From: Pseudomonadota bacterium
GTDB lineage: Bacteria > Pseudomonadota > Gammaproteobacteria > Burkholderiales > Burkholderiaceae_C
DNA: 64,000 bases
Reading direction: 5' to 3'
Assembly (NCBI GenBank): GCA_018241185.1
Contig: JAFEEH010000215.1
Coordinates: forward strand, 23,856 to 87,855
Shown in pieces: positions 1-64,000 of the stretch. The notes beneath the pieces were generated by a model that saw nothing but the letters and a program-made list of their open reading frames with translations, was not told the origin of the DNA and searched no databases. A program made the position numbers and the translations under genes. The number at the start of each line of letters is the position of its first letter. Position 1 is the first letter of the stretch.

Positions 1-2
1 CC

Positions 3-356
3 AAGACCACCGGCACCAGCGCCGCGCTGCAGATGGGCGCCGCCATGCTCGGCCTGGGCCAGTGGGGCGACCTGGCGGCGCGCGGCAGCTCGCAGCTGCT
101 CGCGCTGAAGTTCAGCCGCGACGACGAGACCGAGGCCGACTTGGTCGGCCTGGAACTGGCCGCCCGCGCCGGCTACGACCCCAAGGCCTCCGTCAGCCTG
201 TGGAACAAGATGGCCAAGGTCGGCAACGGCAAGGGCACGCCCGGTGCGCTGAGCTTTCTGTCGACCCACCCCACCGGCCCCGACCGCATCAAGCGGCTGG
301 AAGCCAACGTGCCCAAGGTCGAGGGCCTGTACCGCGCCGCCACCGGTAAGGGCTGA
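3..356 (+). CDS. M48 family metalloprotease, C-terminal part (5' end outside window)
   Basis: This is the C-terminal end of a zinc metalloprotease of the M48 (YggG/LoiP-like) family, probably a periplasmic or outer-membrane quality-control protease. The open frame runs in from the window edge, so the HExxH helix is not visible. What remains includes SRDDETEADLVGLELAARAG, which carries the conserved E-A-D segment holding the third zinc ligand, and the family's usual STHPTGPDRIKRLE segment near the C terminus. The methionine at position 33 is internal and is not a start. The protein ends in a short basic tail (AATGKG). The family call is firm; the substrate is unknown. Confidence 0.85.
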   Translation, partial: KTTGTSAALQMGAAMLGLGQWGDLAARGSSQLLALKFSRDDETEADLVGLELAARAGYDPKASVSLWNKMAKVGNGKGTPGALSFLSTHPTGPDRIKRLEANVPKVEGLYRAATGKG

Positions 357-394
357 GCCCCGGCCCGCCTCCGCCAGGGCCGGGCTCTGGTCTG

Positions 395-430
395 CCTCCC
401 TCTCCCCCTGGGAGAGGGTCGGGGTGAGGG
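395..430. repeat. REP-like palindromic repeat (CCCTCTCC...GGAGAGGG)
   Basis: The 398-418 core is a near-perfect hairpin, CCCTCTCC / GGAGAGGG around a 5-nt loop, followed by GGGGTGAGGG. Closely similar sequences are common between genes in GC-rich proteobacteria, so this is probably a dispersed REP-type element. Its role is unknown. Confidence 0.6.
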
Positions 431-496
431 CACGCAGCCCCGCCGCCGCCGCCGCGAAGCTCGTCTCTACGCCACCGTTCCCCTTTTTCCCCACCC

Positions 497-556
497 CCGT
501 TCACGCTGAGCTTGTCGAAGCGCCGCGCAAGGCTTCGACAAGCTCAGCCCGAACGG
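497..556. repeat. Long inverted repeat (GAGCTTGTCGAAG / CTTCGACAAGCTC)
   Basis: Two arms, 497-522 and 531-556, are almost perfectly complementary around an 8-nt loop. Each holds a CTGAGCTTGTCGAAG core or its complement. The same core (GCTGAGCTTGTCGAAG) is a familiar intergenic repeat in Burkholderiales and Xanthomonadales from general knowledge. It could fold as a strong hairpin in RNA. No transposase is nearby. Confidence 0.65.
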
Positions 557-745
557 GTTGGGGTTTGTGACGGCCTTGAATGCACCGCCACCGGCAGGGC
601 TGACCACCAGCGCGTCGGTGTGGACATCGACTCTGCGCTGTCACGCCACCCCGCTAGCATCGCCAGTCCCGCCGCAGCCGCCCGGGCATGGCCCGCGTGT
701 TGCTTGTCAGCTTGCAAAACGCACACGCCCGCCCGTCTTCCCCTC

Positions 746-1396
746 ATGGCCGTCCCCCTCATCCGTGACCAGACCCCTGGCGAAGAAATCGCCAACGCCA
801 TCAGCCACGGCCTGGGCTGCCTGCTGGCCATCGCGTCGCTGCCCATCCTCGTGCAGCACGCCGCGCAGCGCGGCGACCCGGCGCAGGTCGTGGCGGCCAG
901 CGTGTTCGCCGGCACGGCCATCCTGCTGTACCTCGTCTCCACCCTGTACCACGCGCTGCCGGCCGGCCGCGCCAAGGGCTGGTTCAACCGGCTCGACCAC
1001 GCGTCGATCTACCTCTTCATCGCCGGCAGCTACATGCCCTTCGTGCTGGGCGTGCTCAAGGGCGCGTGGGGCTGGTCCTTGTTCGCCATCGTGTGGGCCG
1101 CCGCCGCCATCGGCGTGGGCGCCAAGCTGCTCGACCGGCTGAAGCACCCGCTGTGGTCCACGGGGCTGTATGTCGCCATGGGCTGGGTGGCCGTGGTGGC
1201 CGCCGTGCCGCTGATGGAACGCATGTCGGCCGCGGGCCTGTGGTGGCTGCTGGCGGGGGGCGTGTCGTACACGCTCGGGGCGGTGGTGTTCCTGCTCGAT
1301 TCACGGGTGCGGTATGCGCACTTCGTGTGGCACCTGTTCGTGCTGGGCGGGAGCACGTGCCACTTTTTTGCGGCGTTGTGGCATTCGGCGGCCTGA
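746..1396 (+). CDS. Hemolysin III (YqfA/HlyIII) family membrane protein
   Basis: Integral membrane protein of the hemolysin III/progestin-AdipoQ-receptor superfamily. The 216-aa product has about seven hydrophobic segments and the family's conserved pieces in order: an N-terminal SHGLG, STLYHALP, then FNRLDHASIYLFIAGSYMP, and a C-terminal HFVWHLFVLGGSTCHFFA. These hold the His/Ser/Asp residues thought to bind zinc in relatives. I chose the ATG at 746 (MAVPLIRDQTPGEE) because homology begins there. An upstream extension of the frame would start inside a palindromic repeat. No strong Shine-Dalgarno is visible. The physiological role of the family is unsettled despite its name. Confidence 0.85.
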   Translation: MAVPLIRDQTPGEEIANAISHGLGCLLAIASLPILVQHAAQRGDPAQVVAASVFAGTAILLYLVSTLYHALPAGRAKGWFNRLDHASIYLFIAGSYMPFVLGVLKGAWGWSLFAIVWAAAAIGVGAKLLDRLKHPLWSTGLYVAMGWVAVVAAVPLMERMSAAGLWWLLAGGVSYTLGAVVFLLDSRVRYAHFVWHLFVLGGSTCHFFAALWHSAA

Positions 1397-1414
1397 GGCC
1401 TGCGCGCACGGCGC

Positions 1415-1942
1415 TCAGCCGCGCGCGCCGCGCCGCGCCAGATGCGCTTCGATGTGCGCCAGGCTCTCGTCCGTGCTGCGATGTGCCGTGTCGATCACCA
1501 GCCGGTCGGTCGCCCAGGCCGCGTAGTCGCGGGCCATCACGTCGGCCCAGGTGGGCAGGGTGAAGCCGGCAATGTCGGCACTGCGCTGCTCTACGCGCCG
1601 GCGGTGCTCGGCGGCATCGGAACACACCAGCTCCACATCGACCACGGCCACCCCGGCCTGGGCCGCCACGGCATGCCAGGCCGCGCGCGTTGCGCCCAGC
1701 GGGTTCACGCAATCCGCCACCACCGGGCGCCCCAGCGACAGGTTGGACCCCGCGAGCGCATACGCCACCCGGTAGCCGCACGCGCCCACGTCCTGAGGCG
1801 CGCCGGGGCCGCCGCCGCCCGCGTCGCGCAGCGCCTGTTCGATCACGTCGATGCGCAGGTAAGCCGCGTGCAGGCGTGCCGCCAACGTGCGGCCCAGGGT
1901 GGTCTTGCCGGTGCCGGGCAGGCCGGCGAGGACGATCAGCAT
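1415..1942 (-). CDS. Small P-loop ATPase/kinase (AAA or zeta-toxin-like)
   Basis: Small nucleotide-binding protein with an N-terminal Walker A (LAGLPGTGKTTLGR), a DxxE-like RIDVIEQALRDAG strand-helix and a central VVADCVNPLG segment. This layout is typical of AAA_33/shikimate-kinase-like phosphotransferases. The predicted length is 175 aa from the ATG at 1942, preferred because GGAG lies 9 nt upstream; an in-frame ATG at 1957 would add five residues. The substrate is unknown. It is convergent with the hemolysin III gene and divergent from the methionine aminopeptidase remnant. The fold call is firm, the function open. Confidence 0.75.
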   Translation of the reverse strand: MLIVLAGLPGTGKTTLGRTLAARLHAAYLRIDVIEQALRDAGGGGPGAPQDVGACGYRVAYALAGSNLSLGRPVVADCVNPLGATRAAWHAVAAQAGVAVVDVELVCSDAAEHRRRVEQRSADIAGFTLPTWADVMARDYAAWATDRLVIDTAHRSTDESLAHIEAHLARRGARG

Positions 1943-2009
1943 GCGGTCACGCTCCATGGATCGGGGAGAGGCGGCGATTCTCCGGGCTGCCTCGACCTCA
2001 TTCGGAAAA

Positions 2010-2345
2010 ATGAACGTGGTGCAGCCCAACATCGACGTCGGCCACGCCATCCAGTCGGTGGCGCAGCGCGAGCGCTTCAGCATCGTGCGCGAGTTCTGCG
2101 GCCACGGCATCGGCCGCATCGACCACGACGAACCCAACGTGCTGCAGGACGGCCGCCGCGGCGAAGGCCTCGTGCTCGAGCCCGGTATGGTCTTCACCAT
2201 CGAGCCCATGCTCAACGCCGGCGCCCGCGACATCCGCAACCTGACCGACGGCTGGACCGTGGTCACCAAGGACCGGTCGCTGCCGGCGCAGTGGGAGCAC
2301 ATGGTGGCGGTGATTGGGAAGGGGTGTGAGGTGTTGACCAACTGA
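2010..2345 (+). pseudogene. map: Truncated type I methionine aminopeptidase (C-terminal half only)
   Basis: About 110 residues match the C-terminal 40% of type I methionine aminopeptidase, which is normally about 260 aa and removes the N-terminal Met from nascent proteins. Three of five metal ligands are still recognisable in context: His in REFCGHGIGR, Glu in GMVFTIEPM and Glu in LPAQWEHM. The N-terminal half with both aspartate ligands is absent, so catalysis is not expected. The frame extends upstream to 1887 in sequence antisense to the kinase, with no homology. It lies at the left edge of the lower-GC island, which fits a gene cut by a past rearrangement. Another, intact map copy is expected elsewhere. 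Confidence 0.8.
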
Positions 2346-2492
2346 TGTGAGGTTTGGCTGGGCAGAGTCTTCGGCTATGCGTTGTACTCAGCCTCTGGCG
2401 CGGGCGGGCTGCATTGGAAGCTTGGAGACTTGCAATAGTTAATGTGTGACGATCGTGTTACATTTTCCAGAGGCAAAACTTAGGAGGGGAAA
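2346..2492. promoter_or_regulatory. Leader region of the island operon
   Basis: This 147-bp non-coding stretch is visibly AT-richer towards its right end and should hold the promoter of the following three-gene operon. A palindromic ACGATCGT core lies at 2449-2456, inside imperfect TGTG...TTACA arms. A strong ribosome binding site, AGGAGGGG at 2482-2489, decides the TTG start at 2493. I could not settle on one -35/-10 pair. Confidence 0.4.
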
Positions 2493-2795
2493 TTGGTATA
2501 CGTCGACAACGCCGAAGTCCCGAAGCACGGTATTTGCTGGTTCCACCTGACGGCGGACAGCTTTGATGAGCTTCACGCTTTCGCGGCCCAAATCGGGCTA
2601 CCTGCCCGTGCCTTTCATCGTGGCGCCCGCCACCCTCACTACGACATCACTGCCGCCCAGCGTTCGAGCGCGCTTAGCGGTGGTGCAAGAGCCGTCAGCC
2701 CCCGAGAGATCGTGCGTGTTGCTCGGCAGGTCTTCACATCCGTGCCATCTGTCGCAGCGTCCGAAAGGGCGACGCAACTTGCTCTCTTTACCTAG
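2493..2795 (+). CDS. DUF4031 domain protein
   Basis: A 100-aa protein of the DUF4031 family, of unknown function. The family pattern is visible: VYVDNA at the start, W-x-HLTADSFDELHAFAAQIGL, then HYDITAAQRSSAL, with conserved His and Asp residues that could form a small active or metal site. Translation starts at TTG 2493, placed 5 nt after a strong GGAGG. The gene lies 14 nt upstream of the thymidylate-synthase-like gene and reads as the first gene of that operon. Base composition is lower in GC than the flanking chromosome. In this context I infer a role linked to nucleotide or DNA metabolism; nothing in the sequence proves it. Confidence 0.7.
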   Translation: MVYVDNAEVPKHGICWFHLTADSFDELHAFAAQIGLPARAFHRGARHPHYDITAAQRSSALSGGARAVSPREIVRVARQVFTSVPSVAASERATQLALFT

Positions 2796-2809
2796 GGCAT
2801 TCAAGTCCT

Positions 2810-3826
2810 GTGTACGTTCGCGCAGACTCCTTGGACGACCTTCTTGCCAAGGTTTATCGCCAGCTTCTCGCGCGTGGAACTCGCATTGAGCCTACGAAAG
2901 GACCGGCGCGTGAAATCTATGGGGTGCTGCTCAAACTCTCCACGCCGCGCTTGCGGCTCAGCCGTACCGAATCGCGGGGCATTCTCTTCAGTTGTCTTGG
3001 CGAACTACTCTGGATACTCGCGGGCAGCAATGCGCTTGATTTCATCGAACACTACATCGCCCACTACGCGAAGTCCTCTGACGACATGCAGACCATCTTT
3101 GGCGCGTATGGTCCGCGTATGTTTGGCAAGCGTCCGAACGACCAATTGGCGCGCGTCATTTCGGCGTTGAAGAGCAAGTCTGATTCGCGCCAAGCTGTAG
3201 TGCAGCTCTTCGACCGGCGCGATACGCTCAAATATCACAGTGATATTCCATGCACTTGTACGCTGCAATTCGTCATCCGAGGGCGCCGACTGCACATGCT
3301 GACGTCCATGCGTTCCAACGACGCTTGGCTTGGCTTGCCGCACGACGTTTTCGCATTCACCATGATTCAGGAGCTTGTCGCGAGGTCGTTGGGCGTCGAA
3401 TTGGGAGAGTACCGGCACTGTGTCGGCAGCTTGCACCTATACGAGCGTGACGAGAAGAAGGCCATTCGCTATCTTGAGGAGGGCTGGCAGCTTGGCCGGC
3501 CCATGCCGCCGATGCCCCAGGGCGACCCATGGCCTTCTGTGCGGAACCTTCTCAAATTTGAAGAGGAGGTGAGGAACGGGGATGCAGGTGCTGCCGATCC
3601 ACGGGTGTCAATGGAGCCATACTGGGCGGATCTAGCAATCCTCTTGGCCGTTTACAAAGCTGGGAAGAAAACTGGCAACCAAAATGAGATCAAGCGCTTA
3701 AAGAGGCGCCTAGACAACGACGTTTACGCTATGTACATCAACAAGCGCTACGGAGTAATGCCTTCGGTCAAAGATCAGGCAACGATCTTCGATAAGGGTA
3801 GCGACGCATCTGGGGCTTCAGCATGA
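2810..3826 (+). CDS. Thymidylate-synthase-fold protein, probably a (d)CMP/dUMP (hydroxy)methylase
   Basis: A 338-aa homologue of thymidylate synthase and deoxycytidylate hydroxymethylase, enzymes that add a one-carbon unit to C5 of a pyrimidine nucleotide. Visible: the ELLWIL helix (about 65-70), the nucleophile Cys148 in DIPCTCTLQF, phosphate-binding Arg in SMRSND (about 168), the GLPHDV loop (175-180) and HLY (209-211). Thymidylate synthases carry Asn in GLPFN; Asp here is the substitution found in T4 dCMP hydroxymethylase, so a cytidine nucleotide is a likely substrate. The usual IWDEW tryptophans are missing. The C-terminal 70 residues are charged and atypical. It starts at GTG 2810 and overlaps the next gene by 4 nt. 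Confidence 0.75.
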   Translation: MYVRADSLDDLLAKVYRQLLARGTRIEPTKGPAREIYGVLLKLSTPRLRLSRTESRGILFSCLGELLWILAGSNALDFIEHYIAHYAKSSDDMQTIFGAYGPRMFGKRPNDQLARVISALKSKSDSRQAVVQLFDRRDTLKYHSDIPCTCTLQFVIRGRRLHMLTSMRSNDAWLGLPHDVFAFTMIQELVARSLGVELGEYRHCVGSLHLYERDEKKAIRYLEEGWQLGRPMPPMPQGDPWPSVRNLLKFEEEVRNGDAGAADPRVSMEPYWADLAILLAVYKAGKKTGNQNEIKRLKRRLDNDVYAMYINKRYGVMPSVKDQATIFDKGSDASGASA

Positions 3827-4743
3827 ACGCGTACGAAAAAGAACAGCGGGCCTTGCAGCTGGAAGCACAGCTTCTCGACTTTCACCAGCGTTCCATGCCT
3901 CTTCACGGTGTAGCGCCACCTGAAAACATGCTTGCATTCGTCGCGCAGCTTATTGATAGCATTCAGCGGGTCGAGTACGTACATGCCATCCGCGATCGAC
4001 CTATTAGTGCTGCACGCGCCGATCCACGAAGCCCACTCTTCGACCCAATTCGCGCGGCTGTGGCCTATGCCGTGGACCAGTCAGAAGAGGCCTTTTGGCT
4101 AGTGTTCCTTGCGACTCATTGCGGTCGCAATCTTCGGACCGCGTGGCAACTTGCGGCTGAGCTGTATGGAGCCTCAGAAGAACTGCCGTGGTCTTGGACG
4201 CGCGTTCTAAGTAATCCGACGGCGTATACGGACTGGCTGGAGGATCGTCACGAAACTTTCGGCGGCAAGTTTGGGAACCACCGAAAGTACGAGTCGCTGA
4301 AGCCGGGATCTAAGGGACCTGGTGCGGTAGTCCGGAGCTACCTCGATTGGATCAATAGCTATGGGTCTCACGCGGCAATGGTGGCTCAAGCACGGGCAGC
4401 CTCCAACGGGAGCGCACGTCGCGCATTCGGCCTGCTTTATGAGCAAATGCGGACGGTCCGCCGCTTCGGCCGCACTGGCCGTTTTGACTACCTCACCATG
4501 CTCGGCAAGGTTGGGCTCGCAGATATCGAAGCGGACTCGACGTACATGAACGAGGCAACTGGCCCCAAGCGCGGCGCCAGGCTACTGTTCGATGGTCAGA
4601 TCGACTCAAACACCGACGCCCGCACGCTAGAGGCGCATGTAGCAGCCTTGGAGCGCCACCTCGGAGTCGGCATGCAAGTTATGGAAGACGCCATGTGCAA
4701 CTGGCAGAAGAGCCCGAATCGCTACCTGCCCTTCCGAGGCTAG
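3823..4743 (+). CDS. Alpha-glutamyl/putrescinyl thymine pyrophosphorylase-like protein (clade 3)
   Basis: A 306-aa, mostly helical protein that I recognise from memory as the clade 3 alpha-glutamyl/putrescinyl thymine pyrophosphorylase family. This family was defined computationally among phage and bacterial base-hypermodification genes; phage members of related clades attach amines or amino acids to pyrophosphorylated hydroxymethyluracil in DNA. Its blocks are FGNHRKYES (150-158), GRFDYLTMLGKVGL (219-232), TGPKRGARLLF (246-256) and GVGMQVMEDAMCNWQKSP (281-298). It overlaps the thymidylate-synthase-like gene by ATGA, so translation is coupled, and its stop overlaps the convergent regulator's stop by 4 bp. 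The exact reaction is not known. Confidence 0.65.
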   Translation: MNAYEKEQRALQLEAQLLDFHQRSMPLHGVAPPENMLAFVAQLIDSIQRVEYVHAIRDRPISAARADPRSPLFDPIRAAVAYAVDQSEEAFWLVFLATHCGRNLRTAWQLAAELYGASEELPWSWTRVLSNPTAYTDWLEDRHETFGGKFGNHRKYESLKPGSKGPGAVVRSYLDWINSYGSHAAMVAQARAASNGSARRAFGLLYEQMRTVRRFGRTGRFDYLTMLGKVGLADIEADSTYMNEATGPKRGARLLFDGQIDSNTDARTLEAHVAALERHLGVGMQVMEDAMCNWQKSPNRYLPFRG

Positions 4744-5822
4744 GCTTGTTCGGTCCAGGAGTACCGCTTTTTGAGGAAGTTCAACTTGTCTAGCCGCACC
4801 AGTCCCCGATGCTGCAACTGCCCGACAACTATGCCTGGCGAGATGGACAATTTCTTTGCGAATCTCATGATGCTTCGATACTCGTGAGGCAGCGCGCGCA
4901 ATGCAACTTCCTCTGAGGGCGGAATGAGAGCCTCGCCCGCAAACTTGTTCGCCTCGTCCTCCTCGTGGCTATTGAGTTCACGCCTGCTAGGCCACTCGAG
5001 GAACAGTCGATCTTCGTGAAGAACCAGATGGCCTGCTTCGTGGAAGAACGTGAACCAAAAGCTGTCGTCACGCAGATAGCGGCCGCTAAGTTGCAGTATT
5101 GCCGTGTCGCCCTTGACTCGGGTTGCGCCGCTGGCGGGGCAGCCTTTGGGCGCGCGGACGATAACCACGGCAACGCCGCATGCTGCGCACTGCTCCTGCA
5201 ACTTCGGGATGAACTCAGCGGGTTCGTGGATACGAGTCAAGGGCTTTAATGATGGCAGCAGGCGTTCAAAGCGCTTGCGGGACCAAGTGCTCACAGGCAG
5301 CTTTTCCGCCGTCAGCTCGCCTTGTCTAAGCCACGCGGCGACCGACGCCGATTGAGCCGAAAAAATGGGCGAGGTGCGATACGCTGTTAGTCCAGCTTGA
5401 TCCGAAAGCCACGCGTCACGCCACTCGTCAACACTACTGACCTCGAAGAACTCCAGAGCTTGCCGGAATTTTTCATCGGTTGAAGTTGCTGCGTCGATCC
5501 ATCCATATCGCGCCATATCAGCGAACGGGAGGCTTGATACCCATTGCTTGCGATCGTTCTGCAGCGCTTGAAGATCGCGCCTGTACTGACCTTCACGGGC
5601 CAGCCAGAATCGTTCGCTAGCCCCCACCACTTCGGCGAGGCGTTTCGCACGGGCAGTCGTAATAGCGAGCTCGCCGCTCACAAGTTTTGAGAGGCCTTCG
5701 TGTGGCAGCCCAAGTGCTTTAGCGAGGTCGTTCGCTCGCAAGCGCCTCTTAGCGGCTAGTTCCCGTACGGTTTCCCCCGGGGGCGATGCCCAAGCAGGGT
5801 GGAACTCAGTGGAGCGAGTCAT
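4740..5822 (-). CDS. HigA-type HTH regulator fused to an ImmA/IrrE metallopeptidase domain
   Basis: A 360-aa two-domain protein. Residues about 15-75 form a HigA/Xre helix-turn-helix (ELAAKRRLRANDLAKALGLP...LSKLVSGE). Residues about 200-330 form an ImmA/IrrE-type zinc peptidase with FFHEAGHLVLH (His261, Glu262, His265) and a downstream EEDEANKFAGEALIP carrying the third ligand. In phage and ICE systems such proteases cleave repressors; in toxin-antitoxin loci this fusion type acts as antitoxin. The start at 5822 overlaps the stop of the small HigB-like gene by ATGA, so the pair is one operon. It is convergent with the base-modification-like operon, with stops overlapping by 4 bp. Target unknown. 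Confidence 0.85.
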   Translation of the reverse strand: MTRSTEFHPAWASPPGETVRELAAKRRLRANDLAKALGLPHEGLSKLVSGELAITTARAKRLAEVVGASERFWLAREGQYRRDLQALQNDRKQWVSSLPFADMARYGWIDAATSTDEKFRQALEFFEVSSVDEWRDAWLSDQAGLTAYRTSPIFSAQSASVAAWLRQGELTAEKLPVSTWSRKRFERLLPSLKPLTRIHEPAEFIPKLQEQCAACGVAVVIVRAPKGCPASGATRVKGDTAILQLSGRYLRDDSFWFTFFHEAGHLVLHEDRLFLEWPSRRELNSHEEDEANKFAGEALIPPSEEVALRALPHEYRSIMRFAKKLSISPGIVVGQLQHRGLVRLDKLNFLKKRYSWTEQA

Positions 5823-6151
5823 AGATCGCCTCCAATTTGAATGACCTTCAGCCTCGTGACTTTGGACCAGTCGACAACTGCACCGTTCATTGGGACATGG
5901 TGGTGATTCGCTTCACAGTACAGGTACAGCCCGTCGCTGAGGTCAAAGCGTATCAGTCCCACTTTCGACCCGCAAATTTCAAACGATAGCCCCACCTCCG
6001 CCAGCTCCCCCAGCGTTTCAACGGCTTCGAGATCAGCGAGATGCCTGCGCAAGGCGGCGGCAGCGCTATCCCCATGCTCACGCTTTGCCCTCGCGGGGCT
6101 CTCGCATGTAGAACGCAACTCCTTCGACTGAAAGGCGACCTCAAGCCCCAT
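5819..6151 (-). CDS. HigB/RelE-like small protein, putative toxin
   Basis: A 110-aa protein resembling the HigB branch of the RelE toxins, which cleave mRNA on the ribosome. The resemblance shows in the start (EVAFQSKELRSTCESPARA...HGDSAAAALRRHLADLEA), the middle LGELAEVGLSFEICGSKVGLIRFDL strand region and the terminal VDWSKVTRLKVIQI strand. It lies directly upstream of, and overlaps, the HTH-ImmA gene, the usual HigBA order with the toxin first. The C terminus lacks the typical DYH ending (it ends GGDL), so activity is uncertain. It could be a diverged member whose partner now has a regulatory role. Confidence 0.65.
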   Translation of the reverse strand: MGLEVAFQSKELRSTCESPARAKREHGDSAAAALRRHLADLEAVETLGELAEVGLSFEICGSKVGLIRFDLSDGLYLYCEANHHHVPMNGAVVDWSKVTRLKVIQIGGDL

Positions 6152-6358
6152 GGATTGATTGTCACCGAACAGTGAATGCGCGACGGCGGACCGACCGAGA
6201 GAATTCGCTGATGGAATCGGCCGGGCTTCTACCAGCCAAGCGCGCCCCCATTCACCAAGTCAGGACTACGGTCCCCTTCCATCCGCCACTTATGGCGAAG
6301 GTCACCATGCCGTGTCAACGGACGAGCCAAGGTGGTCTAGCGTTCGCCGCCGAACACC
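6152..6358. other. Intergenic right edge of the island
   Basis: This 207-bp stretch lies between the putative toxin start and the end of the Bug gene. Short open frames are present but show no family resemblance. I see no tRNA, integrase remnant or direct repeat that would mark an attachment site. The promoter of the toxin-antitoxin-like pair should lie at its left end. Confidence 0.4.
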
Positions 6359-7345
6359 TCACCCATCCATCTTGATCTGCGCCGCCTTTACCACTTCACC
6401 CCAGCGCTTGATCTCCGACAGCTGAAAACGCCTGAACGCCTCGCCGGCCGGCCCACCCGGCCGCGCCCCCAGATCGGAAATCGCCTTGCGCACCGCACCG
6501 TCGGCCAGGATCTCGCCCAGCTCGCTCTCCAGCCGCTGCAGCACCGGCGCTGGCGTACGTGCCGGCGCGAACAGGCCGTACCAGGCGGTCGCGGCGTAGC
6601 CGGGCACGCCGGCCTCGGCCACGGTCGGCACATCGGGCAGCAACGGGGTGCGCTCGGGGTCGGCCACGGCCAGAAGGCGCAGGGCGCCGCTCTGGATGTG
6701 CTGCAGCACCAGGGGCAGGTCGGCAAACATGATCGGCACGCGGCCGCCCATGAGGTCGGCCAGGGCGCCGGCGCTGCCCTTGTAGGGCACGTGCTGCATC
6801 TGCGTCTTCGTCAGGTGCTTGAACATCTCCGCAGCCAGGTGCTGTGACGCACCCACGCCGCCCGATGCGTAGCTGTAGCCCTCGGGCTTCTGGCGCAGCA
6901 GCTCGATCAGCTCCTTCACGTTCTTGGCCGGCAGCGACGGGTGCACCACCAGCACCAGCGTGGCCACGCCGACCAGCTGGACCGGCGCGAAGTCCTTCAC
7001 CGGGTCGTAGGGCATGCTGGTGTAGATCAAGGCGTTGGTGGCGTGCGTGCCGATGGAGCCCATCACCAGCGTGTGGCCGTCGGGTGCCGACTTGGCGACC
7101 AGGTCGGCGGCGATGTTGCCGCCCGCGCCGGTGCGGTTCTCCACCACCACGGGCTGCTTCAGCCGCTCGCCGAGCGGCACGGCGACGATGCGCGCCAGCA
7201 GGTCGGTCGAGCCACCCGGCGCAAAGGGCACGACGATGCGCAGCGGCTTCGACGGAAAGCCTTGGGCCCGAGCGGTGCCGAACGACAGCGCGCCGGCAGC
7301 CGCCAGCCCCTGGGCCAGCACGGCGCGGCGCGACAGCCGTGTCAT
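6359..7345 (-). CDS. Bug/TctC family periplasmic solute-binding protein
   Basis: A 328-aa extracytoplasmic binding protein of the Bug (Bordetella uptake gene, TctC) family, which binds small carboxylates or amides. It carries an N-terminal export signal with a twin-arginine-like SRRAVL followed by a hydrophobic stretch ending ARAQ. Family landmarks are KPLRIVVPFAPGGSTDLLAR, VENRTGAGGNIAADLVAKSAPDGHTL and HVPYKGSAGALADLMGGRV. Its ATG overlaps the stop of the dioxygenase gene (ATGA), so the two are co-transcribed and the ligand may be the dioxygenase's substrate. No TctA/TctB membrane genes are nearby, as usual for this family. Confidence 0.9.
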   Translation of the reverse strand: MTRLSRRAVLAQGLAAAGALSFGTARAQGFPSKPLRIVVPFAPGGSTDLLARIVAVPLGERLKQPVVVENRTGAGGNIAADLVAKSAPDGHTLVMGSIGTHATNALIYTSMPYDPVKDFAPVQLVGVATLVLVVHPSLPAKNVKELIELLRQKPEGYSYASGGVGASQHLAAEMFKHLTKTQMQHVPYKGSAGALADLMGGRVPIMFADLPLVLQHIQSGALRLLAVADPERTPLLPDVPTVAEAGVPGYAATAWYGLFAPARTPAPVLQRLESELGEILADGAVRKAISDLGARPGGPAGEAFRRFQLSEIKRWGEVVKAAQIKMDG

Positions 7346-8208
7346 GCGCTCAGCTCCAGCTGCGCCACATGCCCCGAGGGCGTGCCCAGCACAGTGGTGC
7401 GCTCGAGGTGGCGCCGATGGCGCGGGTCGTAGTCGCCCATGGCCAGATGCGACGTGCAGCGGTTGTCCCAGATGAGCAAATCATCGTTGCGCCATTGGTG
7501 GCGGTAGGTGAACTGTGGGCGCGTGGCATGGCGCACCAGAAAGTCGACCAGCGGCTGGCTCTCCTCGATCGTCATGCCCTCGATCTGCTTGACCTTCTCG
7601 CCGATGTACAGGGCCTTGCGGCCGGTCTCGGGGTGCACGCGCACCAGCGGCTGAGCCACCGGCGGGTTCAGGCGCCGGTTCTCGGCCTCCCACTGGGCCG
7701 ACATGCCCGCGTTCTTGCGCTCGGCATGGTGCACACCGTGCAGGTCGGCGATCAGCGCTTTCATCTTCGCCGACAGGGCGTCGTAGGCCAGGTACATGTT
7801 CGAGAACAGCGTGTCGCCCCCGACCGGCGGCACCGACACGCCGCGCAGCAGCGACCCGAGCGCAGGCGCCAGGGTGAACGACATGTCCGAATGCCACATC
7901 TGGCCCGTGTACTTCGAGTTCGACGGGCTGCCGTCGGGCTTGGCGTCGTTGGTCACCATCAGCAGCTCGGGGTGCGTCGCGTCGCGGTCCATTGGCAGCG
8001 AATCGTGCCGGTCCAGCTCGCCGAACAGGCGGCTGAAGGCGATGTGCTGCTCGCGGCTGATCGTCTGGCCGCGGAACAGCAGCACCCCGTGCTGCAGGTA
8101 TGCGGCGTGGATGGCCTGCCACGTGTCGGGCGGGCAGGGCTCGCGCAGGTCGACGCCAAGCACTTCCGCGCCGAGCGCGTAGGACAGCGGTCTGAATTCG
8201 ATGGGCAT
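7342..8208 (-). CDS. TauD/TfdA family Fe(II)/2-oxoglutarate dioxygenase
   Basis: A 288-aa non-haem iron oxygenase that hydroxylates a small substrate with 2-oxoglutarate as co-substrate, as TauD (taurine) and TfdA (2,4-D) do. The iron-binding triad is visible: His106 and Asp108 in MWHSDMSF and His254 in IWDNRCTSHLAMGDYD; Arg270 in RHLERTTVLG would bind 2-oxoglutarate. The ATG at 8208 is chosen because AAGGAG lies 7 nt upstream; the open frame continues upstream without homology. It forms an operon with the following Bug gene and is divergent from a LysR gene that probably controls it. The substrate is not predictable from motifs. Confidence 0.88.
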   Translation of the reverse strand: MPIEFRPLSYALGAEVLGVDLREPCPPDTWQAIHAAYLQHGVLLFRGQTISREQHIAFSRLFGELDRHDSLPMDRDATHPELLMVTNDAKPDGSPSNSKYTGQMWHSDMSFTLAPALGSLLRGVSVPPVGGDTLFSNMYLAYDALSAKMKALIADLHGVHHAERKNAGMSAQWEAENRRLNPPVAQPLVRVHPETGRKALYIGEKVKQIEGMTIEESQPLVDFLVRHATRPQFTYRHQWRNDDLLIWDNRCTSHLAMGDYDPRHRRHLERTTVLGTPSGHVAQLELSA

Positions 8209-8253
8209 GTGTGTCTCCTTCTGCGGCTCATTCGAGCACGCGACGGTACTTTT

Positions 8254-8269
8254 GATAATCGGTAATATC
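8254..8269. promoter_or_regulatory. Imperfect dyad in the dioxygenase-LysR divergent spacer
   Basis: GATAATCGGTAATATC is a GATA-N8-TATC dyad in the 88-bp spacer between the two divergent starts (8208 and 8297). It is the only clear symmetry there and a reasonable LysR operator candidate. It has not been compared with other sites. Confidence 0.35.
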
Positions 8270-8296
8270 GAAAGCATTTATCCACAGAATTGAACA

Positions 8297-9229
8297 ATGG
8301 ACCTGCGGCAACTCGAGACCTTCATGGTCATTGCCGAGCTGGGCAGCTTCTCGGCCGCGGCGGCGCGGCTGCACCGCTCACAGGCGGCGGTCAGCACGCA
8401 TGTGCAGAAGCTCGAGGCTGGCCTGGGTGTGCGCCTGCTGGAGCGCACGACGCGCCGTGTCGCGCTCACGCCCGAAGGCCGCATCCTGTTGGCGCGCTGC
8501 CGCGTGGTGATGACCGAACTCGACGACGTCAGCCGCGAGATGGTGGAACGCTCGCAGCTCAGATCCGGCCACGTGTCGATTGGCACGGTGCCTTCGGTGT
8601 CCAGCCACCGCCTGCCGCACGCGCTGGCGGCATTCAAGGCGCTGCATCCGGGCATCACCGTGGAGCTGCACGAAGGCTCGGTCAGCCGCATCCATGACGA
8701 CCTGCGCGAGCGCGTGACGGACTTCGCGATCGCACCGGAGTTCGGGTCGCACAAAGACCTGGCGCTCGATCCGGTGCTGTCCGACCCCTTGGTGGCGATC
8801 CTCCCGCGAGCAATCGCCGTCGGCGCCCGGGGCATCACCCTTGCCGAACTGGCCCGTCACCCGCAGTTGGCCCAGCCCGCCGATACCGCCGTGCGCACCA
8901 CCGTCGAGGGCGTCTTCCGCAGCAAGGGCTTCGACTTCCACCCCGTCATCGAGGTGGCGCACCACCAGACGTTGCTCAACATGGTGGCCGCCGGTCTGGG
9001 CGTGACCGTGCTGCCGACGATCTGCGTGCCGCCCGGGCCGCACGAGGCCTACCAGGTGGTGCCGCTGCGTCCCCGCATCCCGAGCCGCAAGATCTGCGTC
9101 GTGACCCTACGTGGTCGCGCGCTCAGCGGGGCCGCTCAGGTGTGCGCACGCCTCATCGTCGAGGCTTTGCGCGAGGGCGATGCGCAGGGGCGGCCGCTAA
9201 GCGCCGCGGACCGCGGCAAAAGAGGGTGA
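8297..9229 (+). CDS. LysR family transcriptional regulator
   Basis: A 310-aa LysR-type regulator. The winged helix-turn-helix occupies residues 1-62 (LRQLETFMVIAELGSFSAAAARLHRSQAAVS...VQKLEAGLGVRLLERTTRRVALTPEG), followed by the usual linker helix and a periplasmic-binding-like effector domain (about 90-295). Transcribed divergently from the TauD-like dioxygenase/Bug operon with 88 bp between starts, it most likely regulates that operon in response to its substrate and represses itself. Confidence 0.9.
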   Translation: MDLRQLETFMVIAELGSFSAAAARLHRSQAAVSTHVQKLEAGLGVRLLERTTRRVALTPEGRILLARCRVVMTELDDVSREMVERSQLRSGHVSIGTVPSVSSHRLPHALAAFKALHPGITVELHEGSVSRIHDDLRERVTDFAIAPEFGSHKDLALDPVLSDPLVAILPRAIAVGARGITLAELARHPQLAQPADTAVRTTVEGVFRSKGFDFHPVIEVAHHQTLLNMVAAGLGVTVLPTICVPPGPHEAYQVVPLRPRIPSRKICVVTLRGRALSGAAQVCARLIVEALREGDAQGRPLSAADRGKRG

Positions 9230-9341
9230 GCCGTTTAGCTCCGGCGACAGCCAGACTCATCGGCGGAGAGAAAGGCGGGCGCCACTGCACACTGCGCGCA
9301 TTTCGACCCGGCGCGGTCGCGCTGTCGTCGGGGCGGCGCCT

Positions 9342-10535
9342 TTAAGGCGCACGCACCGGCAGCCCCTTGAGCCGCTCGTAGCCGCTCAGCTCCAGGAAGC
9401 CCTGGCCCGTGAGCGCGCCGCTGGCCTTCACGGCGCCTTCCCAGTACACGTTGGCGCTGGTGGTGCCGGCGTCGAACTCGGCGTTGGGCACGAAGGGCTC
9501 GACGTCCAGCGTGCCGGCCGGCACTTTCACGCGCCAGGCCACCGGGTACCTGATGCCGGTGGCGGGGCTGGTCCATTGCCGCACGGGCTGCAGCTGCACG
9601 GACTCGCGCGTGAGCGGGGTCGACGTGCCGTCGGCCCGCGTGTGGGTGCCGGCGGTCATCACCGGGCGGCCCACGCGGTCGAACAGCTCGTAGATCATGA
9701 GGTCGGAGCCGTCCGAAAGGTGCAGCGCGAACCAGTTCCAGCCCAGCTCCAGCACGTCGAATTCGCCCCACTGGTGGTCGAACCAGACGGTGCCGCGCAC
9801 GGGCGTGTTCTGCCCGCCGATGGCCACCGTGCCGGTGGCGGGCAGGCGTGGGCGCGAGTAGTAGTAGCTGATGCCGCTGCTGCCGAAGTCCAGCAGCCCC
9901 GGCGTGGCCGAGTCGGCCGCGCGGTGCGCGACCAGCGGCGGCGCGTCGCCCAGGTCGAGCGCGAAGGCCGCGCCGCCGTCCAGGCTGGCCTGCAGCACGT
10001 GCGTGCCGCCCAGGCTGGCAAAGCGCCAGCTGCCCTGGCGGAAGTCGAAGCCGTCGCGCACCGGGGTGCTCGCGACGCCGGCCGTCTTGTACTGGCCGTC
10101 GTAGCGCTTGCCGGTGCGCAGGTCGGTCAGCGCCACGTGCATCACCGTGTGGCGCACCAAACTGCTGGCGACGAACACCGCCACATGGAAGGCATAGCGC
10201 GGGCCGCCATCGGCGTCGAGGATGCCGTTGTAGTACCACCATTCCATGGCCGAGCCGTGCGGCGCCTCGTCGGCGGGCAGGTTCAGCGGGGGAAGGGCGG
10301 CGGTGCGCTCGCCCGGCACCGGCGTGGGCGTCGCCGTGGGCGTCGGCGCATCGGCCCGCGCCAGGCGTGGGGCACTCTCGGGCGGCGACTCGGCGAAGTA
10401 CCAGGCGATAGCCCCGATCGCGAGCACCGCCACCGCGAAGGCGATGCCCCGCATCCAGGCGCGCCGGCGGCTGCGCCGACTGCGATGGCGCCGGAAACGG
10501 CTGTAGCCGTCGCGCTTCCTGCCGAAAGACTTCAA
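9342..10535 (-). CDS. Lipocalin-like AttH/CrtC family protein, membrane anchored
   Basis: A 397-aa protein of the AttH/carotenoid 1,2-hydratase-like (double lipocalin) family. After a very basic N terminus (RFRRHRSRRSRRRAWMRG) there is one membrane segment (about 30-48) and a Pro/Thr-rich linker. The body has the family motifs HGSAMEWWYYNG, GTVWFDHQWGEFD and LGWNWFALHLSDGSDLMIYEL. I place the start at TTG 10535, because AAGGAG lies 5 nt upstream; another TTG at 10553 is possible. It is divergent from the rhodanese gene. Relatives hydrate carotenoids or act in antibiotic synthesis and secretion, but no carotenoid genes are nearby, so the substrate is unknown. Confidence 0.75.
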   Translation of the reverse strand: MKSFGRKRDGYSRFRRHRSRRSRRRAWMRGIAFAVAVLAIGAIAWYFAESPPESAPRLARADAPTPTATPTPVPGERTAALPPLNLPADEAPHGSAMEWWYYNGILDADGGPRYAFHVAVFVASSLVRHTVMHVALTDLRTGKRYDGQYKTAGVASTPVRDGFDFRQGSWRFASLGGTHVLQASLDGGAAFALDLGDAPPLVAHRAADSATPGLLDFGSSGISYYYSRPRLPATGTVAIGGQNTPVRGTVWFDHQWGEFDVLELGWNWFALHLSDGSDLMIYELFDRVGRPVMTAGTHTRADGTSTPLTRESVQLQPVRQWTSPATGIRYPVAWRVKVPAGTLDVEPFVPNAEFDAGTTSANVYWEGAVKASGALTGQGFLELSGYERLKGLPVRAP

Positions 10536-10730
10536 GGCCGCTCCTTGCAACAAAAGGTTGCGTGGAGACTAGCACTGGCCGACCGTCTGCGGCGCCCGGG
10601 TGAGCCCGCGGTCGCCGGGCGCGGCCATACTCGAGCACCCGCGCGGCACGGCTCGCCCTCGCGAGTCGGGCCTCCCCTCCTGTTGCCCATCTCCACGACC
10701 GCAGCGCCTCGCTGCGATCCGCCATTGCGC

Positions 10731-12389
10731 ATGACCGACCCCTCGAACGCTACGGCACCGAGCCCCGCCGCCGCCCCCGCCGTCACCACGCTGAGCGCCG
10801 CCCGGGTGCGTGCGCACCTGCTCGCCCATGACACCGAGATCGCCCTGCTCGACGTGCGCGAGGAAGACCCCTACGCGCAGGCCCATCCTCTGTGGGCCGC
10901 CAACCTGCCGCTGTCGCGCATCGAGCTGGAAGCCTGGCGCCGCATCCCGCGCCGCGACACGCGCATCGTGCTCTTCGGTGTGCACGCCGGCGAGGACCTC
11001 GCGCCGCGCGCGGCCGCGGTGCTGCAGCGCCTGGGCTACACGCAGGTGCATGCGCTCGAAGGTGGACTGGACGGCTGGCGTGCCGCGGGCGGCGAGCTGT
11101 TCCGCGACGTCAACGTGCCCAGCAAGGCCTTCGGCGAGCTGGTGGAGCACGAGCGGCACACGCCCTCGCTGGCGGCTGAGGAGGTCAAGGCGCTGATCGA
11201 CGCCAAGGCCGACGTGGTGGTGCTCGACGCGCGCCGCTTCGACGAATACCAGACCATGAGCATCCCCACGGCCACCAGCGTGCCGGGCGCCGAGCTGGTG
11301 CTGCGGGCCCGCGCGCTGGCGCCCGATCCGCGCACGCGCATCGTCGTCAACTGCGCCGGCCGCACGCGCAGCATCATCGGCACGCAGTCGCTGGTGAACG
11401 CGGGCCTGCCCAACCCGATCGCCGCGCTGCGCAACGGCACCATCGGCTGGACGCTCGCCGGCCAGGCGCTGGACCACGGTGCCGACCGCCGCGCACCTGC
11501 AGACATCGACCCGGCGGTTCGCGCGCAGGCGCAGGCCGATGCACGCCGCGTGGCCGAGCGCGCCGGCGTGCGCTGGATCGCCGCCGACGCGCTGGATTCG
11601 CTGCGCGTGCCCGGCCGCACCGTGTACCGCTTCGACGTGCGCACGCCCGAGGAATACGCCGCCGGCCACCGCCCCGGCTTCGCGAGCGCGCCCGGTGGCC
11701 AGCTGGTGCAGGAGACCGACCACCACGTGCCGGTGCGCGGCGCACGCATCGTGCTGTCCGACGAGGGCGAGGGCGTGCGCGCCCCCATGACCGCCTCGTG
11801 GCTGGCCCAGATGGGCTGGGACGTGCACGTGCTGCAAGGCCCGGCCGAGTTGGGCGAAGCCGGCGTGCCCGTCGCCGAGCTGCCGCCCCACCGCCACGAC
11901 GTCGACGGCATCGCCCCGGCCGCCCTGGCCGCGCTGGCCGCGCTGCTGCAGGCGGGCGACGCGGTGCTGGTCGACGTGGGTGCCAGCGCGAATTACGTCA
12001 AGCGCCACATTCCCGGCGCCTGGTTCGCGGTGCGGGCCCAGCTGCCGCAGGTGCTGGCGCAGCTGCCGCGCACGGGCACGCTGGTGCTCACCTGCGGCAG
12101 CAGCCTGCTGGCGCGCTACGCGGCCGACGACGTGCGCGAGTGGCTCGACGCACAGGGCGATGCACGCGCGCTGCGCGTGCTCGACGGCGGCAACGCCGCC
12201 TGGTTCGCTGCCGGCCTGCCCGAGGAATCGGGCGAGGCCAGGCTCGCGACCCCGCGCACCGACCGCTACCGCCGCCCCTACGAGGGCACCGACGCACCAC
12301 GCGAGGCCATGCAGGCGTATCTGGACTGGGAGTTCGGCCTGGTCGCGCAACTGGGCCGCGACGGCACACACCATTTCCGCGTGATCTGA
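10731..12389 (+). CDS. Four-domain rhodanese-like sulfurtransferase
   Basis: A 552-aa cytoplasmic protein of four tandem rhodanese-like domains (about 18-120, 145-235, 280-375 and 400-500). Rhodaneses move sulfane sulfur through a cysteine persulfide. Only two domains keep the catalytic cysteine in an active-site loop: Cys208 in NCAGRTRS (domain 2) and Cys455 in TCGSSLLA (domain 4). Domains 1 and 3 have Gly or Ser there and are probably structural. The ATG at 10731 starts just before the first domain; the frame is open far upstream, but that part is antisense to the lipocalin gene and shows no homology. Members of this type are often found in sulfur-assimilating proteobacteria. Confidence 0.82.
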   Translation: MTDPSNATAPSPAAAPAVTTLSAARVRAHLLAHDTEIALLDVREEDPYAQAHPLWAANLPLSRIELEAWRRIPRRDTRIVLFGVHAGEDLAPRAAAVLQRLGYTQVHALEGGLDGWRAAGGELFRDVNVPSKAFGELVEHERHTPSLAAEEVKALIDAKADVVVLDARRFDEYQTMSIPTATSVPGAELVLRARALAPDPRTRIVVNCAGRTRSIIGTQSLVNAGLPNPIAALRNGTIGWTLAGQALDHGADRRAPADIDPAVRAQAQADARRVAERAGVRWIAADALDSLRVPGRTVYRFDVRTPEEYAAGHRPGFASAPGGQLVQETDHHVPVRGARIVLSDEGEGVRAPMTASWLAQMGWDVHVLQGPAELGEAGVPVAELPPHRHDVDGIAPAALAALAALLQAGDAVLVDVGASANYVKRHIPGAWFAVRAQLPQVLAQLPRTGTLVLTCGSSLLARYAADDVREWLDAQGDARALRVLDGGNAAWFAAGLPEESGEARLATPRTDRYRRPYEGTDAPREAMQAYLDWEFGLVAQLGRDGTHHFRVI

Positions 12390-12404
12390 TTCGCTTCTGC
12401 TACT

Positions 12405-12462
12405 GTTTTGATAGCTGCTCGCGCCCGTCCGGCGGGCGCTACAGGCCAATTTGGCTTGAAAC
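12405..12462 (+). repeat. Dispersed GATAGCTG-type repeat, copy A
   Basis: The best-preserved copy of the window's dispersed repeat: TTTTGATAGCTGCTC, then a perfect stem GCGCCCG (12421-12427) / CGGGCGC (12433-12439) with a 5-nt loop, then a second small palindrome GCCAATTTGGC (12445-12455) and TTGAAA. It lies between the convergent rhodanese and hydrolase genes and could act as a two-way terminator. Confidence 0.8.
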
Positions 12463-12477
12463 CTGCAGCGCTGCCGC

Positions 12478-13116
12478 TCAGGTGCCCATGACGTAGGGGT
12501 TGCTGCGTCGCTCGCGCCCGAAGCTGCTTTCGGGCCCGTGGCCGGGGATGAACACGGTCGCGTCGCCCATGGGCCACAGCCGCTCGGTGATGCTGGCGAT
12601 CAGCTGGTCGTGGTTGCCGCCGGGAAAGTCGGTGCGGCCGATGCTGCCGGCGAAGAGCACGTCGCCGACGAAGGCGCGTTCGGCCGTCGCCGAATGGAAG
12701 ACCACATGGCCCGGTGTGTGGCCCGGACAGTGGCGCACCGCGAGCGTCTCCTCGCCCAGCGTGACGGTGTCGCCGTCGTGCAGCCAGCGCGTCGGCGCGA
12801 AGGGTTCGGCCGGCGGAAAGCCGAACATCGCGCTCTGCTGCACCAGGCCGTCGATCCAGAACTGGTCGCCCGGGTGCGGGCCGACGATGGGCAGCCCCAG
12901 GCGCCGTGCCAGCTCGCCGGTGCCGCCCGCATGGTCGATGTGGGCGTGCGTGAGCCAGATCTGCTCGAGCGTGACGCCCAGCGCCTGCGCCGCGGCAATC
13001 AGGCGCTCCAGCTCGCCGCCCGGATCGACCACGGCGGCCTTCATCGTCGCGTCGCACCAGAGGATGGAGCAGTTCTGCTGGAACGGAGTGACGGGGACGG
13101 TCTGGTACTTCAGCAT
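12478..13116 (-). CDS. Metallo-beta-lactamase-fold hydrolase, glyoxalase II-like (YcbL type)
   Basis: A 212-aa metallo-hydrolase with the zinc-binding THAHIDH motif (His57, His59, Asp61, His62), the later ligands in RHCPGHTPGHVVF and FVGDVLFAGSIGRTDF, and a final IPGHGP. The length and pattern match the YcbL/type II glyoxalase group that hydrolyses S-lactoylglutathione-like thioesters. Related persulfide dioxygenases are alternatives, but the short length and the lack of their characteristic segments favour YcbL. It is convergent with the four-domain rhodanese, with repeat copy A between them. Confidence 0.85.
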   Translation of the reverse strand: MLKYQTVPVTPFQQNCSILWCDATMKAAVVDPGGELERLIAAAQALGVTLEQIWLTHAHIDHAGGTGELARRLGLPIVGPHPGDQFWIDGLVQQSAMFGFPPAEPFAPTRWLHDGDTVTLGEETLAVRHCPGHTPGHVVFHSATAERAFVGDVLFAGSIGRTDFPGGNHDQLIASITERLWPMGDATVFIPGHGPESSFGRERRSNPYVMGT

Positions 13117-13210
13117 GGCACGGGCTTGCGGGAATCGAAGCCGGCCATTGTCGCGATCGCTGCGCCGGCCGGCGGCCCGCCGCTCGACGTGATGCCGCCG
13201 CGCCGGCGAC

Positions 13211-14182
13211 TCAGGGCGCCGCCAGCCCCAGCCGGCGCAGGGTTGCCGCCTTGAGGCGGCTGTCCTCGCGCAGGTTGCGCTCGAACTCGGCGGCCGGGCG
13301 GAAGTCCACCACCTGGTTCACGCGGCGGGCCCAGTCTTGGTAGCGGGGCGAAGCCACGGCCTGGCGGCAGGCGGCCTCCAGCCGCCGCACCACGGCGTCG
13401 GGCGTGCGGGCCGGTGCCAGCACGCCGCCGAAGCTGGCCTGCACCACGTCCACGCCGGATTCCCGGAGCGTGGGCACCGCGGCAAAGGCGGGATGGCGTC
13501 GCTCGGCATATACCGCCAGCAGGCGCAGGCTGCCGGCGCCGAGCTGGCCCGTGATGGAGCTGACCAGCACCGCGCCGAAGCCCAGGCGCCCGGCCGTCAG
13601 GTCCTGCAGCATGGGCGCGTCGCCCTTGTAGGGCACATGGGTCAGGCTGACCTGCGCCGCCGCCTCGATGTCGGCGGTGCCCAGGTGCGGGATGGAGCCG
13701 GTGCCGGAGGTGCCGTAGCTGATGTCGCCCGGCGCCTTGCGGGCGGCCACCAGCAGGTCGGCCACGTTGCGCCACGGCGAGGCGGCCGGCACCGCGATGG
13801 CGAAGATGTTGTCGAACACCTGGCAGACCGGCCGGAAGCTGTCGAGCCCGTAGCCCAGCTTGAGTCGGTGTGGCTCGCTCGACAGCGGCACGGCCGGCGT
13901 GAAGGCCAGCGTGTAGCCGTCGGGCCGGGCCGCCGCCACGGCGTTGAGACCGATGGCGCCGGCCGCGCCCTCGCGGTTGATCACCACCACCGGTTGGCCC
14001 AGCGGGTCGGACAGCGCTTCGGCCAGGTTGCGCGCATTGAGGTCGAGCCCGCCGCCGGCAGCGAAGGGCACCACCATCTGCACGGGGCGCTGGGGATAGT
14101 CCTGCGCCAGGGCGCAGAGCGACAGGGCGGCCAGCAGCAGGCCGAACGCGGCATGGCCGCCGCGGGACAGCAGGGCGGTCAT
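13211..14182 (-). CDS. Bug/TctC family periplasmic solute-binding protein
   Basis: A 323-aa Bug-family binding protein with a cleavable signal peptide ending LCALAQ. Landmarks are RPVQMVVPFAAGGGLDLNAR, REGAAGAIGLNAVAAARPDGYTL and THVPYKGDAPMLQDLTAGRL. It is the last gene of the minus-strand aromatic-catabolism cluster, 12 nt after the FAH-family hydrolase. It therefore probably binds the aromatic acid or a related carboxylate handled by the cluster. Confidence 0.9.
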   Translation of the reverse strand: MTALLSRGGHAAFGLLLAALSLCALAQDYPQRPVQMVVPFAAGGGLDLNARNLAEALSDPLGQPVVVINREGAAGAIGLNAVAAARPDGYTLAFTPAVPLSSEPHRLKLGYGLDSFRPVCQVFDNIFAIAVPAASPWRNVADLLVAARKAPGDISYGTSGTGSIPHLGTADIEAAAQVSLTHVPYKGDAPMLQDLTAGRLGFGAVLVSSITGQLGAGSLRLLAVYAERRHPAFAAVPTLRESGVDVVQASFGGVLAPARTPDAVVRRLEAACRQAVASPRYQDWARRVNQVVDFRPAAEFERNLREDSRLKAATLRRLGLAAP

Positions 14183-14194
14183 GGCGCGCCGCCC

Positions 14195-15043
14195 TTATTC
14201 GTCGCGGATGCCGTTGCGCAGCACGCCGATGGCGTCGACCTCGATCTCGCACACGTCGCCCGGCTTCATGAACACGGGCGGTGTGCGCTTGTTGCCCACG
14301 CCGCCGGGCGTGCCGGTGACGATCACGTCGCCCGGCTCCAGCGGGATGAAGGCGGAGATGTAGGCGATCTGGCGCGGGATGCTGTGCACCATCATGTCGG
14401 TGGTGGCGCGCTGCATCTCCTGGCCGTTGAGGCGGGTGACGAGCGTCATCTTCCGGTCGGGCGCGATCTCGTCGGCCGTCACCATCCAGGGGCCGAACGC
14501 GCCGGTCTTCCAGAAGTTCTTCCCCGGGGCCCACTGCGAGGTGTGCACCTGCCAGTCGCGCACGCTGCCGTCGTTGTAGCAGCTGTAGCCGGCGATGTGC
14601 GACCACGAATCCGCCTCGCTGATGTGGCGCCCGCCCTGGCCGATGACGATGGCGATCTCGCCCTCGTAGTCGAGGCGCTCGGAGGCCTTGGGGCGCACGA
14701 TGTCCTCGCCATGGGCCAGCTGCGAGTCGGCCACGCGCAGGAAGATCACCGGCTTCTCGGTCTCGGTCTTGCCGGTCTCGCGGATGTGTTCGCCGTAGTT
14801 CAGGCCGATGCAGAAGATCTTGCCCGGATTGGGAATGACCGGCAGCAGCCGCAGCTCGGACAGCGGCAGCGTGGCGCGTGCGGCCTCGACATGGGCGGCG
14901 GCCTGGGTCACCAGACCCGCGGCGATGAAGGCCTTGAGGTCCGGCGCCTGCGCGCCGAACACCGCGCGCAGGTCGACCACGCGGTCGCCGACGACGGCGC
15001 CGTAGCCGTCCTGGCCGTTGTACTGGTAGCTGATGAGTCTCAT
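14195..15043 (-). CDS. Fumarylacetoacetate hydrolase (FAH) family protein
   Basis: A 282-aa FAH-superfamily enzyme. These metal-dependent enzymes cleave or decarboxylate beta-diketo acids, or hydrate dienoates, in ring-cleavage pathways. Visible: FCIGLNYGEHIRETG (about 97-111), the metal-binding LDYEGEIAIVIG (E-x-E) and a later Asp in CYNDGSVRDWQ, and VTGTPGGVG near the end. Strong Shine-Dalgarno (AAGGAA) upstream of ATG 15043. Beside an MhpA-like hydroxylase and a VOC dioxygenase it should act on the ring-cleavage product, as a hydrolase (fumarylpyruvate type) or as a hydratase/decarboxylase. The sequence alone does not choose between them. Confidence 0.85.
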   Translation of the reverse strand: MRLISYQYNGQDGYGAVVGDRVVDLRAVFGAQAPDLKAFIAAGLVTQAAAHVEAARATLPLSELRLLPVIPNPGKIFCIGLNYGEHIRETGKTETEKPVIFLRVADSQLAHGEDIVRPKASERLDYEGEIAIVIGQGGRHISEADSWSHIAGYSCYNDGSVRDWQVHTSQWAPGKNFWKTGAFGPWMVTADEIAPDRKMTLVTRLNGQEMQRATTDMMVHSIPRQIAYISAFIPLEPGDVIVTGTPGGVGNKRTPPVFMKPGDVCEIEVDAIGVLRNGIRDE

Positions 15044-15077
15044 GGTGATTCCTTGGGAAGGGGAGAGGAGGGTGGTG

Positions 15078-15833
15078 CTAGGCCAGCCGACCTCCGATCC
15101 GCGTCGCGGCCTCGGTGATCAGACGGACCATCTTTTCAAGGTCGACGATCGCCAGGCGCGAGGTATCGAACACGAGCGAGATGGCGGCCCAGGCACCGCC
15201 ATCCGACTTGAGAACGGGCGCGGCCACGGCCGCCAGCTGCGGCTCCAGCTCGCCCTTGGAGATGTAGTGGCCTGCCTTGCGGACGGCCGCGAAGTAGCGC
15301 CGGAATTCGGGCCAGTCGCCGGGCAGCCCGCAGCGCACGGCCTCGTCGCGGCGTGCGTCGAAGAGCTTCTTCAGCGGGGCCGTGCCCAGCGTGGCGAGCA
15401 GCACCTTGGGGGCAGCGCCCTGGAACAGCGGCCGCGGCCGGCCGCGCGTGTAGGCCAGCGTGGCGGGTGCGCCACCCATCTCGCGGTGCGTGTCCAGCAC
15501 CTGCTGGCCGAAGGCCTCGGTCACCACGCAGTCGAAGCCGGTGGCATCGACCAGCTCGCGCAGCACCGGCAGGCCCACCTTGAGCACCGGATCGGCGCGG
15601 CGGATGTAGTGGTCCAGCAGGATGATGCGCGGCCCCAGCGCGTAGTGCGAATCCTCCACGCGCTGCAAGAGGCCCACCTGCAGCAGCTGGCGCACGTAGC
15701 GGTAGCTGGTGGGCAGCGACACATCCAGCGCCTTCGCGATGTCCTCCGCCGTTCGCGTGACGTGGTGGTCGTCGAAGAGGTCGAGCACGCCCAGCATGCG
15801 TTCCAGGCTGGACGAGGACGAAGGTTCGGACAA
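15078..15833 (-). CDS. IclR family transcriptional regulator
   Basis: A 251-aa IclR-type regulator: an N-terminal winged helix (LERMLGVLDLFDDHHVTRTAEDIAKAL...SYRYVRQLLQVGLL, residues about 10-65) and a C-terminal effector-binding GAF-like domain (about 80-245). It starts at TTG 15833, 24 nt after the hydroxylase stop, so it is embedded in the catabolic operon between the hydroxylase and FAH genes. IclR regulators commonly control aromatic degradation. Its likely target is the divergent promoter region at 17908-18051. Confidence 0.82.
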   Translation of the reverse strand: MSEPSSSSSLERMLGVLDLFDDHHVTRTAEDIAKALDVSLPTSYRYVRQLLQVGLLQRVEDSHYALGPRIILLDHYIRRADPVLKVGLPVLRELVDATGFDCVVTEAFGQQVLDTHREMGGAPATLAYTRGRPRPLFQGAAPKVLLATLGTAPLKKLFDARRDEAVRCGLPGDWPEFRRYFAAVRKAGHYISKGELEPQLAAVAAPVLKSDGGAWAAISLVFDTSRLAIVDLEKMVRLITEAATRIGGRLA

Positions 15834-15857
15834 GGCGGATCCCCGGGGTGTGGGTCG

Positions 15858-17357
15858 TCATGGCGCCACCGGGAGGTACTGGGAGATGCGGTCCAGCTCG
15901 GAGCCCGTGCGCGCCACGCCGACGATGTAGCGGTCGGGCCGTAGTATCACGGCGCCCGCGTCGTGGCTGCGCAGCCAGTCTGCCAACGGCGCGTCGGGTT
16001 CGTCGATCACCAGCGCCTGGCTGCGGGCCCAGCGCTCGGCCGTGCCGGGGGCGGCTTCGGCGAGCAGCTCGCGCCGGCCGATCACGGCGCTGCGGCGGCC
16101 CAGCAGCTCGTCCAGCAGGCGGCCGTCGTCCAGCCGCGGCTGGGGAAAGGGGCGGCCCGCCAGGTCGCGCTGCCGCGCGTCGAAGGCGCCTTCGCCGAGC
16201 AACTGTGGCGGCAGCTCGAAGATCTCCGGTTTGCCGCTGGCGAAGCGCGCGTCGCGTTCAGCGGCTGCGGCGGGGTCGGTGGTCTGGATGATGCCGCCCA
16301 GGCGCACGGCCAGCTCGATCAGGGCGCGCACATGCGGCTTGCGCTCGGACTCGTAGGTGTCCAGCAGCGTATCGGGCGCGCGGCCGGCGAGCACCGCGTC
16401 GAGTTTCCAGGCCAGGTTGGACGCATCGCGGATGCCCGCGCACATGCCCTGGCCGAGGAAAGGCGGCGTCTGGTGGCAGGCATCGCCGGCCAGCAGAAGG
16501 CGGCCCTGGCGCCAGCCGTCGGCGATCACCGAATGGAAGGTGTAGATGGCCGCGCGCTCCAGCCGGGCCTGGTCGGGGCGCACCCAGGGTGCGACCAGCT
16601 TCCACAGCTTCTCGGGCCGCACCAGTGACTCGCGGTCGTCGTCCGGCAGCACCATGATCTCCCAGCGCCGGCGGTGGCCCACCACGTTGCAGTAGGTCAT
16701 GGGCCGGCGCGGGTCGCAGTGCTGCACGGTGTGCGGCGGCAGGTCCACCGGCTCGGTCAGCACCACGTCGAACACCAGCCAGGGCTGGCGCAGGCCCAGG
16801 TCCACCATCGGGCTGCCCATGTGCTGGCGCACCGGCGAGCGGGCGCCGTCGCAGCCCACCACCCAGCGGGCGCGGGCCTCGAAGCGCGTGCCATCGCGGG
16901 TGTGCTCACACAGCAGCGTGGCCCCTTCGGCATCGTGCTCGACGGCCGATACGGCGGTCTCGAGCCGCACGTCCACGCGCGGGAAGCGCGTCAGGCCCTC
17001 GCGCAGCACGGCCTCCAGCTCGGGTTGATGGAAGTAGTAGTTGTTGGCGCAGCCGTGCGGCCCGAGCGCGGCGGTGCCGCCGCGGATGAGCAGGGTCTGG
17101 CCCGCGGCATTGACGAAATGCATGCCCTGCGTGCCGGGCCGCGAGATGGCCAGCACCTGTTCGCGCAGGCCCGCCGCCTGGAAGATGCGCAGCACCTCGC
17201 CGTCGTAGTGGATGGCCCGCGGCAGCGGAAAGATGCCAGGTTCTTTTTCGACCACCAGCACCGAGTGCCCGGCGGCACCCAGCAGGTTGGCCAGCGTGGC
17301 ACCCGTGGGGCCCAGGCCCACGATGGCCACGTCGTACACGGTCGCCGGCTCAGACAC
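15858..17357 (-). CDS. mhpA: FAD-dependent aromatic hydroxylase, MhpA-like
   Basis: A 499-aa class A flavoprotein monooxygenase resembling 3-(3-hydroxyphenyl)propionate hydroxylase (MhpA), which converts a monohydroxylated aromatic acid to a catechol with NADH and O2. FAD-binding GxGxxG is at residues 14-19 (GLGPTG); the second fingerprint is VVGCDGARSPVRQHMG, and the third LLLAGDACHQTPPFLGQGMCAGIRDASNLAWKL. The C-terminal thioredoxin-like extension typical of PF01494 phenol hydroxylases is present. It overlaps the upstream VOC gene by 8 nt. The true substrate may be another phenolic acid, so the symbol marks similarity only. Confidence 0.8.
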   Translation of the reverse strand: MSEPATVYDVAIVGLGPTGATLANLLGAAGHSVLVVEKEPGIFPLPRAIHYDGEVLRIFQAAGLREQVLAISRPGTQGMHFVNAAGQTLLIRGGTAALGPHGCANNYYFHQPELEAVLREGLTRFPRVDVRLETAVSAVEHDAEGATLLCEHTRDGTRFEARARWVVGCDGARSPVRQHMGSPMVDLGLRQPWLVFDVVLTEPVDLPPHTVQHCDPRRPMTYCNVVGHRRRWEIMVLPDDDRESLVRPEKLWKLVAPWVRPDQARLERAAIYTFHSVIADGWRQGRLLLAGDACHQTPPFLGQGMCAGIRDASNLAWKLDAVLAGRAPDTLLDTYESERKPHVRALIELAVRLGGIIQTTDPAAAAERDARFASGKPEIFELPPQLLGEGAFDARQRDLAGRPFPQPRLDDGRLLDELLGRRSAVIGRRELLAEAAPGTAERWARSQALVIDEPDAPLADWLRSHDAGAVILRPDRYIVGVARTGSELDRISQYLPVAP

Positions 17358-17907
17358 GCTGGTCTTCCTGCATGCGGCGGGCGACCTCGGCTTGCCAATC
17401 AGCGCGGCTCATGAATTTGGGGAAGCGCTTCGCAATGGCTTCGGCCTGCGCCAGGATGGCCTCGTCGCTCTGGGCCAGGTCGATGGGCTCGCGCAGCGGC
17501 TGGTCGCAGTACCAGCGCGTGTCCATGAACAGCTCCAGCCGGTTGCCCTCCGGATCGCGGCAATAGACCGAGACGGCATTGCCGTGCGTCACCGGAAGCA
17601 TCTCGCTCGCACCTTCGGCCAGCAGCCGGTCGTGGAAGGCGCGCAGCGTGGCCAGGTCGGGCACGCGGAAGGACAGCTGGTTGACCACGTTGAAGGCCAT
17701 GTCCGCCGGCCGGCCCGTCGCCAGCACCAGCTGGTGGTGCTCGTTCGGATCGCGGCTCAGGAAGACCAGTTGCACAGGGCCGAGCTCGCCCGCATCGGTC
17801 TGGGTGAAGCGCAGGGCGCGCTTGTAGAAGCCGGCCATTCGGGCGAGATCGGTGACGTACAGGCCGATGTGGCTGAACTGCAGCTGCAAGGGGGAGTGAG
17901 GGCTCAA
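17350..17907 (-). CDS. VOC family protein, extradiol dioxygenase-like
   Basis: A 185-aa protein with one vicinal-oxygen-chelate module pair, resembling short extradiol (catechol 2,3-) dioxygenases. The presumed metal ligands are His in FSHIGLYV, His in NEHHQLVL and Glu in NRLELFMDTRWY, in the right order. I place the start at TTG 17907 because AGGAG lies 6 nt upstream; the frame continues upstream to an ATG at 17958 that would overlap the -10 box. It is the first gene of the catabolic operon and overlaps the MhpA-like gene. It would cleave the catechol made by that enzyme, although classical MhpB belongs to another family. Confidence 0.78.
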   Translation of the reverse strand: MSPHSPLQLQFSHIGLYVTDLARMAGFYKRALRFTQTDAGELGPVQLVFLSRDPNEHHQLVLATGRPADMAFNVVNQLSFRVPDLATLRAFHDRLLAEGASEMLPVTHGNAVSVYCRDPEGNRLELFMDTRWYCDQPLREPIDLAQSDEAILAQAEAIAKRFPKFMSRADWQAEVARRMQEDQRV

Positions 17908-17958
17908 CTTTGTCTCCTGACGACAACGAGGCGCATCGCGAACTCGTCGATCGATCAA

Positions 17959-17987
17959 ATGATATTGTTATTATCGTATTTTGACAA
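17959..17987 (-). promoter_or_regulatory. Sigma70-like promoter of the minus-strand aromatic operon
   Basis: On the minus strand TTGTCA (17987-17982) is followed after 17 nt by TATCAT (17964-17959). Each hexamer differs from consensus by one base. Transcription would start near 17952, about 45 nt before the TTG start of the VOC gene. The -35 box overlaps that of the plus-strand promoter. Confidence 0.65.
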
Positions 17988-18008
17988 TAGACGATGTATT
18001 CGTATGAT
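17981..18008 (+). promoter_or_regulatory. Sigma70-like promoter of the plus-strand Bug gene
   Basis: A perfect -35 (TTGACA, 17981-17986) is followed after 16 nt by TATGAT (18003-18008). Start of transcription is expected near 18015, about 37 nt before the ATG at 18052. An ATTGT-N15-ACAAT inverted repeat (17964-17988) overlaps both promoters and is a candidate operator for the IclR regulator. Confidence 0.7.
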
Positions 18009-18051
18009 TCGACGCGGTGCAATTGGCACGTGTTCGCAAACGGAGACATTC

Positions 18052-19041
18052 ATGACCATCCTCAAGAGGCTCGCCGCCGGCGTGTCTGCGCTGCCGCTCG
18101 TGGCGGCCCTGACCCTGGTGCCCACCGGTGCCGGCGCCCAGGCTGACTACCCCACCAAGCCGGTGCGCATCATTGCCCCCTTCCCGGCGGGCAGCGGCCC
18201 CGACGCCAATGCCCGCGAGCTGGCGGCGGAACTGACGAAGATCCTCGGCCAGTCCTTCTATGTGGAGAACCGCCCGGGGGCCTCCAACATCATCGGCACC
18301 GAGGTGGCGGCCAAGGCGCCCAACGATGGCTATTCGCTCTACATCGGCACCACCAGTTCGCTGTCGGTCGTGCCGCACCTCTACGGCAAGCTGCCCTTCA
18401 ATGCCGAGCGCGACTTCGCGCCCATCAGCCTGCTGGGTGTGCTCAACACGGGCCTCATCGCCACGCCCTCGGTCGCGGCGAAGGACGCGCGCGAGCTGGT
18501 CGCGCAACTCAAGGCCAGGCCCGATTCGGTGACTGTGGCCACGGCGGGCATCGGCAGCTATTCGCACCTGTCGGCCGTGTGGTTCAACAGCGTGGCCGGC
18601 GTGAAGTCGAACCTGGTGCCCTACAACAGCAACAGCCCCTACGCCGACCTGCTGGCTGGCCAGATCCAGCTCATGTTCGATGGCCTGCCCGCGGCGGCCA
18701 GCAACGTGCAGGCCGGCAAGCTCAAGTTGCTGGGCATCACCGGGCTCGAGCGGCATCCGAGTTTTCCGAACGTGCCCACCTTCGCCGAGCAGGGCCTGCC
18801 CGACTACACGCCCATCGCCTGGCAGGGCCTGCTGGCTCCTGCGGGCACGTCGCCAGCCATCCTGGAGAAGCTCAGCGGGGCCATGGCGAAGGTCTGCCAG
18901 TCGCCCGAGCTGGCGAAGAAGTGGCGCGACTACGGCGGCGAGCTGCGCTGCAACACGCCAGCCGAATTCACGGCTTTCATCCAGGCCGACCGCGCCATGT
19001 GGGGCAAGGTGGTCCGCGCCGCCGGCGTGAAGCTGGACTGA
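18052..19041 (+). CDS. Bug/TctC family periplasmic solute-binding protein
   Basis: A 329-aa Bug-family binding protein with a signal peptide (LKRLAAGVSALPLVAALTLV... ending AGAQA). Landmarks are KPVRIIAPFPAGSGPDANAR, VENRPGASNIIGTEVAAKAPNDGYSL and NLVPYNSNSPYADLLAGQIQ; the HVPYKG of its relatives is replaced by VPYNSN, so the ligand may differ. The ATG at 18052 has GGAG 8 nt upstream and a strong sigma70-like promoter. It is divergent from the aromatic operon and is likely its uptake component under the same control. Confidence 0.9.
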   Translation: MTILKRLAAGVSALPLVAALTLVPTGAGAQADYPTKPVRIIAPFPAGSGPDANARELAAELTKILGQSFYVENRPGASNIIGTEVAAKAPNDGYSLYIGTTSSLSVVPHLYGKLPFNAERDFAPISLLGVLNTGLIATPSVAAKDARELVAQLKARPDSVTVATAGIGSYSHLSAVWFNSVAGVKSNLVPYNSNSPYADLLAGQIQLMFDGLPAAASNVQAGKLKLLGITGLERHPSFPNVPTFAEQGLPDYTPIAWQGLLAPAGTSPAILEKLSGAMAKVCQSPELAKKWRDYGGELRCNTPAEFTAFIQADRAMWGKVVRAAGVKLD

Positions 19042-19167
19042 ACCCCGGCGCCGCGCCCGGCGGTCACGACAGCCGGGCGTTCGCGCCACCACGGCGCCGC
19101 TGCGCCTGCGGGCGCGCAGTGGATCGGCCAGGACACGCTGCAACCCACGGCGCACGGCGGCCACGCA

Positions 19168-19184
19168 TGGCACGCCGCTTGCAT
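19168..19184 (+). promoter_or_regulatory. Sigma54-type -24/-12 promoter upstream of atzF
   Basis: TGGCACG-N4-TTGCA matches the sigma54 consensus exactly: GG and GC are separated by 10 nt. Transcription is predicted to start at about 19194, giving a 22-nt leader before the ATG at 19217. Sigma54 control fits nitrogen-limitation (NtrC) regulation of a urea/allophanate pathway. I could not find a clear NtrC enhancer site in the 126 bp upstream. Confidence 0.72.
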
Positions 19185-19189
19185 CACAT

Positions 19190-19201
19190 CTTGTATCCAA
19201 G
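19190..19201. promoter_or_regulatory. CTTGTATCCAAG box overlapping the predicted start site
   Basis: A CTTG-N4-CAAG dyad spanning about -4 to +8 of the sigma54 start. The identical 12-mer occurs at the same distance (22 nt) from the -24 element at 25733-25744. It is a candidate operator, perhaps for the FCD-type GntR regulator encoded at 33129. Confidence 0.6.
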
Positions 19202-19216
19202 TCTGGATGCCTTGAT

Positions 19217-20959
19217 ATGGTGCACGAAGTTCCTTTCCTCGACCCGAAGCCGACGCCTGCCTCGGTCCCTCCCCCTGACGTCGCGCCCGACGGCCGCCCC
19301 GAGGCGGCGTGGATCAGCCGACCGGTCGCGCCCGTCGCCGGCGCGGCCTCGGGCCCGCTCGCCGGGCTGCGCTTCGGCGTCAAGGACAACATCGACGTCG
19401 CCGGCCTGCCGACCACGGCGGCATGCCCGGCTTTCGCCTACCTTCCATCGGCCCACGCCACCGTGGTGCAGCGACTGCTGGCAGCCGGTGCATCGGTGTC
19501 CGGCAAGACCAACCTCGACCAGTTCGCCTGCGGCCTGAACGGCACGCGCTCGCCCTATGGCGCGGTGCCCAACAGCTTCGACGCGCGCTACGTCTCGGGC
19601 GGCTCCAGCTCCGGCTCGGCCTACGTGGTCGCCACCGGCGAGGTCGACTTCGCGCTCGGCACCGACACGGCCGGCTCCGGTCGCGTGCCGGCGGGGCTGA
19701 ACAACATCGTCGGCATCAAGCCCACGCGCGGCCTCCTGAGTGCGCGTGGCGTGGTGCCGGCGGCGCAGAGCGTGGACTGCGTCTCCATCTTCGCGCGCAC
19801 GGTCGAGCTGGCCGTGCAGGTGCTCGCCGCGGCCCTGGGGCCCGATGCCGGCGATCCCTATTCGCGCACGCTGCCCCTGGCGCCGGCGCACTGGCCGGCG
19901 CGATTCCGCTTCGGCGTGCCCTCCATGCGTGCCTTCTTCGGCGACGCGCAGGCCGAGGCGGCCTGGGATGCGGCGCTCGAGCAGCTGCAGGCGCTGGGCG
20001 GCACGCCGGTGGAGATCGACTACGCGCCGCTGGCCGAGGCCGCGGCGCTGCTCTACGACAGCGCCCTGGTGGCCGAGCGCTATGCCGCCGTGCGGCCCTT
20101 CTTCGACGCACACCCCGAGGCGGTGATCGAGCCGGTGCGCGGCATCCTCGCGCAGGGCACCCGCTACAGCGCCGCCGATCACGTCGACGCGCTGACCCGC
20201 CTGCGGGCGCTGGGCCAGCGCGCCGCCGCCATGTGGGCCGGCATCGACGTGCTGATGGTGCCCACCGCCCCTACGCACTGCACCATCGCCGACATGCAGG
20301 CCGACCCGGTGGCGCGCAACAGCCGCATGGGCGCGTACACCAATTTCGTCAACCTGCTGGACTACGCCGCGATCTCGGTGCCCAGCAGCCTGCGGCCCGA
20401 CGGGCTGCCCTTCGGCGTGACCTTCATCGGCCCGGCCGGCAGCGACTTCGCGCTCGCGGCGCTGGGCCAGCGCTACCACCAGGCCACCGGGCTGCCCTTG
20501 GGCGCCACCGGCCAGCCGTTGCCGCCCGCGCAGGCACTGCTCCAGCCGCCCGGCGCCGGGCCGACGGTGCGCGTGGCCGTGGTCGGTGCGCACCTGTCGG
20601 GCATGCCGCTGAACGTGCAGCTGCAGGAGCGCGGCGGCCGGCTGCTGCAGGCCACGCACACGGCGCCGGACTACCGCCTCTTCGCGCTGCCCGGCACCAC
20701 GCCGCCCAAGCCCGGCCTGGTCCGCGCCGCGGCGGGCGAGGGCGCCGCCATCGCGCTGGAGGTCTGGGAGCTGCCCGCCGCGCACTACGGCAGCTTCGTC
20801 GCGCTCATCCCGGCGCCGCTGGGCATCGGCACGCTGACGCTGGCCGACGGCTCGGCCGTGCAGGGCTTTCTCTGCGAGGCGCAGGCGCTGGCCGGCGCGC
20901 AGGACATCACCCACCACGGCGGCTGGCGCGCCTACATGGGCAGCCGCCCGGCCGCCTGA
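19217..20959 (+). CDS. atzF: Allophanate hydrolase
   Basis: Allophanate hydrolase (580 aa) splits allophanate into two ammonia and two CO2, the last step of cyanuric acid, biuret and urea-carboxylase pathways. The amidase-signature domain (about 45-440) has the catalytic triad Lys56 (GVKDNID), cis-Ser130 (GGSSSGS) and Ser154 (DTAGSGRVP). The C-terminal domain (about 455-580) has the AtzF pattern beginning VRVAVVGAHLSGMPLN and including YRLFALPGTTPPKPGL and the terminal HGGWRAYMGSR. This domain separates AtzF from other amidases. It is first in an operon with an ABC importer and atzG/E/H homologues, behind a sigma54-like promoter. Confidence 0.88.
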   Translation: MVHEVPFLDPKPTPASVPPPDVAPDGRPEAAWISRPVAPVAGAASGPLAGLRFGVKDNIDVAGLPTTAACPAFAYLPSAHATVVQRLLAAGASVSGKTNLDQFACGLNGTRSPYGAVPNSFDARYVSGGSSSGSAYVVATGEVDFALGTDTAGSGRVPAGLNNIVGIKPTRGLLSARGVVPAAQSVDCVSIFARTVELAVQVLAAALGPDAGDPYSRTLPLAPAHWPARFRFGVPSMRAFFGDAQAEAAWDAALEQLQALGGTPVEIDYAPLAEAAALLYDSALVAERYAAVRPFFDAHPEAVIEPVRGILAQGTRYSAADHVDALTRLRALGQRAAAMWAGIDVLMVPTAPTHCTIADMQADPVARNSRMGAYTNFVNLLDYAAISVPSSLRPDGLPFGVTFIGPAGSDFALAALGQRYHQATGLPLGATGQPLPPAQALLQPPGAGPTVRVAVVGAHLSGMPLNVQLQERGGRLLQATHTAPDYRLFALPGTTPPKPGLVRAAAGEGAAIALEVWELPAAHYGSFVALIPAPLGIGTLTLADGSAVQGFLCEAQALAGAQDITHHGGWRAYMGSRPAA

Positions 20960-21013
20960 GGCGCCGCCGCCTTCCTCCTTTCACACACACACAACCGCAC
21001 AGGAGTCCTTGTC

Positions 21014-22000
21014 ATGTCCCTTTCCCGTCCCTCGCGCCGGCAGCTGCTGCAGACCGGCAGCGCCGCACTGGCCGTGCTGGCCGCGCCCGCCATCGTGCGC
21101 GCGCAGACGCCGAAGATCCGCATCGGCTACTGGCCGGTGGCCGCCGGCCTTCCCTTCTTCGCCGCGGTGGAGAAGGGCTTCTTCAAGGAGGCGGGGCTGG
21201 AGGTCGAGCCGCTGAAGTTCGCGGGTGCGCAGCAGGTCATGGAGGCCATGCTCTCCGGCCGCGGCGACGGCAGCGCCAACGGCACCGGCTCGGCCAACCT
21301 TGCCATCGGCGAGATCGCGCAGCCGGGCCTGTTCAAGATCTTCTGCACCAACCCGAGCAACGCCAAGTTCGTGCTGGAGGAGTTCCTCGTGCCCAAGAAC
21401 AGCCCGATCAAGAGCGTGGCCGAGCTCAAGGGCAAGAAGGTCGCCTCGGGCCCGGGCATCCAGAACGTGACGCTGGCCAAGACCATGCTGGAGCGCGCCG
21501 GCGCCGGCGCGATGAACGTGGTCGAGCTGCCCATCGGCCAGCATGTCGCGGCGCTCGCCGCCGGCCAGGTCGATGCCTGCTACACGCTCGAGCCCACGGG
21601 CACGATCGGCCGCCTCAACGGCACCACCCGCGTGCTGGAAGCCGGCGTGGTGGCGCACTACATCCTCGGCGACCCGATGGCGCCGTGGCACGGCGGCGCG
21701 GCCAGCCTCACGAACGAGTTCATCAAGAAGAACCCGGAACTCGCGAAGAAGTACGTCGCCGCCTATGCCAAGGGCGTGGACTTCGTGCGCACGCAGCCGG
21801 CCGAGGCGCGGCAGTACATGAAGGGCTACACCGCCATCGAGGGCGCGCTCACCAACGAGGTGCCGCTCGCCTCGTACATGCTCTACAACGAGTTCAAGAC
21901 CAGCGACGCGGCCTACTTCCAGAAGTTCTACGACCTGTTCACCGAAAAGGGCATCTTCGAGAAGAAGGTCGTGGTGGACGGCCTGCTCTACAAGGGCTGA
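21014..22000 (+). CDS. ABC transporter substrate-binding protein (SsuA/NMT1 type)
   Basis: A 328-aa periplasmic binding protein of the nitrate/sulfonate/NMT1-like class, with a twin-arginine type signal (SRRQLLQTG...AIVRAQ). The mature part follows the class pattern: IRIGYWPVAAGLPFFAAVEKGFFKEAGLEVE, then VAELKGKKVASGPGIQN and GQVDACYTLEP. The gene is 54 nt downstream of atzF, with its own AGGAG, and is followed at once by its permease and ATPase genes. In this operon the ligand is most likely a nitrogen-rich small molecule such as a ureide, biuret or triazine derivative. Confidence 0.88.
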   Translation: MSLSRPSRRQLLQTGSAALAVLAAPAIVRAQTPKIRIGYWPVAAGLPFFAAVEKGFFKEAGLEVEPLKFAGAQQVMEAMLSGRGDGSANGTGSANLAIGEIAQPGLFKIFCTNPSNAKFVLEEFLVPKNSPIKSVAELKGKKVASGPGIQNVTLAKTMLERAGAGAMNVVELPIGQHVAALAAGQVDACYTLEPTGTIGRLNGTTRVLEAGVVAHYILGDPMAPWHGGAASLTNEFIKKNPELAKKYVAAYAKGVDFVRTQPAEARQYMKGYTAIEGALTNEVPLASYMLYNEFKTSDAAYFQKFYDLFTEKGIFEKKVVVDGLLYKG

Positions 22001-22005
22001 TCACC

Positions 22006-22833
22006 ATGGCCGACGCGAGCACCCCCACCGCCACGCCCTGGACACCGCCCGCTGCCACGGCCAGCGCCGTGCCGAAGACGCCGCTCGTGCAGCGCCTGCT
22101 GCCGGCGATCGGACCGGTGGCGCTCTTCATCGTCTGGGACCTGGTCGTGCGGCTGGGCTTCATCAAGCCCATCCTGCTGCCGGCACCGGCCGACACCGTG
22201 AGCACGCTCATCACCGGCCTGGCCGGCGGGCCGCTGCTGTCGGACTTCCTGGTGACGGTGTGGCGCACGCTGCAGGCCTTCCTGATCGCCGCCGTCGTCG
22301 GCGTGCCGCTGGGCGTGCTGCTGGGCAGCAACGAGAAGGCGTACCGCAGCGTGGAGTTCCTGATCGACTTCTTCCGCTCCACGCCCAGCTCGGCGCTGAT
22401 CCCGCTGTTCCTCATGATCTTCGGCACCTCCGACGTGAACAAGGTCGCCATCGCGGCCTTCGGTGCGCTGCTGATCGTGGTCTTCAACAGCGCCTACGGC
22501 GTCATCAACGCACGCAAGCAGCGCGTGATGGCGGCCAAGGTGATGGGCGCCACCCGCTGGCAGACCTTTCGCGACGTGCTGGTGTGGGAAAGCCTGCAGC
22601 CCAGCTTCGTGGGCCTGCGCTCGGCGGTGTCGATGGCCCTGGTCATCGTGATCGTGGCGGAGATGTTCATCGGCGCGGATTCGGGCCTGGGCAACCGCAT
22701 CATCAACTCGCAGCAGGTGCTCAACGTCAAGAGCATGTACGCCTCGATCCTCGCGGCCGGGGCGCTGGGCTATGCGCTGAACATCCTGTTCCTGTTGATG
22801 GAACGCAAGATCGTCCACTGGAGCGGAAGATGA
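22006..22833 (+). CDS. ABC transporter permease (SsuC/TauC type)
   Basis: A 275-aa inner-membrane permease with about six hydrophobic segments, preceded by a 28-residue Pro/Thr/Ala-rich cytoplasmic tail. The EAA-type loop that contacts the ATPase is at about 180-200 (AAKVMGATRWQTFRDVLVWESLQPSFVGLR region). It starts 5 nt after the binding-protein stop and overlaps the ATPase start (ATGA), so the importer genes are tightly coupled. Confidence 0.88.
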   Translation: MADASTPTATPWTPPAATASAVPKTPLVQRLLPAIGPVALFIVWDLVVRLGFIKPILLPAPADTVSTLITGLAGGPLLSDFLVTVWRTLQAFLIAAVVGVPLGVLLGSNEKAYRSVEFLIDFFRSTPSSALIPLFLMIFGTSDVNKVAIAAFGALLIVVFNSAYGVINARKQRVMAAKVMGATRWQTFRDVLVWESLQPSFVGLRSAVSMALVIVIVAEMFIGADSGLGNRIINSQQVLNVKSMYASILAAGALGYALNILFLLMERKIVHWSGR

Positions 22834-23663
22834 AAATGGCTGCAGACATCGTGTTGAACGGTCCGGTCTACGCGGACGTCCCCAAGCCGAAGTTCGCGCC
22901 CGGCCCCGCCGGCACGCACATCACCATCCGCGGCTTGACGAAATACTTCGCGGGCTGGCCGCTGTACGAGAACTTCGACCTCGACATCCCCAAGCACGCG
23001 ATCGTCTCGGTCTTCGGGCCCAACGGCTGCGGCAAGTCGACGCTGATCAACATGATCGCGGGGCTCATTCCCATCGACCGCGGCGAGATCCTGTTCGACG
23101 GCAAGAGCCTGAAGGACACCAAGATCGGCTACGTGTTCCAGAACTACCGCGAGGCGATGTTCCCGTGGATGCGCACCATCGACAACATCGCCTACCCGCT
23201 CAAGCTGGAAGGCCGCAGCAAGGCCGAGGTCGACCGCCGCATGGCCGAGCTGGTGGCGAGCTTCGACGTCAAGTTCGACCTCCACCGCTACCCCTACGAG
23301 CTCTCGGGCGGGCAGCAGCAGACGGCATCGATCATGCGGGCGCTGGCGCCCAACCCCGAGGTGCTGTTCCTCGACGAGCCCTTCTCGGCGCTCGACTTCG
23401 AGATGACGCTCTTCATCCGCGAGAAGCTGCAGGAGGTGTTCATGCAGACCGGCACCACCATGCTGCTGGTCTCGCACGACCTGGAGGAGGCCGTGTACTT
23501 GGCCGACCAGGTGCTGCTGCTGACCAAGCGGCCGACCAAGGTGGCCGAGATCCTCAGCTACACCGATGCGCGCCCGCGCACCCTCGAGACGCTCAGCTCG
23601 CCCAGCTTCGTCGCGATGAAGAAGCTGAGCCTGGAGATCTTCCAGCGCGAGGTGCGGCGATGA
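22830..23663 (+). CDS. ABC transporter ATP-binding protein (SsuB/TauB type)
   Basis: A 277-aa ATPase energising the importer. Walker A GPNGCGKST (63-71), signature LSGGQ (158-162), Walker B VLFLDEP (178-184) and the H-loop VSHDLEEAVYLAD are intact. An N-terminal extension of about 25 residues precedes the domain. It is coupled by ATGA overlaps to the permease upstream and to the AtzG-like gene downstream, placing transport and hydrolysis genes in one transcript. Confidence 0.9.
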   Translation: MKMAADIVLNGPVYADVPKPKFAPGPAGTHITIRGLTKYFAGWPLYENFDLDIPKHAIVSVFGPNGCGKSTLINMIAGLIPIDRGEILFDGKSLKDTKIGYVFQNYREAMFPWMRTIDNIAYPLKLEGRSKAEVDRRMAELVASFDVKFDLHRYPYELSGGQQQTASIMRALAPNPEVLFLDEPFSALDFEMTLFIREKLQEVFMQTGTTMLLVSHDLEEAVYLADQVLLLTKRPTKVAEILSYTDARPRTLETLSSPSFVAMKKLSLEIFQREVRR

Positions 23664-23863
23664 CACCCCAAGAGGCCGAGAAGTACGTGGACGCGACCGC
23701 CGCGGCGCTGGGCTTGCCACTGCGCAGCGACCACCGCCCCGGCGTGCTGCGCTACTTCGGCTTGGCCGCCGGCTTCGCGGCCCTGGTCGAGGCCGTGCCG
23801 CTCGAGCCGCACCACGAGAGCGCGGCGACTTTCGTGCCCCTGCCGCCGGAGCCCGCCGAATGA
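23660..23863 (+). CDS. atzG: AtzG-like DUF4089 protein
   Basis: A 67-aa DUF4089 protein. In Pseudomonas sp. ADP the equivalent AtzG is a GatC-derived small subunit that binds and stabilises the amidase AtzE. The family pattern, an N-terminal helix AEKYVDATAAALGLPL then RPGVLRYFGLAAGFAALVEAVPL, is clear. It overlaps the upstream ATPase gene and the downstream amidase gene by ATGA each, as expected for a 1:1 complex partner. Confidence 0.85.
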   Translation: MTPQEAEKYVDATAAALGLPLRSDHRPGVLRYFGLAAGFAALVEAVPLEPHHESAATFVPLPPEPAE

Positions 23864-25299
23864 CGCCCGCGGAGTGGCTGCGCCAGGATGCGGCCGCCAT
23901 GGCCGAGGCGGTGCGCAGCGGCGCACTGAGCGCCGTGGCGCTGGCCGAGGCGGCGCTCTCGCGCATCGACGCGACCGATGCCCGCGTCAACGCCTTCACC
24001 GACGTCGTGGGCTCACGCGCGCTGCGCCGGGCCGCGCAGGTCGATGCCGCGCTGGCCGGCCCGTCGGCCCAACGGGCACGCGCGCTGCCGCTGCTGGGCG
24101 TGCCCTTCGCGGTCAAGAACCTGTTCGACGTCGCGGGCCTGCCCACGCTGGCCGGCTCGAAGATCGAGCGCACGGCGGCACCCGCGCAGGCAGACGGCCT
24201 GCTGGTGCGGCGGCTGGAGCAGGCCGGCGCGGTGCTGGTCGGTGCGCTCAACATGGACGAGTACGCCTACGGCTTCACCACCGAGAACAGCCACGCCGGC
24301 CCCTGCCGCAATCCCCACGACCCGACGCGCATCGCCGGCGGCTCCTCGGGTGGCTCGGGCGCTGCGGTCGCGGCGGGGCAGGTGCCGCTGGCGCTGGGCT
24401 CCGACACCAACGGCTCGATCCGCGTGCCGGCCTCGCTCAACGGCGTGTACGGCCTCAAGCCCACGTTCGGCCGGCTGCCGCGAACGGGCAGCTACCCCTT
24501 CGTCGCCAGCCTCGACCACCTGGGGCCCTTCGCCCGCTCGGTGCGTGACCTGGCCCTGTGCTACGACGCCCTGCAGGGCCCGGAAGTGCGCGTCCCGCGC
24601 GATCCCGGTTGCGCACAGCGGCCTGTCGAAGCCGTCGCGCCGCTGCTCGAGCGTGGCGCGCAGGGCCTGCGCATCGGCGTGCTCGGCGGCTGGTTCCGCC
24701 AGTGGGCGCAGCCCGAGGCCATCGCCGCCGTCGACACCGTGGCCCAGGCGCTGGGTGCCCGGCAGATGGTCGAGCTGCCACTGGTCGAGGCTGGCCGCGC
24801 GGCGGCCTTCCTCATCACCAACGCCGAAGGTGCCGCATTGCACCTGCCCGACCTGCGCCGCCGGCCGCAGGACTTCGAACCGCTGTCGCGCGACCGCTTC
24901 CTGGCCGGCGCGCTGCTGCCCGCGGCCTGGGTGGCGCGCGCGCAGCGCGTGCGCCAGCGCTACGCCGAAGAGGCGGCGCGCGTCTTCGGCCGCTTCGACA
25001 TCCTGCTGGCGCCGGCCACGCCCTGCGCGGCCACGCCCATCGGCGCCGAGTACTTCGAACTCGACGGCCAGCGCCTGCCGGTGCGCCCCAACATGGGCGT
25101 GTTGACGCAGCCCATCTCCTGCATCGGCCTGCCCGTTGCGGCGGTGCCGGTGTGGGGCGCGCATGCCGCGCTGCCCATCGGTGTGCAGGTGATTGCCGCG
25201 CCCTGGCGCGAGGACCTTGCGCTGCGCGTTGCCGCCGCACTGGAACGTGCCGGCGTCACCCAGGCGCCAGTCGCCGACCTGGAAAAGAGCCCGACATGA
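23860..25299 (+). CDS. atzE: AtzE-like amidase (1-carboxybiuret amidohydrolase type)
   Basis: A 479-aa amidase-signature enzyme. The catalytic triad is Lys86 ([10 protein letters not shown]), cis-Ser162 ([10 protein letters not shown]) and Ser186 (DTNGSIRVP). Placed between atzG and atzH homologues with ATGA overlaps at both ends, it fits AtzE, which in Pseudomonas sp. ADP deaminates 1-carboxybiuret to 1,3-dicarboxyurea in complex with AtzG. No cyanuric acid hydrolase (AtzD) is encoded in the window, so the physiological substrate may be another amide. The gene context drives the name; the family call itself is certain. Confidence 0.82.
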
Positions 25300-25682
25300 T
25301 CGACATCGCCGATATCAACCTGCCCGACGTGGTGGCCGAGGTGCGCGCCGCCTTCGCGCTGTACGAGGACGCCCTGGTGCACAACAAGGTCGAGATCCTC
25401 GATGCCCTGTTCTGGAACAGCCCGCACACCCTGCGCTACGGCGCCACCGAGAACCTCTACGGCTACGAGGCCATCGCCGCCTTCCGCGCCGCCCGGCCCG
25501 CGCAGGGGCTGATGCGCGACCTGCTGCGCGTGGAGATCACCACCTACGGCCGCGACTGTGCGACGGCCAACTGCGAATTCCGCCGCGAAGGCGGCACCCG
25601 AACGGGGCGCCAGAGCCAGACCTGGATGCGCACCGCACAAGGCTGGCGCGTGGTGGCGGCGCACGTGAGCCTGCTGGACTGA
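25296..25682 (+). CDS. atzH: AtzH-like DUF3225/SnoaL-fold protein
   Basis: A 128-aa SnoaL-like (DUF3225) protein matching AtzH, proposed to convert 1,3-dicarboxyurea to allophanate. The two residues reported as needed for catalysis in AtzH (Tyr22, Arg46) correspond here to Tyr23 (ALYEDAL) and Arg47 (HTLRYGATE). The conserved [16 protein letters not shown] and the C-terminal [17 protein letters not shown] strands complete the fold. It overlaps atzE by ATGA and closes the first operon. The product would feed AtzF, encoded at the start of the same operon. Confidence 0.85.
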
Positions 25683-25710
25683 CACACGCCCGTGCTGAGC
25701 CGTGCCAGGC

Positions 25711-25727
25711 TGGCACGCGTTATGCGT
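25711..25727 (+). promoter_or_regulatory. Probable sigma54-type promoter of the BMP transporter operon
   Basis: TGGCACG-N4-ATGCG keeps the invariant GG and GC at 10-nt spacing but departs from TTGCA at the -12 side. Start of transcription would be at about 25737, 56 nt before the ATG at 25793. Caution: the TGGCACG also forms the right half of a perfect 17-bp palindrome (25701-25717), which could instead be a hairpin at the end of the atz operon. Confidence 0.5.
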
Positions 25728-25732
25728 ACTGC

Positions 25733-25744
25733 CTTGTATCCAAG
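25733..25744. promoter_or_regulatory. Second CTTGTATCCAAG box
   Basis: Identical to the 12-mer at 19190-19201 and at the same offset from the -24 element. The pairing suggests that both operons answer to the same regulator. Confidence 0.6.
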
Positions 25745-25792
25745 ATTGAACCGTTCCGCGCCGTCGGCGCATTCTTCTTCCGGAGCCACTCC

Positions 25793-26905
25793 ATGAGCCA
25801 GTTCAACCGTCGCGATTCCCTCAAGTCCCTGGCCGCCCTCGGCGCCGCCGGCAGCCTCGGCATGCTCAGTCCGCTGGCGCGGGCACAGAAGCCGCTCACC
25901 GTGGGCGTGATCTACGTCGGCCCGCGCGACGACTACGGCTACAACCAGGCGCATGCGCAGGCGGCCGCCGAGGTCAAGAAGATGCCTGGCGTGAAGGTGG
26001 TCGAGGAAGAGAACGTGCCCGAGACCGCGGCCGTGCAGAAGACGATGGGCGGGATGATCCAGCAGGACGGCGCGTCGCTGCTGTTCCCCACCTCCTTCGG
26101 CTACTTCGATCCGCACATCCTCGCCGTGGCGCCCAAGTACCCCGACGTGCGTTTCTCGCATTGCGGCGGCCTGTGGACCGAGAAAAACCCCAAGAACGTG
26201 GGCAGCTTCTTCGGCTACATCGACGAGTGCCAGTTTCTCAATGGCGTGGTCGCGGCCCACATGACCAAGAGCAACAAGATCGCCTTCGTGGCCGCCAAGC
26301 CGATCCCGCAGGTGCTGCGCAACATCAACGCCTTCACACTGGGTGCGCGCTCGGTCAAGCCCGGCATCACCTGCAGCGTGATCTTCACCGGCGACTGGTC
26401 GATGGCGGTGAAGGAGGCCGAAGCCACCAACAGCCTGGCCGACCAGGGCTGCGACGTGTTCACGATGCACGTGGACGGCCCCAAGGTGGTGGTCGAGACG
26501 GCAGCCAAACGCGGCAAGATGGTGTGCGGCTACCACGCCAGCCAGGCCAAGCTGGCGCCCAACGCCTACCTCACCGGGGCCGAGTGGAACTGGCTCACCG
26601 CGTACAAGACCATCATCGATGCGGCGCGCGCCGGCAAGCCGCACCCGAACTTCCTGCGCGGTGGCCTGAAGGAGGGCTACGTGAAGACTTCCGCCTACGG
26701 CCCCATGGTGACCGACGCGGCCAAGAAGCAGGCCGACGACATCAAGGCGAAGATGGTCGCGGGCAGCTTCGACATCTTCAAGGGCCCGCTCAAGGACAAC
26801 AAGGGCAAGGAAGTCATCGCCGCCGGTCAGGTGCAGAAGCAGACCGACCTGGAGCTCGAAAAGATGAACTACCTGGTCGAAGGCGTAATGGGTTCGATTG
26901 GTTGA
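25793..26905 (+). CDS. BMP/PnrA family ABC transporter substrate-binding protein
   Basis: A 370-aa basic-membrane-protein (BMP/Med/PnrA-like) binding protein. The class usually binds nucleosides or related purine and pyrimidine compounds. It has a twin-arginine-like signal (NRRDSLKSLAALGAAGSLG...ARAQ) and the pattern TVGVIYVGPRDDYGYNQAHAQA, then FFGYIDECQFLNGVVAAHM and GDWSMAVKEAEATNSLADQGCDVF. It starts a second operon with two permeases, two hydrolase types and the ATPase. Given the neighbours, the ligand is probably a nitrogenous heterocycle or ureide. Confidence 0.88.
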   Translation: MSQFNRRDSLKSLAALGAAGSLGMLSPLARAQKPLTVGVIYVGPRDDYGYNQAHAQAAAEVKKMPGVKVVEEENVPETAAVQKTMGGMIQQDGASLLFPTSFGYFDPHILAVAPKYPDVRFSHCGGLWTEKNPKNVGSFFGYIDECQFLNGVVAAHMTKSNKIAFVAAKPIPQVLRNINAFTLGARSVKPGITCSVIFTGDWSMAVKEAEATNSLADQGCDVFTMHVDGPKVVVETAAKRGKMVCGYHASQAKLAPNAYLTGAEWNWLTAYKTIIDAARAGKPHPNFLRGGLKEGYVKTSAYGPMVTDAAKKQADDIKAKMVAGSFDIFKGPLKDNKGKEVIAAGQVQKQTDLELEKMNYLVEGVMGSIG

Positions 26906-26920
26906 TCGATCTCAGGCGGA

Positions 26921-28081
26921 ATGACCGGGATGCGCGCCGCCCTGCGTGAAGCCCTGCTGCCGGTGCTGGCCATCGCGGCCGCACTGCTGGTGTTCGGCCT
27001 GTTCGTGGCCATCGCCGCGGGCGCCGATCCGGTGGAAGCCTGGTCGGTGCTGTTCCAGGGCGCCTTCGGCAGCTGGTTCTCGTGGCAGAACACGCTGCAG
27101 CGCGCGGCGCCGCTGATGCTCACCGCGCTGTGCGTCGCCATTCCGGCGCGCGCGGGTCTGGTCATCATCGGCGGCGAAGGGGCGCTGGTGCTGGGCGGGC
27201 TGGCCTGCGCGGCCATGGCCTACCTGGTGCCGCTGCCCGCGACCCTCGTCGGCACCGCCGCGGTCTGCCTCGCCGGTGCCGTGGCGGGGGCGCTGTGGAT
27301 CATGCTCGCAGGCTGGCTGCGGCAGTACCGCGGCATCAACGAGACCATCAGCAGCCTGCTGCTGGCCTACATCGCCATCGGCATCTTCAAGCACCTGGTC
27401 GAGGGCGTGCTGCGCGATCCGGCCAGTCTCAACAAGCCGTCGACCTATGCGCTGGCCGAGGGCCTGCGCATCGGCGGCATCGGCGGCTCGGACGTGCACT
27501 GGGGCCTGGTGCTCGGTGTGCTGGCCTGCATCGGCCTGGGGCTGTGGCTGCGGGTCACCGCCTCGGGCTTCTCGATCCGCGTGGTGGGCGGCAACCCGCG
27601 CACCGCCCAGCTGGTGGGCCTGCCGGCCAACCGCCTGATCCTGCTGGCCTGCGCGCTGGGTGGCGCCTGCGCCGGCCTCGCGGGTGCGGTCGAGGTGGCG
27701 GCGGTACACACCAATGCCAATGCCTCGCTGATCGCGGGCTACGGCTATGCGGGCATCCTGGTCGCGTTCATCGCGCGGCAGAACCCGCTGGCCGTCATCC
27801 CGGTGGCCATCCTCTTCGGCGGCTTCGGCGCCGCCGGCAGCCTGCTGCAGCGCCGGCTGGGCCTGCCCGACGCGTCGGTGCAGGTGCTGCAGGGCATCGC
27901 CTTCGTGTTGATCCTGGCCAGCGAGGCGCTGCGCGGCACCACGGGCAAGGCAGTGGCCGCCAAGCTCTTCGCACGGCCCTTCGAGGAACTGGAACAGCTG
28001 CCGCCGCGCGCGGCCGCGCCCGAGGCAGGCGCGCCACAGAAGCGCGAGGCGCCCTCGTCCCGCAAGGAGGTGTTCGCATGA
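26921..28081 (+). CDS. ABC transporter permease (BmpB/RbsC-like, nucleoside type)
   Basis: A 386-aa integral membrane permease of the branched-chain/nucleoside superfamily, with about 8-10 hydrophobic segments and the conserved RAGLVIIGGEGALVLGG and RQYRGINETISSLLLAYIAIG regions. The C-terminal 45 residues form a charged Pro/Ala-rich tail. It lies 15 nt after the BMP gene and overlaps the second permease by ATGA. The two permeases should form a heterodimer. Confidence 0.88.
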   Translation: MTGMRAALREALLPVLAIAAALLVFGLFVAIAAGADPVEAWSVLFQGAFGSWFSWQNTLQRAAPLMLTALCVAIPARAGLVIIGGEGALVLGGLACAAMAYLVPLPATLVGTAAVCLAGAVAGALWIMLAGWLRQYRGINETISSLLLAYIAIGIFKHLVEGVLRDPASLNKPSTYALAEGLRIGGIGGSDVHWGLVLGVLACIGLGLWLRVTASGFSIRVVGGNPRTAQLVGLPANRLILLACALGGACAGLAGAVEVAAVHTNANASLIAGYGYAGILVAFIARQNPLAVIPVAILFGGFGAAGSLLQRRLGLPDASVQVLQGIAFVLILASEALRGTTGKAVAAKLFARPFEELEQLPPRAAAPEAGAPQKREAPSSRKEVFA

Positions 28082-28998
28082 CCGCGGATCAATGGGTGGC
28101 GCTGGTCGCCGCGATCGTCGGCGGTGCGCTGCGCGTGGGCGCACCTTTCCTGTTCGTCAGCCTGGGCGAGTGCCTGACCGAGAAGTCGGGCCGCATCAAC
28201 CTCGGCCTCGAAGGCGTGCTGGTGCTCTCGGCCATGGCGGCCTTCGGCGGTGCGTACTGGAGCGGCTCGCCCTGGATCGGCGTGCTGGTGGGCGCCTTCG
28301 CGGGCGCGATGCTGGCGCTGCTGCACGGACTGCTGTGCTCGCTCAACGGCGTCAACGACGTGGCCACCGGCATCGCGCTGATGCTGCTGGGCACCGGGCT
28401 GGCCTTCTACCTGGGCAAGCCGCTGATCCAGCCGCAGGCGCCGCAGCTGCCCGCCATCGCCCTGGGCAACTGGAGCGACAACAGCGCGGTGCGCGCGGCG
28501 CTGCAGGTCAACGCGCTGGTGCCCATCGGCCTGCTGTTGGCGCTGGGCCTGTGGTGGGGTTTTGCCCGCACGCGCGCCGGCCTGCTGGTGCGCATGGCGG
28601 GCGACTCGGCCAACGCCACGCGGGCGCTCGGCTACTCGGTGTCGGGACTGCGCATCGCGGCCACCACCGTCGGCGGTGCGATCGCCGGCTTGGGCGGCGC
28701 GTCGCTGACGCTCTTCTATCCCGGCAGCTGGAACGAGGGCATCTCCAGCGGCCAGGGCTTGATCGCGGTGGCGCTGGTGATCTTCGCGCGCTGGAGCCCC
28801 CTGCGCTGCGTCTACGCGGCGCTGCTCTTCGGCGGCGCCGGGGCCATCGGGCCGGCCCTGCAGTCCATCGGAGTGGGCTGGGGCTACCACCTCTTCAACA
28901 CTGTGCCGTACGTGCTCACGCTGGTCATCCTCGTGGCCACCTGCAGGCCGGGCAAGGTCGCGGCCGGCAGCCCGGGCGAGCTGTCTTCGACGCGATGA
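28078..28998 (+). CDS. ABC transporter permease (BmpC-like, nucleoside type)
   Basis: A 306-aa second permease of the same importer, showing the family's LTEKSGRINLGLEGVLVLSAMAAF start and GLRIAATTVGGAIAGLGGA loop, with about eight membrane segments. Its start overlaps the first permease stop. The formamidase-like gene follows 22 nt later, showing that uptake and hydrolysis are co-expressed. Confidence 0.88.
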   Translation: MTADQWVALVAAIVGGALRVGAPFLFVSLGECLTEKSGRINLGLEGVLVLSAMAAFGGAYWSGSPWIGVLVGAFAGAMLALLHGLLCSLNGVNDVATGIALMLLGTGLAFYLGKPLIQPQAPQLPAIALGNWSDNSAVRAALQVNALVPIGLLLALGLWWGFARTRAGLLVRMAGDSANATRALGYSVSGLRIAATTVGGAIAGLGGASLTLFYPGSWNEGISSGQGLIAVALVIFARWSPLRCVYAALLFGGAGAIGPALQSIGVGWGYHLFNTVPYVLTLVILVATCRPGKVAAGSPGELSSTR

Positions 28999-29020
28999 AC
29001 ACCACACAAGGAATGCATCC

Positions 29021-30085
29021 ATGAGCGGTCTGGGCGGTCTCAACAAATCGGCGAACGGCGTGGTGGTGGGGCTGGTGCAGCTGCAGCTGCCGGTCGTTGC
29101 CACGCGCGAGCAACTGGCGGCACAGACGCAGCGCATCTGCGAGCTGGTGGGCAAGGCCCGCCGCAACCAGCAGACGATGGACCTGGTGGTCTTTCCCGAG
29201 TATTCGCTGCACGGCCTCTCGATGGACACCAATCCCGAGATCATGTGCAGCCTCGACGGCCCGGAGGTGGCGGCCTTCCGCGCGGCTTGCGTCGAGCACC
29301 GCATCTGGGGCTGCTTCTCCATCATGGAAGCCAACCCCGGCGGCAACCCGTACAACAGCGGCCTTGTCATCGACGACCAGGGCGCCATCCGCCTGTACTA
29401 CCGCAAGCTGCATCCCTGGGTGCCGGTGGAACCGTGGGAGCCCGGCAACCTGGGCGTGCCGGTGTGCGACGGGCCCAACGGCAGCAAGCTGTCGCTCATC
29501 ATCTGCCACGACGGCATGTTCCCCGAGATGGCGCGCGAGGCGGCGTACAAGGGCGCCGAGATCATCCTGCGCACCGCCGGCTACACGGCGCCGATCCGCC
29601 ATGCCTGGAAGATCACCAACCAGGCCAACGCCTTCTGCAACCTGGCCTACACCGCGAGCGTCTGCATGTGCGGCAGCGACGGCACCTTCGACTCCATGGG
29701 CGAGGGCATGTTCTGCAGCTTCGATGGCACCGTTATGGTGGAGGGCGGCGGCCGGCCCGACGAGATCATCACCGCCGAGCTGCGGCCCGACCTGGTGCGC
29801 GAGGCGCGCACCGGCTGGGGCGTGGAGAACAACATCTACCAGCTCTACCACCGCGGCTACGTGGCGGTGAAGGGTGGCGCCCAGGACTGCCCCTACACCT
29901 ACATGCAGGACATGGCGGCCGGCCGCTACCGGCTGCCGTGGAGCGACAAGGTGCAGGTCACGGACGGCACGTCCTGCGGCTTCCCGGCGCCGGTGCGGCT
30001 GTACGGCGGCGCGGGCTCGCACCCGCTGGTGCCGCCGCCCGCGCCCGACGTGCCCGAGAGGGAACGGCTCAAGACACTGGATTGA
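29021..30085 (+). CDS. Formamidase/aliphatic amidase-like nitrilase-superfamily hydrolase
   Basis: A 354-aa carbon-nitrogen hydrolase close in pattern to formamidase (AmiF), which releases ammonia from formamide; aliphatic amidases are near relatives. The catalytic triad is Glu60 (VVFPEYSLHG), Lys129 (YRKLHPWVPVEPWEPG) and Cys162 (ICHDGMFPEM). The FDGTVMVEGGGRPDEI and GWGVENNIYQLYHRGYVA segments also match formamidases. It is encoded between the nucleoside-type permeases and a biuret-hydrolase-like enzyme, so it may remove formamide or another small amide formed during ureide breakdown. Confidence 0.8.
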   Translation: MSGLGGLNKSANGVVVGLVQLQLPVVATREQLAAQTQRICELVGKARRNQQTMDLVVFPEYSLHGLSMDTNPEIMCSLDGPEVAAFRAACVEHRIWGCFSIMEANPGGNPYNSGLVIDDQGAIRLYYRKLHPWVPVEPWEPGNLGVPVCDGPNGSKLSLIICHDGMFPEMAREAAYKGAEIILRTAGYTAPIRHAWKITNQANAFCNLAYTASVCMCGSDGTFDSMGEGMFCSFDGTVMVEGGGRPDEIITAELRPDLVREARTGWGVENNIYQLYHRGYVAVKGGAQDCPYTYMQDMAAGRYRLPWSDKVQVTDGTSCGFPAPVRLYGGAGSHPLVPPPAPDVPERERLKTLD

Positions 30086-30091
30086 CCCAAG

Positions 30092-30814
30092 ATGGATGCC
30101 ACGACGACACTGACCACCGCCGCGCCGCGCTTCGCCGCCGCCGAGCCCTACCGCTGGCCCTACGACGGCGACCTGCGTCCCGACAACACGGCGCTCGTCG
30201 TCATCGACATGCAGACCGACTTCTGCGGCAAGGGCGGGTACGTCGACGTGATGGGCTACGACATCTCGCTCACGCAGGCGCCGATCGAGCCGATCCGCCG
30301 CCTGCTGGCCGTGATGCGGCCGCTGGGCTACACCATCATCCACACCCGCGAAGGCCACCGGCCCGACCTGTCGGACCTGCCGGCCAACAAGCGCTGGCGC
30401 TCGCGCCAGATCGGGCAGGACGGCGTGGGCATCGGCGACGACGGCCCGTGCGGGCGCATCCTCATCCGCGGGGAGCCGGGCTGGGAGATCATCCCCGAGC
30501 TGGCACCCGTCGACGGCGAGGTGGTGATCGACAAGCCGGGCAAGGGCTCCTTCTACGCCACCGACCTGGAGATGGTGCTGCGCACCCGCGGCATCCGTAA
30601 CATCGTGCTGACGGGCATCACGACCGACGTGTGCGTGCACACGACGATGCGCGACGCCAACGACCGCGGCTTCGAATGCCTGCTGCTGTCGGACTGCACG
30701 GCGGCGACCGACCCGGGCAACCACGCAGCGGCGCTGAAGATGATCACGATGCAGGGTGGGGTGTTCGGCGCGCATGGCACATCGGATGCCCTCATCAAGG
30801 CCTTGACGCCATGA
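30092..30814 (+). CDS. Isochorismatase-family cysteine hydrolase, biuret amidohydrolase (BiuH)-like
   Basis: A 240-aa cysteine hydrolase strongly resembling the biuret hydrolase (BiuH) of Rhizobium, which converts biuret to allophanate and ammonia. The triad is Asp39 ([14 protein letters not shown]), Lys148 ([10 protein letters not shown]) and Cys181 ([11 protein letters not shown]), with spacing as in BiuH apart from three extra residues. The [20 protein letters not shown] segment also matches. Its product, allophanate, is the substrate of AtzF encoded in the neighbouring operon. Peroxyureidoacrylate/ureidoacrylate amidohydrolases (RutB) are related alternatives. It overlaps the ATPase gene downstream (ATGA). 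Confidence 0.78.
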
Positions 30815-32445
30815 TCGCGCCCGTCGCCGCTCCCGCACGCGCCGCCGGTGCGCTCGCGCTCGACACCTACGAACTGACCAAGCGCTTCGGCAGCTTCACC
30901 GCCATGGACCGCGTGACGATGCACGTGGAGCCCGGCACCGTGCACGCGCTGCTGGGCGAGAACGGCGCGGGCAAGAGCACGCTCGTGAAATGCGTGGCCG
31001 GCTTCCAGCGCGCGGAGGAGGGCAGCATCCTCATCGACGGGCGCGAGCAGGACATCGCCAATCCGATCGTCGCGCGCCAGCTGGGCATCGGCATGGTCTA
31101 CCAGCACTTCACGCTGGCACCGGGCATGACGGTGGCCGAGAACCTGCTGCTGGCCGGCGGCAAGACACCGGCGCTGATCGACTGGAAGGCGCAGCGCGCC
31201 GGGCTGAAGGAGTTCCTCGCGACCACGCCCTTCACGCTCGACCTGGACGCCCGGCCGTCCGAGCTGGCCGCGGGCGAGAAGCAGAAGCTCGAGCTGCTCA
31301 AGCAGCTCTACCTCAAGCCGCGCCTGCTGATCCTGGACGAGCCGACCTCGGTGCTGACGCCGCAGGAGGCCGACGAGGTGCTGGGCCACGTGCGCGAGTT
31401 CGCCCGCAGCGGGCTGTGCACCGTGCTCATCATCACGCACAAGTTCCGCGAGGTGATGGGCTACGCCGATGCGGTGACGGTGCTGCGTCGGGGCAAGGCG
31501 GTGCACCACGCGCGCGTGGCCGACACCGACCCGCGCCGCCTGGCGCAGGCCATGATGGGCGAGGGCCAGGAGGCGGTCCAGCCGCCGCCCGAGGGCGAGA
31601 CGGCGGCCGAGCACCATGCTGCGGATTCCATGCCAAATCGGGCCGCAGCGCCCGTCCTGCCAGCGCAAACAGCTATCAAATCAGGAGCAAACACCGCGGC
31701 GCCGGCCCTCGCGGTCGAGGGCCTGAAAGCTGAAGGCGACCGCGGCACCCTGGCCGTCGACGGCCTCAGCCTCGCGGTGCGCCCCGGCGAGATCCTCGGC
31801 GTGGCAGGCGTGTCGGGCAACGGCCAGCGCGAACTGGTCGAGGCCCTGGTGGGCCAGCGCCCGCGCGCCGGCGGCACGGTGCGTGTCATGGGGCAGCCCT
31901 ACACGGCCCGGCGGGCCGAAAACCGCGCGCTCAAGGTGCGCAGCCTGCCCGAGGAGCCGCTGCGCAACGCCTGTGTGGGCGACCTGAGCGTGGCCGAGAA
32001 CATGGCGCTGCGCGACTTCGACCAGCCGCCGCTCGCTTCCGGCGGGCTGCTGCGTTTCGGCCAGTGGAAGCGCCGGGCGCGCGAGTGGATCGCCGAGTAC
32101 GGCGTGAAGACGCAGGGCGAGGGCGCGCCGATCAAGAGCCTGTCGGGCGGCAACGTGCAGCGCGCCGTGCTGGCGCGCGAGCTGGCCGGCGAGATCAACG
32201 TGCTCATCGCCGCCAACCCGGTGTTTGGCCTCGACTTCGCCGCCGTGGCCGAGATCCACGGCCGCATCGTGCAGGTGCGCAACCAGGGCGGCGCGGTGCT
32301 GCTGGTGAGCGAGGACCTGGACGAGCTGCTGGAGCTGTCGGACCGCATCGTCGTCATGAGCGAAGGGCGCATCGTGCACGAGACCGTCGCCGCGACCGCA
32401 GACCGGCACGAACTCGGTGCCTTCATGGGCGGAGGAGCGCACTGA
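30811..32445 (+). CDS. ABC transporter ATP-binding protein with two NBDs (sugar/nucleoside type)
   Basis: A 544-aa fused double ATPase for the BMP importer. NBD1 (about 15-250) has Walker [10 protein letters not shown] (49-57), a degenerate signature LAAGEKQK (152-159) and Walker [10 protein letters not shown] (172-180). NBD2 (about 298-540) has the typical altered Walker [11 protein letters not shown], signature LSGGNVQR and ANPVFGLD. This asymmetry is normal for the RbsA/NupO class. Unusually, the linker (residues about 271-292) is encoded by an in-frame copy of the dispersed intergenic repeat. Start overlaps the BiuH-like gene; the stop abuts the next gene. Confidence 0.9.
31624..31687 (-). 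repeat. Dispersed GATAGCTG-type repeat, copy B, inside a coding sequence
   Basis: Read on the minus strand this stretch gives TTTGATAGCTGTTTGCGC, then a GC-rich middle with CGGGCGCTGCGG, then CCGATTTGGCATGGAA, the same order as copies A, C, D and E. It lies in frame inside the linker of the double ABC ATPase and adds about 22 residues without a stop. Confidence 0.72.
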
Positions 32446-33111
32446 ATGAAGATCGATGCGCAACCCTTCGCCTACGAGTTCGAGCTGCCGCATACGGCGC
32501 TGGTGCTCATCGACATGCAGCGCGACTTCATCGAACCCGGCGGCTTCGGCGAGACGCTGGGCAACGACGTCGCGCTGCTCGAGGCCATCGTGCCCGCGAC
32601 CCAGGCCGTGCTTGCGGCCTGGCGCGCGGCGGGCGGCTTCGTCGTGCACACGCGCGAGGCGCACCGGCCCGATCTGTCGGACTGCCCGCCGGCCAAGCGC
32701 ACGCGCGGCAACCCCACCTTGCGCATCGGCGACGTGGGCCCGATGGGGCGCATCCTCGTCGCCGGCGAGCCGGGCAACCAGATCATCGATGCGCTTGCGC
32801 CGGTCGAGGGCGAGCTCGTCATCGACAAGCCGGGCAAGGGCATGTTCTACGCCACCGGCCTGCACGAGATGCTGCGCTCGCGCGGCATCACGCACCTGCT
32901 GTTCGGCGGCGTGACGACCGAGGTGTGCGTGCAGACCTCCATGCGCGAGGCCAACGACCGCGGCTACGAGGGCCTGCTGCTGGAGGACTGCACCGAGAGC
33001 TACTTTCCCCACTTCAAGGCGGCGGCCGTCGAGATGATCCGCGCGCAGGGCGCGATCGTCGGCTGGACGGCGCCCAGCGCCGCGCTGCATGCCGCCTTGG
33101 CCGCGGGCTGA
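32446..33111 (+). CDS. Isochorismatase-family cysteine hydrolase
   Basis: A 221-aa cysteine hydrolase, paralogous to the BiuH-like enzyme 2 kb upstream but clearly diverged. The triad is Asp23 ([16 protein letters not shown]), Lys128 ([16 protein letters not shown]) and Cys161 ([20 protein letters not shown]). Members hydrolyse C-N bonds in ureides such as N-carbamoylsarcosine, ureidoacrylate or biuret. The ATG follows the ATPase stop with no gap. The divergence from its neighbour suggests a different substrate in the same pathway, for example a carbamoylated intermediate. Confidence 0.82.
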
Positions 33112-33128
33112 GCGCGTACCATCCCGTG

Positions 33129-33863
33129 GTGTCCACCGTCCTGCGCCCTCCCCGCCGATCGACCCCGGACGACAGCGGCGCCTTCCGCTCGCGCGCCGAC
33201 GAGGTCTACGCCCAGCTCAAGCGCGACGTGGCCGAATTCAAGTTCGTGCCGGGCGACCGCTTCACCGAGAACGAGATCAGCGAACGCCTCGGCGTGTCGC
33301 GCACGCCGGTGCGCCAGGCGCTGTTCCGCCTGCAGCAGGAAGGCTTCGTCGAGGTGCTGTTTCGCAGCGGCTGGCGTGTGCTGCCCTTCGACTTCGACCA
33401 GTTCGAGCAGCTCTACGACCTGCGCATGGTGCTGGAGACCACCGCGGCGCACCGCCTCTGCGAGAGCGACCGCCGCATCGACCGCGCGCTGCTGGATTCG
33501 CTGATGGGCATCTGGCTGGTGCCTGCGGCCGATCGCAGCGCTGACGGCGTGCAGGTGGCGCAGTGGGACGAGGGCTTTCACTGCGCGCTGGTCGAGGCGG
33601 CCGGCAACGCCGAGATGGCCCGCGTGCACCGCGACGTGACCGAGCGCATCCGCATCATCCGGCGGCTCGATTTCACGCAGCAGCCGCGCATCGACGCCAC
33701 CTACGACGAGCACGCCAAGATCCTCAAGGCCATCCGCGCCAACCGCGGCGACCAGGCCGCGATGCTGCTGCGCGCGCACATCGAGACCAGCCAGTCGGAA
33801 GTGCGCAAGATCACCTTGCACCAGGTGCATCTGGCGCGCCACGCGGGCCGCGCAGCGCGCTGA
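33129..33863 (+). CDS. GntR family regulator with FCD effector domain
   Basis: A 244-aa GntR/FadR-subfamily repressor: a winged helix at about 20-85 (YAQLKRDVAEFKFVPGDRFTENEISERLGVSRTPVRQALFRLQQEGFVEV) and a helical FCD domain at about 95-235 with the metal/effector His and Asp residues. No ATG is available; GTG 33126 or 33129 must start translation, and I chose 33129. It is the last gene of the BMP operon, 17 nt after the hydrolase. It probably senses a pathway intermediate and may bind the CTTGTATCCAAG boxes upstream of both operons. Confidence 0.82.
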   Translation: MSTVLRPPRRSTPDDSGAFRSRADEVYAQLKRDVAEFKFVPGDRFTENEISERLGVSRTPVRQALFRLQQEGFVEVLFRSGWRVLPFDFDQFEQLYDLRMVLETTAAHRLCESDRRIDRALLDSLMGIWLVPAADRSADGVQVAQWDEGFHCALVEAAGNAEMARVHRDVTERIRIIRRLDFTQQPRIDATYDEHAKILKAIRANRGDQAAMLLRAHIETSQSEVRKITLHQVHLARHAGRAAR

Positions 33864-33993
33864 GCCGGGCCGCGGCACGCGATGCTGCGCATCGCCGCGT
33901 GCGCCGGGTCGGGGTGTGGCCCCCGGGCGGCCCGACCGTCCAGGCCTTCGACGCGGCGGGACCGGTCGGGGATGCCTGTACCCGGTCCCCGGA

Positions 33994-35436
33994 TCAGAAG
34001 CGCGCGCCGATCCAGTCGGCGACGTAGGCGAAGGCGCGGCCTGTGGTGTCGCCGAACTGTCCCGGCGTCTTCGCACAGGGCTGGCAGGGCGCGAAGCCGT
34101 GTGTCGCGCCTTCGACGAACGCGATCGATTTGTCCTGGCTGGCTGCATGCCGGTAGGCGGTCTCGGCCGAGACCAGCCAGTAGTGGCCGGTCATGCCCAT
34201 CACGAGCAGCGGCACCTTCACGCCCTCGACGTTGCCGGGCGTGCTGGTGTACGACGAGTTCCAGGCGATGCCGCTGACCGAGTCTTCGGTGATGCCGTAG
34301 TCGGCGGTCGTGCGCGTCGCGAAGGTGCTCAGGAAGCGCTTCACGGTGGTGTCGAGCGAACCTCCGAGCAGCAGCGGCCTCGCGCGCGCGGTCGCCGCAT
34401 CGGTGACCGCACCCGAGGCTGCGCCGGCAGGCCGTGCGGCCTCGCGGTCGTTGCGCGCGACCACGGCGGGCGTCAGGCCCGAGGGCACGCGCAACGAGTG
34501 GATCACCTCGGTGCTGCGCGTTCCGTCGCCGCGCAGGAGCGTGTAGCGGCCCTGCGTGTGCGAGAGCAGGCCGAGGTCGGGGCGCCACAGCCGGGGCGTG
34601 CGCGTGGCGCCCGGCACGACGAAGGGCTCGTCGTCCGCAAAGGTGCTCCGGCCCTCGGCGATCGCCTGGCGCCGCGCGATGGCACGGTCCACCAGCACGG
34701 TGTTGCGCGCGGCCTGTGCCTGCAGGAAGCGCTGGCGAAAGGCGGCAGAATAGCTGGCGCCCGTGGGCGTGAAGCCGTTGGCCGGCGCGTAGATGTCGAG
34801 CGATGCGTCGGCCGGCATGGCGCCGTCGGCGAGCGATGGGTCGACCGAGGTCAGCACGTTGGCGCCAAGGCCGAAGATCGGATCGAGCAGGACCAGTGCG
34901 TCGGCCGGGCGCAGCGTCGACAGCGTGTCGGGGCAGGGGACGATCTTCTCCGGGCCCTGGCAGGCCTTGACGCCGTTCTCGGCGATGTTCTGGTAGGCGG
35001 CCGCCAGCGGTGCGCCCGAGCTGTGGCCCAGCAGCACCACGTGCTCGATGCCCGGCAGCGTGCGCGCGTAGCGCATGGCCGAGCCGAGATCGAGCAGCGC
35101 CGCATCCCAGTCCATGTCGCGGTCGTCGAGGTCGGGCGCATGGCGCGGATTGGCGGCCAGCACCGTGAAGCCGCGCGAGGCGAGCTGCAGGGTCGATGGA
35201 TGGTCGAGGAAGTCGTTGTTGTCGTGCATCACGACGACCGCCACGCGGCGCGGCGCCACGCCGGCCGGCGGCGTGTAGAGCACGCCGGCCACGCGCGGCG
35301 CGACGCGCACGAACCGGTTGTTGGCGGACGGTGCCTGCGCGTTGGCAAGCGAGGGCAGTCCCAGCGACAGGGCCAGGCCCAGCGAGGCGGCGGCGCGCGC
35401 CAGTGCGCGGCCATCGAAGCGGGACACGGTGCTCAC
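33994..35436 (-). CDS. Secreted alpha/beta hydrolase
   Basis: A 480-aa alpha/beta-hydrolase-fold protein with an N-terminal signal peptide (LARAAASLGLALSLGLPSLANAQA). The nucleophile elbow is GHSSGA (in HVVLLGHSSGAPLAAAY) and the catalytic His probably lies in EGATHGFAPC near the C terminus; VVVMHDNNDFL is the oxyanion strand region. Several Cys pairs suggest a periplasmic or secreted enzyme. The GTG start at 35436 overlaps the stop of the Bug gene (GTGA), so it is the last gene of an operon with that binding protein and a FAD monooxygenase, and may hydrolyse an ester or amide substrate before or after uptake. Confidence 0.78.
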   Translation of the reverse strand: MSTVSRFDGRALARAAASLGLALSLGLPSLANAQAPSANNRFVRVAPRVAGVLYTPPAGVAPRRVAVVVMHDNNDFLDHPSTLQLASRGFTVLAANPRHAPDLDDRDMDWDAALLDLGSAMRYARTLPGIEHVVLLGHSSGAPLAAAYQNIAENGVKACQGPEKIVPCPDTLSTLRPADALVLLDPIFGLGANVLTSVDPSLADGAMPADASLDIYAPANGFTPTGASYSAAFRQRFLQAQAARNTVLVDRAIARRQAIAEGRSTFADDEPFVVPGATRTPRLWRPDLGLLSHTQGRYTLLRGDGTRSTEVIHSLRVPSGLTPAVVARNDREAARPAGAASGAVTDAATARARPLLLGGSLDTTVKRFLSTFATRTTADYGITEDSVSGIAWNSSYTSTPGNVEGVKVPLLVMGMTGHYWLVSAETAYRHAASQDKSIAFVEGATHGFAPCQPCAKTPGQFGDTTGRAFAYVADWIGARF

Positions 35437-36395
35437 TCCGCGCTGATGTGGCCGCGCTGGACCACGCCGGCCCAGCGCTGGGCGTCCTTCTGGATGAGCG
35501 TTGCGAACTCCGCCGGTGTCGAACTGGCCGGCACCATGCCCTGTGCCTCGAAGGACTTGGCGACCTGCGGCTGCTTGAGCACCGCAGTGATCTCGCGGTT
35601 CAACCGCTGCACCACGTCCGGCGGCGTGCCCTTGGGTGCGAGCACGCCGTACCACATGTCGACGTTGTCGACGGCCACGCCGGCCTCGGCCAGCGTGGGC
35701 ACCTCGGGCAGCTGCGGCAGGCGCTTCGCGCTGCCCGTCGCCAGGGCCCTGAGCTTGCCCGCCTGGATGTGCGGCAGCGCCACGTGCACCGGCAGGAACA
35801 TGGCGTCGATGCGGCCGCCGAGCAGGTCGGTCACGGCGCCGGCGGTGCCCTTGTAGGGCACGTGCAGCAACTCGGTGCCGGTGCCCTGCATGAGCAGCGC
35901 CATCGACAGATGGTGCGGCGTGCCGACGCCCGGTGTGGCGTAGGTCAGCTTGCCGGGCTGTGCCTTGGCGGAGGCGATCAGCTGCGCCAGGGTGGTGGCC
36001 TTCTGCGTCTGCGGGTTGGTCACCAGCAGCAGCGTGCCCCAGGAGGTGAGGGTGACGGGCGTGAAGTCGGCGACGGGGTCGTAGGCCAGCGACTTGTACA
36101 GGCTTTTGTTCATCACCAGCGTGTTGACCTGCACCATCAGGGTGTAGCCGTCGGGTTTGGCGCGGGCCACCTTCTCGCTGCCGATGTTGCCGCTCGCGCC
36201 GGGGATGTTGTCAACCACCACCGGCTGGCCCAGTGCCTGCGGCAGCTGCGCCGACAGCTGGCGGGCGATGAGGTCGATGCCGGTGCCCGGCGTGTAGGGC
36301 ACCACCAGCGTGATGGGCTGGTCTGGCCAGGCATGGGCAACCATCGCACCGGCGGCAGTGACGAGGGCGGCGAGGGCGCGGACGAGAAGGCGCAT
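35433..36395 (-). CDS. Bug/TctC family periplasmic solute-binding protein
   Basis: A 320-aa Bug-family binding protein with signal peptide (MRLLVRALAALVTAAGAMVAHA). Landmarks are QPITLVVPYTPGTGIDLIAR, VDNIPGASGNIGSEKVARAKPDGYTL and HVPYKGTAGAVTDLLGGRID. ATG 36395 has GGAG 9 nt upstream; the frame continues far upstream but without homology. It lies between the FAD monooxygenase and the secreted hydrolase genes on the same strand and is the fourth orphan Bug protein of the window. Confidence 0.9.
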   Translation of the reverse strand: MRLLVRALAALVTAAGAMVAHAWPDQPITLVVPYTPGTGIDLIARQLSAQLPQALGQPVVVDNIPGASGNIGSEKVARAKPDGYTLMVQVNTLVMNKSLYKSLAYDPVADFTPVTLTSWGTLLLVTNPQTQKATTLAQLIASAKAQPGKLTYATPGVGTPHHLSMALLMQGTGTELLHVPYKGTAGAVTDLLGGRIDAMFLPVHVALPHIQAGKLRALATGSAKRLPQLPEVPTLAEAGVAVDNVDMWYGVLAPKGTPPDVVQRLNREITAVLKQPQVAKSFEAQGMVPASSTPAEFATLIQKDAQRWAGVVQRGHISAE

Positions 36396-36436
36396 GGTTC
36401 GTTGTCTCCGTTCTTCGAAAAATGGGACGCGATGCG

Positions 36437-37708
36437 TCAGAGGTAGGACGCGCGTTCGCGCAGGGCGGCCGGCGCGTAGCCGGCCACGCGCTTGTAGTTG
36501 TCCGAGATGGCCTGCAGTTCGGCCTGGCTCACGACGGCGTCGAGGTTGTCGAAGCGCTGGCCGCGGGCGCGTTCGTACACCTCGCGCAGGATGGCGTCGG
36601 GCGGGTTGGTGCGGTTGGTGAGCACCACGTTGGTGGTGGCCGGCACGCGTTCCGTGTCGTAGCTGTGCAGCGCCGCGGCGCCCACGCCTTCGCGCTTGAG
36701 GGCACCAGCCAGCACCCGCGCATCGATGATGGCCTGGCCGGCGCCGTTGGAGCCGCGCGGCACCATGGGGTGCGCTGCGTCGCCCAGCAGCGTCATACGG
36801 CCGTGCGTCCAGCGTGGCAGCGGGTCCTGGTCGACCATCGGGTACTCGAGGATGGTGTCCGAGGCGCGGATCAGCGCCGGCACGTCCAGCCAGTCGAAGT
36901 GCCAGTCGGCGAACACGGGCAGGAAGTCCTCCAGGCGGCCCGCACGGCTCCAGTCGCGCATCGCGGGCTGGTCCGCGTGGATCTCTGCCACCCAGTTCAC
37001 CAGCTGGCGGCCCTGGCCGTCGACGTTGTCGCGGATCGGGTAGATGACCATCTTGCCGACCGCGAGCCAGCCTGCGCGCACCATGCTCGCGCCCGACAGG
37101 AAGGGCTCCCACACCGCCGTGCCGCGCCACATGTTGACGCCCGAGTAGCGTGGCGCGCCCTCGTCGGGGTAGAGCTGCTTGCGCAGCACCGAATGGATGC
37201 CGTCGCAGCCCACCGCCACCGCACCGCGCACCGGCGCGTGGCCATCGGCGAAGTGCACCGTCACGCCGCCGTCGTCCTGCGTGACGCCGGTGCATCGGTG
37301 GTTGCACATCACGCTGTCGGGGCCGAGGCGGGCGAGCGTTTCGCGCAGCAGCACCGTCTGCAGGTCGCCGCGGTGGATCGAATACTGCGGCCAGTCGTAG
37401 CCCGCATGCTGCCCGGCCGCTTCGCGAAAGACGAGTTGCCCGTGCTCGGTGAAGAAGATCGATTCGCGCGTGCGCACGCCCACGGCATCGAGTGCATCGA
37501 GCAGGCCCAGCTCGGCCAGCTCGCGCACGGCATGCGGCAGCAGGTTGATGCCCACGCCCAGGGGCCGCAGCTCGGGCACCGCTTCGTACACGCGGCAGGG
37601 GATGCCGGCCTGGTGCAGGCTCAGCGCGAGGGTCAGGCCGCCGATGCCGGCGCCGAGGATGAGCACCGACGGGTTCGCCGGCAAGGCGGAAGAGGAGGAG
37701 GGGTTCAT
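36437..37708 (-). CDS. FAD-dependent monooxygenase (salicylate hydroxylase-like)
   Basis: A 423-aa class A flavoprotein monooxygenase. FAD-binding GAGIGG (19-24), the VGCDGIHSVLRKQL motif and LLGDAAHPMVPRGSNGAGQAI are all present. Such enzymes hydroxylate aromatic or heteroaromatic acids with NAD(P)H and O2. I start it at ATG 37708, at the last Met before the FAD motif. The following Bug and hydrolase genes are probably co-transcribed, and the divergent LysR gene should regulate the set. The substrate is unknown. Confidence 0.82.
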   Translation of the reverse strand: MNPSSSSALPANPSVLILGAGIGGLTLALSLHQAGIPCRVYEAVPELRPLGVGINLLPHAVRELAELGLLDALDAVGVRTRESIFFTEHGQLVFREAAGQHAGYDWPQYSIHRGDLQTVLLRETLARLGPDSVMCNHRCTGVTQDDGGVTVHFADGHAPVRGAVAVGCDGIHSVLRKQLYPDEGAPRYSGVNMWRGTAVWEPFLSGASMVRAGWLAVGKMVIYPIRDNVDGQGRQLVNWVAEIHADQPAMRDWSRAGRLEDFLPVFADWHFDWLDVPALIRASDTILEYPMVDQDPLPRWTHGRMTLLGDAAHPMVPRGSNGAGQAIIDARVLAGALKREGVGAAALHSYDTERVPATTNVVLTNRTNPPDAILREVYERARGQRFDNLDAVVSQAELQAISDNYKRVAGYAPAALRERASYL

Positions 37709-37799
37709 GGCGGATGTGGGGTTTGCGGCGCGCCGGCGGGCGCAGCGATGTCTCTGGCCGTATTGGGACCGGAAATGAGCCATATGGGAAATTTAGATG

Positions 37800-37815
37800 T
37801 GATATGGATTTATCA
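37800..37815. promoter_or_regulatory. TGATA-N6-TATCA dyad in front of a LysR gene
   Basis: A perfect 5-bp inverted repeat with a 6-nt spacer ends 9 nt before the LysR start at 37825, in the 116-bp spacer shared with the divergent monooxygenase operon. Its position suits an autoregulatory LysR site. Confidence 0.4.
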
Positions 37816-37824
37816 TGAACGGTT

Positions 37825-38739
37825 ATGAACATGAGCACCCGGCAGATGCGGGCCTTCCTCGAGGTTGCGCGGGTGGGCAACTTCACCCGGGCCGCCGAGC
37901 AGGCCCACATCACGCAGGCGGGCCTGAGCATCCTGATTCGCGAGATGGAGCGCCAGCTCGGCGCGCGCCTGTTCGATCGCACCACGCGCATGGTCAGCCT
38001 CACGGCCGCCGGGCGGCGCCTGCTGCCGGTGGTGGAGCGGCTGGTCACCGAACTCGACGAGGTGGCCACGCAACTCGGGGCCGAGGGCGACGCCGCGCGC
38101 CAGACGCTGCGGGTGGCGGCCACGCCGCTGGTGTCCTCGCATCTGCTGCCGCAGGTCTTCGCGGCCTTTCGCGCGGCGCACCCGGGCACCACGCTGCGCC
38201 TGTTCGATGCCGACCTGCGGGATGTCGAGACGCTGGTGGCCAGCGGCGATGCGGACCTGGGCCTGGGTTTCTTCTTCCGCGCAGGGCCCGGTCTGGAACG
38301 GGTGCCGGTCGGGCGCTTCGAGCTGATGCGCGTCTCACCCCTCGGTGAGGGCGCGCGCACCGGCGAGGGTCGCGCCGCGGCCACGGTGCCGTGGTCTTCG
38401 CTGCGGGGCGTGCCGCTCATCGGCCTGCCGGCCGGCAACCCGATCCAGAAGGTGATCGACCGTCAGCTCGCCGAACTGGGACTGGCCGGCGCGCAGGCCG
38501 GCGCCTTCAATTTCTTCGGCACCCTCATCTCGATGGTTGAAGCGGGCTTCGGCACCGCGGTGATGCCCACCTTCGCGATGGCCGCGTGCCGCCGGCACCG
38601 GGTGCACACGGCGGTTCTGGCGAAGCCGCGGGTGAGCATGGAGTTCTACCGCCTCACCAAGCGGGGGGTCCACGAGACCGATGCGATGCGCGCGTTCAGC
38701 GCGGCGCTGGCGAAGGCGCTGCCTGCGCTGTCGCGCTAG
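37825..38739 (+). CDS. LysR family transcriptional regulator
   Basis: A 304-aa LysR-type regulator. Residues 3-65 form the winged helix (MSTRQMRAFLEVARVGNFTRAAEQAHITQAGLS...MERQLGARLFDRTTRMVSLTAAG); the rest is the effector-binding domain. It is divergent from the FAD-monooxygenase/Bug/hydrolase operon, which it most likely activates. Its 3' end is convergent with xth, and both stop codons lie in one hairpin. Confidence 0.9.
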   Translation: MNMSTRQMRAFLEVARVGNFTRAAEQAHITQAGLSILIREMERQLGARLFDRTTRMVSLTAAGRRLLPVVERLVTELDEVATQLGAEGDAARQTLRVAATPLVSSHLLPQVFAAFRAAHPGTTLRLFDADLRDVETLVASGDADLGLGFFFRAGPGLERVPVGRFELMRVSPLGEGARTGEGRAAATVPWSSLRGVPLIGLPAGNPIQKVIDRQLAELGLAGAQAGAFNFFGTLISMVEAGFGTAVMPTFAMAACRRHRVHTAVLAKPRVSMEFYRLTKRGVHETDAMRAFSAALAKALPALSR

Positions 38740-38756
38740 GGGATGAACATCCCTAG
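38736..38756. terminator. Possible two-way hairpin between LysR and xth
   Basis: CTAGGGGATG-AA-CATCCCTAG forms a 9-bp stem with one bulged G and contains the stop codons of both convergent genes. There is no T tract on either side, so termination is a guess. Confidence 0.35.
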
Positions 38757-39556
38757 ACCGTGAACGCGTAGTCCACCGTGATCGGCGCGTGGTCGCTGAA
38801 CTTGATGGTCTTGAAGATGTGCTCGCTGCGCGCGAGCTGCGCCAGCGCCGGGGTGGCGAGGTGGTAGTCCAGCCGCCAGCCCACGTTCTTTGCGTAGGCC
38901 TGGCCGCGGTTGCTCCACCACGTGTAGCAGGCGTCGGTGGTGTCGGGCTGCAGGTGCCGGTACACGTCGACCAGGCCGGCGCCTTCGGCACCGGCGTCGA
39001 GCAGGCGCGTCATCCAGGCGCGCTCCTCGGGCAGGAAGCCGCTGTTCTTCTGGTTGCCTTTCCAGTTCTTGAGGTCGGCCTCCTTGTGGGCGATGTTGAT
39101 GTCGCCGCACAGGATGAACTCGCGGCCCTGCTTGAGCGCGACGAGGTAGGGCATGAAGCCTGCGAGGAAGCGGAACTTGGCGGCCTGCCGCTCCTCGCCC
39201 GAACTGCCGCTGGGGAAGTAGCAGCTGATGATCGACAGCTTGCGCGTGGGCGTGTCGAAGCGCAGCTCCAGGTAGCGGCCTTCGGCATCGAACTCGGCGT
39301 CGCCCCAGCCGACGACGACGTCGCTGGGAGCGTGCTTGGTGTAGATCGCCGTGCCGGCGTAGCCCTTCTTCTCGGCGAAGTGGAAGTGGCCCTTGAGCCC
39401 GGCCATTTCTTCGAAGCGGCCCTCCACGTCGCTGGCCGAGACGCGGATCTCCTGCATGCAAATACAATCCGGCGCCGTTTCGGCGACCCAGTCGGCCACG
39501 CCCTTGGTGGCGGCCGAGCGCAGGCCGTTGAGGTTGAGGCTGGTCAGTTTGAACAC
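38753..39556 (-). CDS. xth: Exodeoxyribonuclease III (AP endonuclease)
   Basis: A 267-aa exodeoxyribonuclease III of the EEP superfamily: it cleaves DNA at abasic sites and removes 3' blocks in base-excision repair. Motifs in order: LNLNGLRSA, catalytic Glu in CMQEIRV, GYAGTAIYTK, GDINIAHKEADLKNW, WRLDYHLAT and the catalytic SDHAPITVDY near the end. It starts at GTG 39556; no ATG is close. The gene is divergent from pyrE with only 15 nt between start codons, so its promoter must lie inside pyrE or use that tiny gap. Confidence 0.92.
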   Translation of the reverse strand: MFKLTSLNLNGLRSAATKGVADWVAETAPDCICMQEIRVSASDVEGRFEEMAGLKGHFHFAEKKGYAGTAIYTKHAPSDVVVGWGDAEFDAEGRYLELRFDTPTRKLSIISCYFPSGSSGEERQAAKFRFLAGFMPYLVALKQGREFILCGDINIAHKEADLKNWKGNQKNSGFLPEERAWMTRLLDAGAEGAGLVDVYRHLQPDTTDACYTWWSNRGQAYAKNVGWRLDYHLATPALAQLARSEHIFKTIKFSDHAPITVDYAFTV

Positions 39557-39571
39557 GACGAGGAATTCCCG

Positions 39572-40252
39572 ATGGCTGAGGTGAAAACGGATGGGGCGCT
39601 GGCGCAGGACTTCGTGCAGTTCGCGCTCGATGCCGGTGTGCTGCGCTTCGGCCAGTTCAAGACCAAGGCCGGGCGCATGAGCCCCTATTTCTTCAACGCG
39701 GGGCTGTTCAACGACGGCGCCCGCATCGCGCGGCTGGCGGAATTCTATGCAGCGCGCCTGATCGCATCGGGCCTCGAGTTCGACATGATCTTCGGCCCCG
39801 CGTACAAGGGCATCCCGCTGGGCGCCACCGTGGCGGCCGAGTTGGCGCGCCGGGGCCGCAACGTGCCCTTCGCCTACAACCGCAAGGAAGCCAAGGACCA
39901 TGGCGAGGGCGGCACGCTCGTCGGTGCGTCCCTGCAGGGACGCGTGCTCATCGTCGACGACGTGATGTCGGCCGGGACGGCCGTGCGCGAGTCGATCGCG
40001 ACCATCCGCGCCGCCGGCGCCACGCCGCACGCGGTCGCCATCGCGCTCGACCGCCAGGAGATGGCGACCGAGAACGGGGTGGACGTGCCGCACAGTGCCG
40101 TGCAATATGTCCGCAATCAACTCGGCATGCAGGTGATTGCCATCGCCACGCTGGACGACTTGCTAGAGTATCTGGACCAGCACGCGAGCGACGAACTGCG
40201 TGCCCATCGCGAGGGAGTGTTGGCGTACCGCTCGCGCTACGGCGCGGCCTGA
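39572..40252 (+). CDS. pyrE: Orotate phosphoribosyltransferase
   Basis: A 226-aa enzyme of pyrimidine synthesis that joins orotate and PRPP to give OMP. Visible are the substrate loop region FGQFKTKAGRMSPYFFNAG, the flexible-loop segment NRKEAKDHGEGG and the PRPP-binding VLIVDDVMSAGTAVRES. AGGA lies upstream of ATG 39572. The length is normal. It is divergent from xth and followed 23 nt later by the DUF4124 gene. Confidence 0.95.
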   Translation: MAEVKTDGALAQDFVQFALDAGVLRFGQFKTKAGRMSPYFFNAGLFNDGARIARLAEFYAARLIASGLEFDMIFGPAYKGIPLGATVAAELARRGRNVPFAYNRKEAKDHGEGGTLVGASLQGRVLIVDDVMSAGTAVRESIATIRAAGATPHAVAIALDRQEMATENGVDVPHSAVQYVRNQLGMQVIAIATLDDLLEYLDQHASDELRAHREGVLAYRSRYGAA

Positions 40253-40275
40253 TGCCGTCCTGACCCGGAGACACC

Positions 40276-40971
40276 GTGCCGCTCAACGACCGTCCCGTCC
40301 TTTCCGTTCATGGCCTCGCGCTGGGAGCCTGTGCCCTGCTGATCCAGGGGGCTGCCTGGGCGCAGCAGAACCAGGGGCCGGCCAACGCCGGCGGCATCTA
40401 CAGCTGCGTGGACGCCAGCGGTCGCACCATCACCTCCGACCGGCCCATCCCGTCCTGCTTCGACCGGGAACAGGTCGAACTCACGCCCAGCGGCACCGTG
40501 CGCCGCCGCATCGAGCCGCGCTACACGGCGCGCGAGCTGGAACAGCGCGAGGCGCGCCAGCGCGAGGCCGACCAGGCAGCCCTGCGTGCGCGCGAGGAGC
40601 GGCGCCGCGAGCGCGCGCTGCTCATCCGCTACCCCAACGTCGCGACGCATGAACGCGAGCGTGCCGAAGCAATGACGCAGATCGACGCCGTGATCGGTGC
40701 CGCGCGCAAACGCCTGAGCGAACTGGCCGAAGAGCGCCGCAAGATCGACGGCGAGATGGAGTTCTACAAGAAGGACCCGAGCAAGGCGCCGGCGTCGCTG
40801 CGCCGCCAGGTCGACGACAACGACCAGAGCGTGGCGGTGCAGAACCGCTTCATCGGCGAACAGGACGCCGAGAAGCGCCGGGTGAACGCCCGCTTCGACG
40901 AGGAGCGTGCGCGCCTGGTGCAGCTGTGGTCACCCGAAAACGGCGGCACGGCGCAGCGCCCGGCGCCGTGA
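40276..40971 (+). CDS. DUF4124 domain periplasmic protein
   Basis: A 231-aa exported protein of unknown role. After a GTG start (GGAG 6 nt upstream) come a signal peptide (ALGACALLIQGAAWAQ), a DUF4124-type segment (IYSCVDASGRTITSDRPIPSC, with paired Cys) and a long charged region (about 85-215) rich in Arg, Glu and Gln that is probably coiled coil. It follows pyrE closely and is likely co-transcribed. It is convergent with gatB, with repeat copy C between them. Confidence 0.75.
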   Translation: MPLNDRPVLSVHGLALGACALLIQGAAWAQQNQGPANAGGIYSCVDASGRTITSDRPIPSCFDREQVELTPSGTVRRRIEPRYTARELEQREARQREADQAALRAREERRRERALLIRYPNVATHERERAEAMTQIDAVIGAARKRLSELAEERRKIDGEMEFYKKDPSKAPASLRRQVDDNDQSVAVQNRFIGEQDAEKRRVNARFDEERARLVQLWSPENGGTAQRPAP

Positions 40972-41002
40972 GCCGGGCCGGCCTGCGCCGCGCTTTGCTC
41001 AC

Positions 41003-41059
41003 TTTTTGATAGCTGCTCGCGCCCGCCCGGCGGGCGTTACAGGCACTTTTTGCTTGAAA
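41003..41059 (+). repeat. Dispersed GATAGCTG-type repeat, copy C
   Basis: TTTTTGATAGCTGCTC is followed by the stem GCGCCCG / CGGGCGT with a 5-nt loop, then TTACAGGC and TTGCTTGAAA. It lies between the convergent ends of the DUF4124 gene and gatB, like copy A between its genes. Confidence 0.8.
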
Positions 41060-41075
41060 GTGCCGAGCAAGCTGG

Positions 41076-42524
41076 TCAGCCCAGCTTCGCCTTGATCAGC
41101 GCATTGACCTGTGCCGGATTGGCCTTGCCGGCGCTGGCCTTCATCACCTGGCCGACCAGCGCGTTGAAGGCCTTGTCCTTGCCGGCGCGGTACTCGGCGA
41201 TGTTCTTCTCGTTCTTCGCCAGCACCTCGTCGACGATCTTCTCCAATGCGCCGGTGTCGCTCATCTGCTTGAGGCCCTTGGCCTCGATGAGGGCGTCGAC
41301 GTCCTGGCCTTCGCCGGTCCACAATGCCTCGAAGACCTGGCGCGCGGCGTTGTTGGAGATCGTGCCGTCGGCGATGCGGCCGATGAGCTGCGCCAGCTGT
41401 ACGGCGCTCACCGGGGCGGCTTCGATGCCGAGTTCCTGCGCGTTGAGGCGCTTGGAGACCTCGCCCTGCAGCCAGTTGCTGGCCAGCTTGGGCGCCGCGC
41501 CGGCTGCCACCGCCGCATCGAAGTAGGCGGCGTACGCCGGGCTTTGCGTGAGCTGCGTCGCGTCGTATTCGGACAGGCCATGGTCGCGCACGTAGCGCGC
41601 GGCCATGGCGCGCGGCAGCTCGGGCATCTCGCTCTTCACGCGCTCGATCCACTCGGCGGCGATCACCAGCGGCGGCAGGTCGGGGTCGGGGAAGTAGCGA
41701 TAGTCGGCCGCATCTTCCTTGGTGCGCATGGCGCGCGTCTCGCCTGTGTCGGGGTCGAACAGTACCGTGGCCTGCTGGATCGCATGGCCGTCTTCCAGCT
41801 GCTCGATCTGCCAGCGGATCTCGAAGTCGATCGCCTGCTGCATGAAGCGGAAGCTGTTGAGGTTCTTGATCTCGCGCCGCGTGCCCAGCGGCTGACCCGG
41901 CTTGCGCACCGACACGTTGGCGTCGCAGCGGAAGGAGCCTTCCTGCATGTTGCCGTCGCAGATGCCGATCCAGGTCACGATCTTGTGCAGTTCCTTCGCG
42001 TAGGCCACGGCCTCGGCGGTGGAGCGCATGTCGGGCTCGGTCACGATCTCCAGCAGTGGGGTACCGGCGCGGTTGAGGTCGATGCCCGACTGGCCGACGA
42101 AGTCCTCGTGCAGCGACTTGCCGGCGTCTTCCTCGAGGTGTGCGCGCACCAGGCGCACGGTCTTGAGTTCGTCACCCAGGTAGAAGCTCACCGAACCGCC
42201 CTGCACGACCGGGATCTCGAACTGGCTGATCTGGTAGCCCTTGGGCAGGTCGGGGTAGAAGTAGTTCTTGCGGGCGAACACCGAGCGCGGCGCGATGTGC
42301 GAGCCCAGCGCCAGCCCGAGCCTGATGGCGCGCTCGACGGCGCCCTTGTTCATCACCGGCAGCGTGCCGGGCAGGGCCAGGTCCACCGCGCAGGCCTGCG
42401 TGTTCGGCTCGGCGCCGAAGGCCGTGCTGGCGCGGCTGAAGATCTTGCTCGCGGTGGAGAGCTGGGCGTGGGTCTCGAAGCCGATCACGACTTCGTAGCC
42501 TTGGACGAGGGGCGGGGTGGTCAT
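41076..42524 (-). CDS. gatB: Asp-tRNA(Asn)/Glu-tRNA(Gln) amidotransferase subunit B
   Basis: The 482-aa GatB subunit binds and activates mischarged Glu-tRNA(Gln)/Asp-tRNA(Asn) for transamidation. Family blocks: [12 protein letters not shown] at the start, [33 protein letters not shown], the LEEDAGKS region and RCDANVSVR. The C-terminal YqeY-like helical domain (about 340-482) is complete. It is the last gene of the minus-strand gatC-gatA-gatB group and is separated from gatA by a 144-bp palindromic repeat. Confidence 0.95.
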
Positions 42525-42540
42525 GGTGCTTGGAATGCGG

Positions 42541-42662
42541 ACTTCCGGACGCAGAGGACGCAGAGATCACGCAGAGGACGCAAAAGACCAGCCAACGAAG
42601 TTCTTTTCATTGAATCCTTTTGCGTCTTCTGCGAAACCTTGGCGTCCTCTGCGTCCGGAAGT
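42541..42662. repeat. Inverted repeat of GACGCAGAGGACGCA units between gatA and gatB
   Basis: The left arm (42541-42586) and right arm (42616-42662) are largely complementary. Each holds two copies of an ACGCAGAGGACGCA-like unit (or its complement GCGTCCTCTGCGT) and ends in ACTTCCGGA / TCCGGAAGT. The whole forms a long stem-loop. Similar ribbons are known between genes of many proteobacteria. Here it interrupts an otherwise compact operon. Confidence 0.75.
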
Positions 42663-42668
42663 TTGTTT

Positions 42669-44153
42669 TCAGTAACCCTGCGGCACGCGCGCGTGCCAGT
42701 CGGTGGCCTGCTGGAAGCGGTGGGCCGCGTTGAGCAGCTTCGCTTCGGCGAAGTAGTTGCCGATGAGCTGCAGGCCCACGGGCAGGCCCGCATCGAAGCC
42801 CGCCGGCACGCTCATGCCGGGCAGGCCGGCCAGCGAGCCGGGCAGGGTGAAGATGTCGGCCAGGTAGTCGGCCACGGGGTCGTCGCCGTGCTCGCCGATC
42901 TTCCAGGCGACGGTGGGCGCGGCCGGGCCGGCGATGAGGTCGCAGTCCTTGAAGGCGTTCTGGAAGTCGTCGGCGATCATGCGGCGCACCTTCTGCGCCT
43001 GCAGGTAGTAGGCGTCGTAGTAGCCGTGGCTCAGCACGTAGGTGCCGATCATGATGCGGCGCTTGACCTCGTCGCCGAAGCCTTCCTCGCGCGTCTTCGC
43101 GTACATGTCGGCCAGGTCCTTGTACTGCGCGGCGCGGTGGCCGAACTTCACGCCGTCGAAGCGGCTGAGGTTCGAGCTGGCCTCGGCGGCGGCGCAGATG
43201 TAGTAGACCGGGATCGACAGCTCGGTGCGCGGCAGGCTCACCTCGACGCGCTTGGCGCCCAGCTTCTCGTATTCCTTCAGGGCCGCGTCGACGGCGGCGC
43301 GCACGCCGGGCGCGACGCCCTCGCCGAGGAATTCCTTCGGAACGCCGATGCGCAGGCCTTCGAGCGAGCCGTTCAGGTCGCGCGTGAAGTCCTCGGCCGG
43401 CCGGTCCAGCGAGGTCGAGTCGCGATCCGGGTCGGGGCCGCACATCGCCGACAGCAGCAGCGCGCAGTCCTCGGCCGAGCGGGCCATCGGGCCGGCCTGG
43501 TCCAGGCTGGAGGCGAAGGCCACCATGCCGTAGCGCGAGGCGCGGCCATAGGTGGGCTTGATGCCCGTCACGCCGCAGAAGCTCGCGGGCTGGCGGATCG
43601 AGCCGCCGGTGTCGGTGCCGGTGGCGGCGGGCGCGAGGCGGGCGGCGACCGCGGCCGCGCTGCCGCCCGAAGAGCCGCCGGGGATGCGGGCCGGGTCCCA
43701 GGGGTTGCGCACCGGTGTGGCCTGCCTGGCACCCACGGCCGGCACGGCGACGTTCTCGTTGGCCGAGCCCATCGCGAACTCGTCGCAGCTGAGCTTGCCC
43801 AGGCTCACCATGCCTGCGTCGGCCAGCTTGCGCACGACGGTGGCGTCAAAGGGCGACTGGTAGCCGGCCAGGATCTTCGAGCCGGCGGTGGTCGGGAAGG
43901 CGGTGGTGACGAAGATGTCCTTGTGCGCAACGGGCACGCCGGCCAGCGCCGGGGCGTTGCCGGCGGCCAGGGCGGCGTCGGCGGCACGGGCCTGGGCCAG
44001 CGTGGCGTCTTCGTCGACGGCGACGAAGGCGGCGATGTCCTGGTGCGCCTTCATGCGGGCCAGGAAGTGCTGCGCCGTCTCGACGGCCGACACCTCGCGC
44101 GCGGCCAGTGCCTTCGCCAGGCCTGCGACGCCTTTTTCGTGCAGCGCGCTCAT
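42669..44153 (-). CDS. gatA: Asp-tRNA(Asn)/Glu-tRNA(Gln) amidotransferase subunit A
   Basis: The 494-aa GatA amidase subunit supplies ammonia from glutamine. The amidase-signature triad is Lys78 ([10 protein letters not shown]), cis-Ser161 ([10 protein letters not shown]) and Ser185 (DTGGSIRQP). Its start overlaps the gatC stop by ATGA. It belongs to the same superfamily as the AtzF and AtzE homologues elsewhere in the window; its gat neighbours and the canonical [14 protein letters not shown] segment identify it. Confidence 0.95.
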
Positions 44154-44449
44154 TCGATCACCTTCGGCACGAGGAACAGGCCCGCCTCGACAGCGGGGGC
44201 GCTCTTCTGGTTGGCGGCGCGGTTGTCGGGCTCGGTCACGACGTCCTCGCGCAGGCGAAGGGTGATGTCCTCGATGGCCGCGACGGGGTGGGCCAGCGGC
44301 TCGACGCCGGCAGTGTCGACGGCGCGCATGCGTTCGACCAGGTCGAAGAAGCCGTTGATCTGGCTGAGCATGCGCTCGCTTTCGTCAGGAGCCAGTTGCA
44401 GCCTCGCCAGCGAGGCGATGCGCGCGATGTCGGTGGAAGTCAGTGCCAT
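44150..44449 (-). CDS. gatC: Asp-tRNA(Asn)/Glu-tRNA(Gln) amidotransferase subunit C
   Basis: The 99-aa GatC subunit clamps GatA and GatB together. The pattern [27 protein letters not shown]...[19 protein letters not shown] is typical, and the acidic [12 protein letters not shown] follows. It is first in the gat operon, divergent from mreB across a 241-bp spacer that should hold both promoters. Confidence 0.93.
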
Positions 44450-44639
44450 CGGAAGAAGGCGCCCGGGAGGGCGCGAAACAGGTCGCCGCTCCACGCTCCG
44501 GAGGGGCGGGAAAACACGGGATCCAGGGGGGATTCGGGTATTATCCCGCCTTTGCCGCAACGCGCGCGATCGCGCAGGTTCAAGGGCCCGTCTGGCCGCA
44601 AAACCTGCCCAAAATCTGCTTACTTCTCCCACCCAATAA

Positions 44640-45734
<1,095 letters not shown>

Positions 45735-45751
45735 TTGCACGCTAGTCTCGC

Positions 45752-45778
45752 AAGCCGGCCACCCAGGCCGGCTTTTTG
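45752..45778 (+). terminator. Rho-independent terminator after mreB
   Basis: A perfect 9-bp stem AAGCCGGCC / GGCCGGCTT (45752-45760 and 45766-45774) with loop ACCCA runs into a five-T tract (45773-45777). It lies 17 nt after the mreB stop and before mreC, so it probably lowers expression of mreCD-mrdA relative to mreB. Confidence 0.85.
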
Positions 45779-45810
45779 CCATCTGACCTAGCGCTTCTCC
45801 TCGTCCCTCC

Positions 45811-46797
45811 ATGCCGCTCGGCACGCTCGACCGCTCTGCGCCGCCCCTGTTCAACCAGGGGCCCTCGGCGCTGTCGAAGCTGATCTTCTTCAGCGCGCTG
45901 GCGCTCTTCCTGATGGTGGCGGACGCCCGCTTCGACGTGGTCAATCCGCTGCGCACCGCCGTGAGCGCGGTGCTCTATCCGATCCAGTGGATCGCGATGA
46001 AGCCCGTGCAGGCCGTCGCCGGCGCCAGCCAGTACCTGGAGGACCTGCGCACGGCGCAGTCGAACGAGGCCGAAGCACGCCGTGCACTCGCGCTGCAGGC
46101 CGAGCGGGCCAGCCAGGCCGACACCCTGGCGCGCGAGAACGCGCGCCTGCGTGCCCTGCTGGAACTGCGGCAGAACTCGCCCGCGCCGGGCCGCGCCGCC
46201 GAGGTGCTGTTCGACACCGCCGACCCGTACACACGCAAGGTCGTGATCGACCAGGGCCTCACGCAGGGCATCGCGCCCGGCTCGCCGGTGATCGACGAAC
46301 AGGGCGTGCTGGGCCAGGTGACGCTGGTGCAGCCGTTTTCCAGCGAGGTGACGCTGGTCATCGACCGCGACCTGTCGATCCCCGTGCAGAACACCCGCAC
46401 CGGCGTGCGCAGCGTGGCCTTCGGCGACGCCACCACGCACGGTGGCGGCATGGAGCTGCGCTTCATCGCCGCGAATTCCGACATCCAGGAGGGCGACGTG
46501 CTCGCCACCAGCGGGGTCGACGGCGTCTACCCGGCCGGGCTGCCCGTGGCCCGGGTCGACCGCATCGACCGCCGGGCCGATTCGGCCTTCGCGCGCATCC
46601 ACTGCACGCCGCTGGCGCGGGTGAACGCGGCGCGCTACGTGATGGTGCTGGCGCCCGTGGGCACGCCGGCCGCTGCGCTGGCGCCCTCCGCCGCGCCGGC
46701 GCCCTCGTCCAAGAAGGCCGAGGCCAGGAAGAGCGACAACAAGGACAGGAAGTCCGGCCCCGGCCGCCCGGCCCGCCAGGAGGGGGCGCCGCGATGA
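45811..46797 (+). CDS. mreC: Rod-shape-determining protein MreC
   Basis: The 328-aa MreC is a bitopic periplasmic scaffold linking MreB to PBP2. One membrane helix (about 22-42, KLIFFSALALFLMVADAR) is followed by a coiled coil (about 70-115) and the beta-barrel core with the family segment DQGLTQGIAPGSPVIDEQGVLGQV. The C-terminal 40 residues are an Ala/Pro/Lys-rich tail. The stop overlaps the mreD start. Confidence 0.95.
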   Translation: MPLGTLDRSAPPLFNQGPSALSKLIFFSALALFLMVADARFDVVNPLRTAVSAVLYPIQWIAMKPVQAVAGASQYLEDLRTAQSNEAEARRALALQAERASQADTLARENARLRALLELRQNSPAPGRAAEVLFDTADPYTRKVVIDQGLTQGIAPGSPVIDEQGVLGQVTLVQPFSSEVTLVIDRDLSIPVQNTRTGVRSVAFGDATTHGGGMELRFIAANSDIQEGDVLATSGVDGVYPAGLPVARVDRIDRRADSAFARIHCTPLARVNAARYVMVLAPVGTPAAALAPSAAPAPSSKKAEARKSDNKDRKSGPGRPARQEGAPR

Positions 46798-47315
46798 TCA
46801 TGCGCCCCGGCCAGGAGCAGTTGCTGCTGCCCGTCAGCCCCGTCTTCATGTGGTGCAGCCTGCTGGCCGCGCTGATGGTCAACTTGCTGCCCCTGGGCCG
46901 CCTGGCCTGGACGCCCGACCTGCTGGCCCTGGTGATCGTGTTCTGGGGGGTGCACCAGCCGGCGCGCATCGGCATGGGCGCTGCCTTCGTCTTCGGACTG
47001 GTGATGGACGTGCACCAGTCGGCGTTGCTGGGCCAGCACGCGCTGAGCTACGCCACACTGAGTTTCTTCGCCGTCACCGTCCACCGGCGGCTGCTGTGGT
47101 ACCCGGTGGTGTCCCAGGCGCTGCAGCTGGTGCCGCTGTTCGCCGTCTCGCACCTGATCGAACTGGCGATCCGGATGATCGGCGGCGGCGTGTTCCCGGG
47201 CTGGACGATGCTGGTGGCGCCGGTCATCGAGGCTGCCCTGTGGCCGCTGGTCACGGTGCTGCTGCTGGCGCCGCAGCGCCGCACCCCGGAGCCGGACGAG
47301 AACCGCCCTTTGTGA
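46794..47315 (+). CDS. mreD: Rod-shape-determining protein MreD
   Basis: The 173-aa MreD is a small membrane protein of the elongasome with about five hydrophobic segments. VFGLVMDVHQSALLGQHALSY is the typical conserved region. ATG 46794 overlaps the mreC stop (ATGA). Confidence 0.92.
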   Translation: MIMRPGQEQLLLPVSPVFMWCSLLAALMVNLLPLGRLAWTPDLLALVIVFWGVHQPARIGMGAAFVFGLVMDVHQSALLGQHALSYATLSFFAVTVHRRLLWYPVVSQALQLVPLFAVSHLIELAIRMIGGGVFPGWTMLVAPVIEAALWPLVTVLLLAPQRRTPEPDENRPL

Positions 47316-47362
47316 TGTGTGGCCCCTGTGTTCTCGTCCTGCGGTCGGCCGCTCCAATGAAT

Positions 47363-47425
47363 ACTATTGATTTCATAGCGCGTTGCGCAGGCGGGACGGG
47401 CGCTGCAGGCCGATTTGCCTTGAAA
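47363..47425 (+). repeat. Dispersed GATAGCTG-type repeat, copy D
   Basis: A diverged copy: ATTGATTTCATAGCGCGTTGCGC, then GGGCGCTGCAGGCCGATTT, then GCCTTGAAA. It lies in the 151-bp gap between mreD and mrdA, inside a same-strand operon. Confidence 0.7.
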
Positions 47426-47466
47426 CTGCCGCGCGCCTAAGCTGCGCCACGCCTGCGTTCACACCC

Positions 47467-49437
47467 ATGACCGAAATCCGCAACGTCGCCGCCGAACTTG
47501 TGCGCTTCAAGCGCCGCGTGCTGGTGATCGCGCTGGTCGTGCTGGGCGCCTTCGCGCTGCTGGGCACGCGCCTGTTCTACCTGCAGGTCACTCGCCACGA
47601 GGACCTGGCCGAGCAGGCCGAGAGCAACCGCACGGCCGTGGTGCCGGTGGTGCCCAACCGCGGCCTCATCCTCGACCGCAACGGCATCACGCTGGCCTCC
47701 AACTACTCGGCCTACACGCTGGAGATCACGCCCTCCAAGGCCGGCGACGTCGAGGACACCATCGACCAGCTGTCGCAGCTGGTCGACATCCAGCCGCGCG
47801 ACCGGCGCCGCTTCAAGCGCCTGCGCGAGGATTCGCGCAGCTTCGACTCGGTGCCCATCCGCACCCGGCTGACCGATGAGGAGGTGGCCCGCTTCGCTGC
47901 CCAGCGCTACCGTTTCCCCGGGGTGGAGATCAAGGCACGGCTGTTCCGCAACTACCCCTTCGGCGAACTGGGCAGCCACGTGCTGGGCTACATCGGCCGC
48001 ATCAACCAGCGCGAGAAGGCCGCGATGGAGGACTGGGACGAGGAGGACCAGGCCAACTACAAGGGCACCGACTACATCGGCAAGCTGGGCGTCGAGCAGA
48101 GCTACGAGAAGGTGCTGCACGGCCAGACCGGCGTCGAGCAGATGGAGACGTCCGCCGGCGGGCGCGCGGTGCGCAAGCTGGGCAGCCACCCGGCCACGCC
48201 CGGCAACACCGTGATGCTGACCCTCGACATCAAGCTGCAGAAGCTGATCGAGGACATGTTCGGCGAGCGCCGCGGCGCCATGGTGGCCATCGACCCCAAG
48301 ACCGGCGAGGTGCTGGCTTTCGTCTCCAAGCCCACCTTCGACCCGAACCTCTTCGTCGAGGGCATCGATTCCGAAAGCTGGGCCGCACTCAACGAGTCGA
48401 TCGACAAGCCCCTGCTCAACCGCGCGCTGCGCGGCACCTACCCGCCCGGCTCGACCTACAAGCCCTTCATGGCCATGGCCGCGCTGCAGCTGGGCAAGCG
48501 CTCGCCCAGCATGATCGTGAACGACCCGGGTTACTACACCTATGGCGGCCATACCTTCCGCAGCCACGAAGGCGGGCTGGGCGCGCTGGACATGCACCGC
48601 GCCATCCAGTTCTCGAGCAACACCTACTTCTATTCGCTGGCCGTCGACATGGGCGTGGACGCCATCCACGACTTCATGAAGCCCATCGGTTTCGGCCAGC
48701 TCACCGGCATCGACCTCGGCGGCGAGGTGCGCGGCACGCTGCCGAGCACCGAGTGGAAGCGCAACACCTACAAGCGCGCCGAGATGAAGCGCTGGTACTC
48801 CGGCGAGACGGTGTCGCTGGGCATCGGCCAGGGCTACAACAACTTCACCATGCTGCAGCTGGCGGTGGCCGAGGCCACGCTCGCCAACGGCGGCCTCAAG
48901 CACCGGCCGCACCTGGTGCGCGCCATCAAGGACACGGTGAGCGGCAAGGTCGAACTGGTGCCCCAGCCGCCGGCCGACGACCTGGGCTGGCTGCCGAAGA
49001 ACGTCGACATCGTGCGCAGCGCGCTGGTGGCGGTGAACAAGGGCGGCACGGGCACGCGCGTGTTCGCCGGTGCCGGCTATTCCTCGGCCGGCAAGACCGG
49101 GACGGCGCAGGCGGTGTCGCTCGGCCAGGGCGTGAAGTACAACGCCAAGGCGCTGGAGGAACACCAGCGCGACCACTCGCTGTTCGCCGCCTTTGCGCCG
49201 GCCGAAGACCCGAAGATCGCCATCGCCGTGATCGTGGAGAACGCAGGCTTCGGCGCCGCGGCCGCCGCCCCGATGGTGCGCCGTGCCTTCGACTACTGGC
49301 TCATGGACCAGTACCCCAACGAGCAGGACATGGCTGCGGTGCGCCAGGGCAAGGCGTCGGCACCCATCGGCAAGCCGCTGGTGGCCAGCGAGATGCCGTG
49401 GCCGCCGACGGGGCTGTCGCCCAGCACGGCGCCCTGA
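47467..49437 (+). CDS. mrdA: Penicillin-binding protein 2 (peptidoglycan transpeptidase)
   Basis: The 656-aa class B PBP2 is the transpeptidase of lateral wall elongation and works with RodA and MreBCD. An N-terminal membrane helix (about 18-38) and a pedestal domain precede the transpeptidase domain (about 270-620). The catalytic motifs are S329-T-Y-K in PPGSTYKP, SSN in IQFSSNTYFY and KTGTAQ. The order mreB-mreC-mreD-mrdA is the conserved proteobacterial one. rodA, expected next, is not present here: the following gene is an adhesin on the other strand. Confidence 0.95.
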   Translation: MTEIRNVAAELVRFKRRVLVIALVVLGAFALLGTRLFYLQVTRHEDLAEQAESNRTAVVPVVPNRGLILDRNGITLASNYSAYTLEITPSKAGDVEDTIDQLSQLVDIQPRDRRRFKRLREDSRSFDSVPIRTRLTDEEVARFAAQRYRFPGVEIKARLFRNYPFGELGSHVLGYIGRINQREKAAMEDWDEEDQANYKGTDYIGKLGVEQSYEKVLHGQTGVEQMETSAGGRAVRKLGSHPATPGNTVMLTLDIKLQKLIEDMFGERRGAMVAIDPKTGEVLAFVSKPTFDPNLFVEGIDSESWAALNESIDKPLLNRALRGTYPPGSTYKPFMAMAALQLGKRSPSMIVNDPGYYTYGGHTFRSHEGGLGALDMHRAIQFSSNTYFYSLAVDMGVDAIHDFMKPIGFGQLTGIDLGGEVRGTLPSTEWKRNTYKRAEMKRWYSGETVSLGIGQGYNNFTMLQLAVAEATLANGGLKHRPHLVRAIKDTVSGKVELVPQPPADDLGWLPKNVDIVRSALVAVNKGGTGTRVFAGAGYSSAGKTGTAQAVSLGQGVKYNAKALEEHQRDHSLFAAFAPAEDPKIAIAVIVENAGFGAAAAAPMVRRAFDYWLMDQYPNEQDMAAVRQGKASAPIGKPLVASEMPWPPTGLSPSTAP

Positions 49438-49483
49438 ACCACGCGCTGAACGGCGCGGGCCTGCCGCCGGTCCCCGGGCCGGC

Positions 49484-51493
49484 TCACCACTGGTAGCCCG
49501 CCTGCACGCGGGCGCCCACCTGCGTGCCGCTGCCGGTGGCCATCGACAGGCCACCGCCAACCTGCCAGTTCGCGTCGAGCTGGTACGCGAAGCCCAGGCC
49601 CAGCGCACTCTGCCCTGCATAGTTGGCCACCGCCGCGCCGACCCAGCGCCGCCCGGCCTGCAGGCCGGGCACCGAAGGCATCGCCATCGCCTGGGCCACG
49701 CCGCGCGCGGCCATGTCTCGCACACCTTGCAGGTCGGCGCCGAACTGCGTGCTCAGGCGCGCCGCGAGTTGAGCGCCGGCCGTGTCGAGCTGTGCGCGGT
49801 TGACCGCATCCGTGGGCGCCGTGCCGGGCGCCACATTGGTGATCTGCCGCGGTGCGCCGGCGCTGCCCACGCTCACGCTCGCCGGGCGGTCCGCGATGGA
49901 CCCCTGCCCGAGCGCCACCGAGTTGGGCGCCAGGGCCTGCGCATTGGCGCCCAGGGCCACGGCGTTGCTGCCGCTCGCGAGTGAGCCGGCGCCGATGGCG
50001 ACGGTGGGATCGCCCAGTGCGCGGGCACCGTCGCCGATGGCCAGGGAGCCGGCGTGCAAGGCCTGCGCCTGCCGTCCGAAGGCCTGCGCCCCATCGCCCT
50101 GTGCGGAAGCGCCGATGCCCACGGCGATCGCCCCTTCGCCGCTGGCCGCCGCCGCCGCCCGGCCCGCGACCGAGCAGCGCAGGGCGCCGCCGTCGACGGT
50201 GCAGACGCCCAACTGGCCGTTGACGATGGCCTGCAACTGCACCGACTGCGCCTGGATCTGCGAGCCCTGCGTGTTCAATTGCTGGGTCATGTCGATCACC
50301 TGGGCGCCTTGCGTCGTCGCCAGGCTCAGCGCCTGCTCGGCGGTGCTGCGCACGCCGTACAGCTGCGCGCCGTTGACGGCATCGGTCGAGGTGGCGCTCA
50401 GTTCGCCTGCCGTGACACCGCCGATGCGCCCCGCGTTCACGATGCCGGCGCCGCGGTTGTCGATGCCGCCTTGCGTGACCAACTGCCCGCCGATGACCGC
50501 GGCGCCGGCGACGCCCAGGCTCCCGGCGCTCACTTGCCCGCTGGCCTCAATGTCGGCCACGTGGGTGAGCGTGCGGGGGCTGCCGCTGCTGCCCAGGGAC
50601 ACGACGTTGCTGCGGCCGTCGTCGCTGCTGCCGGCGCCGAGTGCCACGGAGCCGGCGCCGGTGGTTGAGCTTCCCGCGCCGAACGCCATCGACTGCGAGG
50701 CCCCCGCGAACGCGCTCCAGCCGATGGCGATCGATTGCTGTGCGTACGCCTGACTCGAGCGGCCCAGTGCCACCCCGTTGTCGCCGAATGCAGAGGCGGC
50801 GTAGCCGACGGCCAGGCTGCCCGTGGCCGCTGCGCGCGCCGCCGAGCCCAGCGCCGTGCTGTCGAAGGCCCGCGCATCGCTGTCGGCGCCGAGGGCCGTG
50901 CTGCGCTCGGCGCGCGCCTGGCTGCGCGTACCCAGGGCCGTGGCGAACTGCCCCGCGGCGCTGGCGTCGGCACCGCTCGCCACCGCACGTTCGCCCTCGG
51001 CCACGCTGCGGTAGCCGATCGCGACGGAGGACTCGCCGCTCGCGTTGGCGACGTTGCCGGCCGCCAGCGACGATCCGCCGCTGGCCTGTGTGTTGGAGCC
51101 CACGGCGGTGGCCGAGTTGGCGCTCGCCCGGCTGTTCACGCCGAGTGCGCTGGCCCCGTTGCCGGATGCCTGTGCACGGACGCCATAGGCCGAAGCGCTG
51201 CCGCCGCTGGCGGTCGTGCTGCGGCCGATCGCCGTGTTCCCGGTGGTGAGGTCGATGCCGGCCATCGATTCGGCACCGCCGGCGATGTTGCTGGTGCAGT
51301 CGGCCTGGACCACGTTGGCCGCGGTACTGAAGCCCGAATAGGCGTTCTCGTCGCGGCTCCCATAGAGCGTGCCGCCGGGGCACACATTGGGGTTGATGAC
51401 CTGCGCGTGCAGCCGGTCCGCGGCACTGGCCAGCGTGCAGCACAACAGGGCGGCCGCAAGTGGGTGGCCGCTCAGGGGTCTCATGGGTTTCAT
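49484..51493 (-). CDS. YadA-type trimeric autotransporter adhesin
   Basis: A 669-aa trimeric autotransporter. After a signal peptide (PLAAALLCCTLASAADRLHA) come two head regions (about 90-320 and 455-560) made of degenerate 14-residue SxAIGxxAxA repeats, a neck motif (STDAVNGAQLYGV), a second neck (GTAPTDAVNRAQL) and the C-terminal YadA membrane anchor (about 605-669) ending in aromatic W. I choose ATG 51493 because GAGGAG lies 7 nt upstream; ATG 51484 and 51520 are alternatives. Such proteins mediate surface adhesion or autoaggregation. It is divergent from a LuxR-type gene, its probable regulator. Confidence 0.88.
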   Translation of the reverse strand: MKPMRPLSGHPLAAALLCCTLASAADRLHAQVINPNVCPGGTLYGSRDENAYSGFSTAANVVQADCTSNIAGGAESMAGIDLTTGNTAIGRSTTASGGSASAYGVRAQASGNGASALGVNSRASANSATAVGSNTQASGGSSLAAGNVANASGESSVAIGYRSVAEGERAVASGADASAAGQFATALGTRSQARAERSTALGADSDARAFDSTALGSAARAAATGSLAVGYAASAFGDNGVALGRSSQAYAQQSIAIGWSAFAGASQSMAFGAGSSTTGAGSVALGAGSSDDGRSNVVSLGSSGSPRTLTHVADIEASGQVSAGSLGVAGAAVIGGQLVTQGGIDNRGAGIVNAGRIGGVTAGELSATSTDAVNGAQLYGVRSTAEQALSLATTQGAQVIDMTQQLNTQGSQIQAQSVQLQAIVNGQLGVCTVDGGALRCSVAGRAAAAASGEGAIAVGIGASAQGDGAQAFGRQAQALHAGSLAIGDGARALGDPTVAIGAGSLASGSNAVALGANAQALAPNSVALGQGSIADRPASVSVGSAGAPRQITNVAPGTAPTDAVNRAQLDTAGAQLAARLSTQFGADLQGVRDMAARGVAQAMAMPSVPGLQAGRRWVGAAVANYAGQSALGLGFAYQLDANWQVGGGLSMATGSGTQVGARVQAGYQW

Positions 51494-51604
51494 CGGGGCG
51501 CTCCTCGCTCGTCGCGGCATGCCGCCGCCCGCCGAATGCTGGGCCCGCGCGGGCCTGCGCCGATACCGCGCTTTGTGGTAGCCTCGCGCGCCTTTTCGCG
51601 TGCC

Positions 51605-52615
51605 ATGCCTGCCGTTCGCACACCATCGCCCGCTCCGCACGGCCCGCGCATTGCCGACGGCGGGCCCGTGGCGCTCCTGCGCCTGGCGCGCACCACCGGC
51701 AGCGAGCATTTCCAGCAGGCCCTGCTGCACCGGCTGCTCGAGTTGTTCGGTGCCGACCATGGCGCCATCAACACCTGGCATCCGCGCTGCTTCGTGTCCT
51801 CGGTCGGCATCGGCTACGACCTCGCCGCCATGAGCGCGGAGTGGAACCGCATCGGCGGCGGCGCGATGGACTTCATCACCTTCGCCATGCGCGCGCAGCC
51901 GGAGCAGGCCGACTTCGCCAACGCCGACGATCCGCGCTGGCAGCACGCGCCGCCGGCCTGGCGTGCTTTCCTCACGCGGCATGGCATCGTCCACCAGATG
52001 GGCGTCGCCATTCCCTTCGAGGGCAGCGAGACCTTCGCGCACCTGTACCTCAACCGCGGCCCGGCCTCGCCACCGCTCACGCCGCACGATGCGCGCGCGC
52101 TCACCGCACTGACCTCGCACATCCGCGAGGCACTGCTCGTCAACCGGCTCTATGCGCATGCGCGGCAGGGCCTGGACGAGCAATCGCGGCCCATGGCACT
52201 GGTCGACCCACAGGGCTGGATCCTCTTCGCCAACCGGGCCTTCTGCACGGCCTGGCCCGAGCTCGCGGACCTGGCCCACGCACAAGCGCCTCAGTTGCCG
52301 GCGGACTGGCTGTCACTGAGCACTGCAAAGCACCGTCGCCTGGCCGCGGCCGGCTGGACGCTCGAGGTTGCTGCCGACGGCCCGAACCTGCGCGTCGCCC
52401 TGCAGCGCAGGCGGGTGCGCGGCGCCGCGGCCCTGCTCACGCCGCGCCAGGCCGAGGTGGCGCGTGCCTACAGCGACGGCTACAGCAGCAAGGACATCGG
52501 CCTGCGCCTGGGCCTGTCGCCGGCGACGGTGCGCGTGCACCTTCGCAATGTCTATGCGCGTGCCGGCGTCGGCAGCCGTTCCGCGCTGCGCGCCTGGTTG
52601 GCGCAGGACGGCTGA
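51605..52615 (+). CDS. LuxR family (helix-turn-helix) transcriptional regulator
   Basis: A 336-aa regulator with a C-terminal LuxR/GerE helix-turn-helix (about 275-332: LLTPRQAEVARAYSDGYSSKDIGLRLGLSPATVRVHLRNVYARAGVGSRSAL) and a 270-residue N-terminal part that may hold GAF- or PAS-like sensing folds (HLYLNRGPASPPLTPHDARALTALTSHIREAL). There is no receiver or autoinducer-binding signature. It is transcribed away from the adhesin gene, with 111 bp between starts, and probably controls it. Confidence 0.82.
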   Translation: MPAVRTPSPAPHGPRIADGGPVALLRLARTTGSEHFQQALLHRLLELFGADHGAINTWHPRCFVSSVGIGYDLAAMSAEWNRIGGGAMDFITFAMRAQPEQADFANADDPRWQHAPPAWRAFLTRHGIVHQMGVAIPFEGSETFAHLYLNRGPASPPLTPHDARALTALTSHIREALLVNRLYAHARQGLDEQSRPMALVDPQGWILFANRAFCTAWPELADLAHAQAPQLPADWLSLSTAKHRRLAAAGWTLEVAADGPNLRVALQRRRVRGAAALLTPRQAEVARAYSDGYSSKDIGLRLGLSPATVRVHLRNVYARAGVGSRSALRAWLAQDG

Positions 52616-52634
52616 CGCGGTGCGCCCGGCGCCT

Positions 52635-53831
52635 TCAGAGGCCGAGCACCTGCTTGGCGATGATGTTGCGCTGGATCTCGTTGCTGCCGCCGTAGATCGA
52701 CATCGCCCGCCGCCAGAAGTAATTGGCGGGTGCGCCGCGCACGCTGGCGTCGATGCCGTCCATGTCGCCCTCGCCGTGCGCCAGTGCCACGTCCAGGCGC
52801 TGGCCCGCGGGCCCGGCGGCCTCGTACAGCAGCTCGGTCAGTCGCTGCCCGATCTCGGTGCCGCGGATCTTCAGCGACGACGCCAGCCCCGCGCCCGGGG
52901 AACTGCCGCTGCCCATGCTCGACAGTGCGCGCAGCGTGTTCATCTCCAACGCCTTGAGCTGCGCTTCCACGCGCGCCACCTTCGCGCGGAACAGCGGCTG
53001 CTCGATCAGCGGCCGGCCCCGGTGCTGCACCGTGCGCGCCATGCGATGCAGCCGGCGCAGCGCGAAGGTCGAGAAGCCGATGTTCGAGTTCTCGACCCGC
53101 TCGTGCTCGAGCAGGAACTTCGCGTAGTGCCAACCGCGGCCTTCCTCGCCCACGAGGTTGGCCTTGGGCACCTTCACGTCGGTGAAGAACACCGCGTTGA
53201 ACGAATGCGTGCCCTCCAGCATCGGGATCGGCTGGACCTCGATGCCGGGCGTCTTCATGTCGATCAACAGGAAGGAGATGCCTTCCTGCTTGCGGCCCTC
53301 GCGGCTGGTGCGCACGAGGCAGAACATCCAGTCGGCATGGTGGGCGTAGGACGTCCAGATCTTCTGGCCGTTGACGAGGTAGTGGTCGCCGTGGTCATCG
53401 GCGCGGGTGGCGAGCGAGGCGAGGTCCGAGCCCGACTGCGGTTCCGAATAGCCCTGGCACCACCACACCGTCGAATCACGGATGCCGGGCAAGTGCTGTG
53501 CCTGTTGGGCCTCGGAGCCGAAGTTGTAGATCACCGGGCCCACCATGCGCGGCCCGAAGGGCTGGATGGTCGGGCAGTTCATCTCGCCGCTGATGGTCTC
53601 GAAGAGGTAGCGCTGCGTGGCCGTCCAGCCCGGGCCGCCCTGCGACACGGGCCAGGTGTAGGCATGCCAGCCGCGGCGGCCCAGGATCTGCTGCCAGCGC
53701 ATGGAGTCTTCGCGTTGCATGTGCAGGTCGTGCTCGACGCGCCGCGAGATGTCGGCCGGGAGGTTGTCCCGGATGAAGGCGCGCACCTCGTCGGCAAAGG
53801 CTTGTTCCTCGGGGGTAAAGGCAAGTTCCAT
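52635..53831 (-). CDS. Acyl-CoA dehydrogenase
   Basis: A 398-aa flavoprotein of the acyl-CoA dehydrogenase family, oxidising an acyl-CoA at the alpha-beta bond. The N-terminal helical domain (MELAFTPEEQAFADEVRAFI), the central GYSEPQSGSDLASLATRA FAD-binding signature and the C-terminal YGGSNEIQRNIIAKQVLGL are typical. Sequence style resembles the large subunit of pimeloyl-CoA type or aromatic-acid dehydrogenases. It is minus-strand, 20 nt downstream of the VOC gene and probably co-transcribed with it. Confidence 0.9.
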   Translation of the reverse strand: MELAFTPEEQAFADEVRAFIRDNLPADISRRVEHDLHMQREDSMRWQQILGRRGWHAYTWPVSQGGPGWTATQRYLFETISGEMNCPTIQPFGPRMVGPVIYNFGSEAQQAQHLPGIRDSTVWWCQGYSEPQSGSDLASLATRADDHGDHYLVNGQKIWTSYAHHADWMFCLVRTSREGRKQEGISFLLIDMKTPGIEVQPIPMLEGTHSFNAVFFTDVKVPKANLVGEEGRGWHYAKFLLEHERVENSNIGFSTFALRRLHRMARTVQHRGRPLIEQPLFRAKVARVEAQLKALEMNTLRALSSMGSGSSPGAGLASSLKIRGTEIGQRLTELLYEAAGPAGQRLDVALAHGEGDMDGIDASVRGAPANYFWRRAMSIYGGSNEIQRNIIAKQVLGL

Positions 53832-53851
53832 GGCTGTCCTCGTGAGGCCGC

Positions 53852-54661
53852 TCAGGCCGGTGAGAAGATGAAATGCACGCCGCCGACCGTCACGCGGTCG
53901 CCGGCTTCGGGCAGGCCCCGCGCACGCGCGGCAGCGCGGATGGCCGCCGCATCGCGCACCTGCAGCACCACCGCTGCCAGGCCTTCGCCGCGGCCGTCGG
54001 TGTCTGGCACGAACTGCAACCGGGCGTTGTCGAGCGGCACCTGTGTGCCGCCTTCGACCGGTCGCTGCAGGATGCCGGCCCAGCGCTGCGCCAGCCTTGC
54101 CGGCTCGCCGGCCTGCAGCGCGGCGCCGGCCAGGCCGGTGACGCGCTCGGTCGAGACATGCCGCTGCCAGTGCGGGCCGGCCGGCCAGTAAGGGCCGTCG
54201 AGGCTGGCGCCGTTCTTCGTGCAGTTGATCTCCAGCAGGGCGCCGCCGGTGTCCCGTGGATGCAGTTGCAGCCCTTCGTAGTCGCCCAGCGCCAGCGGCG
54301 CGGCCACGCGCACGCCCACCTGCGCCACATGGCTGCGCCAGCGCGGCAGCGACTCGCTGTCCAGGATCACCATGTAGCCGCCGTCACCACCGCGGCGTTC
54401 CAGGTAGCGGCCGGCGGTGGTGCCGTCCTGCACCGGGGCCACCACTTCGATGAACTGGCGACCGAAGGGCATCAGCGCGTTGTGCAGGCCGAACTGGCCG
54501 ACCTCCGGGTCGTGGTGGCAGACCTGCACGCCGAACACGGCACACAGGTCGTCCACGACCGGGTCGAGTTCGCGCGCGACGAGGCAAATCTGCCGCAGCC
54601 GCAGAAAATGGGGTGCGCCTGCGGACGTGGTGTCCGGCCGGCCGGGCTGAGCCTGGGTCAT
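53852..54661 (-). CDS. VOC/glyoxalase-like family protein
   Basis: A 269-aa protein of the glyoxalase-like (vicinal oxygen chelate) superfamily with two repeats. Recognisable segments are LRQICLVARELDPVVDDLCAVFG, GRQFIEVVAPVQDGTTAGRYLERRGGDGGYMVI and the C-terminal DRVTVGGVHFIF. The ATG at 54661 is preceded by AGGAG at 8 nt. It is divergent from the CoA-transferase operon. Function is unknown; an isomerase or dioxygenase acting on the cluster's substrate is plausible. Confidence 0.75.
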   Translation of the reverse strand: MTQAQPGRPDTTSAGAPHFLRLRQICLVARELDPVVDDLCAVFGVQVCHHDPEVGQFGLHNALMPFGRQFIEVVAPVQDGTTAGRYLERRGGDGGYMVILDSESLPRWRSHVAQVGVRVAAPLALGDYEGLQLHPRDTGGALLEINCTKNGASLDGPYWPAGPHWQRHVSTERVTGLAGAALQAGEPARLAQRWAGILQRPVEGGTQVPLDNARLQFVPDTDGRGEGLAAVVLQVRDAAAIRAAARARGLPEAGDRVTVGGVHFIFSPA

Positions 54662-54678
54662 GGGTTTGTCTCCTGAAA

Positions 54679-54695
54679 ATATGATATAACAAATT
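54679..54695. promoter_or_regulatory. ATAYGATATAAC motif, copy 1 (candidate GntR operator)
   Basis: An AT-rich 17-mer, ATATGATATAACAAATT, in the 104-bp spacer between the VOC gene and the CoA-transferase gene. It matches 14 of 17 positions of the motif upstream of the GntR gene at 58421-58437. Confidence 0.5.
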
Positions 54696-54765
54696 AAACA
54701 AAGCGCGTCGCTCTTGATGAGCCGAGGACGACAAGCGGCGCGCACCACCAGGAGACACCGTTCCC

Positions 54766-55950
54766 ATGACCTCCCTCGACGGCCTGCACGTCCTCGACCT
54801 CTCGCGCTTCATCGCCGGGCCCTACTGCGCCATGATGCTCGGCGACATGGGCGCCGAGGTGGTGAAGATCGAGCCGCCCGGTGAAGGCGAGTACGCGCGC
54901 CGCGCGCTGCCCGCGGTGCAGGGGCAGAGCCTCTATACCTTCATCGTCAACCGCAACAAGAAGAGCCTGGCCATCGACCTGCGGCACCCCGAGGGCCTGG
55001 CCACGCTGAAGGCACTGATCGCGAAGGCGGACGTGCTGGTGGAGAACTTCCGCCCCGGTACGATGGAGCAGATGGGGCTGGGCTGGGACGCAGTGCACGC
55101 GCTCAACCCGCGGCTGGTCATGGCGCGCATCTCCGGCTTCGGGCAGGATGGCCCGCTGGCGCAGAAGCAGTGCTTCGACGGCGTGGCCCAGGCCATGAGC
55201 GGCCTGATGGACATGACCGGCCAGCCCGACGGGCCGCCGACCATGATCGGTTCGTTCATGTGCGACTACACCACCGGCATGTACGCGGCGCTGGGCATCC
55301 TGGCGGCGCTGAACGCGCGCCACACCACCGGCGTCGGCCAGCTGGTGGACGTGTCGCTGCTCGAAAGCGCGCTGTCGATGCTGATGACGGCGATCCCACA
55401 GCAGAAACTTTTCGGGCAAACCATGACCCGCGTGGGCAGCCGCGACCGCTACGTCGCACCGTCCAACACCTTCCAGGCCGGCGACGGCCGCTACGTGCTG
55501 ATGGTGGGCGGCGACGACAACATGTTCCCGCGCGTGCTGCGCGCGATGAAGCGGCCCGCCCTCATCGAGGACCCGCGCTTCGCCACCATGGCGAGCCGTC
55601 TCGAGCATCGCGACGCCGTCGAAGGCCTCGTGGCCGACTGGATGCTGGCGCACGACGCCGACCAGATCGTCGCCTGGCTCGAGGCCGAGGGCGTGCCCTG
55701 CGCCAAGATCGCGCGCGTCGACGAAGTGGTCGACAACCCGCAGCTCGCGCACCGCGGCGCCATCCGCGACGTGCCCTTCGGCGACAGCGCCGTACCGATG
55801 CAGGGCGTGACGATCCACCTGTCGGACACGCCGCTCACCATCCGCCGCCCGCTGCCGCGGGTGGGCGAACACAACGCCGAGGTGCTGGCCGACTGGCTGG
55901 GCCATGGCTCCGACCGTGTGGCCGCCCTGCAGGCCGCCGGCGCGCTCTGA
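54766..55950 (+). CDS. CaiB/BaiF family class III CoA-transferase
   Basis: A 394-aa family III CoA-transferase that moves CoA between carboxylic acids. The start GLHVLDLSRFIAGPYCAMMLGDMGAEVVKIEPP, the region RNKKSLAIDLRHPEG, and the catalytic Asp (Asp138, in FDGVAQAMSGLM) are typical. AGGAG lies 11 nt upstream of ATG 54766. It is the first gene of a plus-strand operon with two enoyl-CoA hydratases and an SDR, suggesting activation of an acid and its beta-oxidation. Confidence 0.9.
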   Translation: MTSLDGLHVLDLSRFIAGPYCAMMLGDMGAEVVKIEPPGEGEYARRALPAVQGQSLYTFIVNRNKKSLAIDLRHPEGLATLKALIAKADVLVENFRPGTMEQMGLGWDAVHALNPRLVMARISGFGQDGPLAQKQCFDGVAQAMSGLMDMTGQPDGPPTMIGSFMCDYTTGMYAALGILAALNARHTTGVGQLVDVSLLESALSMLMTAIPQQKLFGQTMTRVGSRDRYVAPSNTFQAGDGRYVLMVGGDDNMFPRVLRAMKRPALIEDPRFATMASRLEHRDAVEGLVADWMLAHDADQIVAWLEAEGVPCAKIARVDEVVDNPQLAHRGAIRDVPFGDSAVPMQGVTIHLSDTPLTIRRPLPRVGEHNAEVLADWLGHGSDRVAALQAAGAL

Positions 55951-55978
55951 CGACACCGCACCAGGAGACACCCAGCCC

Positions 55979-56770
55979 ATGACGACCGAACTCATCGAAG
56001 CACGCGACGGCGGCGTGCTCACCCTCACGCTCAACCGGCCGGAGCGCCTGAACGCGCTCACGCCCGGCATGACCGACGCCCTGCTCGCCGCGCTGCGCCG
56101 CGCCGCCATCGACCCGGCCGTGCGCGCCGTGGTGCTGACCGGCGCGGGCCGCGGCTTCTGCGCCGGTGGCGACGTGAAGGCGATGGCCGACAGCGACGGC
56201 CCGCCCGCCACGCTGGAGGCGCGCACGCACCAGCTGCGCGAGCACATGGAGTGTTCGCGCCTGCTGCGCGAGATGCCCAAGCCCACGCTGGCCGTGGTGC
56301 GCGGCGCCTGCGCAGGCGCCGGCCTGTCGCTGGCGCTGGCCTGCGACCTGCTCATCGCGTCGGACACGCTCAAGCTCACCTCGGCCTTCGCCAAGGTCGG
56401 CCTGTCGGGCGACTTCGGCAGCACCTGGTTCCTCACGCAGTTGCTGGGTCCGCGGGCGCGCGCCTTCGCGCTGCTCTCGCCCGTCCTGAAGGCCGACGAG
56501 GCGCTGCAGCTGGGCCTGGCCACGCGGGTGGTGCCCGACGCGGAACTCGACGACGCCGGCCGCCAGCTCGCGCGCGAGCTCGCCGAAGGGCCGACGATCG
56601 CGCTGGGCCACATCAAGTCCAACCTCAACGCGGCCGAGCAGGGCGCCACGCTCTCGCAGGCGCTGGACCACGAAGCCATCCGCCACATCCGCTGCGCGAT
56701 GACCGAGGACCACCTCGAAGCGGCGCGCGCCTTCGTCGAGAAGCGTGCACCCGTGTTCGCCAACCGCTGA
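55979..56770 (+). CDS. Enoyl-CoA hydratase/isomerase family protein
   Basis: A 263-aa crotonase-fold enzyme. The oxyanion-hole segments GRGFCAGGDVKAM and CAGAGLSLALACDLLIAS are clear. It starts at ATG 55979, 28 nt after the CoA-transferase. The exact reaction (hydration, isomerisation or hydrolysis) cannot be read from motifs. Confidence 0.88.
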   Translation: MTTELIEARDGGVLTLTLNRPERLNALTPGMTDALLAALRRAAIDPAVRAVVLTGAGRGFCAGGDVKAMADSDGPPATLEARTHQLREHMECSRLLREMPKPTLAVVRGACAGAGLSLALACDLLIASDTLKLTSAFAKVGLSGDFGSTWFLTQLLGPRARAFALLSPVLKADEALQLGLATRVVPDAELDDAGRQLARELAEGPTIALGHIKSNLNAAEQGATLSQALDHEAIRHIRCAMTEDHLEAARAFVEKRAPVFANR

Positions 56771-56801
56771 TTCGACAACGCATACACACGAGAGAGACAC
56801 C

Positions 56802-57578
56802 ATGGACAGCCTGTCACTGAAGAACAAGACCGCCATCGTCACCGGCTCCTCGCGCGGCATCGGCCGCGCGATCGCGGTGGCCTACGCACGCGCCGGCGCG
56901 CGCGTGGTCATCACCAGCCGCAAGGCCGACGCCTGCGCCGCCGTCGTCGACCAGCTGCGATCCGAAGGGCTGGAGGCCACCGCCATCGCCTGCAACATCT
57001 CACGCAAGGACGAGGTGCTGGGGCTGGTCGACCAGACCGAGAAGGTCTACGGCACGGTCGACGTGCTGGTGTGCAATGCGGCCGTGAACCCGTACTACGG
57101 CCCGATGTCGGGCATCACCGACGAGGCCTTCTCCAAGGTGATGGACGTCAACATCCGTTCCAACCTCTGGCTGGTCAACCGCACGGCGCCGGGCATGGCG
57201 GCCAAGGGCGGCGGGTCGGTGGTCATCATCAGCTCGATCGCCGGTCTCACGGGCTCCCGCGTGCTCGGTGCCTACGGCATTTCCAAGGCGGCCGACATGT
57301 CGCTCGCGCGCAGCCTCGCGCTGGAATGGGGCAAGCAGGGCATCCGCACCAACTGCATCGCGCCCGGCCTCATCAAGACCGACTTCGCCAAGGCGCTGTG
57401 GGACAACCCCGAGACGCTGGCGAACGCGCTGAAGTCCAGCCCGCTGAACATGATCGGCGAGCCCGAGGACATCGCCGGTGCGGCACTGCTCCTGGGCTCC
57501 GATGCCGGGCGCTTCATCACCGGCACCACGATCGTGATCGACGGCGGCGCCACCATCGGCGGTGGCGACGAGGGCTGA
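56802..57578 (+). CDS. Short-chain dehydrogenase/reductase (SDR)
   Basis: A 258-aa classical SDR. NAD(P)-binding TGSSRGIG (14-21), NAAV (92-95) and the catalytic Ser145-Tyr158-Lys162 (YGISK) are intact, with the C-terminal GTTIVIDGGATIGGG. It probably oxidises a 3-hydroxyacyl-CoA made by the neighbouring hydratases. It lies 31 nt after the first hydratase gene. Confidence 0.92.
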   Translation: MDSLSLKNKTAIVTGSSRGIGRAIAVAYARAGARVVITSRKADACAAVVDQLRSEGLEATAIACNISRKDEVLGLVDQTEKVYGTVDVLVCNAAVNPYYGPMSGITDEAFSKVMDVNIRSNLWLVNRTAPGMAAKGGGSVVIISSIAGLTGSRVLGAYGISKAADMSLARSLALEWGKQGIRTNCIAPGLIKTDFAKALWDNPETLANALKSSPLNMIGEPEDIAGAALLLGSDAGRFITGTTIVIDGGATIGGGDEG

Positions 57579-57581
57579 GCC

Positions 57582-58403
57582 ATGGCGTACAGCAACATCA
57601 CCGTGGCCACGCAGGACGGCGTGTGCACCATCACCCTCAACCGCCCGGAACGGCTCAACGCCTGGAACCAGGGCATGGAAGACGAGTACCGCGAGGCGGT
57701 GCTCGGCGCCGAGGCCGATGCGGCCGTGCGCGCCATCGTCGTCACCGGCGCCGGCCGGGGCTTCTGCGCCGGCGCCGACATGGACATCCTCGAGGCCGGC
57801 GCATCGGGCAGCGGCGATGCCGACGCCGCGCGCTCGGCCCCGGCGGCCGATGCGCTCGAAGGCCTCGATCGCAACTACGCCTGGCGATTCAGCTACCTGC
57901 TGAAGGTGCGCAAGCCCATCTTCGCGGCCATCAACGGCCCTATCGCCGGCATCGGCCTGTGCATGGCGCTCTTCTGCGACTTCCGCTACATGGCCGAGGG
58001 CCAGAAGCTGACCACCGCCTTCGCCAAGCGCGGCCTGATCGCCGAGCACGGCGCCTCATGGATGCTGCCGCGGCTGGTGGGTGTGACGAACGCGCTCGAC
58101 CTGCTCATGTCGGCCCGCACGCTGATCACGTCCGAGGCCGCGCAGCTCGGCCTCGTGAGGGCACTGCCGGGCGACGGCTTCCTGGCGGCGGTGCAGGGGA
58201 TCGCGCGCGAACTGGTGCACAGCGCCTCGCCGCGCTCCATCGGCGTGATCAAGCGGCAGGTGTACGACAGCCTCTTCCAGGACCTGGACGAGGCCTGGCG
58301 CCGCGCCGACGAGGCGATGGTGGCGTCCTTCGACAGCGAGGACTTCAAGGAAGGCGTGGCGCATTTCCTGGAAAAGCGCGCGCCGAACTTCACGGGCCGC
58401 TGA
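57582..58403 (+). CDS. Enoyl-CoA hydratase/isomerase family protein
   Basis: A 273-aa second crotonase-family enzyme. The oxyanion segments are GRGFCAGADMDIL and PIAGIGLCMALFCDFRYMA; the FAKRGLIAEHGASWMLPRLVG region holds the position of the second catalytic Glu. It starts 3 nt after the SDR stop. It closes the operon, upstream of the GntR regulator. Confidence 0.9.
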   Translation: MAYSNITVATQDGVCTITLNRPERLNAWNQGMEDEYREAVLGAEADAAVRAIVVTGAGRGFCAGADMDILEAGASGSGDADAARSAPAADALEGLDRNYAWRFSYLLKVRKPIFAAINGPIAGIGLCMALFCDFRYMAEGQKLTTAFAKRGLIAEHGASWMLPRLVGVTNALDLLMSARTLITSEAAQLGLVRALPGDGFLAAVQGIARELVHSASPRSIGVIKRQVYDSLFQDLDEAWRRADEAMVASFDSEDFKEGVAHFLEKRAPNFTGR

Positions 58404-58420
58404 CCCGGTGCCAAGCCGGC

Positions 58421-58437
58421 ATACGATATAACCTATT
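58421..58437. promoter_or_regulatory. ATAYGATATAAC motif, copy 2 (candidate GntR operator)
   Basis: ATACGATATAACCTATT lies 32 nt before the GntR start and resembles the motif at 54679-54695. Its position suits autoregulation. Confidence 0.5.
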
Positions 58438-58469
58438 GCAGATTGAGGGCTATCCGGCCCATCCCGACC

Positions 58470-59177
58470 ATGGACGACACCCCGCTCACCCGTGACAGCC
58501 TCAACGGCCAGGCCTATGCGCGGCTGTGCCGAGACCTCAAGGCGGGCCGATTCGCGCCAGGCGAGAAGTTGAAGCTGCGCGACCTGGCGGCCGAGATGGG
58601 CATCAGCCCGACGCCGGTGCGCGAGGCGCTGGCGCGGCTGATCTCCGAGCAGGCGCTGGAACAGGTGGGCCACCATTCGGTGCGCGTGCCGGTGATGGAC
58701 GAGGAGCGCTTCGCGGAAGTGCGAGGGCTGCGGCTGATGCTCGAGGGCCGGGCGGCGCAGCGCGCGGCAGGGCATGCGACACCCGCGGACGTGCGGCGCC
58801 TCGAAGCCCTGCACGACGAGATGGCCGCGCAGCGCGAAGCGGGCGACAGCGCGGCAGAATTGCTGGCGGCCGAACGCTTCCACATGGAGGTCTACGCCCT
58901 GGCCCGCATGCCGGTGCTGCAGCGCATGGTCGAGGGCCTGTGGCTGCAATGCGGTCCGCTGATGCGTGCCCTGCAGACCCACGCGCTGGCCCAGCCGCGC
59001 AGGCAGCACCCGCACCACCTCGTGCTGCGTGGTCTGCGCAAGGGCGACGGCGACGTCGCGCGCAAGGGCATCGAGGACGAGATCGAGCGCACCGCCGCGC
59101 CGATCCTGGCCTACCTGCGCGAGCGCGCCGGCCAGCCCGCGCTGGCGGCCCGGTACAGCGCGCGCGCCGCGGTCTGA
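58470..59177 (+). CDS. GntR family regulator with FCD effector domain
   Basis: A 235-aa GntR/FadR-subfamily regulator. The winged helix lies at about 10-72 (AYARLCRDLKAGRFAPGEKLKLRDLAAEMGISPTPVREALARLISEQALEQ) and the helical FCD domain at about 80-220. I use ATG 58470; an in-frame TTG at 58443 would add nine residues. It probably represses the acyl-CoA operon (54766-58403) and its own gene through the shared AT-rich motif. Confidence 0.85.
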   Translation: MDDTPLTRDSLNGQAYARLCRDLKAGRFAPGEKLKLRDLAAEMGISPTPVREALARLISEQALEQVGHHSVRVPVMDEERFAEVRGLRLMLEGRAAQRAAGHATPADVRRLEALHDEMAAQREAGDSAAELLAAERFHMEVYALARMPVLQRMVEGLWLQCGPLMRALQTHALAQPRRQHPHHLVLRGLRKGDGDVARKGIEDEIERTAAPILAYLRERAGQPALAARYSARAAV

Positions 59178-59378
59178 CGGGTTCCGTCGCCGCCGGCGGC
59201 GACGCCGCGCATGCAGCCGCCACATGGGCGGGCATGCCGAATATTCATTGCCGGCGCCTTGCCCTCGGGCAGGCCCTGGCCGATCATCCGGACACAAGCG
59301 GGACAGGAGACGGGGCGCGCAGACGCCTTTCCCAGACCCGCATGGCCGACAGGCCCGACGATCCGGAGACAAGCCAGG

Positions 59379-61061
59379 ATGATCGACTACCGCCACGGCC
59401 GCCGGCCGCTGCACGAGTATTTGCGGCTGCATGCCCGCGCGACACCGCACAAGCCGGCCATCGTCTGGTACGGCCGGCGCATCAGCTATGCCGAGCTCGA
59501 CGACCAGAGCGACCGCTTTGCCCAGAGCCTGCGCGATCGCGGGCTGTCGCAGGGGGACGTGGTGGCGCTGTTCATGCACAACTGTCCCGAGTACCTGATC
59601 GCGCATCTGGGCGCGCAGAAGCTGGGTGCGATCGTCAGCCCGTGCAACCCCCATGCGCGCCTGTATGAACTGGCCCACCAGCTCACCGAACTGGATGCGT
59701 CGGCGGTCGTCGCGGGCGAGGAGGGACTGACGCTCGCCCACGAGGCGATCGGCGGCCGCGCCGGCTGCCATCTCTACGCCGTGCGTTACGGCGACAGGCT
59801 GCCCGCGGTGCTGGCCATCGACGTGCCGCCGTGCATCGCCCTGCCCGACGACGCGCACCCGGCCTGGCCCGCCGGCACGATCGATTTCGCCCAGGCCCTG
59901 TCTGACGCGGGCCCCTTCGAAGCGGTCCCGGACCTGGCGCTCGACGACGTCGCCCTGATGGCGTACACCTCCGGCACCACGGGGCTGCCCAAGGCGGCGA
60001 TGCTCAGCTACGAATGCGCGCTGTACAAGACGGCCGCCACGGTCCAGCGCATGGACATCCGCGCCGAAGACGTGCTGCTGGCCGATGTCCCGCTGCACCA
60101 CATCTCGGGGCTCATCACCGGGCTCAACGCACCGATCTACTGCGGCGCGACGGTGGTGATGCTGGGGCGCTTCGACGCCACCGCGGTCCTGCAGGCCGTC
60201 GAGGCCTGCCGCGTCAGCTGGTGGTACACGATGGCCCCGTCGCTGGGCTCGGTGATGGCCTGCGAGGACGCCTCCACCTACGACCTGTCGTCGCTGCGCG
60301 TGACGGCCGCCACCAGCTTCGGCACCGTGCTCACGCGCGAGCTGGCCGACCAGTGGCGCCGCTTCACCGGCGGCTGCAACGTGTTCGAGACGGGCTACGG
60401 CCTGAGCGAGACGCACAGCTCCGACGCACTGATGCCGGCCGACGCCGTGAAGTGGGGCACCAACGGCACGCCCATTCCCGGGACCGAACTGCGCATCGTC
60501 GATCCCGAGACCGGCGCGGAACTGCCCGTCGGCACGCCCGGGGAAATCCAGGTGCGTAGCCCCGTGCCCTTCAAGGGTTACTGGATGCGGCCCGAGGCCA
60601 CGCGTGCCCTGCAGGTGGACGGCGGCTGGGTGCGCACGGGCGACATCGGTGCGCTCGACGAGGAGGGGTACCTGCGCTTCATCGGCAGGCACAAGGAAAT
60701 GATCAAGGTGTGGAGCTACAGCGTGTTCCCGGAAGAGGTCGAGGCCATCCTGGCCACCCATCCCGACGTGCGTCAGGCCGCGGTCGTCGGCCTGCCCGAC
60801 CCCGACCGTGGCGAGGCACTGCAGGCCTATGTGGTGCTCAAGGACGCGGCGGCGCGCGACATCCGGGTCGACGGCTTCGGCCGCCGGCGCGACCGCACCG
60901 ACCAGCGCCTCATCGAGTGGTGCCTGCAGCACATGTCGCACTACAAGGTGCCGCGCTCCATCGTGTTCCGCGACGGCCTGCCGGCGGCCGGCAACGGCAA
61001 GCTGTTGCGCCGCATGCTGCGCGAGCCGGGCATCCTGCCCTTCGGCCCGCGCGCCGCCTGA
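59379..61061 (+). CDS. AMP-forming acyl-CoA synthetase (ligase)
   Basis: A 560-aa adenylate-forming CoA ligase. Core motif A3 TSGTTGLPKAA (about 197-207), A5-like FETGYGLSETHSSDAL, A7 YLRFIGRHKEMIKVWSYSVFPEEVE and the terminal A10 lysine in AAGNGKLLRRMLRE are in order. It would activate a carboxylic acid with ATP and CoA, providing substrate to the dehydrogenases and hydratases around it. It follows the GntR gene after 201 bp, in which a perfect palindrome (59186-59203) is visible, so it may have its own promoter. Confidence 0.9.
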   Translation: MIDYRHGRRPLHEYLRLHARATPHKPAIVWYGRRISYAELDDQSDRFAQSLRDRGLSQGDVVALFMHNCPEYLIAHLGAQKLGAIVSPCNPHARLYELAHQLTELDASAVVAGEEGLTLAHEAIGGRAGCHLYAVRYGDRLPAVLAIDVPPCIALPDDAHPAWPAGTIDFAQALSDAGPFEAVPDLALDDVALMAYTSGTTGLPKAAMLSYECALYKTAATVQRMDIRAEDVLLADVPLHHISGLITGLNAPIYCGATVVMLGRFDATAVLQAVEACRVSWWYTMAPSLGSVMACEDASTYDLSSLRVTAATSFGTVLTRELADQWRRFTGGCNVFETGYGLSETHSSDALMPADAVKWGTNGTPIPGTELRIVDPETGAELPVGTPGEIQVRSPVPFKGYWMRPEATRALQVDGGWVRTGDIGALDEEGYLRFIGRHKEMIKVWSYSVFPEEVEAILATHPDVRQAAVVGLPDPDRGEALQAYVVLKDAAARDIRVDGFGRRRDRTDQRLIEWCLQHMSHYKVPRSIVFRDGLPAAGNGKLLRRMLREPGILPFGPRAA

Positions 61062-61077
61062 GGCGCCCGCCCGCCGC

Positions 61078-61144
61078 AATCGCTATCGATTCGATAGCTG
61101 TTCGCGCAAGCGTGGCGGGCGCTGCGGGCCGATTTGGCTCGATG
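61078..61144 (+). repeat. Dispersed GATAGCTG-type repeat, copy E
   Basis: CGATTCGATAGCTGTTCGCGC, then GGCGGGCGCTGCGGGCCGAT, then TTGGCTCGATGA. It lies between the convergent CoA-ligase and acyl-CoA dehydrogenase genes, the third copy placed at a convergent gene end. Confidence 0.75.
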
Positions 61145-61151
61145 ACTTGCC

Positions 61152-62393
<1,242 letters not shown>

Positions 62394-62431
62394 ACGGTGT
62401 TCTTTCGTGTGTGCGGCAATGAGAAAGGGGA

Positions 62432-62890
62432 TCAGGACCAGGAGAAAAGGCCCAGCGTGACGGCGACCAGGGCCGGCTTGTCCTGCCCTTCGATCTCGAC
62501 GGTGTTCTCGCAGCGCAGCAGCACCCAGCCGTCGTCGCGCGGCTCGGCCGCCAGCAGCTTGATGTGGTTGCGCACGCGCGAGCCGGCCTTCACCGGCGAC
62601 ATGAAGCGCAGCTTGTCCATGCCGTAGTTGACCGACTTGGTGGGCTTGAGGCCCGCGAGCAGTTCGTACGAGGTGATGGGCAGCAGCGACAGGGTGAGGA
62701 AACCGTGCGCGATGGGTGCCTTGAAGGGGCTTTCGCGCGTGGCGCGCTCCACGTCGATGTGGATCCACTGGCGGTCTTCGGTGCACTCGGCGAAGGCGTC
62801 GATGCGCGATTGCGGCACCTCCACCCAGGACGAGGTGCCGATCGACTGGCCGACGTGCTGCTGCAGGTTGTCTCGGGTCAGGACGGGCAT
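62432..62890 (-). CDS. MaoC-like (R)-hydratase family protein
   Basis: A 152-aa hot-dog-fold hydratase. The hydratase-2 motif is visible as [36 protein letters not shown], with the catalytic Asp-His dyad positions (D and H in DRQWIHID) and the downstream [18 protein letters not shown]. It hydrates a trans-2-enoyl-CoA to an R-3-hydroxyacyl-CoA. It is first in the minus-strand pair with the acyl-CoA dehydrogenase and divergent from the bifunctional gene at 63062. Confidence 0.88.
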
Positions 62891-63061
62891 GGCAAGGCCG
62901 GCGCGCAGCCGGGCAAAGTTCGGATGCACCCGATGGTGCCTGCATCGGCCCGGCGCCGGAACGTGGCGCCATGCAGTCTTTTCATCGGACGCATTCGGGG
63001 CACTGATGCGTTGCGCGCGCGTGCTGGCGGAACATCGGCGCTCCACTCTGAAAGGACGCCC

Positions 63062-64000
63062 GTGAGCGGCAGCTACGACGTGCAGGACGGCATTGCCGTC
63101 GCGACCATGGACACGCCCCCGGTCAACAGCCTGGGCATTGGCAACCGGCGTTTCATCGCCGACGCGATCCGCCGCGCCGAGGCCGACCCGGCCGTGCGGG
63201 CCATCGTGCTCACCGGGCGGGGGCGCGCCTTCTGCGGCGGCGCCGACATCCGTGAATTCAACAAGCCCGAGGCAACGATCGCGCCGGACCTGATCGACGT
63301 CATCAACGTCATCGAGCGCTGCGAGAAGCCGGTCGTCGCCGCCATCCACAGCATCGTGATGGGCGGCGGCCTCGAGCTGGCGATGGGCTGCCACTACCGG
63401 GTGGTGCTGCGCGGCACCATGGTGTCGCTGCCCGAGGTGCGGATCGGCATCCTGCCCGGTGCCAGCGGCACGCAGCGCCTGCCGCGCCTCATCGGCCTGG
63501 AGCCGGCGCTCAACATGATCGTCACCGGCAACACGGTGATGAGCGAGGTGCTGGCCGCCATGCCGGGCCAGAAGCTGTTCGACCGCATCGTCGACAGCGA
63601 GGTCCTGCAGGCCGCCATCGACTTCGCGAAGGCGCACGCCGACGTGCGCCCGCTGCCGCGCGTGCGCGAGCTGAAGGTGACGCACCCCGCGCCCGAGGCC
63701 TACCTGCAGTTCGCGCGCAACATGGTTGCGGCCATGTCGAAGAACTACCCGGCGCCGTTGCGCTGCCTCGACTGCGTCGCGCAGTCGGTGCGCATGCCCT
63801 TCGACCAGGCCCTGGCCTACGAACGCGCCGGCGTCACCGAGCTGGTGTGGACGCCCGAGAGTGCCGCGCTGCGCAACGCCTTCTTCGCCGAGCGCGCCGC
63901 CAGCAAGATCCCCGACGTGCCCGAAGACACGCCCCAGCGCCCCATCAAGACCGTGGGCGTGATCGGTGCCGGCACCATGGGTGGCGGCATCACCATGAAC
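63062..64000 (+). CDS. FadB/FadJ-like bifunctional enoyl-CoA hydratase/3-hydroxyacyl-CoA dehydrogenase (3' end outside window)
   Basis: The first 313 residues of a multifunctional beta-oxidation enzyme. The crotonase domain (about 1-190) has the oxyanion segments GRAFCGGADIREF and IVMGGGLELAMGCHYRV and the catalytic region LPEVRIGILPGASGTQRLPRL. After a linker the Rossmann domain of the dehydrogenase begins (TVGVIGAGTMGGGITMN) and runs out of the window. It starts at GTG 63062 with AGGA 6 nt upstream. The arrangement matches FadJ and the peroxisomal bifunctional enzyme; the full gene should be about 700 codons. Confidence 0.9.
   Translation, partial: MSGSYDVQDGIAVATMDTPPVNSLGIGNRRFIADAIRRAEADPAVRAIVLTGRGRAFCGGADIREFNKPEATIAPDLIDVINVIERCEKPVVAAIHSIVMGGGLELAMGCHYRVVLRGTMVSLPEVRIGILPGASGTQRLPRLIGLEPALNMIVTGNTVMSEVLAAMPGQKLFDRIVDSEVLQAAIDFAKAHADVRPLPRVRELKVTHPAPEAYLQFARNMVAAMSKNYPAPLRCLDCVAQSVRMPFDQALAYERAGVTELVWTPESAALRNAFFAERAASKIPDVPEDTPQRPIKTVGVIGAGTMGGGITMN

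Follow-up and report, generated by a model that had tools for sequence, protein, structure and literature searches.

In the window, by which we mean the whole 64,000-nucleotide stretch of DNA that was analyzed, three forward-strand genes are packed into an operon that the initial annotation had already described, with a 14-nt gap followed by a 4-nt ATGA overlap. The first gene (2493–2795; start TTG, with AGGAGG at 2482–2487) encodes a DUF4031 protein of 100 aa (PF13223, 96 bits, cut-off 25.6) and the second (2810–3826; start GTG) an enzyme of the thymidylate synthase (TS) superfamily (PF00303, Thymidylat_synt, 88 bits, cut-off 24.3), both above the Pfam cut-offs, as had been assigned. The family proposed for the third gene (3823–4743; start ATG) is borne out by HMM searches: the product matches the Pfam families aGPT-Pplase3 (PF18746; 317 bits, E 1.4e-94, cut-off 25) and ADDT (PF18724; amino acid:DNA transferase; 269 bits, cut-off 26.2). 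The operon, however, is half of the system, since two genes of the same base composition on the opposite strand belong to it. One (4740–5822, reverse strand) encodes a HigA-type HTH domain fused to an ImmA/IrrE (M78) peptidase, with PF06114 and HTH_3 matches above the Pfam cut-offs, and is convergent with the third gene, the two overlapping tail-to-tail by 4 nt. The other (5819–6151, reverse strand) encodes a protein of 110 aa with a HigB fold by predicted structure; it lies upstream of the ImmA gene and overlaps it by 4 nt. The genome of the window has a single aGPT-Pplase3 gene and a separate canonical ThyA (427 bits) on another contig. Counts of predicted promoters and terminators are no better than in shuffled sequence.

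The whole module is contained in a low-GC insert of 3,979 bp (2339–6317), whose boundaries come from the comparison with a sister genome. The lower GC content noted earlier holds: it is 0.577 in the insert, compared with a mean of 0.703 (minimum 0.672, sd 0.012) over 269 overlapping, equally long segments on its right side, and GC3 is 0.634–0.658 for all five insert genes versus 0.875–0.941 for four neighboring genes. Homology to the sister genome L113 ends at position 2338 and restarts at 6318, and between these matching flanks L113 holds 8.7 kb of other low-GC DNA, which makes the 3,979 bp of the window copy a cargo in a variable site. The left edge (2337–2338) is identical across all three sister genomes compared, and no convincing attachment-site repeats were found at 2339 and 6317. 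The ORFs of the L113 cargo, named by eye, include one of 662 aa of the nuclease/helicase type, a serine-recombinase-like one and two ParB-like ones. TctC genes are highly multiplied, which makes the TctC/TauD region unusable for locating the empty site.

The constant unit and its distribution

With the third gene as survey seed and a profile for each gene, 47 other loci were compared: 10 GTDB genomes, seven of the eight plasmid matches (that of Rhizobium CCGE531 was left out), four further genomes and 26 IMG/VR contigs or contig ends. The window's own entries (L001–L003) are excluded from the counts, which take in near-identical contigs (L028/L029, L030/L031/L033, L036/L037 and L040/L041); where the third gene (L012, L016) or the ImmA gene (L009) is present as two ORFs, the pieces were searched separately. 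Of the 46 loci that extend 300 nt or more downstream, 45 have a convergent ImmA gene beside the third gene, and of the 45 that reach 900 nt or more upstream, 43 have a TS-like gene there (44 once L064 is extended). The HigB-fold gene is found in 42 of the 43 for which 1,500 nt or more are available, the exception being L018. The other locus that lacks the TS gene, L024, extended as L065, has no partner gene within 1.6 kb upstream and 6.4 kb downstream. The DUF4031 gene occurs in 12 of the 37 loci whose upstream sequence reaches 2 kb, and two further loci have it as well; it takes several positions relative to the core. The constant unit is thus formed by the TS gene, the third gene, the convergent ImmA gene and the HigB-fold gene; of the three-gene unit originally proposed, the pairing of the TS and third genes stands, but DUF4031 is optional.

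In seven loci (L013, L016, L021, L026, L027, L028 and L029), the TS and third genes are separated by an additional gene of some 267 aa, which by eye looks like a uracil-DNA glycosylase (UDG) from its GLNPS and HNxQSS motifs. This assignment is not claimed: Pfam gave only E 0.19 in one of five copies tested, a profile comparison gave a probability of 0.5%, and the PDB profile search returned no glycosylase.

Inter-locus distances are correlated for the third gene and the ImmA gene (0.735) and for the TS and third genes (0.561), with none of 999 permutations as high, and also among divergent pairs only (0.636 and 0.427, respectively), which indicates that the two arms of the module, the enzymes and the HigB/HigA-ImmA pair, travel together. 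Named carriers are found among the Burkholderiales and other Pseudomonadota, Leptospira (Spirochaetota) and Arthrobacter (Actinomycetota). The presence of the third-gene family is sporadic: it is found once among 15 genomes of the genus to which the window belongs, in 2 of 300 genomes of the order and in 4 of 398 of a phylum draw, counts that each include the window's own genome, and in 1 of 289 genomes of another class, namely the genome used as centre.

Predicted chemistry of the enzymes

Among proteins of solved structure, the TS-like enzyme is closest to the CMP 5-hydroxymethylase MilA (PDB 5b6d and 5jnh), at 161 bits, the best TS reaching 70 bits. In T4 numbering, the window protein has C148, D179, S169, R127 and D145. 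Across 41 sequences including the window (counted without L001, L003, L029, L031, L037, L041 and short pieces), the catalytic Cys and the cytosine-selecting Asp179 are invariant, the latter being Asn in the canonical ThyA of the window genome. The deoxyribose-selecting residues are Ser169 in all 41 and Arg127 in 38, with Lys in the other three, and the residue three before the Cys (T4 D145) is Asp in 27, Glu in 12, and Ser and Asn in one each. In the passages of the studies that concern these positions, TS-superfamily enzymes with Asp in place of Asn at position 177 (E. coli numbering) select cytosine (PMC8670742), the A176S/K133R exchange switches the preference of MilA from CMP to dCMP (PMC5175136), and the water for hydroxymethylation is activated by an acidic residue three positions ahead of the catalytic Cys (PMC6400193). 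Read in this way, the residues predict dCMP as the substrate of the enzyme and make a hydroxymethyl product likelier, a methyl one being possible. The cytosine-selecting Asp, the catalytic Cys and the acid three before it are common to MilA, T4 dCMP hydroxymethylase and the module enzyme, which departs from MilA, where Ala176 and Lys133 are found, by having Ser and Arg as in T4. It also departs from the T4 enzyme at the residue two before Tyr (T4 S94, where Ser or Thr is expected), which is Gly in 40 of 41 sequences, including the window, and Ser in one; owing to this Gly, we do not class it as a T4-type dCMP hydroxymethylase, only as an enzyme that probably works like one.

Regarding the third protein, the best structural match of its predicted model is the phage protein PUGT (gp46 of phage PaMx11), which places glycine on 5-phosphomethyl-dU (PDB 8z2n). 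Its best structural matches are phage DNA-modification proteins and the predicted fold is of the base-flipping helix-hairpin-helix glycosylase type; a Foldseek search against the PDB gave nothing at E 0.001, and sequence and profile searches against PDB sequences gave nothing. The protein is predicted to be a transferase whose substrate would be a pyrimidine bearing a 5-hydroxymethyl or phosphomethyl group, most likely as part of DNA. Its conserved residues include the motifs FGNHRKY, GRxGxFDxL, ATGP and EDAxCNWQK. Its aGPT-Pplase/ADDT families are presumably those used by phages for thymidine hypermodification, with which the module shares the predicted fold and the supply of a one-carbon group by a TS-superfamily enzyme. 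Unlike the phage pathways, however, the module sits in bacterial chromosomes and plasmids beside a toxin-antitoxin-like arm, its TS residues are of the cytosine rather than the uracil type, and its genome has no match to the 5-hmdU DNA kinase family HMUDK (PF18723), which no control genome matched either. The initial proposal of a pyrimidine hypermodification module fits the TS homologue and the PUGT-like fold, but the residues predict a cytosine deoxynucleotide where the family name says thymine.

Two of the proteins carry tails that, we assume, resemble β-clamp (sliding-clamp) binding peptides. The DUF4031 protein of the window has the C-terminus QLALF (nt 2775–2789) and the TS-like protein the tail QATIF (nt 3776–3790). 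Q-x-x-L-F is the C-terminal sequence of 11 of the 13 DUF4031 proteins aligned with that of the window, another has QLNFLF and L050 has neither, and the TS-like proteins of the Burkholderiales copies have QATIF, QVTIF, QATLF or QLSIF near the end. A looser tail pattern, counted in related and thus non-independent sequences, is present in 10 of 15 DUF4031 (0.71 expected from shuffles), 13 of 41 TS-like (0.67), 6 of 45 ImmA (1.28), none of 45 third (1.79) and none of 39 HigB-fold proteins (0.61), the ImmA count indicating that it is not specific. Three phage DUF4031 proteins examined have no clamp-like tail.

The HigB/HigA-ImmA arm and its genomic context

The HigA-ImmA protein matches the PADLOC model PD-Lambda-2_B (2.5e-25), the single match of the five insert proteins to the PD-Lambda-2 models, as well as TIGR02607, below the cut-off of the latter, and HExxH is present in 41 of 41 aligned sequences, the loci left out of the residue counts in this arm being those named above for the TS-like enzyme. 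Its partner has no supported Pfam, PADLOC or PDB match by sequence, and it is assigned to HigB because of its predicted structure, for which the top eight VIA rows are HigB (best Foldseek E 0.011), and of a profile match to one annotated RelE/ParE protein. For both this protein and the third one, a family's absence from the VIA matches carries no weight against it. HigB RNase toxins have C-terminal Tyr/His-His catalytic residues; none of 40 HigB-fold sequences, including that of the window, has [YH]H in its last ten residues.

The arm resembles that of PD-lambda-2, an abortive-infection system with proven antiphage activity. As described in the relevant passages of Vassallo et al. 2022 (PMC9519451), PD-lambda-2 consists of a HigB-like protein, a HigA-type HTH-peptidase fusion and a further component needed for defence, the HTH-peptidase protein being toxic and rescued by the HigB-like one. 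That extra component is a relative of an antitoxin of phage P4, whereas the partners in the module are the convergent TS-fold and aGPT-Pplase3/ADDT genes, and for this reason we do not class the module as PD-lambda-2.

In E. coli, a relative of the module is present, over at least 80% of its length, in 226 of 5,426 complete genomes, these being records of one collection in which clonal relatives are very likely included. The relative comprises the TS gene, the third gene, the convergent ImmA gene and the HigB-fold gene; all 239 places are chromosomal, and the TS-like protein of one copy has the residue of the window at 13 of 13 sites. The three E. coli copies inspected have a DEAD/DEAH helicase gene about 2 kb on and the M gene of a type I restriction-modification system at about 5 kb. 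The neighbor scan covered 22 of the 47 loci, with 141 ORFs picked, of which 16 were left out (every ORF of L012 and L049 and some of those of L035 and L046); the ORFs near the remaining 20 loci include KwaB, MTase_II, MTase_III, type IV restriction and Mrr families. PADLOC families numbered 49 for these 125 ORFs, one of which is the UDG-like gene itself, versus 1 for 33 control ORFs of the window. As several control ORFs are probably spurious and all come from one region (two real genes were substituted for one antisense ORF), an enrichment of defence families is not claimed.

Possible roles of the module

The reading that we favor, with a probability of about one half, is that of a two-arm conflict module, horizontally acquired and mobile, whose most likely role is antiphage defence and which would modify a cytosine deoxynucleotide. 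The annotation had left DNA, RNA, a free nucleotide and defence side by side; defence and deoxycytosine are favored by the resemblance of the second arm to PD-lambda-2, by surroundings that are mobile and hold restriction genes, and by residues of the dCMP type. The argument for defence draws on the second arm, on the mobile, restriction-rich sites and on a prediction made in 2026, when the DefensePredictor paper listed an aGPT-Pplase defence system, experimentally untried there, with HTH and UDG in the same figure legend (PMC13092281). The predicted system may be the present module. The validated E. coli systems given in the parts of that paper bearing on this point include one with a TS domain and one with a 5-hydroxymethyluracil kinase domain, maybe the same system, and those passages contain no mechanism, HigB/HigA-ImmA link, dCMP residues or PUGT fold (PMC13092281).

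In the proposed mechanism, the TS-like enzyme would add a one-carbon group, probably hydroxymethyl, at C5 of dCMP, and the aGPT-Pplase3/ADDT protein would couple this group to an amino acid or an amine, either within DNA or, with lower probability, at the nucleotide stage. The clamp-binding-like tails of DUF4031 and of the TS-like proteins of the Burkholderiales copies could bring these reactions to the replication forks, where most of the product would end up in phage DNA because it replicates fast. In the second arm, the HigB-fold protein would restrain HigA-ImmA, which, once freed by altered modification (a disturbed dC pool or changed DNA), might, as in PD-lambda-2, arrest growth or the production of phages. 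A bolder version makes hypermodified deoxycytidine itself the immune weapon: a bulky cytosine would be loaded at the clamp into the fastest-replicating DNA, that of the phage, and the same modification would set the HigB/HigA-ImmA switch and abort the infection. We consider this version unlikely.

The enzymes could instead hypermodify the DNA of their own mobile element against restriction, as phages do, with HigB/HigA-ImmA only maintaining the element. The phage proteins at the head of the structural matches speak for such self-protection, as do the 460 phage records with TS-like relatives and the 8 plasmid records and 26 IMG/VR loci with the third gene; but a search of 50,697 phage records (E 0.01) gave no match to the third protein, PHROGs gave one weak family (E 1e-4), and the E. 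coli places are without exception chromosomal. Whole-genome replacement of cytosine, as in T4, is expected to need a dCTPase and a kinase, and neither was seen in the module. Moreover, a pair that serves for addiction could do without being strictly linked to the enzymes in convergent orientation and without diverging along with them, and we regard self-protection as improbable.

It is likewise doubtful that the nucleic acid stays unmodified and that the enzymes make a modified free deoxycytidine nucleotide, a signal that binds and frees HigA-ImmA. TS-fold enzymes do use free nucleotides, ImmA/HTH proteins are regulators, and with a HigB-fold partner that lacks [YH]H the pair looks more like a regulator than like a simple RNase toxin. 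The fold matches of the third protein also include DUF2419, with entries that contain queuosine and its monophosphate, which leaves room for a free-nucleotide substrate; the fold group as a whole (PUGT and the helix-hairpin-helix glycosylases), however, acts largely on DNA.

We find it quite improbable that the arm works as a toxin-antitoxin defence of the PD-lambda-2 type while the enzymes repair or sanitize nucleotides, with no signaling or marking role. The arm does have other partners: with an ImmA match at E 1e-20, it is held by 24 plasmids, 16 of them without the third gene, and in Microscilla its gene follows a RelE/ParE gene and precedes one annotated as restriction subunit S. All eight plasmids with the third gene, however, also hold the ImmA gene, an asymmetry that suggests that the enzymes depend on the arm, without showing them to be bystanders. 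An antimetabolite or nucleoside-antibiotic pathway aimed at other cells, suggested by the relationship to MilA of mildiomycin biosynthesis, is very unlikely given that Ala176/Lys133 of the CMP-preferring MilA are Ser (41 of 41) and Arg (38 of 41) here, the reported dCMP switch (PMC5175136, in its passages on this exchange), that no antibiotic cluster was seen and the seven annotated plasmid loci have no recurring transporter or further biosynthetic gene beside the core, and that the constant partners are toxin-antitoxin-like.

In the literature searched, the text available describes no amino-acid-type cytosine hypermodification by the aGPT-Pplase3/ADDT family, and no paper is, by title, about a hypermodification module of TS with toxin-antitoxin or HigA genes. 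A 2013 survey of base-modification systems reportedly named the aGPT-Pplase clades and a 2020 paper is said to deal with immune-system components; as both may describe this gene set, what is new here is limited to the analysis of the residues, the fold and the arm.

DNA hypermodification is known as a counter-defence of phages. Here, its enzymes are found in bacterial chromosomes and plasmids, tied to a toxin-antitoxin-like arm and apparently directed to cytosine, and the frequency of the module in E. coli makes the function of bacterial aGPT-Pplase proteins directly testable.

An additional gene within the module

A conserved additional gene of about 267 aa is located within the module at six loci from other genomes (L013:6165-6986, L016:7154-7960, L021:2436-3260, L026:7112-7978, L027:7186-7980 and L028:7129-7977). 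Its assignment as a UDG, proposed from a likeness seen by eye, received no support from profile methods, and a sequence-profile search for a solved relative found none.

Neighbouring genes in other replicons

In E. coli the module has a MazG-like gene as its neighbour (L116:8631-8894), oriented divergently from the HigB-fold gene. The Geobacillus plasmid pGeo12a (L120) carries a cluster in which genes for QueA, PqqD-like proteins and an APH-like kinase are grouped with two TS-like genes and a NUDIX gene; it looks like a base-modification or nucleoside-derived-product cluster. In Xanthomonas phage X1 (L062), genes for thymidylate synthase and 6-pyruvoyl-tetrahydropterin synthase lie within a few genes of DUF4031.

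The insertion site

A 5'-truncated remnant of the methionine aminopeptidase gene map (window positions 2010-2345) lies at the insert's left edge; at this site, sister genomes G992 and G993 have the fragment twice. In sister genome L113, the identical insertion site is occupied by 8.7 kb of low-GC DNA unlike the window's insert (L113:4100-12797), which makes the site a cargo hotspot of the genus. This DNA holds a 662-aa ORF of nuclease/helicase type, one ORF resembling a serine recombinase and two resembling ParB, all named by eye.
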